Source: Candidatus Poribacteria bacterium (lineage in GTDB: Bacteria; Poribacteria; WGA-4E; UBA9662). Taken from it: DNA of 41,359 bases. Shown here one piece after another: positions 1 through 41,359 of this stretch (positions are counted from its first letter, which is position 1; each line of letters starts with the position of its first letter). The stretch spans positions 1 through 41,359 of the forward strand of contig PAQF01000063.1 of the NCBI GenBank assembly GCA_002709695.1, in the 5' to 3' direction. Both the position numbers and the translations under genes were made by a program. The notes under the pieces were generated by a model. It saw only the letters and a list, made by a program, of their open reading frames with translations, did no database searches and was not told the origin of the DNA.

Positions 1-128
1 CCCAATTTCTGTAGATATTCATGCCGAGCATGTTCCAAATAGTTCTGATAGACCGCATTGTTAACATAACCTTGCATATCACATTCATAATCTCTAACGT
101 GAAGATCGATTTTAAATTTATAGTTCAT
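1..128 (-). CDS. Acyl-CoA thioesterase, 4HBT hotdog fold (C-terminus cut off)
   Basis: The gene begins at an ATG at 126-128 and runs off the left edge, so only 42 residues are visible. The N-terminal pattern VRDYECDMQGYVNNAVY followed by QNYLEHAR is the start of a YbgC/4-hydroxybenzoyl-CoA thioesterase type hotdog domain. The Asp in ECDMQG sits where this family keeps its catalytic acid, and the NN-Y-NY-E-AR pattern forms the first long helix. A good ribosome site (GGGAGG) lies 5 bases before the start. Such enzymes hydrolyse acyl-CoA thioesters in the cytoplasm; the substrate cannot be judged from this fragment. Confidence 0.85.
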   Translation of the reverse strand, partial: MNYKFKIDLHVRDYECDMQGYVNNAVYQNYLEHARHEYLQKL

Positions 129-261
129 TAATCCTCCCTGATCCACTAAACCCAAAACCCGATTTCACAACTCCTTTCATCGTTTTCACTTGCTTAGTTA
201 ATTCGACAGACTAACTTTACCAAACAAGCTAAAGTGCCTCCATAAAAAGATCAAACATTTT

Positions 262-1047
262 TTAATGATACGTAAGTTTAGGTTCTTGGCCTCTCTCCTT
301 GAGACCACCAACAATAAACTTATGATTTGGCATCTCCAAAGGAGTATCAATCGGACGTGTTTGCGACGTATGGTAGCCAATTCGAACCGATTTTCGCCAC
401 TCTTCCGTCCGATTGACATCCGACCAGTGAACCAAATAATAGCTAAAGAAAATCACATCTCCGGCTTTTGCAGGGACAGCAATCGTTTCAATCTTATCCG
501 GATGATATTTATCAGGAGGAAGATACGGACGAGTATGATCTCCAGTAATATGTTTAAGTGGACCACCTTTATGGCTTCCTGGCATCACGTGCAAACATCC
601 ACTCTCAACTGGTGTATCATCAAGATGTAAAAGGCAATCAATAAAATTAGGGCCATCATGCGGATAGAACGGATAGTCTTGATGCATTGGGAAAGGTGTC
701 CCCAGTTCAGGAGGCTTTCCATGGAGAATTGTATGATGCCACTGTACATTTTTGCCAATTAGTGATTGAATTACACCAACAAGATGTGCATGAAAAATAA
801 TCCTTCCCCAAGCCGCCGAATAGAAATGAGGGTTCGAAATAAAAATAGCCTTTGTATTTTGACGTTCTTCTTCCAACAAATAATGCGCCCTCCAAGGACC
901 ACGCCAACCAATGCTATTTTCTCCCCACCATTCCTCGATAATCCAATCCATTTCAGTTTGAAGTTCTTCTACCTCTTTTTCAGTGAAAAGCCCTTCGACT
1001 TTAACATACCCGTCTTTTTCGTACATTGCTATTTGGGTCTTGGTCAA
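262..1047 (-). CDS. Phytanoyl-CoA dioxygenase (PhyH) family Fe(II)/2-oxoglutarate oxygenase
   Basis: 261 residues, a normal length for bacterial PhyH-family enzymes. The iron-binding triad is visible: H122 and D124 in MHQDYPFYPHDG, and the distal H207 in YYLVHWSD. R222 in VRIGYH is the likely 2-oxoglutarate-binding arginine. The block ESGCLHVMPGSHKGG (about 148-162) is the usual double-stranded beta-helix segment after the first metal ligands. The family couples oxidative decarboxylation of 2-oxoglutarate to hydroxylation of a small molecule; the substrate is unknown. The start is TTG at 1045-1047, supported by AGGAG eight bases upstream. The gene stands alone, with gaps on both sides. Confidence 0.88.
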   Translation of the reverse strand: MTKTQIAMYEKDGYVKVEGLFTEKEVEELQTEMDWIIEEWWGENSIGWRGPWRAHYLLEEERQNTKAIFISNPHFYSAAWGRIIFHAHLVGVIQSLIGKNVQWHHTILHGKPPELGTPFPMHQDYPFYPHDGPNFIDCLLHLDDTPVESGCLHVMPGSHKGGPLKHITGDHTRPYLPPDKYHPDKIETIAVPAKAGDVIFFSYYLVHWSDVNRTEEWRKSVRIGYHTSQTRPIDTPLEMPNHKFIVGGLKERGQEPKLTYH

Positions 1048-1264
1048 AACATTTTCTCCTGTAATGGATGAATCTGTCTATGTAATTACTAACATCAGTA
1101 CAACATCATTTCTGAACAAACACAATCGCAATTAGAAAAACCGGTAGAAACAAAATTATAAAGGTATTATCATCCACCTCGAAAAATACTAGTACACGAC
1201 CAATCAAGTACCTTCAGTAGACCTAACACCTAAAAGACAGCATTGACGAACTATCTTAGAACCA

Positions 1265-1780
1265 CTAATCTAGGTTTATTCCTCGAGGAAGTTTGGTATG
1301 CTCATCGGTTTTAACACCGCTTAAGTCTGCACCAGATAATCTTGCTAACCGCAAGTCAACACCACTCAAATCCGCTCCGATGAGGAGAGCTTTACTCAAA
1401 TCAGCTTTGCCTAGAACAACTCCGCTTAAATTGGCATTACTTAAGTTTGCGCCTACTAAATCTGCATCGCGTAGATCCGCCCCCCGCAAATTCGCGTTCT
1501 GCATTTTCGCTCGTTTCAACAGAGCATTTTTCAGCTTTGACTCATGCAGATCCGCACCACTCAAGTTTGCGTCATTTAGCCTGCTATGAGTCAAATCCGA
1601 TTTACTCAAATCCGCTCCACTCAAATCCGCTTCAAACAGAAAGGAATGGTTCAAATTAGCATGATGAAGATTCGCTCCACTCAAGTCAACATGTGTCAAG
1701 TTAGCATTTTTCAGATTAGCATTCTTTAGGTTGGCGTTAGGTGCAAATGAATATTCTTGATCGTTAACAATCTTTTTCAT
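1265..1780 (-). CDS. Pentapeptide-repeat protein
   Basis: About 171 residues made almost entirely of A(N/D)LXX pentapeptides from residue 15 to 155, for example LKNANLKNANLTHVDLSGAN. Such runs fold as a right-handed quadrilateral beta-helix about 28 pentads long here. There is no signal peptide or membrane segment, so it should be cytoplasmic. I take the ATG at 1778-1780 as the start because AGGTAGGAT lies just upstream; an in-frame TTG directly before it is less likely. Known pentapeptide proteins include gyrase-protecting DNA mimics, but most are uncharacterised, and nothing here identifies a partner. Confidence 0.85.
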   Translation of the reverse strand: MKKIVNDQEYSFAPNANLKNANLKNANLTHVDLSGANLHHANLNHSFLFEADLSGADLSKSDLTHSRLNDANLSGADLHESKLKNALLKRAKMQNANLRGADLRDADLVGANLSNANLSGVVLGKADLSKALLIGADLSGVDLRLARLSGADLSGVKTDEHTKLPRGINLD

Positions 1781-1851
1781 CAATCCTACCTATTATAATA
1801 ATATACTACTCGTTTAATTAACCAAAAAGCACTAGCAAAAACAACTAAATT

Positions 1852-2100
1852 TCATTTTATACGATCGCAATCAGGTTGGTCACTGTGTTCCACAGCGTAG
1901 CCCTGACACAAGAAATCCAATGCTTTTCTGTAGCTACGTTTTTCTAGATAGTGACGTAATTGTGGAGACGCAGATGGCCCTATTTCCTGCTGTAGTTGTG
2001 TTAATCGCGTTATATTCCCCAAGATATTTTCTTTCTTGGCAATACGTTCGAACATGGATTCCAATTCGCTTCTCAGTTCCTCAAACAATCCTATTTCCAT
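1852..2100 (-). CDS. Small helical protein of unknown function
   Basis: 82 residues from the ATG at 2098-2100, which has GGAGAAG six bases upstream. A TTG five codons earlier would place the ribosome site inside the gene, so I reject it. The sequence is charged and helical (LRSELESMFERIAKKEN, then RLTQLQQEIG), followed by a possible helical hairpin with LRHYLEKRSYRKALDFLCQG and a Cys/Asp-rich tail. I do not recognise a family. It follows no gene closely (the next gene downstream, the pentapeptide protein, is 71 bases away) and is divergent from tsaE. Confidence 0.6.
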   Translation of the reverse strand: MEIGLFEELRSELESMFERIAKKENILGNITRLTQLQQEIGPSASPQLRHYLEKRSYRKALDFLCQGYAVEHSDQPDCDRIK

Positions 2101-2165
2101 GTAGAACTTCTCCAATTTTTTTTATTTATTTTACACTACACCATTATCGATAACCACAGATTTTC

Positions 2166-2195
2166 TTGAAAAGCCTTCATGTAAGTGGCTACACT
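2166..2195 (+). promoter_or_regulatory. Possible sigma70-type promoter for tsaE
   Basis: TTGAAA at 2166-2171 and TACACT at 2190-2195 are 18 bases apart, placing the transcript start a few bases before the tsaE ATG at 2208. The -10 box is weak, so this is tentative. Confidence 0.35.
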
Positions 2196-2207
2196 AGTAA
2201 ATGAAAG

Positions 2208-2633
2208 ATGCCAATCAAGACTTTTCATTCAAAAACTCCAGCTGAGACACAAACTATCGGAGAACAAATCGGCAGGCAACTTAGACAAGGCGATCTTGTT
2301 GCGCTTATCGGTGATCTAGGAACGGGCAAAACCTGCTTGACTCAAGGAATTGCTAGAGGAATTGGTGTCTATTCAAACCAAATTGTTAACAGCCCATCAT
2401 ATACGCTGATCAACGAATATGATGGTAAAATACCAATTTACCATGTCGATCTGTACAGAATCCAAAACCATGATGAACTCCTAGATCTTGGACTTGACGA
2501 ATATATGGAGGGAAATGGTATCTGCATCATTGAGTGGGCGGACAAACTTGAATCCCTACTAATCTCTTATACTAAAATTCAGATTACATGGTTAAGTGAA
2601 ATGATGCGAGAAATTGAAATTCAGACTCCCTAA
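2208..2633 (+). CDS. tsaE: tRNA threonylcarbamoyladenosine biosynthesis ATPase TsaE
   Basis: 141 residues, typical for TsaE (YjeE). The P-loop GDLGTGKT is at 35-42, followed by the family signatures NSPSYTLINEY (61-71), HVDLYR (79-84) and GICIIEWADK (104-113). TsaE is the ATPase that works with TsaD and TsaB to transfer the threonylcarbamoyl group to A37 of tRNAs reading ANN codons. The partners tsaB and tsaD are not in this window. The ribosome site before the ATG is weak. It faces lgt tail to tail, with 173 bases between that hold no clear terminator. Confidence 0.95.
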   Translation: MPIKTFHSKTPAETQTIGEQIGRQLRQGDLVALIGDLGTGKTCLTQGIARGIGVYSNQIVNSPSYTLINEYDGKIPIYHVDLYRIQNHDELLDLGLDEYMEGNGICIIEWADKLESLLISYTKIQITWLSEMMREIEIQTP

Positions 2634-2806
2634 GAGATCGCCAATTTGCGCTATTGTACCCAAATAACCTGAGCTCCGTAACTAATACTTAATAAGTGCG
2701 CAAAGCTAAATACAACATGCAATTTTGAATAAACTGGCTTTGATTCAGGCGAATTCTGCATAAAATGCACTTAGTAAAAATAGCTGACCCGTCTTCCATT
2801 ATAATC

Positions 2807-3751
2807 TTAAGTTCTACGTTTTTTCTTCCTTTTCTTTGCAATTTTCTTGACAGGATTATCCAACAACTGGGGCTCGGATAGCGGTTCATCCACGATTACA
2901 ATTGGTCGTTTTCTAGACCAATACACCAAAAAAAAACCAATTGGAATCAACAACAATATACTAATCAACTGGGATCCGGTAAAACCGAATGGCATACTCA
3001 ATTGGTCAGAAAATTCCAATTTATTAAAAAAGACCTGACCGTCCTGCCAATAAACATATTTTTCATTTCTACGCCAAAATTCAATGATAAGCCGCTCAAC
3101 ACCAAGATAAACTAGAACAAGACCGAATATAACACCAGGAACCCGTTCAAGTTTTTTCCGGAAACGCCAAAACAGACTAAAACCAAGTACCATCAGCAAA
3201 AAATCGTAAAGCGGAGTAGGGTAAACGCTAAACACCTCTCCGCTAATCCGATCAATAGTCGGCTTAATTCCTACAGGAAACTCCATCCCCCAAGGCCAAG
3301 GTAAAGTACACCTTCTCCCATAACAACCATCTCCAGCTAGCAAACACCCAATACGCCCAAATCCATGGCCAAGTAATAATAAAGGACCTATGGCATCAAT
3401 TGTTGGCAAAATCGGACTACCAGATCTATGTATCGTATATAAAACAGCTACTGAACCAGCAATCAGTCCACCATACCAAACTAAACCACTGGGTGAAAAC
3501 AAAGCGCTCAAATCTCGAAACTCAATAGCGTAGTAAATTTTAGCCCCAATAATCCCACCTAAGACTGCATGAACAATTATTGAATGGGCAAGTTGAACAT
3601 TAATATTTTTCCGAGGCAATTCACGCTGTAGACCAAACAAAACCGATAGAAATGCAAGTGCCATCATAACACCATAAGAATGGATTCCAATCGGCGGAGT
3701 AGTTCGCCCAAAAATTGTAATAGTACCAAAATCATATAACGTCGGAAACAT
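2807..3751 (-). CDS. lgt: Prolipoprotein diacylglyceryl transferase Lgt
   Basis: 314 residues with about seven hydrophobic segments. The IHSYGVMMAL segment (23-32) matches the conserved N-terminal Lgt motif. GHGFGRIGCLLAGDGCYG (128-145) matches the family signature GRxGNFxxGE region, with R133 as the essential arginine. A basic tail (KKIAKKRKKKRRT) ends the protein in the cytoplasm. Lgt transfers the diacylglyceryl group from phosphatidylglycerol to the lipobox cysteine of preprolipoproteins in the inner membrane. The GRIGC..AGDGC variant carries Cys/Asp where many homologues have Asn/Glu. It is downstream of comB on the same strand, 70 bases away. Confidence 0.93.
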   Translation of the reverse strand: MFPTLYDFGTITIFGRTTPPIGIHSYGVMMALAFLSVLFGLQRELPRKNINVQLAHSIIVHAVLGGIIGAKIYYAIEFRDLSALFSPSGLVWYGGLIAGSVAVLYTIHRSGSPILPTIDAIGPLLLLGHGFGRIGCLLAGDGCYGRRCTLPWPWGMEFPVGIKPTIDRISGEVFSVYPTPLYDFLLMVLGFSLFWRFRKKLERVPGVIFGLVLVYLGVERLIIEFWRRNEKYVYWQDGQVFFNKLEFSDQLSMPFGFTGSQLISILLLIPIGFFLVYWSRKRPIVIVDEPLSEPQLLDNPVKKIAKKRKKKRRT

Positions 3752-3821
3752 GCCTAAGAGAACCTTTTGAATTTAATATAGACCAACCCTAAATCATGAA
3801 TACAACTATCATAGCATGGCT

Positions 3822-4550
3822 TCAAAACGCATCGCAAAGAGAAATACAATCGCCAATCATCACGGGTACAACATCAACGAGATCAACTAGTGAACAAAAT
3901 TCCAGATCACTCTCCAAACCAATACTAGCTAAATAACGACCATGATCACTATTTCGGATTGATTCAAAGACTCGCTGGTGATTCGCCTGAAATAAAAGCT
4001 GGGCGGTCTTGGCCGAATCAGTGAGACAAACCTCATTATCAATTTGACAAAAGATATTAACACACGCACCAGCGAACAGCGCATCCTCTGTGCAAAATTG
4101 GCCTTCACGTCCAGAACAAACAAAAGCAACATGATTATTTGTCTGATCAAGAACACGAATCAATGAACCTAAATTAAGAAATGATCCAATAAAGAGCCAA
4201 TCGGCAGACATACAAGCATGCATGGTTCGCGTACCATTTGTTGTTGTAATTACAATTGACTTACCAAATACAACAGACCTTTGATATTCAGACGGAGAGT
4301 TACCCAAATTGAAGCCAGTAACTGGCTTTCCATGACGTTCTCCTCCAATTAATATGCCTGATTGCTCCTGACGAATAGCGAAAGCCTGCTCTGGTGTCAG
4401 CACAGGTTGGATAGATGTAGCACCATTTGCAATGGCAAACGTAATTGTCGTGGTCGCACGCAAGATGTCTATAACAACAACACTTTTACCTTGCAGGCAT
4501 GCAAACGGCAACAAATCTGGAGAAAAAATAACATCAATAGATCTAGTCAT
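3822..4550 (-). CDS. comB: 2-phosphosulfolactate phosphatase family protein (ComB)
   Basis: 242 residues from the ATG at 4548-4550, chosen because GGAG lies about nine bases upstream and the gene then overlaps the end of the preceding gene by 8 bases. ComB hallmarks are present: VVIDILRATTTITFAIANGA (28-47), GGERHGKPVTGFNLGNSPSE (about 73-92), TTTNGTR (about 104-110) and CSGREGQFCTEDALFAG (about 149-165). The archaeal enzyme dephosphorylates 2-phosphosulfolactate in coenzyme M synthesis. In bacteria the family is common, but its role is mostly unknown. No other sulfolactate gene is visible here. Confidence 0.88.
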   Translation of the reverse strand: MTRSIDVIFSPDLLPFACLQGKSVVVIDILRATTTITFAIANGATSIQPVLTPEQAFAIRQEQSGILIGGERHGKPVTGFNLGNSPSEYQRSVVFGKSIVITTTNGTRTMHACMSADWLFIGSFLNLGSLIRVLDQTNNHVAFVCSGREGQFCTEDALFAGACVNIFCQIDNEVCLTDSAKTAQLLFQANHQRVFESIRNSDHGRYLASIGLESDLEFCSLVDLVDVVPVMIGDCISLCDAF

Positions 4551-4896
4551 CAGGCAAATCTCCAACCAGCAATCGCTCTCCAGAACCAATTGCAGCTTTT
4601 AATGCCAGAATGGCAACAAGTTTAGGATCCTTCCCAGTAAACACACGCTCCGTCTCAACAAACGTCCCATAATCTGCTGTCCATTCGAAAATAATAATGG
4701 TACACTTCCAAATACCATCATTCACTTTCCAAATGTCGCCCGAAGTTTTTTTTACATTTTGACAGATAAGATCCCGCAATTGATCAAATGTTGGAACCCA
4801 TACATCCGGATCGGCATTTTCAGGTTTTAATGCTTGAATCTTTGCATCTAAACATTGGGATAAAAACTTGTCTGTGGAGGTATCACACTTGGACAT
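4543..4896 (-). CDS. Conserved-looking protein of unknown function upstream of comB
   Basis: 117 residues, cytoplasmic, with a mixed alpha/beta pattern (DIWKVNDGIWKCTIIIFEWTAD suggests paired beta-strands). I recognise no family. The end overlaps the start of comB by 8 bases (ATGACTAG), so the two are probably translationally coupled. The ATG at 4894-4896 lies inside the start region of the divergent M24 peptidase gene. Its only ribosome-site-like sequence (GAGGG) is about 17 bases upstream, which is too far to be convincing, so the start is uncertain. Confidence 0.6.
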   Translation of the reverse strand: MSKCDTSTDKFLSQCLDAKIQALKPENADPDVWVPTFDQLRDLICQNVKKTSGDIWKVNDGIWKCTIIIFEWTADYGTFVETERVFTGKDPKLVAILALKAAIGSGERLLVGDLPDD

Positions 4897-6070
4897 TAGT
4901 CAAATTCAAACTTCCCTCAAAGAAAATAATATTTCTGCTTGGCTACTTTACGACTTTCGAGGTATCAACCCAATTGCACAAAGTATTGCCGGACTCCTAG
5001 ATCGAAAAATCACCCGCCGTTGGTTTTGCTATCTTCCTTCGGTAGGCAAACCACTGTGGTTAATCCACCAAATCGAACTTTCGCATTTTCATGACGTACC
5101 TGGAGAAATCCAAGTATACTCTAGTTGGAACCAACTTCATAAGGCACTTAGGAAAATTCTTACACCTGGATCACGGATCGCTATGGAATATTCACCAAAC
5201 GGAGCAATTCCCTATATATCCCGAGTCGACGGCGGAACCCTTGAATTGATACGATCTTTCGACATTGACCTATGCTCTTCAGCAGATTTGGTGCAGTTAA
5301 TAAACGCTCATATCTCCCCAGATCAATACGCAGGGCACCTTGAATCAGCAAAATGTATTTTGCAAGCCAAAGACCATGCATTCGAATGGATAGGAGATAA
5401 AATACAACGAGATAAATCCATTACTGAATACGATGTACAACAAATCATTCTAGATCAATTTGACACAATGGATCTCATCACTGACCATCCGCCTATTGTC
5501 GCCGTAAATGCAAATAGCAGCGACCCTCATTACTCACCCTCTTCAACAAAACATAAATCAATCAATCAAGGCGATTTTGTCTTAATTGACCTGTGGGCAA
5601 AACAAAAAACACCAGATGCCATCTTTGCTGATACTACTTGGACAGGTTTTGTTGGCGAGAAAACACCAGATAAAATTAGTAAGATTTTTAACATTGTTCG
5701 TCAAGCTCGAGACCTTGCCATTAAATTCATAACAGAACACATCGAAAACGGGAAAGAAGTTTACGGTTACGAAGTCGATAATGTGGTTCGTAACCTCATC
5801 AGCCAACATGGTTACGGCGAATTTTTCCCTCATCGAACTGGTCACAACATAGGCACAGAGATTCATGGCAATGGAGCGAATATCGACAATTACGAAACAA
5901 TGGATCAACGGTTATTAGTCCCAAATACATGTTTTTCAATCGAGCCAGGCATTTATCTTAACGATTTCGGCGTTCGAACCGAGATTGATATTTTTTTAGC
6001 TTATCAAGGGAAAGGCGGCGTAAAAGTGACAACCGCCCCAATTCAAACTCAGGTATTGAGGCTGCTGTGA
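4889..6070 (+). CDS. M24 family metallopeptidase (Xaa-Pro aminopeptidase-like)
   Basis: 393 residues from the TTG at 4889-4891, which has GGAGG eight bases upstream. An earlier TTG at 4868 lacks a ribosome site. The N-terminal creatinase-like domain (about 1-170) precedes a complete pita-bread catalytic domain. All five dimetal ligands are visible: Asp in VLIDLWAK, Asp in IFADTTWTG, His in HRTGHNIGTEIHG, Glu in FSIEPGIY and Glu in VRTEIDIF. Such enzymes remove N-terminal residues before proline in the cytoplasm. The start overlaps head to head with the start of the minus-strand gene, and the end overlaps the tail of the next minus-strand gene by 113 bases. Confidence 0.9.
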   Translation: MDISQIQTSLKENNISAWLLYDFRGINPIAQSIAGLLDRKITRRWFCYLPSVGKPLWLIHQIELSHFHDVPGEIQVYSSWNQLHKALRKILTPGSRIAMEYSPNGAIPYISRVDGGTLELIRSFDIDLCSSADLVQLINAHISPDQYAGHLESAKCILQAKDHAFEWIGDKIQRDKSITEYDVQQIILDQFDTMDLITDHPPIVAVNANSSDPHYSPSSTKHKSINQGDFVLIDLWAKQKTPDAIFADTTWTGFVGEKTPDKISKIFNIVRQARDLAIKFITEHIENGKEVYGYEVDNVVRNLISQHGYGEFFPHRTGHNIGTEIHGNGANIDNYETMDQRLLVPNTCFSIEPGIYLNDFGVRTEIDIFLAYQGKGGVKVTTAPIQTQVLRLL

Positions 6071-6737
6071 CCTGATAATTTCGACGCTTCAAATCAGCCA
6101 TAATATTATTAAAAAATGTTTGACAACCAATCATCCAATGTAACGGATCCAAACTATCAGAGTCTCCCAAACCGGCCACACCAAGTCTATAGACCCAGTA
6201 ACACTTATCCCCTCGAATGTGTTTTTTGGGCACAACGGTCTTAGCGGGATCATACCGAGAATTCCCATCCACCTCAAAAACCCAAAAAAACTGATCATCG
6301 TTATGGCCAAGATAACCAATTTCCACATCGATCCTATGCGGCTGGTTAGAAGAAATATTGAAAATACCAAATCCACGTTTCAGAATTTGAGGATAAATTG
6401 AGCAAATAAAAACCTGCTCGAAACCACGCGGTCGACGAACCGTGTTGACACACTCAAACAAACTCATCGAATCCACAGCCTCCAGCCTTAAGCAAACTTT
6501 TCCGAAAACCGCGTTACGAAGATCCATTATTTCAATGGGCACACCCTGCGCCAACAACGTGAGGCGCTCAATAAGTTTTTTGACTCTTCTTCGTTTGATC
6601 GAACTATGCCAAAATAACCAATGACCAAATTGCTTCCAAATCTTCCCCCGCAGCAAACTCTTCAAAGGAAGCTGCTTAAATTTCCCAACCAGCATTTTTA
6701 TACGATTATCAGTCGCAACTACAACTATATCTTTCAA
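5958..6737 (-). CDS. Protein of unknown function overlapping the M24 gene
   Basis: 259 residues, no signal peptide or membrane segment. It opens with a basic region (LLRGKIWKQFGHWLFWHSS, KRRRVKKL) and continues as an apparent alpha/beta domain containing FWVFEVDGNSRYDPAK. I recognise no family. The start is TTG at 6735-6737 with GGATGG close upstream; an ATG at codon 15 is the alternative. The last 37 codons lie antisense to the end of the M24 peptidase gene. That tail is rich in Leu, Arg and Lys (LGRLSLLRRLSLDKLKKYQS), as expected when a stop codon was lost and the frame ran on. Confidence 0.6.
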   Translation of the reverse strand: MKDIVVVATDNRIKMLVGKFKQLPLKSLLRGKIWKQFGHWLFWHSSIKRRRVKKLIERLTLLAQGVPIEIMDLRNAVFGKVCLRLEAVDSMSLFECVNTVRRPRGFEQVFICSIYPQILKRGFGIFNISSNQPHRIDVEIGYLGHNDDQFFWVFEVDGNSRYDPAKTVVPKKHIRGDKCYWVYRLGVAGLGDSDSLDPLHWMIGCQTFFNNIMADLKRRNYQVTAASIPEFELGRLSLLRRLSLDKLKKYQSRFERRNR

Positions 6738-6792
6738 AACACCATCCGAAAAATCTAATTAAGACCCAGCGCTTGTATTTACTGTTTTCCTC

Positions 6793-6822
6793 TTGCCTGT
6801 TCTACTCTGTGTATGCTAGAAT
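6793..6822 (+). promoter_or_regulatory. sigma70-type promoter for tRNA-Leu
   Basis: TTGCCT at 6793-6798 and TAGAAT at 6817-6822 with an 18-base spacer. The predicted transcript start is a few bases before the mature tRNA 5' end at 6836. Confidence 0.55.
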
Positions 6823-6835
6823 AAGCTCCGTTTTA

Positions 6836-6919
6836 GCCGGAGTGGTGAAATTGGTAGACGCGCTGGATTCAAAATCCAGTGGGCCTTGGCCCGTGTCGGT
6901 TCGAGTCCGACCTCCGGCA
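6836..6919 (+). tRNA. tRNA-Leu (anticodon CAA)
   Basis: A complete type II tRNA. The acceptor stem GCCGGAG pairs with CTCCGGC, with A73 at 6919. The D-loop carries TGGTAGACGC, the anticodon stem CTGGA/TCCAG encloses the loop TTCAAAA with anticodon CAA, and the long variable arm (GGGCCTTGGCCC) is the leucine type. The T-arm contains GGTTCGAGTCC. CCA is not encoded and must be added by a nucleotidyltransferase. It reads UUG, which this genome also seems to use often as a start codon. Confidence 0.97.
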
Positions 6920-6938
6920 TAAAAAACTCCTCACCAAT

Positions 6939-7268
6939 TCACTCGAAATCTTCAAGTATCCCGCTAACTTCTTGCCCCTCTTGCGTATTCCAATATCTCT
7001 CTTCCAACTGGCATAAAGTGCCGGTATAGCTATCTTTGGGTTCTAACTCCAATTGAAGATGCGCTAACTTCAGCATAGTCTCCGGAACCATTATTCCACT
7101 TGGTGTGAGCTCAATAACACGTTGTAGGGACTCAAATAGTCTACTCAAAATCCTCCGTCTCTCTGTATGATTCAGCAAGACGTTGATACAACTGAAGCAT
7201 TTTTGCAAATCACGAAGATCTTCAATTGGGTGATAATCTCCAACCAGTTGGGTAACGATTTCATCCAC
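6939..7268 (-). CDS. Small alpha-helical protein of unknown function
   Basis: 109 residues, GTG start at 7266-7268, with no strong ribosome site. The content is helical and slightly TPR-like (MLKLAHLQLELEPKDSYTG), with Cys at about residues 24 and 27. I recognise no family. It stands alone between the tRNA gene and the dehydrogenase gene. Confidence 0.5.
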   Translation of the reverse strand: MDEIVTQLVGDYHPIEDLRDLQKCFSCINVLLNHTERRRILSRLFESLQRVIELTPSGIMVPETMLKLAHLQLELEPKDSYTGTLCQLEERYWNTQEGQEVSGILEDFE

Positions 7269-7558
7269 GATCTCGTGTATGATGCACAGCTTGCGCCTCT
7301 AATCATCCAAGGATGGTCTGAGCTTGTTTGCCCTCGCCAATAGTCTCGTAAACCTCACTAAACTTCATCAATGTCCATTTTGACTCCCAACACCAAGGGT
7401 CAGTAAGATAATACTAAACGCTTACATTCGGCAATGACAATATCAAATTCCCTCTAACACTGAGAAAAGTAAAAACACAAAAATAACACTAAAGAGAAAT
7501 CGTCCAAAAAGGCTTTTCATTAACATTTTATCCTAGGAAATTCGAATGGGACAAGTGA

Positions 7559-8980
7559 TTATAACGAATGAAGCGACAAATTCCCCGCTAGCGTTAGGCG
7601 TTTCTGCTGGGTAAAGGTTCGCGGACGAGTAAACCCTTCACCAGTTGGGCCAGCAATTGTCATGGCAAGAAAACCTTCACCACCAAATCCAGCCCCAGCA
7701 GCAGACGGTGCATTGGCAACCAGCACAGAGACATTTAAGGCCTTAGCATATTGCGTCACCCTCGACATCAAATTAGTATGAATCATAGCAGTGTGATTAC
7801 GATTTCCCTCTGATGCTAGCGCACCTTTAACCGCATCATCAAAACTATGCACTCGCACCACTGGTAAAATCGGCATCAAATACTCATCAATAACAAAAAT
7901 GTGATTTTTGTCCACCTCCGCAACAATCACAACTACATCGTCAGGAGCATTAATATTAGCAGCATTTAGAATCACCGTCGCGTCTTTACCAATAAAGTCC
8001 TTTTCCGCTCCACCGTTAAGCAACGTTTCAACAGATTGAAGCTCATTTGCATTAAGAAGATATCCCCCGCTTCGTTTCAACTCTTGCATGACATCATTGG
8101 CCACAGAGTCAACGACAAAAAGCGATTTTTCACCAATACAAAGAAGATTATTATCAAAGCTTGCCCCTTCAATAATATCCTTGGCAGCTTTGGAGAGATC
8201 CGCAGATTCATCAATTACAGCCGGAGGATTCCCGGGTCCTGCTGTAATGGCCTTCTTGCCGCTAGTCAATGCGGCTTTAACAACACTGCTTCCTCCAGTT
8301 GCCACTACCATAGCGATATCATCATGATCTATTATTTCTTTTGCTGTACGAAGCGTTGCATTTTGAACAGCAGTTAAAAGGTTGAGAGGACCACTAACAC
8401 TCGCAATAGCATCGTTAATTATACGCATAGTTTCAATCGTACACTTCTGCGCATTTGGATGTGGGCTGAAAACAACTGAATTCCCAGCCGCAATCATAAT
8501 AATTGCATGATTAATAACAGTTGATGTTGGGTTGGTCGTTGGAGTAATAGAGTTAATGACACCAAACGGTACGTATTCAACCAAGAGTGTACCATTATCC
8601 CCAGTTGTCGCCTCAGAAATGAGATCTTCCGTACCAAACGACATATTAGCCGCTCCCTCATTTTTCTGACGTTTATGATCTACGACCCCCATTCCCGTAT
8701 CTTCAACTGCAAGTTGGGCCAAAGCAAGAGCATTATCAAGCCCCGCTTGACGGATAGCTCCAACGATCTCCTCTCGTTTAGGCCTTCCAAGTTGCATTAA
8801 CTCAGCCTGCGCCGTTTTCGCCGCTAATACCGCTTGGTCGACTGTTGAGAACACAACTGCCCCAGACGGCACCAACGTTTTAGGATTAACACTTTTATCC
8901 CGAGGCACACTTTGATCACGAATATTTCGCACAACTTGCGAAACAATCGCTTCAATTTGCTCCTCTGTTATTTCTTCCAT
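7559..8980 (-). CDS. CoA-acylating-type aldehyde dehydrogenase with microcompartment targeting helix (PduP/EutE-like)
   Basis: 473 residues. The N-terminus ITEEQIEAIVSQVVRNI (4-20) is an amphipathic helix of the kind that directs enzymes into bacterial microcompartments, followed by a flexible linker to about 40. The catalytic domain follows, with TPTTNPTSTVIN (about 146-157), ITAGPGNPPAVID (about 245-257) and the nucleophile C281 in NNLLCIGEKS, all typical of the PduP/EutE branch that makes acyl-CoA from aldehyde, CoA and NAD+. The ATG has a strong AGGAGGG site. It lies 83 bases downstream of the shell protein gene, and both follow one promoter. The aldehyde source is unknown: no diol dehydratase, lyase or phosphotransacylase gene is in the window. 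Confidence 0.92.
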   Translation of the reverse strand: MEEITEEQIEAIVSQVVRNIRDQSVPRDKSVNPKTLVPSGAVVFSTVDQAVLAAKTAQAELMQLGRPKREEIVGAIRQAGLDNALALAQLAVEDTGMGVVDHKRQKNEGAANMSFGTEDLISEATTGDNGTLLVEYVPFGVINSITPTTNPTSTVINHAIIMIAAGNSVVFSPHPNAQKCTIETMRIINDAIASVSGPLNLLTAVQNATLRTAKEIIDHDDIAMVVATGGSSVVKAALTSGKKAITAGPGNPPAVIDESADLSKAAKDIIEGASFDNNLLCIGEKSLFVVDSVANDVMQELKRSGGYLLNANELQSVETLLNGGAEKDFIGKDATVILNAANINAPDDVVVIVAEVDKNHIFVIDEYLMPILPVVRVHSFDDAVKGALASEGNRNHTAMIHTNLMSRVTQYAKALNVSVLVANAPSAAGAGFGGEGFLAMTIAGPTGEGFTRPRTFTQQKRLTLAGNLSLHSL

Positions 8981-9063
8981 CTAACCCTCCTAAGAACAAC
9001 AAGTCAAAACACTTTAATATACCAAACACCATATACTAAGGTAGCATTTGAACCATCAACCTG

Positions 9064-9336
9064 TTATTTACTCAGGATCGTTTCAACTTCTGTATGTGGG
9101 CGAGGAATAACATGCACAGAGACCAGTTCACCAACAGTACGTGCAGCTTCAGCACCAGCTTCAGTTGCAGCTTGAACCGCCCCTACATCGCCTCGTACCA
9201 TAACAGTAACCAATCCTCCACCAACCTGCTCCTGGCCCACAAGCGTAACTGGTGCAGCTTTAACCATAGCATCAGCCGCATTAATCGCGCCAACGAGTCC
9301 GCGTGTTTCAATTAATCCTAATGCTTCTCCAGCCAT
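9064..9336 (-). CDS. Bacterial microcompartment hexameric shell protein (BMC-H)
   Basis: 90 residues, a single BMC domain of PduA/EutM/CcmK type. [20 protein letters not shown] (4-23) forms the first strand and helix, [17 protein letters not shown] (38-54) contains the pore loop (GGGL instead of the common GSGL), and [10 protein letters not shown] (72-81) is the conserved C-terminal strand. Hexamers tile into the shell facet; the glycine pore gates small metabolites. AAGGAG precedes the ATG. It is first in a two-gene operon with the dehydrogenase at 7559-8980. No pentameric vertex protein (BMC-P) gene is in the window, so one would have to be elsewhere for a closed shell. Confidence 0.95.
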
Positions 9337-9363
9337 ATTTCACATCTCCTTCAATTTTCTATT

Positions 9364-9393
9364 ATTCTAAAGTTTTGCCATTTGAATCGGCAA
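9364..9393 (-). promoter_or_regulatory. sigma70-type promoter for the BMC operon
   Basis: On the minus strand TTGCCG (9388-9393) and TAGAAT (9364-9369) are 18 bases apart. The predicted transcript start lies about 20 bases before the shell gene ATG, giving the shell/dehydrogenase pair its own promoter separate from the large genes upstream. Confidence 0.55.
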
Positions 9394-9457
9394 TTTAATG
9401 AACTACAAGGACATCCAATCTTACCATTTTGAGGGGTGGAAGATCCATAAAAACCAA

Positions 9458-12400
9458 CTATCTCTTCACCTGTTGTGATAAGGCACGAAAATACTTCTGG
9501 ATCTGGCCGCGATACTGCGAAGGAATCTCCGTAAACTGGCCTGACCGCATACCCGACTGCATCCTCTGAATAACTTGTAATAGCATAGGATCTAGGTCCG
9601 AGGCTGATCGGCTAACCCTGTTTGACTTAGCCGTTTCTCCCCTTCGTCTCTTACCAACTTCCTTTTTACGTAACGATTTCGAACTGTCAAGTAGACGCGT
9701 CAGAATTTCTTCCTGTTTATCAATTACTTTTTGATCTAAGTTACCTTGTCCCAGCTCAGTTTCAACTCGCTTCATCTCTTCAGAAACAGGCCGTAAGTCA
9801 CCAAGAACTTCAGATAGGTTGTCCATCAATTTCGCCAACCGTTCAGTAGCTTCACGGATCATCTGTTGTTCTTGTGCTAACCGTTCGAGTGCTTGCTGCA
9901 TATTTGGTGTTTGACCCTGGCGACGCATCTGCTGGTGAAGTTGCTGTGCAAATTCATTTAAATCTCTCTGGTTTTCAGATAGCTGCTGCAATTGTTCCAT
10001 CATCTGATCTAAGCCGGATGAAGACATTGACATCTGCTGATTCATCTGATCCATTACTTCAAGGAGGTCAAAAACAACCTGATTTAAACTAGAAAGGCCC
10101 TGTTTTTGAATCGGAGTTGCCAAAGTCGGCTTGCGATCTTCCAGAGCTTTCGACGATCGATTTAATTGATCGCTAGCACTATTAAGCTGCCAGACCATCT
10201 GTGGATCTATGCCCATCTGTTGTTTGCTCAATTCCCACAGTTGACTCGCCAAGAGATCCACTCCTTGTGCAATATGAATTTCGCTTGCGGCTAAATTTTG
10301 CAATTGCAAGACTTCGCCATCAATGTAATCACCACGTCCAGACCGTAGAATATCATTAGTCGCATCAAACGTCTCCTCGTGTACTCGAGAGAGATACAAG
10401 CCTGTTCTAACAGCTGCTCGGATTTCTGCCACTGCCTGAGTCACGTTTGCTCCTTGCATAAATTCCATCGCATTATCAAGTCCCTGATGAAGCTCCGACA
10501 GCCCCCTCATAGACTCATGACCGGACTGCTGGGCCTCTGGCAGCTGAGACTGCCGCAGTTGAGAACTTGTCTGAATAATTTGCTCAAAAATCCCTTGATC
10601 CTTTGAAAACTGACTTAGCCGCTGAACTTCATCCCCAATCCGCTTCAAATTTGGATACCTCGACATCTCTCTGCCAACCTGATCCAGTTTCGTTTGCAAT
10701 TCCGCCAACCCAGTCCCAATTTTTTCCTCGCGTGCAGCCAGATTTTTGCTTTCCTTGAAAATCTGACGTTTGGACATCTGATCAATCTGTTCATTAACCT
10801 GTTTTTGTCGCTGAACCAAATCACTAGCCTGCTTCACTGCGGCCTCTAACTTCTGCTGCAAAATTAATTGTTTGTACAACGAAGTCAACCGATCCAACTG
10901 GTGCGTGAACTGCTCCTGACTTACACTAGCCTCTTCGAGAAGACGTTCCTGATTCAATAATTGTTGCTCACGTAAAACTTCCGACAACTTCCCAAGCACC
11001 TCTTTATGTTCATCTGAAAGGGCCTGATCCATTAACTGCTGCAGCTCTCGATATTTCTCGACGGTCTCTTGGTTAAGAAGCTGTTGGTCTTCCATTTGAT
11101 TAGCGAATTCTTTAACTTCCTCAATTCGATCTTTTACCCCACGTTCAATCTGCCTCTGATTTTCAATGAGTTTCTCAATTAATTTCTCATCTTTGACAGT
11201 CAGCTCATGATCCTTCTTAATTTTATCAATCAACTCTTCAACCGCTACTTCGGCTTCAAATTGCTGCTCAAAAATAGCTTCAAGCCCTCGAACACCAGCC
11301 TCCTGTTCCAACTCAAGTTCGCCAAAAATTTCCGCCAACGAAGGGAAACGAATAGTAAAACTAGCAGATTGACCGGCACGCCCAATGACATCAATCGCTT
11401 CAGCATGATAGGAAACCACATCCCCCGGAAAAAGACTGAGTAAATCAACATCCCAAGAAAAATCGGCGACAACACTAGGCAAAGACGGAACAAAACTTTC
11501 TATGGGTATCACCCGTTCACTTCGATCTTGTCCTTCAATACGATACACCATTCGAACTAACTTAACACCATAATCGTCAACCGCTGACATTTTCAGTCTT
11601 ACCATCATTGATTCATCCAATACAACATCCTGACCAGGCATAAGAATCTCAATTCTCGGCACCTGATCCTCAATAGTGTTAATCGTGTACCGAATTGGAT
11701 CTGAACTAACAACACCATCAGAACCAATCAATTCAAGGTAATATCCCTCACTCCGCTGAACAGTGAAACCACCTGTAAGAGAAGTTTCATCTGCAATCTT
11801 CAACAAAACCGAGTCAGATTCGTCGAAGATTAATTTGGCATGCGCTATTGGTTTGCTGGCGCTTCCTTCAAACTCAACCCGTGTACCTGTTAAGGTCTTC
11901 AGATCACCGAAATTTTCCTCAAGTAACTCAGGCAACAACTGCGTATATACTGGAAAATGAAGTCTCAATTGAAACCGGCTCAGAGTAGGTGCACGCCTAA
12001 CCTCAATTTGAAAAATGTCGGATTGTACCTCCTCTGACGCAATATAATACTCAAGAGATTGGGTAACGTTTCTGATATCGCAATGATACGCGACTTCATC
12101 AATTGCTCTAAACATTTTCAAATCGGACCAAGTGCCATTTTTTGATCGATAAAAAACATTGACGGGAGTGCCAAAAGTCCCTGTAACTTTGGCCGAAAAG
12201 AACACGTCAGTTCCAGACTCAACTAAAATATTTCCAGGTTCAACATCCAAAATCTTTACGGCAATTACATCAATTGGATTCTTCGGTATCTCTTCAAAGA
12301 CAAGAGCAAAGTCCCTAATTGAATTTGGAAAGATCCAAGTTGTCACTAAAAACAGGAGAAGAGCACACAGACTCAACATCCCGTTTCTCTTGTGAAGTAA

Positions 12401-12877
12401 AAATTCACTTCGGAAAACCCGCCTCAGATCAATTTGCCCAAGTGAATCGTACGACTGCCAAATTAGTTTTTCAATAAACGCTATTGAATAACCAAATTGA
12501 TTTCTTTCAATCTCAGATCTCAGTTGAACCGCACTTGAAATACAATTCTTAATTTCAGGGTGACTAGCCTCAATATATGCTGACACTCGTCGATATCCAA
12601 GTTTAAGGAATAACAAACGCACCAAGTGAACATACCCAAACCCAATGCAAATCCCGACAACAATTATGAGCAACCCCATTCTCATCAAACGAGGTAATGG
12701 AAATAATTGATCAATCAATAAGGCAACTGAAAACAAAACAATACTTACCGTCAACCAAGACAAGAAATTTTGAGAAAAGGTTAGCAACCGCCATTGCACC
12801 AAAATCAATCGCAATCGGGCAAGAACCATTTGATACGCTTCATCAATGCTACTCAATGAATCTGGTTTTTTGGTCAT
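9458..12877 (-). CDS. DUF4175-type membrane-anchored coiled-coil protein
   Basis: 1139 residues. Two hydrophobic helices (about 39-62 and 66-90) and a third (about 164-186) anchor the N-terminus. A beta-rich stretch follows (about 190-520). A very long Gln/Glu-rich coiled-coil region then runs from about 520 to 1080, rich in heptads such as QLMDQALSDEHKEVLGKLSE and MEQLQQLSENQRDLNEFAQQ. The basic C-terminus ends in ALSQQVKR. This layout matches DUF4175 proteins, whose function is unknown. It starts 13 bases after the DUF4159 gene, without an obvious ribosome site, and is probably in the same operon. Confidence 0.8.
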   Translation of the reverse strand: MTKKPDSLSSIDEAYQMVLARLRLILVQWRLLTFSQNFLSWLTVSIVLFSVALLIDQLFPLPRLMRMGLLIIVVGICIGFGYVHLVRLLFLKLGYRRVSAYIEASHPEIKNCISSAVQLRSEIERNQFGYSIAFIEKLIWQSYDSLGQIDLRRVFRSEFLLHKRNGMLSLCALLLFLVTTWIFPNSIRDFALVFEEIPKNPIDVIAVKILDVEPGNILVESGTDVFFSAKVTGTFGTPVNVFYRSKNGTWSDLKMFRAIDEVAYHCDIRNVTQSLEYYIASEEVQSDIFQIEVRRAPTLSRFQLRLHFPVYTQLLPELLEENFGDLKTLTGTRVEFEGSASKPIAHAKLIFDESDSVLLKIADETSLTGGFTVQRSEGYYLELIGSDGVVSSDPIRYTINTIEDQVPRIEILMPGQDVVLDESMMVRLKMSAVDDYGVKLVRMVYRIEGQDRSERVIPIESFVPSLPSVVADFSWDVDLLSLFPGDVVSYHAEAIDVIGRAGQSASFTIRFPSLAEIFGELELEQEAGVRGLEAIFEQQFEAEVAVEELIDKIKKDHELTVKDEKLIEKLIENQRQIERGVKDRIEEVKEFANQMEDQQLLNQETVEKYRELQQLMDQALSDEHKEVLGKLSEVLREQQLLNQERLLEEASVSQEQFTHQLDRLTSLYKQLILQQKLEAAVKQASDLVQRQKQVNEQIDQMSKRQIFKESKNLAAREEKIGTGLAELQTKLDQVGREMSRYPNLKRIGDEVQRLSQFSKDQGIFEQIIQTSSQLRQSQLPEAQQSGHESMRGLSELHQGLDNAMEFMQGANVTQAVAEIRAAVRTGLYLSRVHEETFDATNDILRSGRGDYIDGEVLQLQNLAASEIHIAQGVDLLASQLWELSKQQMGIDPQMVWQLNSASDQLNRSSKALEDRKPTLATPIQKQGLSSLNQVVFDLLEVMDQMNQQMSMSSSGLDQMMEQLQQLSENQRDLNEFAQQLHQQMRRQGQTPNMQQALERLAQEQQMIREATERLAKLMDNLSEVLGDLRPVSEEMKRVETELGQGNLDQKVIDKQEEILTRLLDSSKSLRKKEVGKRRRGETAKSNRVSRSASDLDPMLLQVIQRMQSGMRSGQFTEIPSQYRGQIQKYFRALSQQVKR

Positions 12878-12890
12878 AGTATTAATTAAA

Positions 12891-13586
12891 TCAATGCGTC
12901 AAAGCATAAACCGAGATATTAACTGCCATCTTTGTCGCTAGCTCACGAAGGGCAGGTGAATCATCGGGATGGATCTTCTGATCCTCAAGACCATCGCCAA
13001 TATCAGCACTATATGCATAAAAAACCACCATTCGACCTTCATGAAATACCCCAAAGCCCTGAGCCGGTTTTCCATCATGCTCATGAATTTTAGGTAACCC
13101 CGGCAAATCATAGAAACAATGATAGATATCGTGATTATTCGGAATCGGCTCTAAATTCTGATCCGGAAACACACGTTTTATCTCACGCCGAAAACTCTCA
13201 TCAAGACCATAATCATCATTAACAAACATGAATCCACCACGCGTCAAATATGAACGAAGTAACTCGACCTCTTTACTGCTGAATCGCACATTTCCATGCC
13301 CAACTAAATACATAAATGGGTACTGATACAAATTGCGATCAGTTAGTTTGATAACAACCCGCTCAAAGGCAGTTTCGATCCCAACTCGTAATCTTAAAAA
13401 CTTCAGCCAGTTAGATACCGCCGTTTGATCGCCGTACCAATCTCCGCCACCACTATACTGGATTTGCGCAACAACGAATTTCTCACCAGTTCCATATGTT
13501 AATCCAATTAAAATCGAGAAAAAGATTGCAGGCAGGAAGATCAATTTCGAACGGATAAAGGATCCGAAACTATCAACGTTAAAAAT
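12891..13586 (-). CDS. DUF4159 domain protein with signal peptide
   Basis: DUF4159 is shown by FVVAQIQYSGGGDWYG, YPFMYLVGHGNVRFS, LRSYLTRGGFMFVNDDYG and the H-D-YH-FY segment near NNHDIYHCFYDLPG. The fold resembles a ThuA/glutamine amidotransferase-like domain of unknown activity, and the protein is exported or membrane-anchored. The conventional start would be TTG at 13542-13544, but no ribosome site precedes it and the signal peptide would lack a positive end. The frame stays open to an ATT at 13584-13586, which lies nine bases after AGGAG and shares one base with the stop codon of the small gene upstream. From there the signal peptide gains FIRSK before LIFLPAIFFSILIGL. I prefer the ATT start. 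Upstream of the DUF4175 gene. Confidence 0.85.
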   Translation of the reverse strand: MFNVDSFGSFIRSKLIFLPAIFFSILIGLTYGTGEKFVVAQIQYSGGGDWYGDQTAVSNWLKFLRLRVGIETAFERVVIKLTDRNLYQYPFMYLVGHGNVRFSSKEVELLRSYLTRGGFMFVNDDYGLDESFRREIKRVFPDQNLEPIPNNHDIYHCFYDLPGLPKIHEHDGKPAQGFGVFHEGRMVVFYAYSADIGDGLEDQKIHPDDSPALRELATKMAVNISVYALTH

Positions 13587-13807
13587 TATTGAGAACTCCT
13601 ATGTCGTCTAACAAATCGCAGGAACGAATCACACAACCATTTTAATAACACAAAAAAACTAATTAAAAAACTAATTAAGATAATGTAAATGACAGTCAAT
13701 TGCAACCAATTGTTAACGACCTCAATGCTTAAAATACCACCCAAAAGATAATAAACTGTGAGGTAACCAATACCAGTTACTACAAAACCAATAGTTATCT
13801 TTTTCAG
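13586..13807 (-). CDS. Small two-helix membrane protein (CTG start), not previously listed
   Basis: A 73-codon frame that begins at CTG (13805-13807), four to five bases after GAGGTGAG, and ends at TAA (13586-13588). It would encode two membrane segments (ITIGFVVTGIGYLTVYYLL and LQLTVIYIILISFLISFFVL) followed by a basic tail ending FLRFVRRHRSSQ. It starts 14 bases after the stop of the TIM-barrel gene, and its stop overlaps the proposed ATT start of the DUF4159 gene. The positive-inside tail and the tight spacing argue for a real gene. The CTG start makes it invisible to common gene finders. No family recognised. Confidence 0.55.
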   Translation of the reverse strand: MKKITIGFVVTGIGYLTVYYLLGGILSIEVVNNWLQLTVIYIILISFLISFFVLLKWLCDSFLRFVRRHRSSQ

Positions 13808-13821
13808 TTTCTCACCTCAGT

Positions 13822-14655
13822 TCACTCTAACAAGTTTTTCTTAAAAGAAGCCGTTATGTCTGGAATGCTTGTCTCACAAGCGAACCGCTCAATTGACGAG
13901 GCCCCCACAAAACCAACACAACTCGTGTGCCTAGTTATATAATCAGCATCATCTGCAGTAGCAATCGGCCCACCATGTGACAAACAAATGACATCTTCTT
14001 TGACTTTGAAAGCCGCATCACAAATAGCTTGTACGAGTGAAACAGCTCCATCAAGTGTAAAAGCAGTGTCTGCCCCAATTGTTCCACCAACAGTCGTATT
14101 CATATGAGCAATAATTACGTCTGCACCGACTTTGGCCATTTCAGAGGCTTCGCTAGGATCAAAGACATAGACTATAGTAAAGAGATCCATATCGTTGGCA
14201 ATTTCAACCATCTCGACTTCCTTGTAAAAACCCATCCCTGTCTCTTCAAGTGTGGTACGGAACTTACCATCTATAACACCAACAGTAGGAAAATTGTTGA
14301 TACCATCAAAACCAAGATCTCTTACCTGCTTCAAAAAATTGCTCATCCGGCGGGTTGGATCAGTACCATTCACACCCGCAATTACAGGAACTTCCTGAAC
14401 CACAGGAAGCACTTCATGCTCCCCCATTTCCATAACGATGGCATTCGCATCACCATAAGCCAATAAACCTGCACATGAACCAAACCCAGACATGCGATAA
14501 CGCCCCGAATTGTAAATGACAATGAGATCAGCACCACCACGCTCAGCAAATTTGGCAGTAATTCCAGTACCAGCACCAACAGCGAGTAACGGCTCCCTTT
14601 TATCAAGACTAGTATGCAACCGCTTCAAAACTTCCTGACGTGTGTAGTCTGGCAT
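13822..14655 (-). CDS. Phosphoenolpyruvate hydrolase-like TIM-barrel protein (PF09370 type)
   Basis: 277 residues. The N-terminus LLAVGAGTGITAKFAERGG (23-41) and the block GRYRMSGFGSCAGLLAYGDA are characteristic of the TIM-barrel family PF09370, whose members are annotated as phosphoenolpyruvate hydrolase-like or signal-transduction TIM barrels. Other family blocks include GVNGTDP, DGINNFPTVGVIDG, ADVIIAHMNTTVGG and SHGGPIATADDADY. The reaction in bacteria is not settled. GAGGGG precedes the ATG. In many genomes this gene neighbours a Tm-1-like UPF0261 gene; here that partner is absent and the gene leads into the small membrane gene and DUF4159. Confidence 0.88.
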   Translation of the reverse strand: MPDYTRQEVLKRLHTSLDKREPLLAVGAGTGITAKFAERGGADLIVIYNSGRYRMSGFGSCAGLLAYGDANAIVMEMGEHEVLPVVQEVPVIAGVNGTDPTRRMSNFLKQVRDLGFDGINNFPTVGVIDGKFRTTLEETGMGFYKEVEMVEIANDMDLFTIVYVFDPSEASEMAKVGADVIIAHMNTTVGGTIGADTAFTLDGAVSLVQAICDAAFKVKEDVICLSHGGPIATADDADYITRHTSCVGFVGASSIERFACETSIPDITASFKKNLLE

Positions 14656-14896
14656 AATCCCCTCTATACAAAAACATCAAAATCCTGACTCCTGCCGAAC
14701 TAAGCCGACGATCGTCAGCCCCCAATTCAAAAGCATTGATAATTTATTTTAGCACATCACCAGGTACGTGTCGAGCCAAACTAATATCCTTAGAAAAGCC
14801 CTCTTAACTGATTCAATTGAACAAAAAATGTTATAATTGTTTTTATGATACTTAACATCATAAATTAAACAATAAAGTAAACTGAGAAAAATTAAA

Positions 14897-16474
14897 TTGC
14901 TAAATCAAACAGAAGATAAAAAACCTACAGCAGAAGAGATTCAAAAAGAATTCGAAGAATTCATTAAACAAAAATATGGAGGAACAGTACGCTTTGTCCA
15001 ACAACCATCCTCCGAAATAGAATTGAACGAACAAAACACCCAAGAGCAAACCAAAGCAATCGATCTCAAATTCGACCTCAAACCAAAAGAAGTTAAGCAA
15101 TACTTAGATAGATACATAATCAAACAACACGAAGCCAAGAAAGCGCTCTCCATTGCTGTCTGCGACCACTACAATCATGTTCGCGAATGTCACGAAAATC
15201 CAAAACTACTTGAAACCGATTACTCCAAACAGAACATTATTGTCCTCGGCTCAACGGGTGTTGGGAAAACCTACATGATACGCCACATTGCTAAACTGAT
15301 TGGTGTTCCGTTTGTTAAAGCCGATGCAACACGCTTTAGTGAAACTGGCTACGTTGGCGCAAACGTAGAGGACTTAATACGGGATCTTGTTACCCAAGCG
15401 GATGGAAATCTTGAGCTAGCACAATATGGCATTGTATATATTGATGAAGCCGACAAGCTAGCAACACCCCCCAATATTATAGGACGTGATATCAGTGGCC
15501 GTGGGGTACAATTCGGCCTGTTAAAACTAATGGAAGAAACAGATGTTGACCTAAGATCTAGCTCAGATCCAGCAGCTCAAGTGAAAGCTGCTATAGAATT
15601 TCAGCAAAAAGGTGAAATCGAAGAACAAGTAATCAATACCCGACACATCCTTTTCATTATGAGTGGATCTTTCAATGGCCTAAGTGACATTATTGAAAAG
15701 CGGCTCAACTGGAAATCAATTGGTTTCAGCATGGAAGATCGCAAACAACAGGAATCAATCGATTTGTTGAACCAGATTACCCCACAGGATTTCATCGATT
15801 TCGGTTTTGAGCCGGAATTCATTGGCCGAATACCCATTCACGTTACCTGCGAAGACCTTGAAGCGGAAGACTTATATTACATCTTAAAAAATTCAGAAGG
15901 ATCAATTATCAAACAGTATGAACAATCCTTCCAAGCATACAATGTTGAAGTGATGTTCTCAGACGCATCTTTGCACCAAATTTCCGTCCTCGCACACCAA
16001 CAGAAAACAGGAGCAAGGGCATTAATGACTGTTTGCGAGAAGATTTTGCGTGACTACAAATTCGAGCTACCATCATCACCAATTAAGGAATTTTCAGTAA
16101 CAAAAGAGATGGTCAATGATCCAAAGAGCGAACTTGAGAAAATTATGACAAATCAAGAATATAATTCGCGTCTCGTTTTCCAAGAACGAATTCGGCGTTA
16201 CGAAGAGAACTTCCAAGAACAACATAAAATGAAAATTCAGTTTGACCAGGAAGCAATTGAAACAATATACGAACGATTCAATCACAATGAAAAAGACCCA
16301 CAAGAGATCTGTAACGAAATCCTAGAAAGTTATCAACATGGTCTCAGCTTAATAAAACAAAACACCGGTAAATCAAATTTCACCTTCACCAAATCGGTGG
16401 TTGAAACCCCAGATGAAGTACTAGAAGAATGGATCAGAGAATCCTACAACGAAAAATCAAAAGAAAGTCGATAA
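14897..16474 (+). CDS. ClpX-like AAA+ unfoldase without zinc domain, with C-terminal extension
   Basis: 525 residues, about 100 longer than ClpX. AAA+ motifs: Walker A GSTGVGKT (118-125), pore loop GYVG (151-154), Walker B IVYIDEADK (179-187), the ClpX-type GRDISGRGVQFGLLKLME (196-213), an IGF tripeptide (275-277) where ClpX has its ClpP-docking loop, the EPEFIGRIP arginine finger region (305-313) and sensor-2 GAR (372-374). The four-cysteine zinc domain of ClpX is missing, replaced by an acidic/basic N-terminal 60 residues. Residues 400-525 form a charged helical extension. It probably unfolds proteins for ClpP, or acts alone. The start is TTG at 14897 with a weak site (TGAG). It is divergent from the TIM-barrel gene. 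Confidence 0.9.
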   Translation: MLNQTEDKKPTAEEIQKEFEEFIKQKYGGTVRFVQQPSSEIELNEQNTQEQTKAIDLKFDLKPKEVKQYLDRYIIKQHEAKKALSIAVCDHYNHVRECHENPKLLETDYSKQNIIVLGSTGVGKTYMIRHIAKLIGVPFVKADATRFSETGYVGANVEDLIRDLVTQADGNLELAQYGIVYIDEADKLATPPNIIGRDISGRGVQFGLLKLMEETDVDLRSSSDPAAQVKAAIEFQQKGEIEEQVINTRHILFIMSGSFNGLSDIIEKRLNWKSIGFSMEDRKQQESIDLLNQITPQDFIDFGFEPEFIGRIPIHVTCEDLEAEDLYYILKNSEGSIIKQYEQSFQAYNVEVMFSDASLHQISVLAHQQKTGARALMTVCEKILRDYKFELPSSPIKEFSVTKEMVNDPKSELEKIMTNQEYNSRLVFQERIRRYEENFQEQHKMKIQFDQEAIETIYERFNHNEKDPQEICNEILESYQHGLSLIKQNTGKSNFTFTKSVVETPDEVLEEWIRESYNEKSKESR

Positions 16475-16597
16475 TAAACTGAAATTATTGTCAACTAGGA
16501 AACTCGTGCTCACGTTTCTCAGCTTACACGTTGGATGTGTTTGACCACTAAGTAAAAACACATGATCATCTAGTATAATTAAAAAAGCGGTGCATAA

Positions 16598-17173
16598 ATG
16601 GACATCCTTGAAGACGAAATATTGGTTACGAAACTCCAATTAGGTGACCAAGATGCGTTTGACGAGTTAATGCGACGTTATAAACATAGGATTTATGCGT
16701 ACATTCTCCGTTCCGTCAAAAACTATGAAGATGCGGAAGAATTAACCATTGAGGTGTTTTTCAAAGTGTACCGAGCTCTCCACAAATGGCAACCTCAAGC
16801 GAAGTTTTCAACATGGCTTTACAAAATTGCCTATAATGTGTCAATTGATCACCATCGATCGAAAAAACGCCAAATAACCCAATTATTAGATAATAACCTA
16901 TTGTCAGATGAGCCAATGGCCAAAGATCTCGGAAGTAATCCAGAAAAACTCATTGTCGAAAAGGATCGTCATCGCGTCATCAATCAAGCTGTTGACCATC
17001 TTTCCCAAAACCAGAAAAAAGTTTTTCTGATGAATCGTTACGACGGGTTACAAATCAAGGAAATCGCAGAAATCCTCGGTATTGCAGAAGGAACTGTCAA
17101 AATCCACCTGCATCGTGCGATCAAAAAACTTAGGGTCTTATTACAACCTTTTAGGGAAAACAGCGAAATTTAG
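16598..17173 (+). CDS. ECF-type RNA polymerase sigma factor
   Basis: 191 residues. Region 2 is clear (DAFDELMRRYKHRIYAYILR, then DAEELTIEVFFKVYRALHKW and FSTWLYKIAYNVSIDHHR), and region 4 carries the helix-turn-helix LQIKEIAEILGIAEGTVKIH. There is no region 3, so this is an extracytoplasmic-function sigma factor. It directs RNA polymerase to its own set of promoters in response to an envelope or cytoplasmic signal. It sits 34 bases before an anti-sigma-like membrane protein, the normal pairing, and 123 bases after the ClpX-like gene. Confidence 0.95.
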   Translation: MDILEDEILVTKLQLGDQDAFDELMRRYKHRIYAYILRSVKNYEDAEELTIEVFFKVYRALHKWQPQAKFSTWLYKIAYNVSIDHHRSKKRQITQLLDNNLLSDEPMAKDLGSNPEKLIVEKDRHRVINQAVDHLSQNQKKVFLMNRYDGLQIKEIAEILGIAEGTVKIHLHRAIKKLRVLLQPFRENSEI

Positions 17174-17207
17174 CATCATGATAAAATGCTTTGGAGGAGT
17201 TTGCTAA

Positions 17208-17852
17208 ATGGCCAAATCCAAATACTGGGAGTCATTATGCGTTGACTATGTTTGCAACACAATCAAAGACAAAAATCTAATAGCTGACTTTGAAACATAC
17301 CTTCAAAATCACCCTGATGTTCAGAATGAGATCGCGGCCCTGAAAAACACATTAGCAACTACTGATCCAATTGGGAAAATCGACCTACCAGATAAAATTC
17401 TAGATGATCTCGAAATCAAAGTTTACAAGCGACTAGCCTCCGCTAAACCTACAGAGAAACCATTGTCTTTTTCGCATAAAGTTGGCATAATTCCCACTAA
17501 GACTCTATGGATGCAAGGAAGTCTCTTGACAATCATGCTACTGGCCTTAGGCTTGGCTTTAAAACCATTCGTCATAAGTCCTATTCGTTCTAACACCCCA
17601 ATCTCTGAGGTAGAAACTAAATACTCATCTATTCCCCTACCCAATCGACAAAAAAGAATGGAAATCTACCGGCAACAGGAAATTCAACGCCACTTTGAAG
17701 AAGCAATTGAAACTAAACACCTCAGAAACGACGATTGGTCAACTACCAGCCAATTCCGACTACTACGTGAGAATGCAAAAGGCACAGGTTGGGCAAAAAT
17801 TGCAGACCAACAAATCCAAGTCGCACAAGCATCCTCTAGTCAAGGGTTCTAA
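17208..17852 (+). CDS. Putative anti-sigma factor, single membrane helix
   Basis: 214 residues with GGAGGAG eight bases before the ATG. The N-terminal ~95 residues look like a cytoplasmic sigma-binding domain (WESLCVDYVCNTIKDKN, an acidic helical region, then PDKILDDLEIKVYKRL). It lacks the HxxxCxxC zinc motif. One membrane helix follows at about 103-120 (SLLTIMLLALGLALKPFVI), with about 90 extracytoplasmic residues rich in Gln and Glu. The position right after the sigma gene supports the call; sequence similarity to known anti-sigma families is not obvious to me. Confidence 0.7.
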   Translation: MAKSKYWESLCVDYVCNTIKDKNLIADFETYLQNHPDVQNEIAALKNTLATTDPIGKIDLPDKILDDLEIKVYKRLASAKPTEKPLSFSHKVGIIPTKTLWMQGSLLTIMLLALGLALKPFVISPIRSNTPISEVETKYSSIPLPNRQKRMEIYRQQEIQRHFEEAIETKHLRNDDWSTTSQFRLLRENAKGTGWAKIADQQIQVAQASSSQGF

Positions 17853-17907
17853 GAATTCATCTCGATTAAGTAACGACATCCAACCGAAAATCTAAAAAAA
17901 CCGGAAA

Positions 17908-19866
17908 ATGTGTACCCCACGGACTCGCCAGCTTGTAATTTCGCTGTTTCTCCTAGCCCAACTCATCTTCAACGCCGAAAGCCTTGATCTAAATAACCTA
18001 ATCCAATCTGGGAACTACAGTCAAGCAATCGATAATCTGCAAAAATTAGCACATAATAGTAATAATGAAGAAAAGCTTAGCAGCATTTATCATCAACTCG
18101 GCGAAATATACTATCAATACACACACAACTATTCTAAAGCAATCATCACCTATGATCAAATACTCCGACTAAATCCCACGAAGTTTCCTACAGAAGACCT
18201 TTATCTTGCCATTCTTAAAAAAGGCGACGCATACTGTAGAATAAATCTATACGATAAAGCCATTGAATCCTACCAATATCTAGTGAGCCTTAACGATCAA
18301 ACGCATTTCGCATACAAAACAGGATGCCAAAAAATCAACAACATACAAAATGCAATCAAAAAATTAAATCAACTCCAGATTATCATCGCTAACTACCCTA
18401 ACACATCAATAGCAATCGAGGCAAAATTCCAGATCTCCGAACTATATCGTCAACAATCTCAGCTCAACCAGCCCCATAAGGCTATAGAACTATACGAATC
18501 GCTCTTGAATCAACATCCATCAGCTCGTACTTCCGCTGAAACACAATGGAGAATCGGACAAATTTATCAAAAAACCTTGAATGAAGTAAAACCCACAATC
18601 AAAGCATACAAAAAAGTCAATAATAAATATCCAACAAGTAATTTTGCTGCTGATGCACTGTTCCAATTGGGACTCATTCACAAACATAACAACCAATGCA
18701 AACTAGCAATCAAATATTTTAATCAAATAATAAAAAATCATCCTGATTTCTGGAAGATGTACGCAGTATATTATTGGCTAGCTCTCTGCCACGAAGAAAC
18801 AAAAAACATACGACATACCATTAGTAACCTAGAAATCTTTGTCAATATCTACCTACCAATTACCGATCCTGCTTACTTGGGCGAAATTGGAAGGTACCAT
18901 CAAACAAAAACAAAAATTGAATCTGAGCTAAAGGCAAAGATTGCCACATATAAATCGAGACTTCACGAAACTGAATGGCAAAATGTACAAGATCTAGCCA
19001 AAAACAAAGACTACGCATCTGCCTTAAATATTGCCAAACAGTTAATTGCCAACCATCCAGATAAAAAGACCGCAGAGCTTGCGATTAAGCAACTTGGAAC
19101 CATTAAATTTCACGCGACAATTCAGAATCTTAGAAACCATGTGTTACAGACTAAAGACACAGAAAAAATTGCCCAAATAAACTTACAAATCGGTAGAATT
19201 TACGAGCGTAAGTTAGCAGACTACAATCAGGCACTGAAATCATATGAACTGGTAGTAGAGAAATCAAATCACTCAGACTGGGCAGCGGAAGCTCGATATC
19301 GTAGTGCTTTGATCCTAACCTTTCATAAAAAAGCACATACCGAAGCAATAACAATTTACAAAGAACTAATCGATTTCCACCCAACTTCATGGCAAGCAAT
19401 GATGGCTAATTTTCAACTGGGTGAAATATATAGATCTCTTGACAAGTTTGACCAAGCTCTGAAAGCTTATAAGACAACAATCACGTTCCCAGAACGAGTC
19501 CAGTATCTTGCAGATGGCTATACTGATAGCTTTGCTGATCGTGCCCATTTTCGAATTGGGCGTGTACATCATCAAGGCCAACGCTTCGGCCAAGCTCGAG
19601 CGACATTCAAAGAATTCATGGAAAGGCGCCCCAATTCACCTCGTCTTGCTGCTGCATATACATACCTTGCATTTATACTTCAAAACCAAGGGAATTATGC
19701 TGAAGCAGTTCAAGCATATAACAAAGCTATCCAACTGGTTAAGAATGAAAGCTCTGTCCAAGCAGAAATGATAGTTAACGAAGCAAAAGAGCTGGGGTTT
19801 CATCAAAAAGACGTAAAGACCCTGACCCAACAACTTATAAACCACCGAAAACAAATTCAACACTAA
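17908..19866 (+). CDS. Exported TPR-repeat protein of the sigma/anti-sigma module
   Basis: 652 residues. A signal peptide (RTRQLVISLFLLAQLIFNAE, about 5-24) with probable cleavage near FNA-ES directs it to the periplasm. The rest is almost wholly tetratricopeptide-like repeats, for example SIYHQLGEIYYQYTHNYSKA, AYRIG-type and ALKSYELV helices, with TQWRIGQIYQKTLNEV and ANFQLGEIYRSLDKFDQALK among the clearest. Repeats of the YbgF/BamD outer-membrane-lipoprotein style (SSAA.A.FQLG) dominate. No lipobox cysteine follows the hydrophobic segment. It is 55 bases after the anti-sigma-like gene, so probably co-transcribed, and may scaffold envelope proteins. Confidence 0.85.
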   Translation: MCTPRTRQLVISLFLLAQLIFNAESLDLNNLIQSGNYSQAIDNLQKLAHNSNNEEKLSSIYHQLGEIYYQYTHNYSKAIITYDQILRLNPTKFPTEDLYLAILKKGDAYCRINLYDKAIESYQYLVSLNDQTHFAYKTGCQKINNIQNAIKKLNQLQIIIANYPNTSIAIEAKFQISELYRQQSQLNQPHKAIELYESLLNQHPSARTSAETQWRIGQIYQKTLNEVKPTIKAYKKVNNKYPTSNFAADALFQLGLIHKHNNQCKLAIKYFNQIIKNHPDFWKMYAVYYWLALCHEETKNIRHTISNLEIFVNIYLPITDPAYLGEIGRYHQTKTKIESELKAKIATYKSRLHETEWQNVQDLAKNKDYASALNIAKQLIANHPDKKTAELAIKQLGTIKFHATIQNLRNHVLQTKDTEKIAQINLQIGRIYERKLADYNQALKSYELVVEKSNHSDWAAEARYRSALILTFHKKAHTEAITIYKELIDFHPTSWQAMMANFQLGEIYRSLDKFDQALKAYKTTITFPERVQYLADGYTDSFADRAHFRIGRVHHQGQRFGQARATFKEFMERRPNSPRLAAAYTYLAFILQNQGNYAEAVQAYNKAIQLVKNESSVQAEMIVNEAKELGFHQKDVKTLTQQLINHRKQIQH

Positions 19867-19891
19867 ATAATAGAATTGTCTGGGTTCAATC

Positions 19892-19921
19892 TTGACACAT
19901 ATGAAACAATGGCGATAAAAT
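19892..19921 (+). promoter_or_regulatory. sigma70-type promoter for the Gfo/Idh gene
   Basis: TTGACA at 19892-19897 and TAAAAT at 19916-19921 with an 18-base spacer. This would start transcription near 19928, before AAGGAG and the ATG at 19956, giving the oxidoreductase gene its own promoter. Confidence 0.6.
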
Positions 19922-19955
19922 CCCTACATAATAATGACAAGGAGACCTAAGTAAA

Positions 19956-20951
19956 ATGATTAGAATTGCAAAATTGAGTTTTGCACACGTTCACGCAAAA
20001 GGATATGCCAACGCAGTAAGAGAAAACCCAGAAACAGAATTAGTCGCAGTATGGGATGAAGAAGAATACGGAGGCAAACAAATTGCTGAAGAGTATGGAA
20101 TCCCATTCTCAACTGATTTAGACCAAATTCTCGCACGTGACGATGTTGACGCAGTAGTTGTTGATGCAGTTACTTCTGACCACCCTCGAGTAATGATAGC
20201 TGCAGCTAAAGCAGGAAAGCATATATTTACTGAAAAGGCCTTGGCAATCACGGTTGCTGAATGTGACGAAATTATCGATGCCGTTGAAAAATCTGGAGTC
20301 AAGTTCATGATTTCAATGCCACAACGTTGCGACTCCAATATCCTATTTGCAAAAAAAGCAATAGATGAGGGACTCCTTGGTAACATTACTTTTGGCCGTT
20401 TTCGAATCGCTCACTCAGCAGCGTTAGATAAATGGTTCAGTGGTCCTAGTGCGTGGTTTGCAGACTCGGATCGAGCCGGGGGAGGGGCATTATTTGATCT
20501 CGGATGTCACCCAGTTTACCGTATGCGCTGGCTAATGGGCGAGCCGAAAAGAACTGTCTCCATAATGAATAACTTTACTGACAATTACCCAATCGATGAC
20601 AATAGTGCTTCAGTCGTTGAATTTGTGAATAATGCCATCGGGTTAGTCGACTGTTCCTGGGTTCACAGATCCGGACCAAACCTGACAGAAGTTTATGGGA
20701 CCGAAGGATCAATTGTGATAGGGCTGGAAGATCTTCAATTCCAAACACGACAACTCTCCGACGAACAGCGAGAAAAATACCTTGCCGATATACCACACTC
20801 CTTGCCCTCATCAATGCAACAGTGGATCAACGCCATTTTGCGTGACGAACCGATGTCGATTACAATCCAAGACGGACGAGACCTAACTGAATTGATGCAA
20901 GGATTTTATATGGCGAACAAACAAGGAAAATCGATAGATTTCCCTCTATAA
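19956..20951 (+). CDS. Gfo/Idh/MocA family NAD(P)-dependent oxidoreductase
   Basis: 331 residues. The N-terminal Rossmann domain begins at KLSFAHVHAKGYANAV (the first-loop glycines of GxGxxG are replaced by F-H-H-A-G). The family block FTEKALAITVAECDEI (92-107) carries the EKP-like E-K lysine as EKA. The C-terminal alpha/beta domain has the substrate-side signature FDLGCHPVYRMRWLMGEP (about 180-197) with the conserved DxGxH. These enzymes oxidise or epimerise sugars or inositols. It lacks a linked transporter, so the substrate is unknown. The second Gfo/Idh gene follows 261 bases later. Confidence 0.9.
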   Translation: MIRIAKLSFAHVHAKGYANAVRENPETELVAVWDEEEYGGKQIAEEYGIPFSTDLDQILARDDVDAVVVDAVTSDHPRVMIAAAKAGKHIFTEKALAITVAECDEIIDAVEKSGVKFMISMPQRCDSNILFAKKAIDEGLLGNITFGRFRIAHSAALDKWFSGPSAWFADSDRAGGGALFDLGCHPVYRMRWLMGEPKRTVSIMNNFTDNYPIDDNSASVVEFVNNAIGLVDCSWVHRSGPNLTEVYGTEGSIVIGLEDLQFQTRQLSDEQREKYLADIPHSLPSSMQQWINAILRDEPMSITIQDGRDLTELMQGFYMANKQGKSIDFPL

Positions 20952-21212
20952 TCGGCGCGATAAACGCTTCAAATTAAACCAAAGTGACAGACTTTTGAAT
21001 AACATTTTGTAGCAGGGTTCAGCTACCACCCAATGAAAAAACTTCAAGAAGTCTCACCAATTATGCTAAAGACCTAAATAGAAAGTAAACGGTAACTTAA
21101 CACCACTCATTACCTCCTTTTTCAGATCTCCGTCTGAGCAGGAATGATGTCTAGGTCTCAATACATATTGTTATAACCCAAAAATCACTTCCATCACCCC
21201 ACAAGGAAAAAC

Positions 21213-22124
21213 ATGATTAAGGTAGGAATGGTCGACTTTGACACATCACATGTTGTAGCATTTACTCAGCGTATAAACCATGTTGATGTCGATTCAGAAC
21301 AATGGGTCAATGGTGCAAAAGTTACCCTTGGATGCCCTGGAGAATCACTATTATCACCAGAACGGATTCCTGGTTTCACACAGCAGATGCAAACATATGG
21401 AATTCCACTTGTCGATACCCCAGAGGAGATAATTGGACACGTCGACGCTGTGATGGTTGAGTCTGTTGATGGTAGCGTTCATTATGATCGAACACTACCG
21501 TTTTTGGAGGCGGGTATACCAATTTTCATCGATAAACCTTTGGCATGTTCGCTTGAACATGCCAAGGCAATCGCGGCTCTTGCGAAAGAGAGAAATGTAC
21601 CAATCTTTTCTGCTTCTTCCTTACGCTACGCTCCCGAAGTAGTAAAAACCCAGAAAGCCCAAGGAACTGAGGGGAAAATAGTCGGTGCAGAAGTCTATAC
21701 AACTGCAACACAGCACCCAAGAAACCCAGGCTTATTTCATTATGGTATCCATGGTGTTGAAACACTCTATGCACTGATGGGACCAGGTTGTCAATCTGTA
21801 TGGGCAACATCTAACAAGGACACAGACGTAATCTCCGGAATTTGGTACGATGGGCGAATAGGTACCCTTCGAGGCATCAGAAAAGGGCACAGTGGTTTCG
21901 GGTTTACGGCGTACCACGATAAATCTATTGTTCGTACATCAATCAACACAAACTTCATTTACAGAGAAATACTAAAAAAGATAATCAAGATGTTTGAAAC
22001 CGGTGAGCCACCAATTGACATCTCCGAGAGCATTGAAATTATCGCATTTATCGAAGCCACAGCAAGATCTGCCAACAACCATGGATCAAAAACTGAATTG
22101 GCATATATATTTGAGGAGGAATAA
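21213..22124 (+). CDS. Second Gfo/Idh/MocA-type oxidoreductase, divergent
   Basis: 303 residues, starting MIKVGMVDFDTSHVVAFTQR, a Rossmann-type first strand in which the glycine motif is replaced by D-F-D-T-S-H. The IPIFIDKPLACSLEHAKAIA block (about 107-126) holds the family DKP motif and its lysine. GLFHYGIHGVETLYALMGPG resembles the DxGxH region of the C-terminal domain. It is only weakly similar to the first Gfo/Idh protein. It has AGGA before the ATG and is followed at 5 bases by a small unknown gene, so those two are probably one operon. Confidence 0.85.
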   Translation: MIKVGMVDFDTSHVVAFTQRINHVDVDSEQWVNGAKVTLGCPGESLLSPERIPGFTQQMQTYGIPLVDTPEEIIGHVDAVMVESVDGSVHYDRTLPFLEAGIPIFIDKPLACSLEHAKAIAALAKERNVPIFSASSLRYAPEVVKTQKAQGTEGKIVGAEVYTTATQHPRNPGLFHYGIHGVETLYALMGPGCQSVWATSNKDTDVISGIWYDGRIGTLRGIRKGHSGFGFTAYHDKSIVRTSINTNFIYREILKKIIKMFETGEPPIDISESIEIIAFIEATARSANNHGSKTELAYIFEEE

Positions 22125-22129
22125 AAAAA

Positions 22130-22516
22130 TTGCACAGAATTGAAGTAACAACTAAACCAAACGGTCACGGCAGAACTTGGCTTGAGGTAGGCAACTTTGA
22201 GGTTGACGAATTCGGTCGCCGAAACTGGGTCAAGAAAAACGTCCCTCACCAAGATCGAAACCTAAAAATCGACCGTCGGCATTCGGACCGAGGAGAAACG
22301 ATTGACTGGATTCTGATGATTCCTGACAATTACAATTTAACACTTGTGAAGATTATACATGACCGACTTAGCCCACGCGAACTAGAATCACTATGGTCTC
22401 CTAATGAAAAAGATTTTAACTACCAAGAAAAAATTAACCGTGTACATGAACTCGCAGCAGGAAATGATGAACTCATTAGACTGCTCACGGATCTTCTCCC
22501 GCCACCACAATTGTAA
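22130..22516 (+). CDS. Small protein of unknown function coupled to the Gfo/Idh gene
   Basis: 128 residues, starting at TTG 22130-22132, preceded by GAGGAGGA eight to nine bases upstream, which makes the TTG convincing. It is polar and charged (NFEVDEFGRRNWVKKNVPHQ, DRRHSDRGETIDWILMIPDN), with no signal or membrane segment. I recognise no family. The first base of its start lies five bases after the oxidoreductase stop. Its last 32 bases run antisense into the end of rsmI. Confidence 0.65.
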   Translation: MHRIEVTTKPNGHGRTWLEVGNFEVDEFGRRNWVKKNVPHQDRNLKIDRRHSDRGETIDWILMIPDNYNLTLVKIIHDRLSPRELESLWSPNEKDFNYQEKINRVHELAAGNDELIRLLTDLLPPPQL

Positions 22517-23168
22517 ACTCTCCCCGAGGCCTTTGGCTGTTAAATTTCGCAATCGCTTCGCTCACCGTGCCATAAAAAATCTCTTCATATTTCTTTGTCA
22601 ATTCACGAGCAATACAGACTTGTCGATCTCCCAAAATCTCACCCGCATCAACCAAAAATTTGATCAAACGGTGAGGAGACTCATAAAATATCATTGTTCG
22701 TTCATCTTGTTGCAATCTGGCAAGCCTTCTTTTCCTCTTGCCAGATTTAGGCGATAAAAAACCTTCAAAAGCAAAATTATGCAACGGCATCCCTGAAACT
22801 GAAGCAGCAGATATACACGCTGTCACACCAGGAATCGCAACAACCATAATTCCTGCCTTGATTGCACCTACTACAAGAAGATAGCCCGGGTCTGAAATCG
22901 CTGGAGTCCCCGCATCTGATACCAAGGCGATTGATGCTCCCAATACCAACCGATCAACCAAGCCTTTCAGCTTCGCATGTTCATTACCCTGAAAAAAGCT
23001 GGTAACCGATGTATTAATATTGTAATGTGTAAGTAGTCGGCGTGTACGTCGGGTGTCTTCCGCGGCAACAAGGTCTACCTCACCCAATACTCGGAGAGCT
23101 CTAAGGGTGATATCTTCAAGATTGCCAATTGGTGTACTAACAATATAAAGTGTTCCGCTCGTTTGCAT
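22485..23168 (-). CDS. rsmI: 16S rRNA (cytidine-1402-2'-O)-methyltransferase RsmI
   Basis: 227 residues, a tetrapyrrole-methylase-fold protein. The N-terminus LYIVSTPIGNLEDITLRALR (7-26) is the family signature, followed by AAEDTRRTRRLLTHY (35-49), the loop ALVSDAGTPAISDPGYLLV (about 81-99) and FEGFLSPKSGKRKRRLARL. It methylates the ribose of C1402 in the 16S rRNA decoding centre using S-adenosylmethionine. It is about 60 residues shorter than the Escherichia coli enzyme, lacking its C-terminal domain. The ATG lies only 36 bases from the opposing ATG of the kinase gene. Confidence 0.95.
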   Translation of the reverse strand: MQTSGTLYIVSTPIGNLEDITLRALRVLGEVDLVAAEDTRRTRRLLTHYNINTSVTSFFQGNEHAKLKGLVDRLVLGASIALVSDAGTPAISDPGYLLVVGAIKAGIMVVAIPGVTACISAASVSGMPLHNFAFEGFLSPKSGKRKRRLARLQQDERTMIFYESPHRLIKFLVDAGEILGDRQVCIARELTKKYEEIFYGTVSEAIAKFNSQRPRGEFTIVVAGEDP

Positions 23169-23204
23169 ATTTCCGTCTTTTCAATTCCAAAAACACAGGT
23201 TTGC

Positions 23205-24248
23205 ATGTTCGATAATAACCTTATAATCGAAGACATTGCCACATTCTTTGGCGTAAGTGTAACTGACCTCCATACCACACCAATTCGAAAATTATCAGAA
23301 AACAATATTTGGAAAATAGAAATAGGCCAACGTAATTTTGTCCTAAAGCGACACTTCATACATGCTCCAATCAACGATTGTAAATTCACTCCTTTTGAAA
23401 TCGAGTTAAATACCCTAAAGGTTCTCAAATCCAAGGGGTGTAACGTCCCAAAAATCATTTGGAAATCAGATAAAAAACAATCACTACTAATTGAATGGTG
23501 CGGCAACCAAACATTAGATGATATGGCTCAAAAACAGAGTAACTGGCACCCAATTGTCAACCAAGCCATATCGCAATTTTGTTATATTGAGGAGGCGTTT
23601 AAAAAATCCCAAGACAACCTAACAGCATACGTTTTCCCTGTCAACCAAGACAAGAAACTACAGGAGATTTTGGATCACTGCCGAAAAACAATCTTCTATA
23701 TCATTCAAGCCAGCAAAAAGGAAAAACATTCAACTCATCAAAAAAGGATAGACCAATGCTGGGAAAATATATCTAGTCATCTATTCTCAAAACCAAAAAA
23801 TTTGGGGGGCTTAGACCACAATTCGCACAACATTCTGATCAACCAACAAAAAGTATTCTTTATCGATTTTGCCAGTATAGGCTGGAACTGGCAAACCCAA
23901 CGATTGGTGCAATCATTCAATAGCCTTGGAACCAAGCAAGCCACAGGTAATTTTGTGAGCCTGATAAACCCAGAGACCATTGAAACATACATGTCAGTCT
24001 CTGGGCAAACAAAGGTACACGATGACATAGACTTACATCATCTGCTTTTTTACCTCAGCATAATCCATAGAATTTTGCGAGCGACCTCACAACCCAATCA
24101 TCCTAATAGCATCAGGCTTTACAACGCCTGGGGAGATCTAAAAACAAGACTAGAACGAGCTATTCATATAATTATTAAATCAAATCTCAGCAACAATTTT
24201 GAAGCAAACACAATACGACAAATCATCGCTGACTGCTGGCTAAGATAA
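23205..24248 (+). CDS. APH-fold phosphotransferase (aminoglycoside/choline kinase-like) with altered loop
   Basis: 347 residues from the ATG at 23205-23207; the TTG at 23163 would overlap rsmI head to head and has no ribosome site. The N-lobe has NFVLKRHFIHAP with the beta-3 lysine and EIELNTLKVLKSKG as the helix with the paired Glu. The catalytic loop reads LDHNSHNILIN: the Asp and Asn of the usual HGDxxxxN are kept but the His before Asp is not. The metal-binding Asp follows in VFFIDFAS. Such enzymes phosphorylate alcohols or amines, or protein targets. Nothing nearby names the substrate. Convergent with the small membrane protein gene. Confidence 0.75.
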   Translation: MFDNNLIIEDIATFFGVSVTDLHTTPIRKLSENNIWKIEIGQRNFVLKRHFIHAPINDCKFTPFEIELNTLKVLKSKGCNVPKIIWKSDKKQSLLIEWCGNQTLDDMAQKQSNWHPIVNQAISQFCYIEEAFKKSQDNLTAYVFPVNQDKKLQEILDHCRKTIFYIIQASKKEKHSTHQKRIDQCWENISSHLFSKPKNLGGLDHNSHNILINQQKVFFIDFASIGWNWQTQRLVQSFNSLGTKQATGNFVSLINPETIETYMSVSGQTKVHDDIDLHHLLFYLSIIHRILRATSQPNHPNSIRLYNAWGDLKTRLERAIHIIIKSNLSNNFEANTIRQIIADCWLR

Positions 24249-24252
24249 AAGC

Positions 24253-24549
24253 TTAATCGGTTTCAGTTTGGGGAGGTAATGTATCAATCTTCATTTGAAT
24301 TTCTTTCACCTCTTTACACAAAAGAAAACTAGAATTGATTAGTATCACCAAAATGAAAATCATAGGTAAAAACTCATCTGTCTCTTTTGCAACATATTCC
24401 ATTTTGCCGTACTGCGGCGGAATAGAATTATCACCTTCCCAAGCTTTCATAACAGGGGGTACAAAAACCACTAAAAATGCAAATACCAGTATATAGTTAG
24501 CAATCTTCAGACGTTTCTGAACTTGTTCTGTTGTTTGTTTCATAGACAT
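24253..24549 (-). CDS. Small two-helix membrane protein of unknown function
   Basis: 98 residues from the ATG at 24547-24549, which has GAGAGAG seven bases upstream; earlier ATG codons have no such site. Two membrane helices are visible: IANYILVFAFLVVFVPPVM (about 16-34) and FLPMIFILVILINSSFLLC (about 60-78), with a charged KEVKEIQMKID tail. The 25 residues between are polar. No family recognised. The stop lies 4 bases from the end of the kinase gene. Confidence 0.7.
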   Translation of the reverse strand: MSMKQTTEQVQKRLKIANYILVFAFLVVFVPPVMKAWEGDNSIPPQYGKMEYVAKETDEFLPMIFILVILINSSFLLCKEVKEIQMKIDTLPPQTETD

Positions 24550-24606
24550 GTTTAAACTCTCTCTCATAATGCTGATAATAAAAAATTGTATCAATTAAGA
24601 ATTTGT

Positions 24607-24633
24607 GGGTTAAAACGTATCAAAACTTAACCC
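24607..24633. repeat. Inverted repeat GGGTTAA / TTAACCC
   Basis: A 7-bp perfect inverted repeat at 24607-24613 and 24627-24633 with a 13-base loop, in the divergent region between the small membrane gene and the ileS promoter. It could be an operator for either gene. It has no T-run, so it is not a terminator on either strand as far as I can see. Confidence 0.35.
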
Positions 24634-24726
24634 GTTACGAATTACCATATTTACATTCAAGAATTCTAATATATCCCCGTATCGCGACTTGAGTAAACAA
24701 ACGCTACTCCATACAAGAACTAAACC

Positions 24727-24755
24727 TTGACATCCAATTCGCTATTTGCTAAGAT
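24727..24755 (+). promoter_or_regulatory. Strong sigma70-type promoter for the ileS leader
   Basis: A perfect TTGACA (24727-24732) and TAAGAT (24750-24755) are exactly 17 bases apart, placing the transcript start near 24762. The leader to the ileS ATG is then about 183 bases, long enough to hold a leader peptide and terminator. Confidence 0.75.
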
Positions 24756-24789
24756 TTTCCTCCAAAGTAATAGATATATAATCACTAAA

Positions 24790-24867
24790 ATGCTCACAAT
24801 TACAGTCATAATATCTTCCGTCTTGATTTCAATTATAATTTTGATCGATGGTGGGCAAAAAGCCTAG
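24790..24867 (+). CDS. Isoleucine-rich leader peptide of ileS attenuator
   Basis: A 25-codon frame from ATG (24790-24792) to TAG (24865-24867). Eight codons are isoleucine: residues 4, 7, 8, 13, 15, 16, 17 and 19, using ATT, ATA and ATC. The run SIIILI (residues 14-19) sits directly before the first RNA pairing segment at 24847-24856. No good ribosome site precedes the ATG: the nearest bases are AT-rich with no purine run. The combination of Ile codons, short length, a stop in the leader and a terminator downstream is the signature of a ribosome-mediated attenuator, not of a functional small protein. Confidence 0.7.
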   Translation: MLTITVIISSVLISIIILIDGGQKA

Positions 24868-24917
24868 GTAAATCCTAAAGAAGCCCACCATCTCAATGTC
24901 AATGGTGGGCTTTTTTT
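24847..24917 (+). promoter_or_regulatory. ileS transcription attenuator with competing hairpins
   Basis: Three segments compete. A is GATGGTGGGC (24847-24856), B is GCCCACCATC (24883-24892) and C is ATGGTGGGC (24902-24910). A pairs with B over 10 bases; B pairs with C over 9 bases and is followed by seven T. A lies inside the leader peptide gene, just after the Ile codons, and B starts 15 bases after the stop codon. A ribosome finishing the peptide would cover A and let B-C terminate; one stalled at the earlier Ile codons would leave A free to pair with B. An inner TAGG/CCTA stem lies in the A-B loop. It has no T-box motif. Confidence 0.75.
24883..24917 (+). terminator. Intrinsic terminator in the ileS leader
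   Basis: A perfect 9-bp stem, GCCCACCAT (24883-24891) with ATGGTGGGC (24902-24910), 10-base loop, followed by TTTTTTT (24911-24917). It lies only 27 bases before the ileS ATG. The preceding gene is on the other strand, so it can only act on the ileS transcript. Confidence 0.85.
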
Positions 24918-24944
24918 ATGCATTGAAACAGGAGCATCAAACTT

Positions 24945-27900
24945 ATGTTTAAGGAAGTATCAACAAAACTACATTTTCCAAAAATCGAGGAAGAAATTTT
25001 AGAGTTCTGGCAAACTAAAGATATTTTCCAGAAAAGTGTTAAAAACCGATCACTTGATACACCATTTGTTTTCCTAGAAGGCCCTCCTTTCGCCAATGCT
25101 CCACCTGGAGTCCATCATGTCCTAGCACGTGTCATGAAAGATGCCGTCTGCCGATACAAAACAATGACAGGACATTATGTGCAACGAAAGGCAGGTTGGG
25201 ACACACATGGCCTACCTGTTGAGTATCAAGTTGAGAAAAAGCTCAACATAAAAAACAAACAGGATCTTGAAGCTTATGGTGTGAAAAATTTCATCGAAAA
25301 ATGCAAAGAAAATGTCTTCCAGTATGAACAAGACTGGAGGAAAATGACCGAGAGAATTGGTTTCTGGGTCGACCTAGATGATCCATATATCACACTATCA
25401 AATAACTATATTGAAAGTGTATGGTGGATTCTAAAACAGGCTTGGAAAAAAGATTTACTATACCAAGGTCACAAAGTCCAACCTTACTGTCCTCGTTGTG
25501 GAACCACGTTGGCGAGTCACGAGGTTGCCCAAGGATACCAAGTTGTAAAAGACCCATCGATCTATATAAAGTTTCCAATCAAAGACCTCGACAATACATT
25601 TTTTCTCGTTTGGACAACAACACCTTGGACACTACCATCCAATGTAGCAATTGTTGTTGGCGAAGATTACGATTATGTTTCCGTTGAATATCAGGGACAA
25701 GAACTCATCCTAGCTAAAGCCCTAATCAGTAACGTCTTTGGCAAAGAAGAAAAATTGGAAATTAAAAAAGTATTCAAAGGAAAAGAACTCCTCGGCCGGG
25801 AGTATGAACCACTCTTTAATTTTGTTACACCTAAAGAGAAAGCATATTATGTCATTGGTGGCGATTTTGTGACTCTTACAGATGGCACAGGGCTTGTTCA
25901 CACAGCCCCTGCATTTGGTCAAGATGACTATGAGATGCTACTTAAGTATAATCTGCCTTTTGTACAATTGGTCAATACCGCCGGAAATTTCGTGGACGAG
26001 GTTCAACCATGGGCAGGCGAATTCGTTAAGGACGCTGACCCCAAGATAATTGATAACTTAGTAAATAGGGGATTGATGCTGAAAACAGCCGAGTATGAAC
26101 ACGAATATCCATTCTGTTGGCGCTGTGACACACCTCTATTGTACTACGCTCGAAAATCGTGGTTTATCCGAACTACCGCTATTCGGAACCAGTTGCTTAA
26201 ACACAACCAAGAAATCAATTGGTACCCAGAACATATCAAGGACGGTCGTTTCGGAAGATGGCTTGAAAATAACATTGATTGGGGACTAAGCAGAGAAAGA
26301 TACTGGGGAACACCACTACCCGTATGGAAATGTCATGATTGTGAGCATCATCATGTCATCGGTTCAATCCAAGAACTTAAAGAACACGGTCACAATGTAC
26401 AGGACGATATAGAACTTCATCGTCCATATATTGACGAAATTATTTTAGCCTGCCAAAAGTGTGGAGGCAAAATGTCCCGACTCGAAGATGTAATTGACTG
26501 TTGGTTCGATTCGGGAGTAGCTCATACAGCTCAATGGCATTATCCTTTCGAAAATCAAGATATATTTGAGAAAAATTATCCCCCGGATTTCATCTCGGAG
26601 GCTATAGACCAAACGCGTGGCTGGTTCTATAGCTTACTGGTAACAGGAACCCTGCTGTACGACAAACCAGCCTACAAAAATTGCTTATGTCTCGAACTAA
26701 TAACTGGAGCAGATGGGCAAAAAATGAGCAAAAGTCGCGGTAATACGATAGACCCATGGGAGATTCTTGATAACCAAGGTGCTGACGCCATGCGCTGGTA
26801 TCTTTATACCTCTTGTCCACCATGGACTCCCCGTGCATTCACTGTTGAATCAATCAATGATGCGCTAAAGAAATTCATGGGAACTCTCTACAACGTTTAC
26901 GGGTTCTTCGTGATGTATGCTAATCTTGATGGGATCGATTTTTCGAACATTCCAGATCTCTCCAATAGATCAATGATGGACCAATGGTTAATCTCAAAGT
27001 TGCATTCAACTACCCAACAAGTTCAAGATGAAATGGGCAACTATCACATTACCAATGCCACACGTGCTATTGCTGAATTTGTTGATGATTTGAGTAACTG
27101 GTATGTAAGACGATCTCGTGACCGATTCTGGGGTGCGGAAATCGGATTAGATAAACAATCAGCTTATGTTACGCTTCACCAAGCATTAGTAGATGTAGCG
27201 AAATTGCTAGCACCATTTACACCATTCATCGCTGACTCAATCTACAGAAACCTAATCTGTTCCATTAATCCGAATGCAGCAGAAAGTGTTCATTTAACTG
27301 ATTTCCCTATTGTGGATGAACACCTGATAAATAAGCAACTTGAAGAAGACATGGCAGTTGTTCGTGACATTGTTGCTTGGGGACGGACTTTGCGAAATCA
27401 AACAGGAATCAAAATCCGTCAACCACTATCATCCCTCACGATTGAAAATAACAAGAAAAAATCTGTTAATCGTTTAAAGGATCTTGTCCTTGAGGAACTA
27501 AACATAAAAGAAATTCACTTTATTGGACAAGATAAGAGTCAATTTTACAATTTTGAAGGCAAAATCGACTTCAAAATTCTTGGTCAAAAGTATGGCAAAT
27601 CTGTTCAATCAATCGCTAAAGCGATTGAAGCAGCTGACGGTGACACCCTGATGCAAAACATGACAGCAAACGGAAACGTTAAGATTGAAGTTGATAGCCA
27701 ATCATTTACACTTGAAGAAGATGAAATTCATTGGCAAGGTAAGACACGAGATGGTTATGTCGTTGACTTTGATAACAATAAATTCGTTGCTCTTAACACT
27801 GAACTGACAGAAGATCTAGTCCTAGAAGGCTTTGCACGGGAAATTGTAAATAAAATCCAGCAAGCTCGCAAAGAGGCGGACTTTAATGTCTCAGATCGCA

Positions 27901-28076
27901 TCAAAATCAGTATTGAATCGACTGATATCGTTCATCAAGCGTTTGATCAATACCAAGATTACATAACCACCGAAACCTTAACTGAGGAGATCATTCCTAC
28001 TCCCAACCCAACAGCCTTTATAAAGTCACAAAAAATAAATGGTGAAGATGCAACCATCAGTCTAGAACAAATATGA
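24945..28076 (+). CDS. ileS: Isoleucyl-tRNA synthetase, type 2 with swapped signature motif
   Basis: 1043 residues, class I synthetase of the eukaryote-like IleRS2 type. The signature after FLEGPPFANAPP reads G55-V56-H57-H58, whereas class I enzymes have HxGH; the KMSKS loop is at 593-597 (DGQKMSKSRGN). Other landmarks are GWDTHGLPVEYQVEK, YCPRCGT (C182, C185), the CP1 editing-domain region with TTPWTLPSNVAIVV and TDGTGLVHTAPAFGQDDYE, and cysteine pairs near CHDCEHHH and CQKCGG. It charges tRNA-Ile and edits valine. AGGAG lies 10 bases before the ATG. It is expressed from the promoter at 24727 through the attenuator. Confidence 0.97.
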   Translation: MFKEVSTKLHFPKIEEEILEFWQTKDIFQKSVKNRSLDTPFVFLEGPPFANAPPGVHHVLARVMKDAVCRYKTMTGHYVQRKAGWDTHGLPVEYQVEKKLNIKNKQDLEAYGVKNFIEKCKENVFQYEQDWRKMTERIGFWVDLDDPYITLSNNYIESVWWILKQAWKKDLLYQGHKVQPYCPRCGTTLASHEVAQGYQVVKDPSIYIKFPIKDLDNTFFLVWTTTPWTLPSNVAIVVGEDYDYVSVEYQGQELILAKALISNVFGKEEKLEIKKVFKGKELLGREYEPLFNFVTPKEKAYYVIGGDFVTLTDGTGLVHTAPAFGQDDYEMLLKYNLPFVQLVNTAGNFVDEVQPWAGEFVKDADPKIIDNLVNRGLMLKTAEYEHEYPFCWRCDTPLLYYARKSWFIRTTAIRNQLLKHNQEINWYPEHIKDGRFGRWLENNIDWGLSRERYWGTPLPVWKCHDCEHHHVIGSIQELKEHGHNVQDDIELHRPYIDEIILACQKCGGKMSRLEDVIDCWFDSGVAHTAQWHYPFENQDIFEKNYPPDFISEAIDQTRGWFYSLLVTGTLLYDKPAYKNCLCLELITGADGQKMSKSRGNTIDPWEILDNQGADAMRWYLYTSCPPWTPRAFTVESINDALKKFMGTLYNVYGFFVMYANLDGIDFSNIPDLSNRSMMDQWLISKLHSTTQQVQDEMGNYHITNATRAIAEFVDDLSNWYVRRSRDRFWGAEIGLDKQSAYVTLHQALVDVAKLLAPFTPFIADSIYRNLICSINPNAAESVHLTDFPIVDEHLINKQLEEDMAVVRDIVAWGRTLRNQTGIKIRQPLSSLTIENNKKKSVNRLKDLVLEELNIKEIHFIGQDKSQFYNFEGKIDFKILGQKYGKSVQSIAKAIEAADGDTLMQNMTANGNVKIEVDSQSFTLEEDEIHWQGKTRDGYVVDFDNNKFVALNTELTEDLVLEGFAREIVNKIQQARKEADFNVSDRIKISIESTDIVHQAFDQYQDYITTETLTEEIIPTPNPTAFIKSQKINGEDATISLEQI

Positions 28077-28259
28077 AAGGGTACTGCTTAAGTTGAGCTA
28101 CATTCAAATATAGTCAACTCTAACAGAATTGTATTCTGGAAAAGAGAATTAATCAGGTTACTCGTTTTGCTTTAGCCTATAATTGTTTACCTGTCCCAAT
28201 CCTTATTTTAGTAAAGTTTCCTAAGATAGCTGACCTAACACAAAACAGGGAGCAACACA

Positions 28260-30104
28260 ATGAGCCAAACATCCTTTGAATCTCAAGCGACTTCAGATGG
28301 AACGATTCAAATAGCTGATATCCCAATACCCGAATTTGACGAAAGTAAACTAGTATATCATCAACTATGCCAAGCAGATACTTTTGATGAAAGAAAAGGC
28401 AAACCCTTCCACGTAGATGGCACCCATCTGGCTGTTTTTCGTTATGGAAATAAGTACTATGCTGTAGACAACCGATGCCCTCACATGGGATATCCAATGT
28501 CTGAAGGAAGCGTTCGGGATGGAGTTCTAATTTGTCACTGGCACCACTGGGAGTTTGATCTCAAAACAGGCGGATGTTTTCTCACTTTCGGTGATGACCT
28601 AAAGGCTTTCCCAGTAGAACTTCGCGATGACGGATATTTATACGTCGGTATAGACCAAGGAGAAAGAGAAGCAGCTAAACGACGTGTAATAGATCGTGGC
28701 AAACGCGCGTTAATCCAAGGATTGAAAGATAGTAGTTCCTTCCTAATTGCCAAAGCGATAGCAGCACTTACTGACGCCGGAGCAGATCCAAAAGAGATTA
28801 TTCAGCAAGGACTATACTACGGAACCAACAAAACAGGTGATGGGTGGTCATCAGGTGTCACAATTCTTACTATCGCTGCTAACATGTGGGACGATGTAGA
28901 TCCGAAAGATCATAATCTGTTTCTGGTCCACGCCTTAACACAAATTGGTCGTCGGACCTCTGGAAGTTCACGTCGACAACGCTTCCCATTTCCTAGAAGC
29001 AAAGAAAAACACGATTTGAAGACACTCAAACGTTGGTTTCGCCATTATGTTGATCTCCGGGACAGGGGAGCAGCAGAACGAATTTTGATCACCCTTCATG
29101 ACCGAGGGTACTCGAGGGAAATCATTGCCGATTTTGTATTCACAGCAGCAACAGATTTCTACTTTACCGGCGATGGGCACGCGCTCGATTTTGCCAATAA
29201 GACGTTTGAAGGACTTGATTACGTAGATTGGGAAGGGGCACACGAGATTTTGCGACCAATTGTCATCGATCTAGTTACCAGAACACGGCATGAAGAAACT
29301 TCTCGGTGGGCAGATAGTATTCCAATCCTAGAGGATATCTTCTTACGCCTAGATAGAATCTGGGAACTTAATCAATCTAATCAAGTCTCTCTTGACATTT
29401 CAGAGTTCGCTCAAACCATGCTTGGTGATTCATTTGAACCGATCGTAGCAGAGATTGAAGAGAAACTCTGTCAAGGAGTAAGCCCAACAGACATTTGCCG
29501 GGCAATGACCTATGCTTCGGCTATTCGAACGGTACGTTTTCATCTCAAAAATGAAGGGGATTGGCATGATGTAGCTAATATATACTCTTATGCACACAGT
29601 CTCTATCGCGCATTCCATCTAGCACCAAGCAAAGAATTAATGCGCGGGCTTTTTCATGGTGCGGTGTTCTTAACCTATCTTCGTTGGCTGAACATGCCAG
29701 CCGCACGTATCCCGAAACCAGAACAATGTCTTGACGAAACATTCAGCTCTCCAGAAAAAATGCTAGATAGACTACAAGAATTCGCTGATTTCCAAAAAGT
29801 CTTCGACGCAGAGATACTAGTTAACCAATATATTAACGAGGGTCATGATATCACTCAGCTTAAACATACTATTGCTCATATCATGCTTCGTGAAGATGCA
29901 GAACTCCACATGTTCCAAGTGCTTGAAGTAGCGTTCCGGCACTTTGATCTATCAACCAACGCTGAGGAGAAGCGAATACACTTATTAGCTGCAACCCGTT
30001 ACATTACTGCCCAAAAACTGATGAAAGGTATACTCTGGTCAACCGAAAATGCAGAACGACTCCAACGTGGCGAACTACTAAGCGAACGTGAAGATGACAA
30101 TTAA
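28260..30104 (+). CDS. Rieske 2Fe-2S protein fused to a large helical domain
   Basis: 614 residues. The N-terminal Rieske domain (about 30-140) has C73, H75, C92 and H95 in CPHMGYPMSEG and ICHWHHWEFD, the standard CxH and CxxH cluster ligands, and resembles ferredoxin-type Rieske domains of the NirD/biphenyl-dioxygenase ferredoxin kind. The remaining 470 residues are mainly helical with several conserved-looking histidines (KDHNLFLVHALTQIG, FTGDGHALDFANKTF, LFHGAVFLTYLRWL). I do not recognise that domain for certain; questin-oxidase-like helical proteins are a loose guess. It is probably a cytoplasmic oxidoreductase whose electrons enter via the Rieske cluster. ATG has a GGGAG site. Stands alone, 183 bases after ileS. 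Confidence 0.8.
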   Translation: MSQTSFESQATSDGTIQIADIPIPEFDESKLVYHQLCQADTFDERKGKPFHVDGTHLAVFRYGNKYYAVDNRCPHMGYPMSEGSVRDGVLICHWHHWEFDLKTGGCFLTFGDDLKAFPVELRDDGYLYVGIDQGEREAAKRRVIDRGKRALIQGLKDSSSFLIAKAIAALTDAGADPKEIIQQGLYYGTNKTGDGWSSGVTILTIAANMWDDVDPKDHNLFLVHALTQIGRRTSGSSRRQRFPFPRSKEKHDLKTLKRWFRHYVDLRDRGAAERILITLHDRGYSREIIADFVFTAATDFYFTGDGHALDFANKTFEGLDYVDWEGAHEILRPIVIDLVTRTRHEETSRWADSIPILEDIFLRLDRIWELNQSNQVSLDISEFAQTMLGDSFEPIVAEIEEKLCQGVSPTDICRAMTYASAIRTVRFHLKNEGDWHDVANIYSYAHSLYRAFHLAPSKELMRGLFHGAVFLTYLRWLNMPAARIPKPEQCLDETFSSPEKMLDRLQEFADFQKVFDAEILVNQYINEGHDITQLKHTIAHIMLREDAELHMFQVLEVAFRHFDLSTNAEEKRIHLLAATRYITAQKLMKGILWSTENAERLQRGELLSEREDDN

Positions 30105-30169
30105 CCCAAACAAGAACCTAATTAAACAAGTGAGTAAATACAATTGGCAATCCCCAATGTTTCATAAGT

Positions 30170-30775
30170 TCAAATTAAATCAGCTGATTCGAGATAACCT
30201 ATAATTTTCCGTACCGAATCTTCCAAATTAAGCACTGAGGTATCAATAATAATTTCTGGCTCCTCCGGCGCTTCGTAAGGCGCATCAATTCCAGTAAAGC
30301 CCTTAATTTCACCCGCCCTCGCTTTTTTATATAATCCTTTAGGGTCTCGCTTTTCACATTCTTCAACTGGACAAGCAAGGTAAACTTCAATGAACCTGCC
30401 GCTTTCAAGTAAACTCCGGACTTTCTCCCGATCCGCGCGATAAGGCGAAATAAAGGCTGTTGCAGTAATAACACCCGCATCAGCAAAGAGGTTAGCAACT
30501 TCACCAATCCGGCGAATATTTTCTTCCCGATCTTCCGGAGAAAACCCTAAATTTTTATTGAGACCATGCCGAATATTGTCTCCATCAAGCACATACGTCA
30601 AGTGTTGGTTTTGATGTAGTGCGCTTGCAACTTCGTTAGCTAGTGTTGATTTCCCTGATCCAGATAAACCAGTAAACCAAATGATACAACCTTTTTGGTT
30701 AAGTAGTTGCTCTCTTGCTGTACAATCGATTGTAGCCTGGTGCCAAGTAATATTTGTAGCTTCACTTTCTGCCAT
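30170..30775 (-). CDS. cysC: Adenylylsulfate (APS) kinase CysC
   Basis: 201 residues, full length. The P-loop GLSGSGKST is at 36-44, followed by [17 protein letters not shown] (63-79) binding [12 protein letters not shown] (109-117) with S110, the phosphate-accepting region, and [20 protein letters not shown] (140-159). It phosphorylates APS to PAPS in the cytoplasm, supplying sulfuryl donors. No ATP sulfurylase (cysDN or sat) is in the window. The ATG follows GAGG at about 11 bases. The gene is convergent with the Rieske gene and divergent from larA. Confidence 0.95.
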
Positions 30776-30884
30776 TGCTCATAATTCCTCTAAATATTCA
30801 GTAAAGGGCACAAGTGTAAACTACTAAACGGTTTAAAATCAAGTCATATATAGAAATATAAGCAAATAACACTTTAAAAAATTG

Positions 30885-30913
30885 TTGCGCGATTCATTCA
30901 TCTCTTTTATAAT
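30885..30913 (+). promoter_or_regulatory. sigma70-type promoter for the larA-minCDE unit
   Basis: TTGCGC (30885-30890) and a perfect TATAAT (30908-30913) are 17 bases apart. The transcript start would be near 30919, before the larA-like ATG at 30958. minC overlaps larA, so this promoter probably also drives minCDE. Confidence 0.55.
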
Positions 30914-30957
30914 GACCCCTATCTTCCCAGGAAACTAACTGCAGTAAGGATCAAGCA

Positions 30958-32258
30958 ATGCAGGTTAACATAAAGTATGGTCGTGGAGAGATCGGGGTTG
31001 ACGTTCCCGACTCCAATCTCGTTAGTATATTAACATCGCAGAATTTCCCACCAATTGAGGATCCCAACCAAGCAGTTTGGAATGCGCTTGAAACGCCTAT
31101 AGATTCACCACCACTATCAGAAATAGCCAAAAACCGAAAATCGGCTACTGTGGTTATCTCTGATATCACACGCCCAGTTCCAAATAAAATCATTTTGCCA
31201 CCAATACTGCAGATAATTGAAGAACAAGTTGTGCCACGTGACGAAATTAGGATCTTAATTGCAACTGGTATCCATCGACCAAACGAGGGCGATGAGCTCT
31301 TAGAAATGGTTGGCAGGCAAATCGTGGAAAACCACCAAATTCTCAATCATTTTTCGCAACAACCAGAAACGCTAATCAACCTTGGCCAAACTCAAAACGG
31401 CACCCCTGTTCTGCTTAATAGGCTCTATGTTGAATCTGACCTAAAAATAATCTCAGCTCTTATTGAACCCACACCTGATGGCCGGATATTCAGGTGGGCG
31501 AAAAGCAATTTGCCCCGGTCTTGCAAGCATCGACACAATGAAAATCATGCATGGCCCCGAGATACTGGAACACCCAAAGGCAACGGTTGGAATTCTAGAA
31601 GGCAATCCATTCCACAGCGAAGCAACGGAGATAGCACTTATGGCTGGTGTTGATTTTAGTTTGAATGTTACAATTAACGATCGTCGTCAATTAACCGGAA
31701 TCTTTGCAGGCGATATGGTAAATGCACATCTAGCTGGCGCAGAGTTTGCTGAAAAACAAACACGGGCTACCCTGTCAGAGCCAGTAGACGCAGTCATTGT
31801 ATCATGTGCAGGTTATCCATTAGACACAACATTTTATCAAGCAATAAAAAGGAGTACTTGCAGCTATTGAAGTTGTCAAAAAAGGAGGGATGGTAATCTT
31901 GATCGCTGAATGCCAAGAAGGAATAGGCAGTAGACCATTCACGGATCTAATCCTAAAAACGAAAAACTTAGAGCAGTTCGTCCATGATATCTATAATCCA
32001 AAGAATTTTGTGATAGACCAATGGCAACTTGAAGAACTTGCTAAAGCTGTCCGAAAAGCTGATGTTTATTTTTATTCCAATAAAATACCTTATGAGCAAC
32101 AAAAAAAACTTTTTGTCACCCCCTTAAAATCTCCAAATGAAGGAGTTAAAATAGCACTCCAGAAATATGGGAAAGACGCAAAAATCGTTGCTATCCCAGA
32201 AGGACCTTACGTCTTAGCACAAACCAAATTAATAGACAAATTATACCAAAATGAATAA
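30958..32258 (+). pseudogene. larA: LarA-like nickel-dependent lactate racemase gene with two frameshifts
   Basis: The sequence encodes a LarA/DUF2088 protein in three pieces. Frame 1 covers 30958-31467 (TGIHRPNEGDELLEMVGRQI), then an extra C in CCC at 31468-31470 shifts the frame; EPHLMAGYSGGRKAICPG continues in the second frame. An extra A in AAAAA at 31846-31850 shifts again, and GVLAAIEVVKKGGMVILIAE follows to the stop at 32258. Removing both bases leaves 432 residues, the normal LarA length, with the His and Lys that bind the nickel-pincer cofactor (TGIH, EPH, GGRK) intact. LarA enzymes racemise lactate or other hydroxy acids. No larBCE is in view. Sequencing errors or very recent decay are possible. 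Confidence 0.85.
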
Positions 32259-32958
32259 CGAATCATATGTATCTGTTGAACTAAAGGGATATTTAGATGG
32301 GCTACGTCTAATTATAGACTCTGATGCTTCAATCGCTGAAATTGAGTCCGCCATAAAACAACGTCTAGCAAATCTAGGTGATTCCCTAACAGGGACTACA
32401 GTTAGAATCGAGCAACAACAAAACAGATCATTATCACCAGAAGATGTCAATTATTTCTACTCTCTGATGCAACAGGAATACGGTCTAGCACCCCCGGATA
32501 GTGACGAAGAAGTTGCTTCTACACCGCGACTAACGTCCCCATCAAACGAACAACCGATTCGGGGAATTCCAGCAAATCCACCAAATGCACCAATTTACCA
32601 AGAACCTTTTTCAGAAGAAAAAGAGAAAGCAGAGTTCATTCGCCACACGCTGCGTTCAGGACAAGTGGAGCGTTTTCTGGAAGGAAATATTATTGTAATA
32701 GGAGATGTTAACCCAGGAGCTGAAGTAACAGCTTCTGGTGATATCATCATCCTGGGGAATTTACGTGGGATTGCACATGCTGGAGCTTTGGGAAATATAG
32801 CTGCAGCTGTCGTGGCCATGAATATGGAACCAACACAACTTCGAATAGGTAATATTATTACACGACCGCCCTCGAGAAAACGCCGCCGTAAACCTATGAT
32901 GGAAGTGGCACGAATAAAACAAGGTAACGTCATAGTTGAAGATTTTGAAGGATTTTAG
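32251..32958 (+). CDS. minC: Septum site-determining protein MinC
   Basis: 235 residues. The C-terminal beta-helix domain is clear (about 130-205): VERFLEGNIIVIGDVNPG, ASGDIIILGNLRGIAHAG, with the MinD-binding face typical of MinC. The N-terminal domain (about 1-75) is present and a Pro-rich linker joins them. MinC is the FtsZ-polymerisation inhibitor recruited to membranes by MinD-ATP. The basic RPPSRKRRRKP stretch near residues 208-218 sits between the beta-helix and the tail. The ATG overlaps the larA-like stop by 8 bases, so minC may be translationally coupled to it. Confidence 0.92.
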   Translation: MNNESYVSVELKGYLDGLRLIIDSDASIAEIESAIKQRLANLGDSLTGTTVRIEQQQNRSLSPEDVNYFYSLMQQEYGLAPPDSDEEVASTPRLTSPSNEQPIRGIPANPPNAPIYQEPFSEEKEKAEFIRHTLRSGQVERFLEGNIIVIGDVNPGAEVTASGDIIILGNLRGIAHAGALGNIAAAVVAMNMEPTQLRIGNIITRPPSRKRRRKPMMEVARIKQGNVIVEDFEGF

Positions 32959-33011
32959 GTACTATAAAAAGTTGTCATAGTTAATAGGCCAGCCAACTTG
33001 GAGATAATTAA

Positions 33012-33821
33012 ATGGGTAGAGTTATTGTTATAACATCGGGAAAAGGGGGTGTTGGCAAAAGTACATGTGTTGCCAACATCGGAACAGCACTTGCATTATC
33101 AAATAAAAAGGTTACAGTTGTTGATGCAGACATTGGATTACGTAACTTAGACGTAATCATGGGATTAGAAAGTCGTGTTGTATACACATCAATGGATGTT
33201 ATCGACGGCAGCAGTACTCTTGAACGTGCTTTGGTGAAGGATCGACGTGTTGAAAACCTGAAGCTCTTGGCCGCTTCTCAACGAAATAATAAGAATGATG
33301 TTGAACCAGAACAAATGCGTGACATGTGTCTTAAATTGAAAGAAGAAAATGACTATGTGCTCGTTGATTCGCCTGCAGGTATCGAACAAGGGTTTAGAAA
33401 TGCAGCATCTGCCGCTGAAGAGGCTTTAGTGGTAACCACTCCGGAGGTTTCAGCAGTGAGGGATGCCGATCGGATTATTGGACTTCTACAGTCTGAAGAA
33501 ATCCATAAAATCGACCTCATTATCAACCGGATCAACCCCAAACTGGTAGCCAAAGGTGACATGTTAGATTCAGAAGATGTTCTTGATATTCTATCAATTG
33601 ATCTGATTGGTGTAGTCCCAGAGGACCCAAATATCGTAGGCTCAACAAATCGAGGACAACCACTTATATTCGATAGCAAAACTGGTGCGGCTGGAGCTTA
33701 TTGGCGAATTTCTGAAAGAATAGAGGGAAAAGAAGTACCAATCCCTGAATTTAAAGTTGACGGTGCATTTACGCGCTTTTGGGGGAAATTGATCGGGAGA
33801 CGAGATGGAGAAATCAATTAA
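33012..33821 (+). CDS. minD: Septum site-determining ATPase MinD
   Basis: 269 residues. Deviant Walker A KGGVGKST (11-18), switch DADIGLRNLDVIMGLE, and YVLVDSPAGIEQGFRNA all match MinD. The C-terminal segment VDGAFTRFWGKLIGRRDGE is the amphipathic membrane-targeting helix. ATP-bound MinD dimerises on the membrane and recruits MinC; MinE stimulates its ATPase, giving pole-to-pole oscillation. It starts 53 bases after minC and ends immediately before the minE ATG. Confidence 0.97.
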   Translation: MGRVIVITSGKGGVGKSTCVANIGTALALSNKKVTVVDADIGLRNLDVIMGLESRVVYTSMDVIDGSSTLERALVKDRRVENLKLLAASQRNNKNDVEPEQMRDMCLKLKEENDYVLVDSPAGIEQGFRNAASAAEEALVVTTPEVSAVRDADRIIGLLQSEEIHKIDLIINRINPKLVAKGDMLDSEDVLDILSIDLIGVVPEDPNIVGSTNRGQPLIFDSKTGAAGAYWRISERIEGKEVPIPEFKVDGAFTRFWGKLIGRRDGEIN

Positions 33822-34193
33822 ATGATTCAACGATTAATCCAAATACTAACACGAGCCGACAAAAGCAAAGATATTGCCAAAAGCCGTCTGAAGCTAATAC
33901 TTGTTCAAGACCGCCTCAGCATCAGTGAAGAAGTCATGCAAAGTCTCCAGTCAGAAGTTACAAAACTCTTATCGAAATATTTTACCCTTAACACAGATGA
34001 AGTTGAAATGGATCTAGAACGCGAAGATAATGCTTTAGCTCTTGTTGCTAACATACCCATTCTAGGTATGAAGGAAAGGGAAAACGAACTCAATACCACA
34101 GAAATACAAAAAGATAACGAACCTGACACAGAAAAAGCCAACAAGGAGCAACAAACAGAAAAAGAAGTAACTGAAGAAAATGATTCAAACTAA
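33822..34193 (+). CDS. minE: Cell division topological factor MinE with acidic tail
   Basis: 123 residues, longer than the usual 85-100. The MinD-binding segment SKDIAKSRLKLILVQDR (15-31) is clear, followed by the topological-specificity domain (about 35-85, ending ALVANIPILG). The last 30-40 residues are an added Glu/Gln/Asn-rich acidic stretch. MinE releases MinC and activates MinD's ATPase. Its ATG directly follows the minD stop, with no gap, so translation is coupled. It ends overlapping the HAD gene tail by 4 bases on the opposite strand. Confidence 0.93.
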   Translation: MIQRLIQILTRADKSKDIAKSRLKLILVQDRLSISEEVMQSLQSEVTKLLSKYFTLNTDEVEMDLEREDNALALVANIPILGMKERENELNTTEIQKDNEPDTEKANKEQQTEKEVTEENDSN

Positions 34194-35023
34194 TTTGGAA
34201 ACAACATTTTCTCAACAGCAACGGCTATTCCATCATCATCATTTGACGTTGTGACATGATCCGAAATAGCCTTAATCTCGTCGACAGCATTTGCCATTGC
34301 AATACTGAATCCCGCTACTTCCATCATACTCTTGTCATTGTAACCATCGCCAAACGCTACCGTATTTAAAATCGGGATTTTGAGCTGGTCTGCAAGTTCT
34401 ATCAATGCTTGACCTTTTGTCGCCTGCAGATTCATAAACTCAATGTACTCGACCTGCGTCTTGGTTACGTATAGGTCTTGGCCAAACATCTCCTGTACAA
34501 CCGGAAGCAGTTGATCAATTCTTTCAGGCTCGTCAAGTATCTGAACCTTAGTAGGTTCCCGACCATCTAATAACAGGAAATTTTCAACGGGTGTTGCAAC
34601 AACACCCGTTCGAAATTCATAGAGATCACTCCATTTATTTTTCACCCGAACATAAAGTTCATCATCCACACAAAAATTGAGATGCAGATTCTCCTGATCA
34701 ACAAAGTCTATTATCTTACGAGCAGATTCTGCAGGAACAGGCGTATGATTGTATAACTTCCCCGTAGTTGCATGTTTAACCATTCCACCATTATAGGAAA
34801 TAATCGGGTTCTTAAGTCCAATCTGATTACTTATAGGCAATATAGATCTGTGCATTCTGCCAGAAACGAGCACCACATATACCCCTTGTTCCGAGGCTTT
34901 TGCCAAAACATGCCTGTTTCGAGAGCTCACCGAATGATCACTATTCAATAGCGTCCCATCAAGGTCTAATGCTAGAAGTGCCGGGTTTTCTGGTAATTCT
35001 AATGAGCGTGCTTGTATTTCCAT
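34190..35023 (-). CDS. Cof-type HAD-IIB hydrolase (sugar-phosphate phosphatase-like)
   Basis: 277 residues. HAD motif I LALDLDGTLLNSD has the nucleophile D20 and acid/base D22; motif II VLVSGR, and motif IV AFGDGYNDKSMMEVAG, with a Cof-type cap in between (IISYNGGMVKHATTGKLYN). Cof family enzymes dephosphorylate small molecules such as sugar phosphates, flavin or pyridoxal phosphates; this one's substrate is unknown. It is last in the minus-strand cluster, 37 bases after the ABC ATPase gene. Confidence 0.92.
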   Translation of the reverse strand: MEIQARSLELPENPALLALDLDGTLLNSDHSVSSRNRHVLAKASEQGVYVVLVSGRMHRSILPISNQIGLKNPIISYNGGMVKHATTGKLYNHTPVPAESARKIIDFVDQENLHLNFCVDDELYVRVKNKWSDLYEFRTGVVATPVENFLLLDGREPTKVQILDEPERIDQLLPVVQEMFGQDLYVTKTQVEYIEFMNLQATKGQALIELADQLKIPILNTVAFGDGYNDKSMMEVAGFSIAMANAVDEIKAISDHVTTSNDDDGIAVAVEKMLFPN

Positions 35024-35060
35024 AAAAACAACCTTTGACCAAAAAATATTGCTTATACAT

Positions 35061-36176
35061 TCATTGAATTGCTATCTGACTTCCCTGATCAAAAATATGA
35101 ATGACTTCCTCTTCAAAACTGATCCATACAGATTCACCAATAGAACCCTGAAAAGACGAATGAACACGAGACTTCAAAAAGATTGGGGTACGAGTATGAA
35201 TGTTTTCACCCAGCATTACGTCAATTATTTTTGTGGCCCCAAGATACTCAATAAAATGAATCTTGCTTTCAAATTGACAACCTGTTGGAGCTTTTGAAAG
35301 CATAACATGTTCTGGACGTATGCCAAAAACAATCTTGTCTAATTTAAATTGTTGCATCACCTTTTGAGCCATCAAGTCAGATAGAACAAACGAACATTCA
35401 GTATGAAACAACGATAATACCAATTTACTATTTTTTGACTCTAAGACACCTTCTAAAAGGTTCATTGCTGGACTTCCTATAAACTGAGCAACAAAAAGAT
35501 TCTTCGGCTTATTATATATCTCCTTAGGAGAATCAACCTGCTGGATTTCACCTTGGTGCATAACTGCAATCCTATCTGCCATTGACATAGCTTCAATCTG
35601 GTCATGTGTTACAAAGACAGTTGTCGTCTCAACTCTCTTCTGCAGTCGTTTCAATTCTGATCGCATCTGAATCCTTAATTTTGCATCCAGATTTGACATC
35701 GGTTCATCCATCAAAAAAGCTTTTGGCCGCCGAACCATCGCACGACCAAGAGCAACACGTTGCATTTCACCACCACTCAACTGTTTGGGTTTCCGATTTA
35801 ATGAGACATCAATTTGCAAAGTTTTCGCAACTTCTAACACGCGACTCTCAATTTCCGTTTTTTCGACGTTTGAGGCTTTAAGAGGAAAAGCAATATTATC
35901 AAAGACAGTTAAATGAGGATATAAGGCATAGAATTGAAAAACAAATGAAATATTCCGATCAGCGGGAGATAAATGAGTTACAGAACGCTCGTCGATAATA
36001 ATATTACCTGCATCGACGGCCTCAAGTCCCGCAATAGTGCGAAGAGTCGTAGTTTTACCACACCCAGAAGGCCCTAACATTACGAGAAATTCACGGTCGT
36101 AAATCTCTATGCTTACATCATTGACGGCAATTACATCACCAAAATTCTTAGTAACATTTTCGAGCTCAATCTTTGA
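35061..36176 (-). CDS. ABC transporter ATPase of the MalK/UgpC/MsmX type (orphan)
   Basis: 371 residues from the ATG at 36174-36176, five bases after the upstream stop; an ATG 12 codons earlier would overlap that gene. Walker A GPSGCGKTT, signature LSGGEMQRVALGRA, Walker B FLMDEPMSNLD and the H-loop VFVTHDQIEAMS are all intact. The C-terminal MOBE/TOBE domain (PEHVMLSKAP) fits a carbohydrate-importer ATPase. No permease or binding protein is in this window, so it may serve distant or several importers, as MsmX does. Confidence 0.92.
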   Translation of the reverse strand, partial: SKIELENVTKNFGDVIAVNDVSIEIYDREFLVMLGPSGCGKTTTLRTIAGLEAVDAGNIIIDERSVTHLSPADRNISFVFQFYALYPHLTVFDNIAFPLKASNVEKTEIESRVLEVAKTLQIDVSLNRKPKQLSGGEMQRVALGRAMVRRPKAFLMDEPMSNLDAKLRIQMRSELKRLQKRVETTTVFVTHDQIEAMSMADRIAVMHQGEIQQVDSPKEIYNKPKNLFVAQFIGSPAMNLLEGVLESKNSKLVLSLFHTECSFVLSDLMAQKVMQQFKLDKIVFGIRPEHVMLSKAPTGCQFESKIHFIEYLGATKIIDVMLGENIHTRTPIFLKSRVHSSFQGSIGESVWISFEEEVIHIFDQGSQIAIQ

Positions 36177-36181
36177 CATAT

Positions 36182-36766
36182 CTATAGCGACATCCACGAT
36201 ACTATTGCCCACATGACGAATCCAGATGTAAGCGGCATAGTCAAATTATCATCAATCCCAATCGGAATAAGCTCAAAAATAGTAGCGACAGTCGCACCCA
36301 AAAGCCCAACAACTGGCTTAATTCTAATAAAGAAGACCGAAACGAAAAAACAAATCACAAAACAAGCCAAACTTCCTTCAAAACTCTTCCCGCAAAAGAT
36401 CTTTATCCGTCCCCATTTTTTCCCTATGATTGCTGCAAACAAGTCTCCCAAAACTAAAAATGTGATAGAAGCAATTGCAATTTCCTGCGGAAAAAGAATA
36501 ATAGAAAATAACGAACCAACCATAAAATAGGTCGATCCCAGCAACTTCCCTTGTTTCTCATGAGAACGTAGAATTGGTGATACAAACCTCAGAAATAAAC
36601 TACCAAAATCAGGAAACACGTACCTCAAAAGCTCAAAACACAAGAGAGAACATGTTATCAAAGCTAAAATACCAACAACAAGTAGCTTACCATCGATATA
36701 ATGGTACAAAATTGGTATCACTAAACCAATAAAATGAGTGAATTTCCGTTGAATTTCTTTTAGCAT
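36182..36766 (-). CDS. CTP-dependent diacylglycerol/dolichol kinase-like membrane protein
   Basis: 194 residues, mostly hydrophobic with about six to seven helices. The sequence EIQRKFTHFIG (about 4-14) and the block LVLGDLFAAIIGKKWGRIK (about 106-124), then GKSFEGSLACFVIC, match the SEC59/DGK1/VTE5 lipid-kinase family, whose members phosphorylate dolichol, diacylglycerol or phytol using CTP. Bacterial members are poorly characterised. It starts one base after the tlyA stop, so it is probably translationally coupled. It would act at the inner membrane, perhaps in lipid or isoprenoid-alcohol salvage. Confidence 0.8.
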   Translation of the reverse strand: MLKEIQRKFTHFIGLVIPILYHYIDGKLLVVGILALITCSLLCFELLRYVFPDFGSLFLRFVSPILRSHEKQGKLLGSTYFMVGSLFSIILFPQEIAIASITFLVLGDLFAAIIGKKWGRIKIFCGKSFEGSLACFVICFFVSVFFIRIKPVVGLLGATVATIFELIPIGIDDNLTMPLTSGFVMWAIVSWMSL

Positions 36767-37576
36767 TTAAGAAAGAGTAAAGTGAGCATTTTGGACAACG
36801 AGTTTAACCCGATCAGACCAATTCTGCTGATTAATACCATCACACTTAATCCAGATAAAAAATTCCATATTACCTGCGGCTCCGCGTATTGGAGAAAATG
36901 AAATAGCCATTATAAATAGGCCTAATTCCATAATAAATTTTATCAGACCATGCAACACATCAATATGCACATTAGGATCTCGGACAACTCCGCCTTTCTC
37001 AACCAGACCTCTTCCGGCCTCAAATTGTGGTTTCACCAAAACAAGAATATCTCCTGTCGGCTCAATTATGTCCTTAACAACAGGAACTACCTTTCTCAAG
37101 GAAATGAACGAAACATCGACTACAGCAATATCAATTGGAAGATTGAATTGAGTAAGGCTAACTTGACGGATATTGGTGCGTTCCATTACACCTACGCGTA
37201 AATCTTGGCGAAGTTTCCAAGCCAACTGACCATACCCTACATCAATAGCATAAACAAACTTAACACCATTTTGCAACAAACAATCAGTAAACCCACCAGT
37301 TGAAGCACCAACATCAATTGCCACCATCCCATCAACGAGGAACCCGAAGTCTTGAATCACTTTCTCAAGTTTGATGCCACCTCGTCCAACATACTTCGGT
37401 GCTTCTCGGATATCAATCTTCGTGTGCAGAGGGAAGAATTGTCCCGGTTTCAAATCCGTTTTGCCACTAATACTTACTGCACCAGCAAGAATCAGTTGCC
37501 TGGCTTTTTCCCGACTTTCAGTTAGTCCTCGATCAGAAATTAAAATATCAAGTCTCTTTTTCTTCTGGGTCTTCAA
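36767..37576 (-). CDS. tlyA: TlyA family rRNA 2'-O-methyltransferase / hemolysin-like protein
   Basis: 269 residues from a TTG at 37574-37576. The S4 RNA-binding domain follows at once (KKRLDILISDRG, LTESREKARQLILAGAVSI), so a start 33 codons earlier would add a tail unlike TlyA. The FtsJ-type methyltransferase domain is clear (VAIDVGASTGGFTDCLLQNG; AIDVGYGQLAWKLRQD; VKPQFEAGRG). TlyA 2'-O-methylates 16S C1409 and/or 23S C1920 in other bacteria. The gene overlaps the CsgG/FlgT-like gene by 29 bases. GAGG lies about 15 bases upstream, a little far. Confidence 0.9.
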   Translation of the reverse strand: MKTQKKKRLDILISDRGLTESREKARQLILAGAVSISGKTDLKPGQFFPLHTKIDIREAPKYVGRGGIKLEKVIQDFGFLVDGMVAIDVGASTGGFTDCLLQNGVKFVYAIDVGYGQLAWKLRQDLRVGVMERTNIRQVSLTQFNLPIDIAVVDVSFISLRKVVPVVKDIIEPTGDILVLVKPQFEAGRGLVEKGGVVRDPNVHIDVLHGLIKFIMELGLFIMAISFSPIRGAAGNMEFFIWIKCDGINQQNWSDRVKLVVQNAHFTLS

Positions 37577-38783
37577 CTGCCGCAGCTTTAACCTCGTCAC
37601 CTTTCTTAATTTTGCCAAATCCCTCAATAATACGAACTTTTGAAAGTCGATCCGTTTGAATTTCGGTAACTTCAATCATTCCAATTTTCTTGCTTAGATA
37701 CCCTAGAACCTCATTCGTATCAGGATCTACCAGCGGTTCCGCAGTACTAACCACCAACTTTTGTTGTACTGTAACACTTTGCGCCGATCCAATATTAATG
37801 TAGCATTGGTCAGGATTGTCTGGATCCGCATAAATAATTTTCCCTATGATCTCCCTATTTACTGGTTTTTGTGAATTCTTGGAAGCCGAATTCAAGTTAT
37901 CCGCCACTAATTCTGGACCAATTACTTCACGCAAAGCCAACACAATTTTATCAAGAGCCTCGTCGGTAGCTAAACCAAATAATGTTCTATTAAAAGTTGG
38001 AGAACCAAAACCAATTTTCCTTAACAAAGCCGGGTCAACAATAGGCCTCAACTTTTTCTTTTCTTCAGATTTTGGGGACTGACCAAGACGGAATTCCGAT
38101 CCCTGCTCCGTCGTAACTGCCTGAAAAGCAGCTATTTTCGCACCACCGAGCTGATGGCGCTTGCGAGCAGAGACCTTACGTGTTGCAATTTTTTCGCCCG
38201 AAGCACCAAAAAAATCAGCATTCAAATTAACAGTTGCACTATAAACATAACCTACCATCTGATAACCTGTCATGTAGCCAAGAGGCATATTATGCATATT
38301 TCTACCAGTACTACCAGAACTTCCCTCAATAAGCGATCGGGAGGCATTAGCTCGCACTCGTTCCTGATTAAACTTGCGAACATCACCAATGATAATAACC
38401 TCAGTATTCAGTTCTTTTAGAAGTTTATCTCGACTTTCCGCATTCGACATGATAGACCTTCGCGAGATTCGAAGTTTCGCCATTCCATCCATAATTTCAT
38501 CCTGTGTGAGGGGCTCATAAACCCCCGTTTCAGCTAGCTTGCGATTGAGCAAAATTCTAAATCCGGAGCTGAGATCCCAATCTGTACGCCTCTTAGTTCC
38601 ACCAAATATTTTACCAATCAATCCTCCTGTAGGAATACATCCACACCCAGTTGGTGAATCAAAGCGACTATGATCTTCAAATGATAGTATGGCCACACGT
38701 TTTCCTCCTGCAAATCCAAGTGTAGCAACCAAAATCAAGCAAAAACAAATTAAAACTCTGCTTACGAATGACACTATTATCAC
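37548..38783 (-). CDS. Exported CsgG/FlgT-like protein
   Basis: 411 residues. A signal peptide (VSRVLICFCLILVATLGFAGG, ending near residue 27) is followed by KRVAILSFEDHSRFD, typical of CsgG-like and similar envelope proteins. The middle resembles the LAETGVYEPLTQDE pattern of CsgG. The C-terminal segment KIIYADPDNPDQCYINIGSA (about 314-333) with QKLVVS resembles FlgT C-terminal domains. Three Cys (TGCGCIPTG) lie early in the mature part. It probably forms part of an envelope or secretion assembly. Start is GTG at 38781-38783, or GTG at 38772-38774 nearer a GGGGTG. First gene of the cluster. Confidence 0.75.
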   Translation of the reverse strand: MIIVSFVSRVLICFCLILVATLGFAGGKRVAILSFEDHSRFDSPTGCGCIPTGGLIGKIFGGTKRRTDWDLSSGFRILLNRKLAETGVYEPLTQDEIMDGMAKLRISRRSIMSNAESRDKLLKELNTEVIIIGDVRKFNQERVRANASRSLIEGSSGSTGRNMHNMPLGYMTGYQMVGYVYSATVNLNADFFGASGEKIATRKVSARKRHQLGGAKIAAFQAVTTEQGSEFRLGQSPKSEEKKKLRPIVDPALLRKIGFGSPTFNRTLFGLATDEALDKIVLALREVIGPELVADNLNSASKNSQKPVNREIIGKIIYADPDNPDQCYINIGSAQSVTVQQKLVVSTAEPLVDPDTNEVLGYLSKKIGMIEVTEIQTDRLSKVRIIEGFGKIKKGDEVKAAAVEDPEEKET

Positions 38784-38808
38784 CCCGTATGGAGGAATTT
38801 ACCCCGTA

Positions 38809-38837
38809 ATTCTAATTGTTCGTTGTGTTCCTGTCAA
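38809..38837 (-). promoter_or_regulatory. sigma70-type promoter for the CsgG/tlyA cluster
   Basis: On the minus strand TTGACA (38832-38837) and TAGAAT (38809-38814) are exactly 17 bases apart, with the transcript start near 38803, 20 bases before the GTG. The leader contains two copies of ACCCCGTA (38782-38789, 38801-38808) on the plus strand, 11 bases apart. Confidence 0.7.
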
Positions 38838-39182
38838 GCTAAAGCGAATAAAGCCATCTTCACTAAGAAAACGAGGAAATCCTTATTAAACTGAGTACAA
38901 AATAGAACTAAATTCAATGAACGAGTGCGATTTTTGTTTACAAACACCAAGTGCTAGAATCATGCTCGCGGCTTCGAAACAACTCCGATCCTAAATCCAC
39001 AATCAAATATTAAAAACTATTCAGCCATATTCAAAACAGCAACACACAATCATTATTAGCATAAAAAAAGCGCTCAATTTTCGATTTAATCCAGAACAGT
39101 ATGAGTCACTACCCAAATACACCAAGGAAGTAAAAAAATAGAAAAGGGTATTGACCGAATCCTCAAAAGTGACATGACCGAG
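38838..39182. other. Intergenic stretch with no gene found
   Basis: 345 bases between the CsgG-like promoter and the kinase-fold gene promoter. I see no open frame of useful length with a ribosome site, no tRNA and no convincing terminator. Confidence 0.6.
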
Positions 39183-39212
39183 TTGTAAAATATTAGGAAA
39201 ATCAGGTATAAT
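39183..39212 (+). promoter_or_regulatory. sigma70-type promoter for the kinase-fold gene
   Basis: TTGTAA (39183-39188) and TATAAT (39207-39212) with an 18-base spacer. The transcript would start near 39219, giving a 5' leader of about 165 bases that contains the 22-bp tandem repeat. Confidence 0.5.
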
Positions 39213-39245
39213 TCCATTCGATCTCGGTTTATACCAAATGAAAAG

Positions 39246-39289
39246 AGTGTAAGTATAACAACAATTTAGTGTAAGTATAACAACAATTT
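39246..39289 (+). repeat. 22-bp tandem repeat (two copies) in the kinase-gene leader
   Basis: AGTGTAAGTATAACAACAAT plus TT occurs twice in perfect direct repeat at 39246-39267 and 39268-39289. Flanking bases form AAGAGTG (39243-39249) and CACTCTT (39307-39313), an inverted pair enclosing the repeat. Confidence 0.9.
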
Positions 39290-39384
39290 ATAGTTAAGAG
39301 TTTTTTCACTCTTGTACTACAGATGATGTCATATTCAAGTACAACTTAAAGCTACGATAGCAACTAAAAAAAGCTGAGTTAAAC

Positions 39385-41359
39385 ATGTCAGATCGGCAAC
39401 ACATTTTCGCGTCAGGGGATAAATTCTCCAATTACTATGAAATCGATTCACTTCTGGAGAGAAATCATTCGAGCATCGCCTACAAGGCTAAAAATACCCG
39501 CATGAACCACCCCGTGACTATTAGGGTTTTTTCAACTACATTAGACTCAGAAGCAGAATTAGAAGTCTTCGAATCAGAAGCCCGGGCGCTCATTCGGCTT
39601 AATCATCCAAATATCGTGCGCTTTTATCACTACGGTATTTTTGATCAAATGCCATTCATCGTCACGGAGAATCTTAACGGTATATCTCTTCGTTCGAAAA
39701 TCTCCAAAGAAGCTCCTATGTCCATAGCAGGCGCTTCCCGCTTAGCAATACAAATTTGCAGCGGGCTACAATACGCACATAAGTTCAAAGGGGCTGATGG
39801 CGATCCTCAACCAATATACCACCAAGACCTCACGCCCGAAAACATAATGTTAAGTACCCGTGATGTCACTCGAATTACAGACTTTAGGCTGTCTCAACTG
39901 AGCTCTGAAACAGATAAAGGCAACTCGTATATCATCCCAGAAGAGCTTAATGAAAATAATACCACCGGAGGCGAAAAGGCAGACATTTATCTGCTTGGTT
40001 TGATTCTATGTGAAATGTTGTCTAGCCCCCAACTAGTTGAGCGAGAAAATTTCAAGTTACAAACTCCTGCTGAAACAAACTTGATTGAAGAAACATCTCC
40101 TGCTGAACTTATGGGAGAAACCAACGAAATCCTTCAAAAATGCCTCGCTGAAGCCCCAATTAACCGATACGATTCCATGGACGATCTCGGTATTGCGCTA
40201 GGCTCACTCCAGCAAACAGCAACACTTATACAAAAAGCTACCAATTATGACACTGAAGAAAAGTACGACCTAGCACTGGAAACTTGGAGAAAGGCTTCAA
40301 GTTATCTACCAAACAACCTAGAAATACCTAAACGGAGCATAGAAACCGAAGTCAAAAGCTTACTTCTCCAAGCAGAAACACAAAAAGCAATCGGAAAAAC
40401 TGAAGAAGCACTTGAAATATGGAAACACGTACTAACTCTAGACCCTGAAAATACAACAGCTCTTCGCCTAGCTGAATTTGGGAAACTTCATCTTGAAATT
40501 AACAAGCTAACTGAAATTGTCGACCAACAAAAAGACAAAATTCAACAGTTAACCTCAGCCAAAGACGACGCAGACTCAGCCAAAGAAAATATTGAACGTG
40601 ATCTAATTTTTAAATCAGATCACGTTGACCGACTCGAAATAGACCTGGGTTCATTCCCAGAACAAATTCGGGAACAAGAAGAAGAAATTGACAAACTGAC
40701 GCAAGCTGGAAAATTATCTGATTCCACCATTGAAAGATTGCAAGCTGAAATTGGCATCCATACACAACAGGTCCAAGAATTAACTGAAACTCAAAACAAA
40801 CTAGAGTCAGCAAAAGAGGAATTAGAAACACAGTTAGAAACCAGTACTCAGTCAATCACAAAACTAGAAGATGATGCCGAAAGCCAAACGAATCAAATTC
40901 AAAAACAAGAAACCAAAATATTAGAATTTACACAAGCCAAAGAAGAAGATGACCAAGCTATCGAAACAATGCAAGCCGAAATTGATACTCAAGTTCAGCA
41001 GGTTCAAAACTTAACTCAGAGTCAAACTCAATTGGTGACAGCCAGTGAAGAACTCCAATCTCAATTGAACGCTAAAAACGAATTGATCGTTAAATTGGAA
41101 GACGATGCTGAAACCCATGGAAAGCAAATTCTTGATAAAGAACAACAGATTCAAGGACTAACACAAGCCAAAGAAGCAGATGATCGCGCTGTCGAAACAA
41201 TGCAAGCTGAAATTGATACTCAAGTTCAGCAGATTCAAAACTTAACTCAGAGTCAAACTGAATTGGTGACAGCCAGTGAAGAACTCCAATCTCAATTGAA
41301 CGCTAAAAACGAATTGATCGTTAAATTGGAAGACGATGCTGAAACCCATGGAAAGCAAA
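39385..41359 (+). CDS. Degenerate Ser/Thr-kinase-fold protein with TPR-like and coiled-coil region (3' end cut off)
   Basis: 658 codons to the window edge without a stop. Residues 15-270 form a Hanks-type kinase fold: E65 on helix C, HPNIV (74-78), H146-Q147-D148 with N153 in YHQDLTPENIML, D166 in TDFRLS, and ADIYLLGLILCEML (199-212). Deviations: no glycine in the nucleotide loop (LLERNHSSIAYKAK), R47 instead of the beta-3 lysine, DFR for DFG, IPEE for APE. A TPR-like stretch follows (about 280-370: YDLALETWRKASSYLP, EEALEIWKHVLTLDPE), then coiled coil from about 373. Possibly a pseudokinase or weak kinase acting as a scaffold. The ATG lacks a clear ribosome site. Confidence 0.85.
   Translation, partial: MSDRQHIFASGDKFSNYYEIDSLLERNHSSIAYKAKNTRMNHPVTIRVFSTTLDSEAELEVFESEARALIRLNHPNIVRFYHYGIFDQMPFIVTENLNGISLRSKISKEAPMSIAGASRLAIQICSGLQYAHKFKGADGDPQPIYHQDLTPENIMLSTRDVTRITDFRLSQLSSETDKGNSYIIPEELNENNTTGGEKADIYLLGLILCEMLSSPQLVERENFKLQTPAETNLIEETSPAELMGETNEILQKCLAEAPINRYDSMDDLGIALGSLQQTATLIQKATNYDTEEKYDLALETWRKASSYLPNNLEIPKRSIETEVKSLLLQAETQKAIGKTEEALEIWKHVLTLDPENTTALRLAEFGKLHLEINKLTEIVDQQKDKIQQLTSAKDDADSAKENIERDLIFKSDHVDRLEIDLGSFPEQIREQEEEIDKLTQAGKLSDSTIERLQAEIGIHTQQVQELTETQNKLESAKEELETQLETSTQSITKLEDDAESQTNQIQKQETKILEFTQAKEEDDQAIETMQAEIDTQVQQVQNLTQSQTQLVTASEELQSQLNAKNELIVKLEDDAETHGKQILDKEQQIQGLTQAKEADDRAVETMQAEIDTQVQQIQNLTQSQTELVTASEELQSQLNAKNELIVKLEDDAETHGKQ
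40930..41359 (+). repeat. 231-bp in-frame repeat encoding coiled coil, second copy cut by window end
   Basis: The block 40930-41160 (77 codons, 11 heptads) is repeated from 41161. The copies differ at a handful of bases near their 5' ends, but the last 120 or so bases of the visible overlap, including silent sites, look identical. The encoded pattern is LTQAKEEDDQAIETMQAEID, then QNLTQSQTQLVTASEELQSQ and KLEDDAETHGKQ. This is a recent, in-phase duplication inside the coiled coil. Confidence 0.9.

Follow-up and report, generated by a model that had tools for sequence, protein, structure and literature searches.

Ribosome-mediated attenuation is a textbook mechanism, and in the pheM-pheST system of Escherichia coli an aminoacyl-tRNA synthetase operon is controlled by leader-peptide attenuation via cognate codons. 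Leader-peptide attenuators have also been predicted for trpS and leuS of Streptomyces (PMC1262725), and leader peptides with cognate codons have been predicted for hisS/hisZ of bacilli (PMC2965389). For ileS of Actinobacteria translational T-boxes, not leader peptides, were reported (PMC1262725), and the main text of PMC2965389 does not mention ileS. We found no ileS leader-peptide attenuator in the open-access literature, a scope that leaves out the survey of Lopatovskaya et al. 2010 (Mol Biol 44:128, cited in PMC4833913); ileS as a target is apparently undescribed, and priority is not certain.

The locus considered here lies in a 41,359-nt contig (the window, meaning the whole stretch of DNA that was analysed) from the 5.2-Mb assembly of a Candidatus Poribacteria MAG, and its ileS gene is closest among named records to those of Candidatus Poribacteria MAGs (64-65% protein identity). 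An earlier note on this DNA had described an Ile-rich ORF upstream of ileS, with a stop codon, three pairing segments A, B and C, and a T7 tract, and all of these were found at the positions it gave (Table 1). Eight of the 25 leader codons are Ile (codons 4, 7, 8, 13, 15, 16, 17 and 19), and the stop codon is TAG (24865-24867). Segment A pairs with B through 10/10 Watson-Crick pairs and B pairs with C through 9/9, the latter helix extending into the A/T tail; the two pairings are perfect and mutually exclusive, as the note had claimed. A simple terminator scan had overlooked this hairpin, its loop being ~10 nt and the scan maximum 8. The ileS ATG (24945) follows 27 nt beyond the B-C stem and T7 tract, and the gene product matched its family model with 969 bits against a cut-off of 621. 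No obvious Shine-Dalgarno sequence was seen for the leader ORF. The promoter scan is expected to give 1.6 matches of such quality by chance in the region; the promoter sequence (TTGACATC...TTTGCTAAGAT) is also present in the upstream regions of two related genomes, G001 and G002.

Table 1. Features of the ileS leader region in the window
Feature	Position	Strand	Basis or remark
Probable sigma-70-type promoter, TTGACA-17-TAAGAT	24727..24755	+	Consensus scan, 10/12
Leader peptide ORF, MLTITVIISSVLISIIILIDGGQKA, then stop	24790..24867	+	25 codons; homologous Ile-rich leaders in relatives
Ile-dense control codons 13-19, I-S-I-I-I-L-I	24826..24846	+	Sequence; equivalent run conserved in family f3
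Segment A, GATGGTGGGC, antiterminator 5' arm (leader codons 20-23)	24847..24856	+	Complementarity to B, covariation
Segment B, GCCCACCATC, shared arm (with A antiterminator, with C terminator)	24883..24892	+	Pairing, covariation
Segment C, ATGGTGGGC, intrinsic terminator 3' arm	24902..24910	+	Pairing with B, covariation
T7 tract of intrinsic terminator	24911..24917	+	Sequence
Shine-Dalgarno of ileS, AGGAG	24930..24934	+	Sequence
ileS, isoleucine--tRNA ligase, 1043 aa, presumed regulated gene	24945..28076	+	TIGR00392

On the strength of this anatomy, together with an Ile frame kept in relatives, exclusive helices that covary and leader codons that match the gene, we consider with high confidence that the element is a classical ribosome-mediated transcription attenuator before ileS. 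Transcription would start near 24760, and the leader ORF, whose coding-like conservation suggests that it is translated, would be read by a ribosome following behind RNA polymerase. With Ile-tRNA(Ile) plentiful the ribosome would reach the stop codon and lie over segment A, leaving B free to pair with C, and transcription would end at the T-tract. Given a standard footprint, a ribosome positioned on the stop codon would span ~24843-24878 and leave B, which fits the note's proposal that a terminating ribosome hides A and spares B. With charged tRNA(Ile) short, the ribosome would stall in codons 13-17 and expose A; a ribosome with its A-site at codons 13-15 covers up to ~24839-24845 by the same standard footprint, leaving A free. 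A-B would then form before C has been made, no terminator would arise, and ileS would be read through. Stalling, co-transcriptional timing and control of ileS expression are what we infer from these features.

In the window itself the energies of the A-B transcript (-21.9 kcal/mol) and the terminator (-19.0 kcal/mol) are balanced, and the minimum free-energy fold of the full-length leader is the terminator. Since the complete leader prefers the terminator, the choice for antitermination must come during transcription, by order of synthesis. We do not claim a general protecting fourth segment for the window, as A pairs upstream almost equally in shuffled sequences (0.83 versus 0.76 in shuffles); likewise the upstream fold that would form a protecting hairpin of a segment 1 with A, favouring termination when the leader is not translated, was not beyond shuffles there (MFE z = +0.9). 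A stable upstream fold was seen in four related genomes (G060, G070, G008 and G018; MFE z -2.3 to -4.5).

A covariance model (R1) built from 31 leaders found matches in 65/85 genomes of the phylum, mostly at ileS, and within the same taxonomic order nearly all regions upstream of this gene had this arrangement. The element was present before ileS in families f1, f2, f3, f4, f8 and f10 (leader examples among f2, f4, f8 and f10 being NIRLSIGIISIIIIPSRDGGLMQTT, GIIIGLLRAGGG and NDDIIIIRLLQTMVGAE), despite IleRS identities of ~42% for f4 and 32% for G070 versus the window. Family f3 gave 39 distinct ileS leaders, all ending close to I-I-I-A-I-R-R-A-V-V-G and stop, typically as ...I-S/R/F/H-I-I-I-A-I-R-R-A-V-V-G. 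Here the A arm is formed by the last three codons (GTGGTGGGC) and B is GCCCATCAC, with a GTG..GGG/GCG arm and a T-tract 3' of B. The Ile run before A-I-R was III in 28 of the 39 leaders and IIII in five, the remainder comprising one II, one IIIII and a few leaders in which one residue was substituted. Run length differs by whole codons, whereas the untranslated linker ranges over 28-33 nt; ATT, ATA and ATC are all used at the Ile sites, and the Arg and Ala sites vary synonymously.

The same f3 leaders bear on a rival explanation, that the leader peptide arrests the ribosome as a nascent chain (in response to Ile or some other signal) and that empty Ile codons play no part. The C-terminal AIRRAVVG is almost invariant in this family, with CGT at codon -6 in 39/39 leaders, an invariance exceeding what codon-run sensing alone would demand. 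The VVG is, however, dictated by the A segment, and C-termini differ elsewhere (PSRDGGLMQTT in f4 and DGGQKA in the window), whereas the feature in common is the cognate codon run, and this run becomes one of Leu or Tyr codons according to the gene. We regard nascent-chain arrest as very improbable.

The earlier note had asked for related ileS leaders to be aligned and for compensatory changes in A, B and C to be sought. The Ile-rich frame proved to be kept in dozens of leaders, and both alternative helices covary. In an alignment of 21 diverse leaders, B-C was paired in 91.7% of cells, with both-side changes at 6/12 pairs and a covariation of 0.259 against 0.175 +/- 0.017 in shuffles; for A-B the corresponding values were 94.3% of cells and 0.232 against 0.169 +/- 0.020. 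When the segments were slid as controls, pairing went down to 29-58%.

We weighed these results against an ordinary constitutive terminator, belonging to an upstream transcript or damping ileS, that happens to follow a chance ORF. The terminator is indeed strong, and no other fold of the entire leader is more stable (z-score for folding of the leader, -3.5). Ile-rich ORFs also arise in this AT-rich stretch, in that ATG ORFs of 15-45 aa with at least eight Ile occurred in 27/3000 (0.9%) shuffles of 24640-24944. Yet a triple of A, B and C with a T-rich tail occurred in 0/3000 dinucleotide shuffles of the same interval; a complementary A within the ORF was likewise found in 0 shuffles, and in nature it is conserved with covariation. 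The conserved Ile frame, and leader residues that follow the gene, contradict this explanation, which we judge very improbable. Least probable, to the point of being nearly negligible, is control of ileS by a T-box or metabolite riboswitch with the ORF incidental: ileS is a frequent T-box target in Gram-positive bacteria (PMC1262725, for Actinobacteria), but neither the window nor any of eight related loci gave an Rfam match reaching the gathering score, the best match was a weak one to the attenuator model Thr_leader (E 0.024; 23.7 bits with a threshold of 55), and promoter to terminator spans ~160 nt, about half of it ORF. The reading of the region as an attenuator, put forward by the note, is thus supported by the conserved Ile frame, the compensating helices, the fitting geometry and the absence of a T-box, with its function predicted from sequence.

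Several ileS leaders depart from the pattern. G001, a sister species and the sole other genome of the genus, has a homologous leader (L006) whose Ile stretch is out of frame, which is either a real loss or an assembly error; as read, this leader gives an Asn-rich peptide with a TGA stop overlapping the start of segment A. The ileS leaders of family f5 (L212 and L219, in G061 and G062) have the same core and are rich in Phe/Tyr/Trp/Leu, not Ile, possibly reflecting a change of signal. Ile codons are few in the G003 leader, the element was not seen upstream of ileS in G012 or G046, and G005 has a terminator stem at ileS without a recognised leader. These exceptions would fit loss or re-targeting.

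As a separate observation on the gene product, the window IleRS scored strongly against the models for mupirocin-resistant MupA/MupB (~990-1030 bits, far under the 1900 cut-off); such scores point to an enzyme that is probably eukaryote-like.

Both models of the leader element, R1 included, also matched leaders of other amino-acid genes, the downstream genes having been assigned with NCBIfam for representatives and by similarity to representatives for the rest. Leaders before leuS were Leu-rich (e.g., NLSALALRLRLLGLLRL), those before tyrS and DAHP synthase were Tyr/Phe-rich (TTLYFFYLYLFLLYLRC), and those before citramalate synthase were Ile-rich (VIAIIIIIRIAAPCVVGGG). The window's own genome has a related attenuator before DAHP synthase (L207; G000:C39:37256-37356, minus strand) with a Tyr/Phe-containing leader (SSIFCLYYTFNIYSEV / MSRIRIELSSIFCLYYTFNIYSEVDGRQFGNEP, then stop); a 2-isopropylmalate-synthase-like gene comes next after DAHP synthase at this locus. 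Over 48 loci, with related loci treated as independent, 0/20000 permutations of the gene labels gave a match between leader residue and gene as good as the one found. Two matches were set aside: one at G008:C58:108723 had no matching leader, and a Met-rich frame before a metG-like gene (L234; G000:C53:40396-40471, E 0.15) continues through the terminator. We also observed that L145-L152 of genus g7 have a related core and a conserved leader, MFYL..LTLMHENCLC...GIAMCRAVVG and stop, with conserved Cys; the gene that follows encodes a 716 aa protein without an NCBIfam match.

The core that we propose for these elements reads GGTGGGC ... GCCCATCATCGA ... TCGATGATGGGC-T and comprises terminator and antiterminator. 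The stem GCCCAYCATCG...CGRTGRTGGGC was found at 26 sites in 14 genomes, 25 of them before ileS, leuS, tyrS or DAHP synthase, and the reversed stem pattern gave 0 matches in the same search. The core would accordingly appear specific to these amino-acid genes, which suggests a cassette that was copied and re-targeted; that 25/26 copies stand before amino-acid genes would favour descent over convergence.

Outside this group, we examined ileS upstream regions of other phyla (fetched by homology), which were mostly T-box-like or showed nothing, and NIOZ-UU3 alone stood up. In this MAG (GenBank 'Candidatus Cloacimonadota', JACNJG010000028.1) a leader MIKDIEKAIGIIIINSPPCRF with its stop is followed by a terminator and then by ileS. 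The terminator and Ile-rich leaders are kept across the NIOZ-UU3/G085 family (L237-L255), whose leaders can be as simple as MKINIIIIIIFNP and also include MKIIIKIIIIRNP and MKVQIGIIIIIFPPCRARQN, each ending in a stop codon. Judged by eye, the NIOZ-UU3 sequence has no relation to the poribacterial core. The A-B pairing in this family was judged from the folding of one member only, and we consider the family a candidate for an analogous ileS leader attenuator of unrelated sequence. Another Ile-rich candidate, L069, was discarded after inspection, the surrounding sequence having no terminator. To a broader proposal we would give about an even chance: that Poribacteria possess one cassette, copied before several amino-acid genes and re-targeted by leader codons alone (Ile, Leu, Tyr/Phe) so as to form a modular sensor of tRNA charging, and that another bacterial group independently evolved an ileS leader attenuator.

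With the element described here, ileS joins the genes apparently under leader-peptide attenuation. The findings suggest that a deep uncultured phylum uses attenuation for several synthetase and biosynthesis genes, in contrast to the T-boxes of Firmicutes, and a common core with swapped codons offers a natural set for studying how attenuator specificity changes. The apparently modular attenuator family is absent from Rfam, and the window element has weak similarity, below Rfam thresholds, to Thr_leader (RF00506) and Phe_leader (RF01859). Compared with the thr, ilv, leu, his, trp and pheA attenuators of Proteobacteria, the window has the same short cognate-rich ORF that runs into the antiterminator's first arm, and the same exclusion by that antiterminator of an intrinsic terminator lying ahead of the structural gene. 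It differs from these biosynthetic attenuators in that its target is an aminoacyl-tRNA synthetase, in that it belongs to a non-proteobacterial candidate phylum, and in its three-segment form, a protecting hairpin not being supported. The Streptomyces trpS and leuS leaders and the hisS/hisZ leaders of bacilli are, like that of the window, synthetase leaders outside Proteobacteria, but they concern other amino acids and other phyla. With pheM-pheST the window shares the principle and no detected sequence relation, Ile codons and ileS taking the place of Phe codons and pheST.
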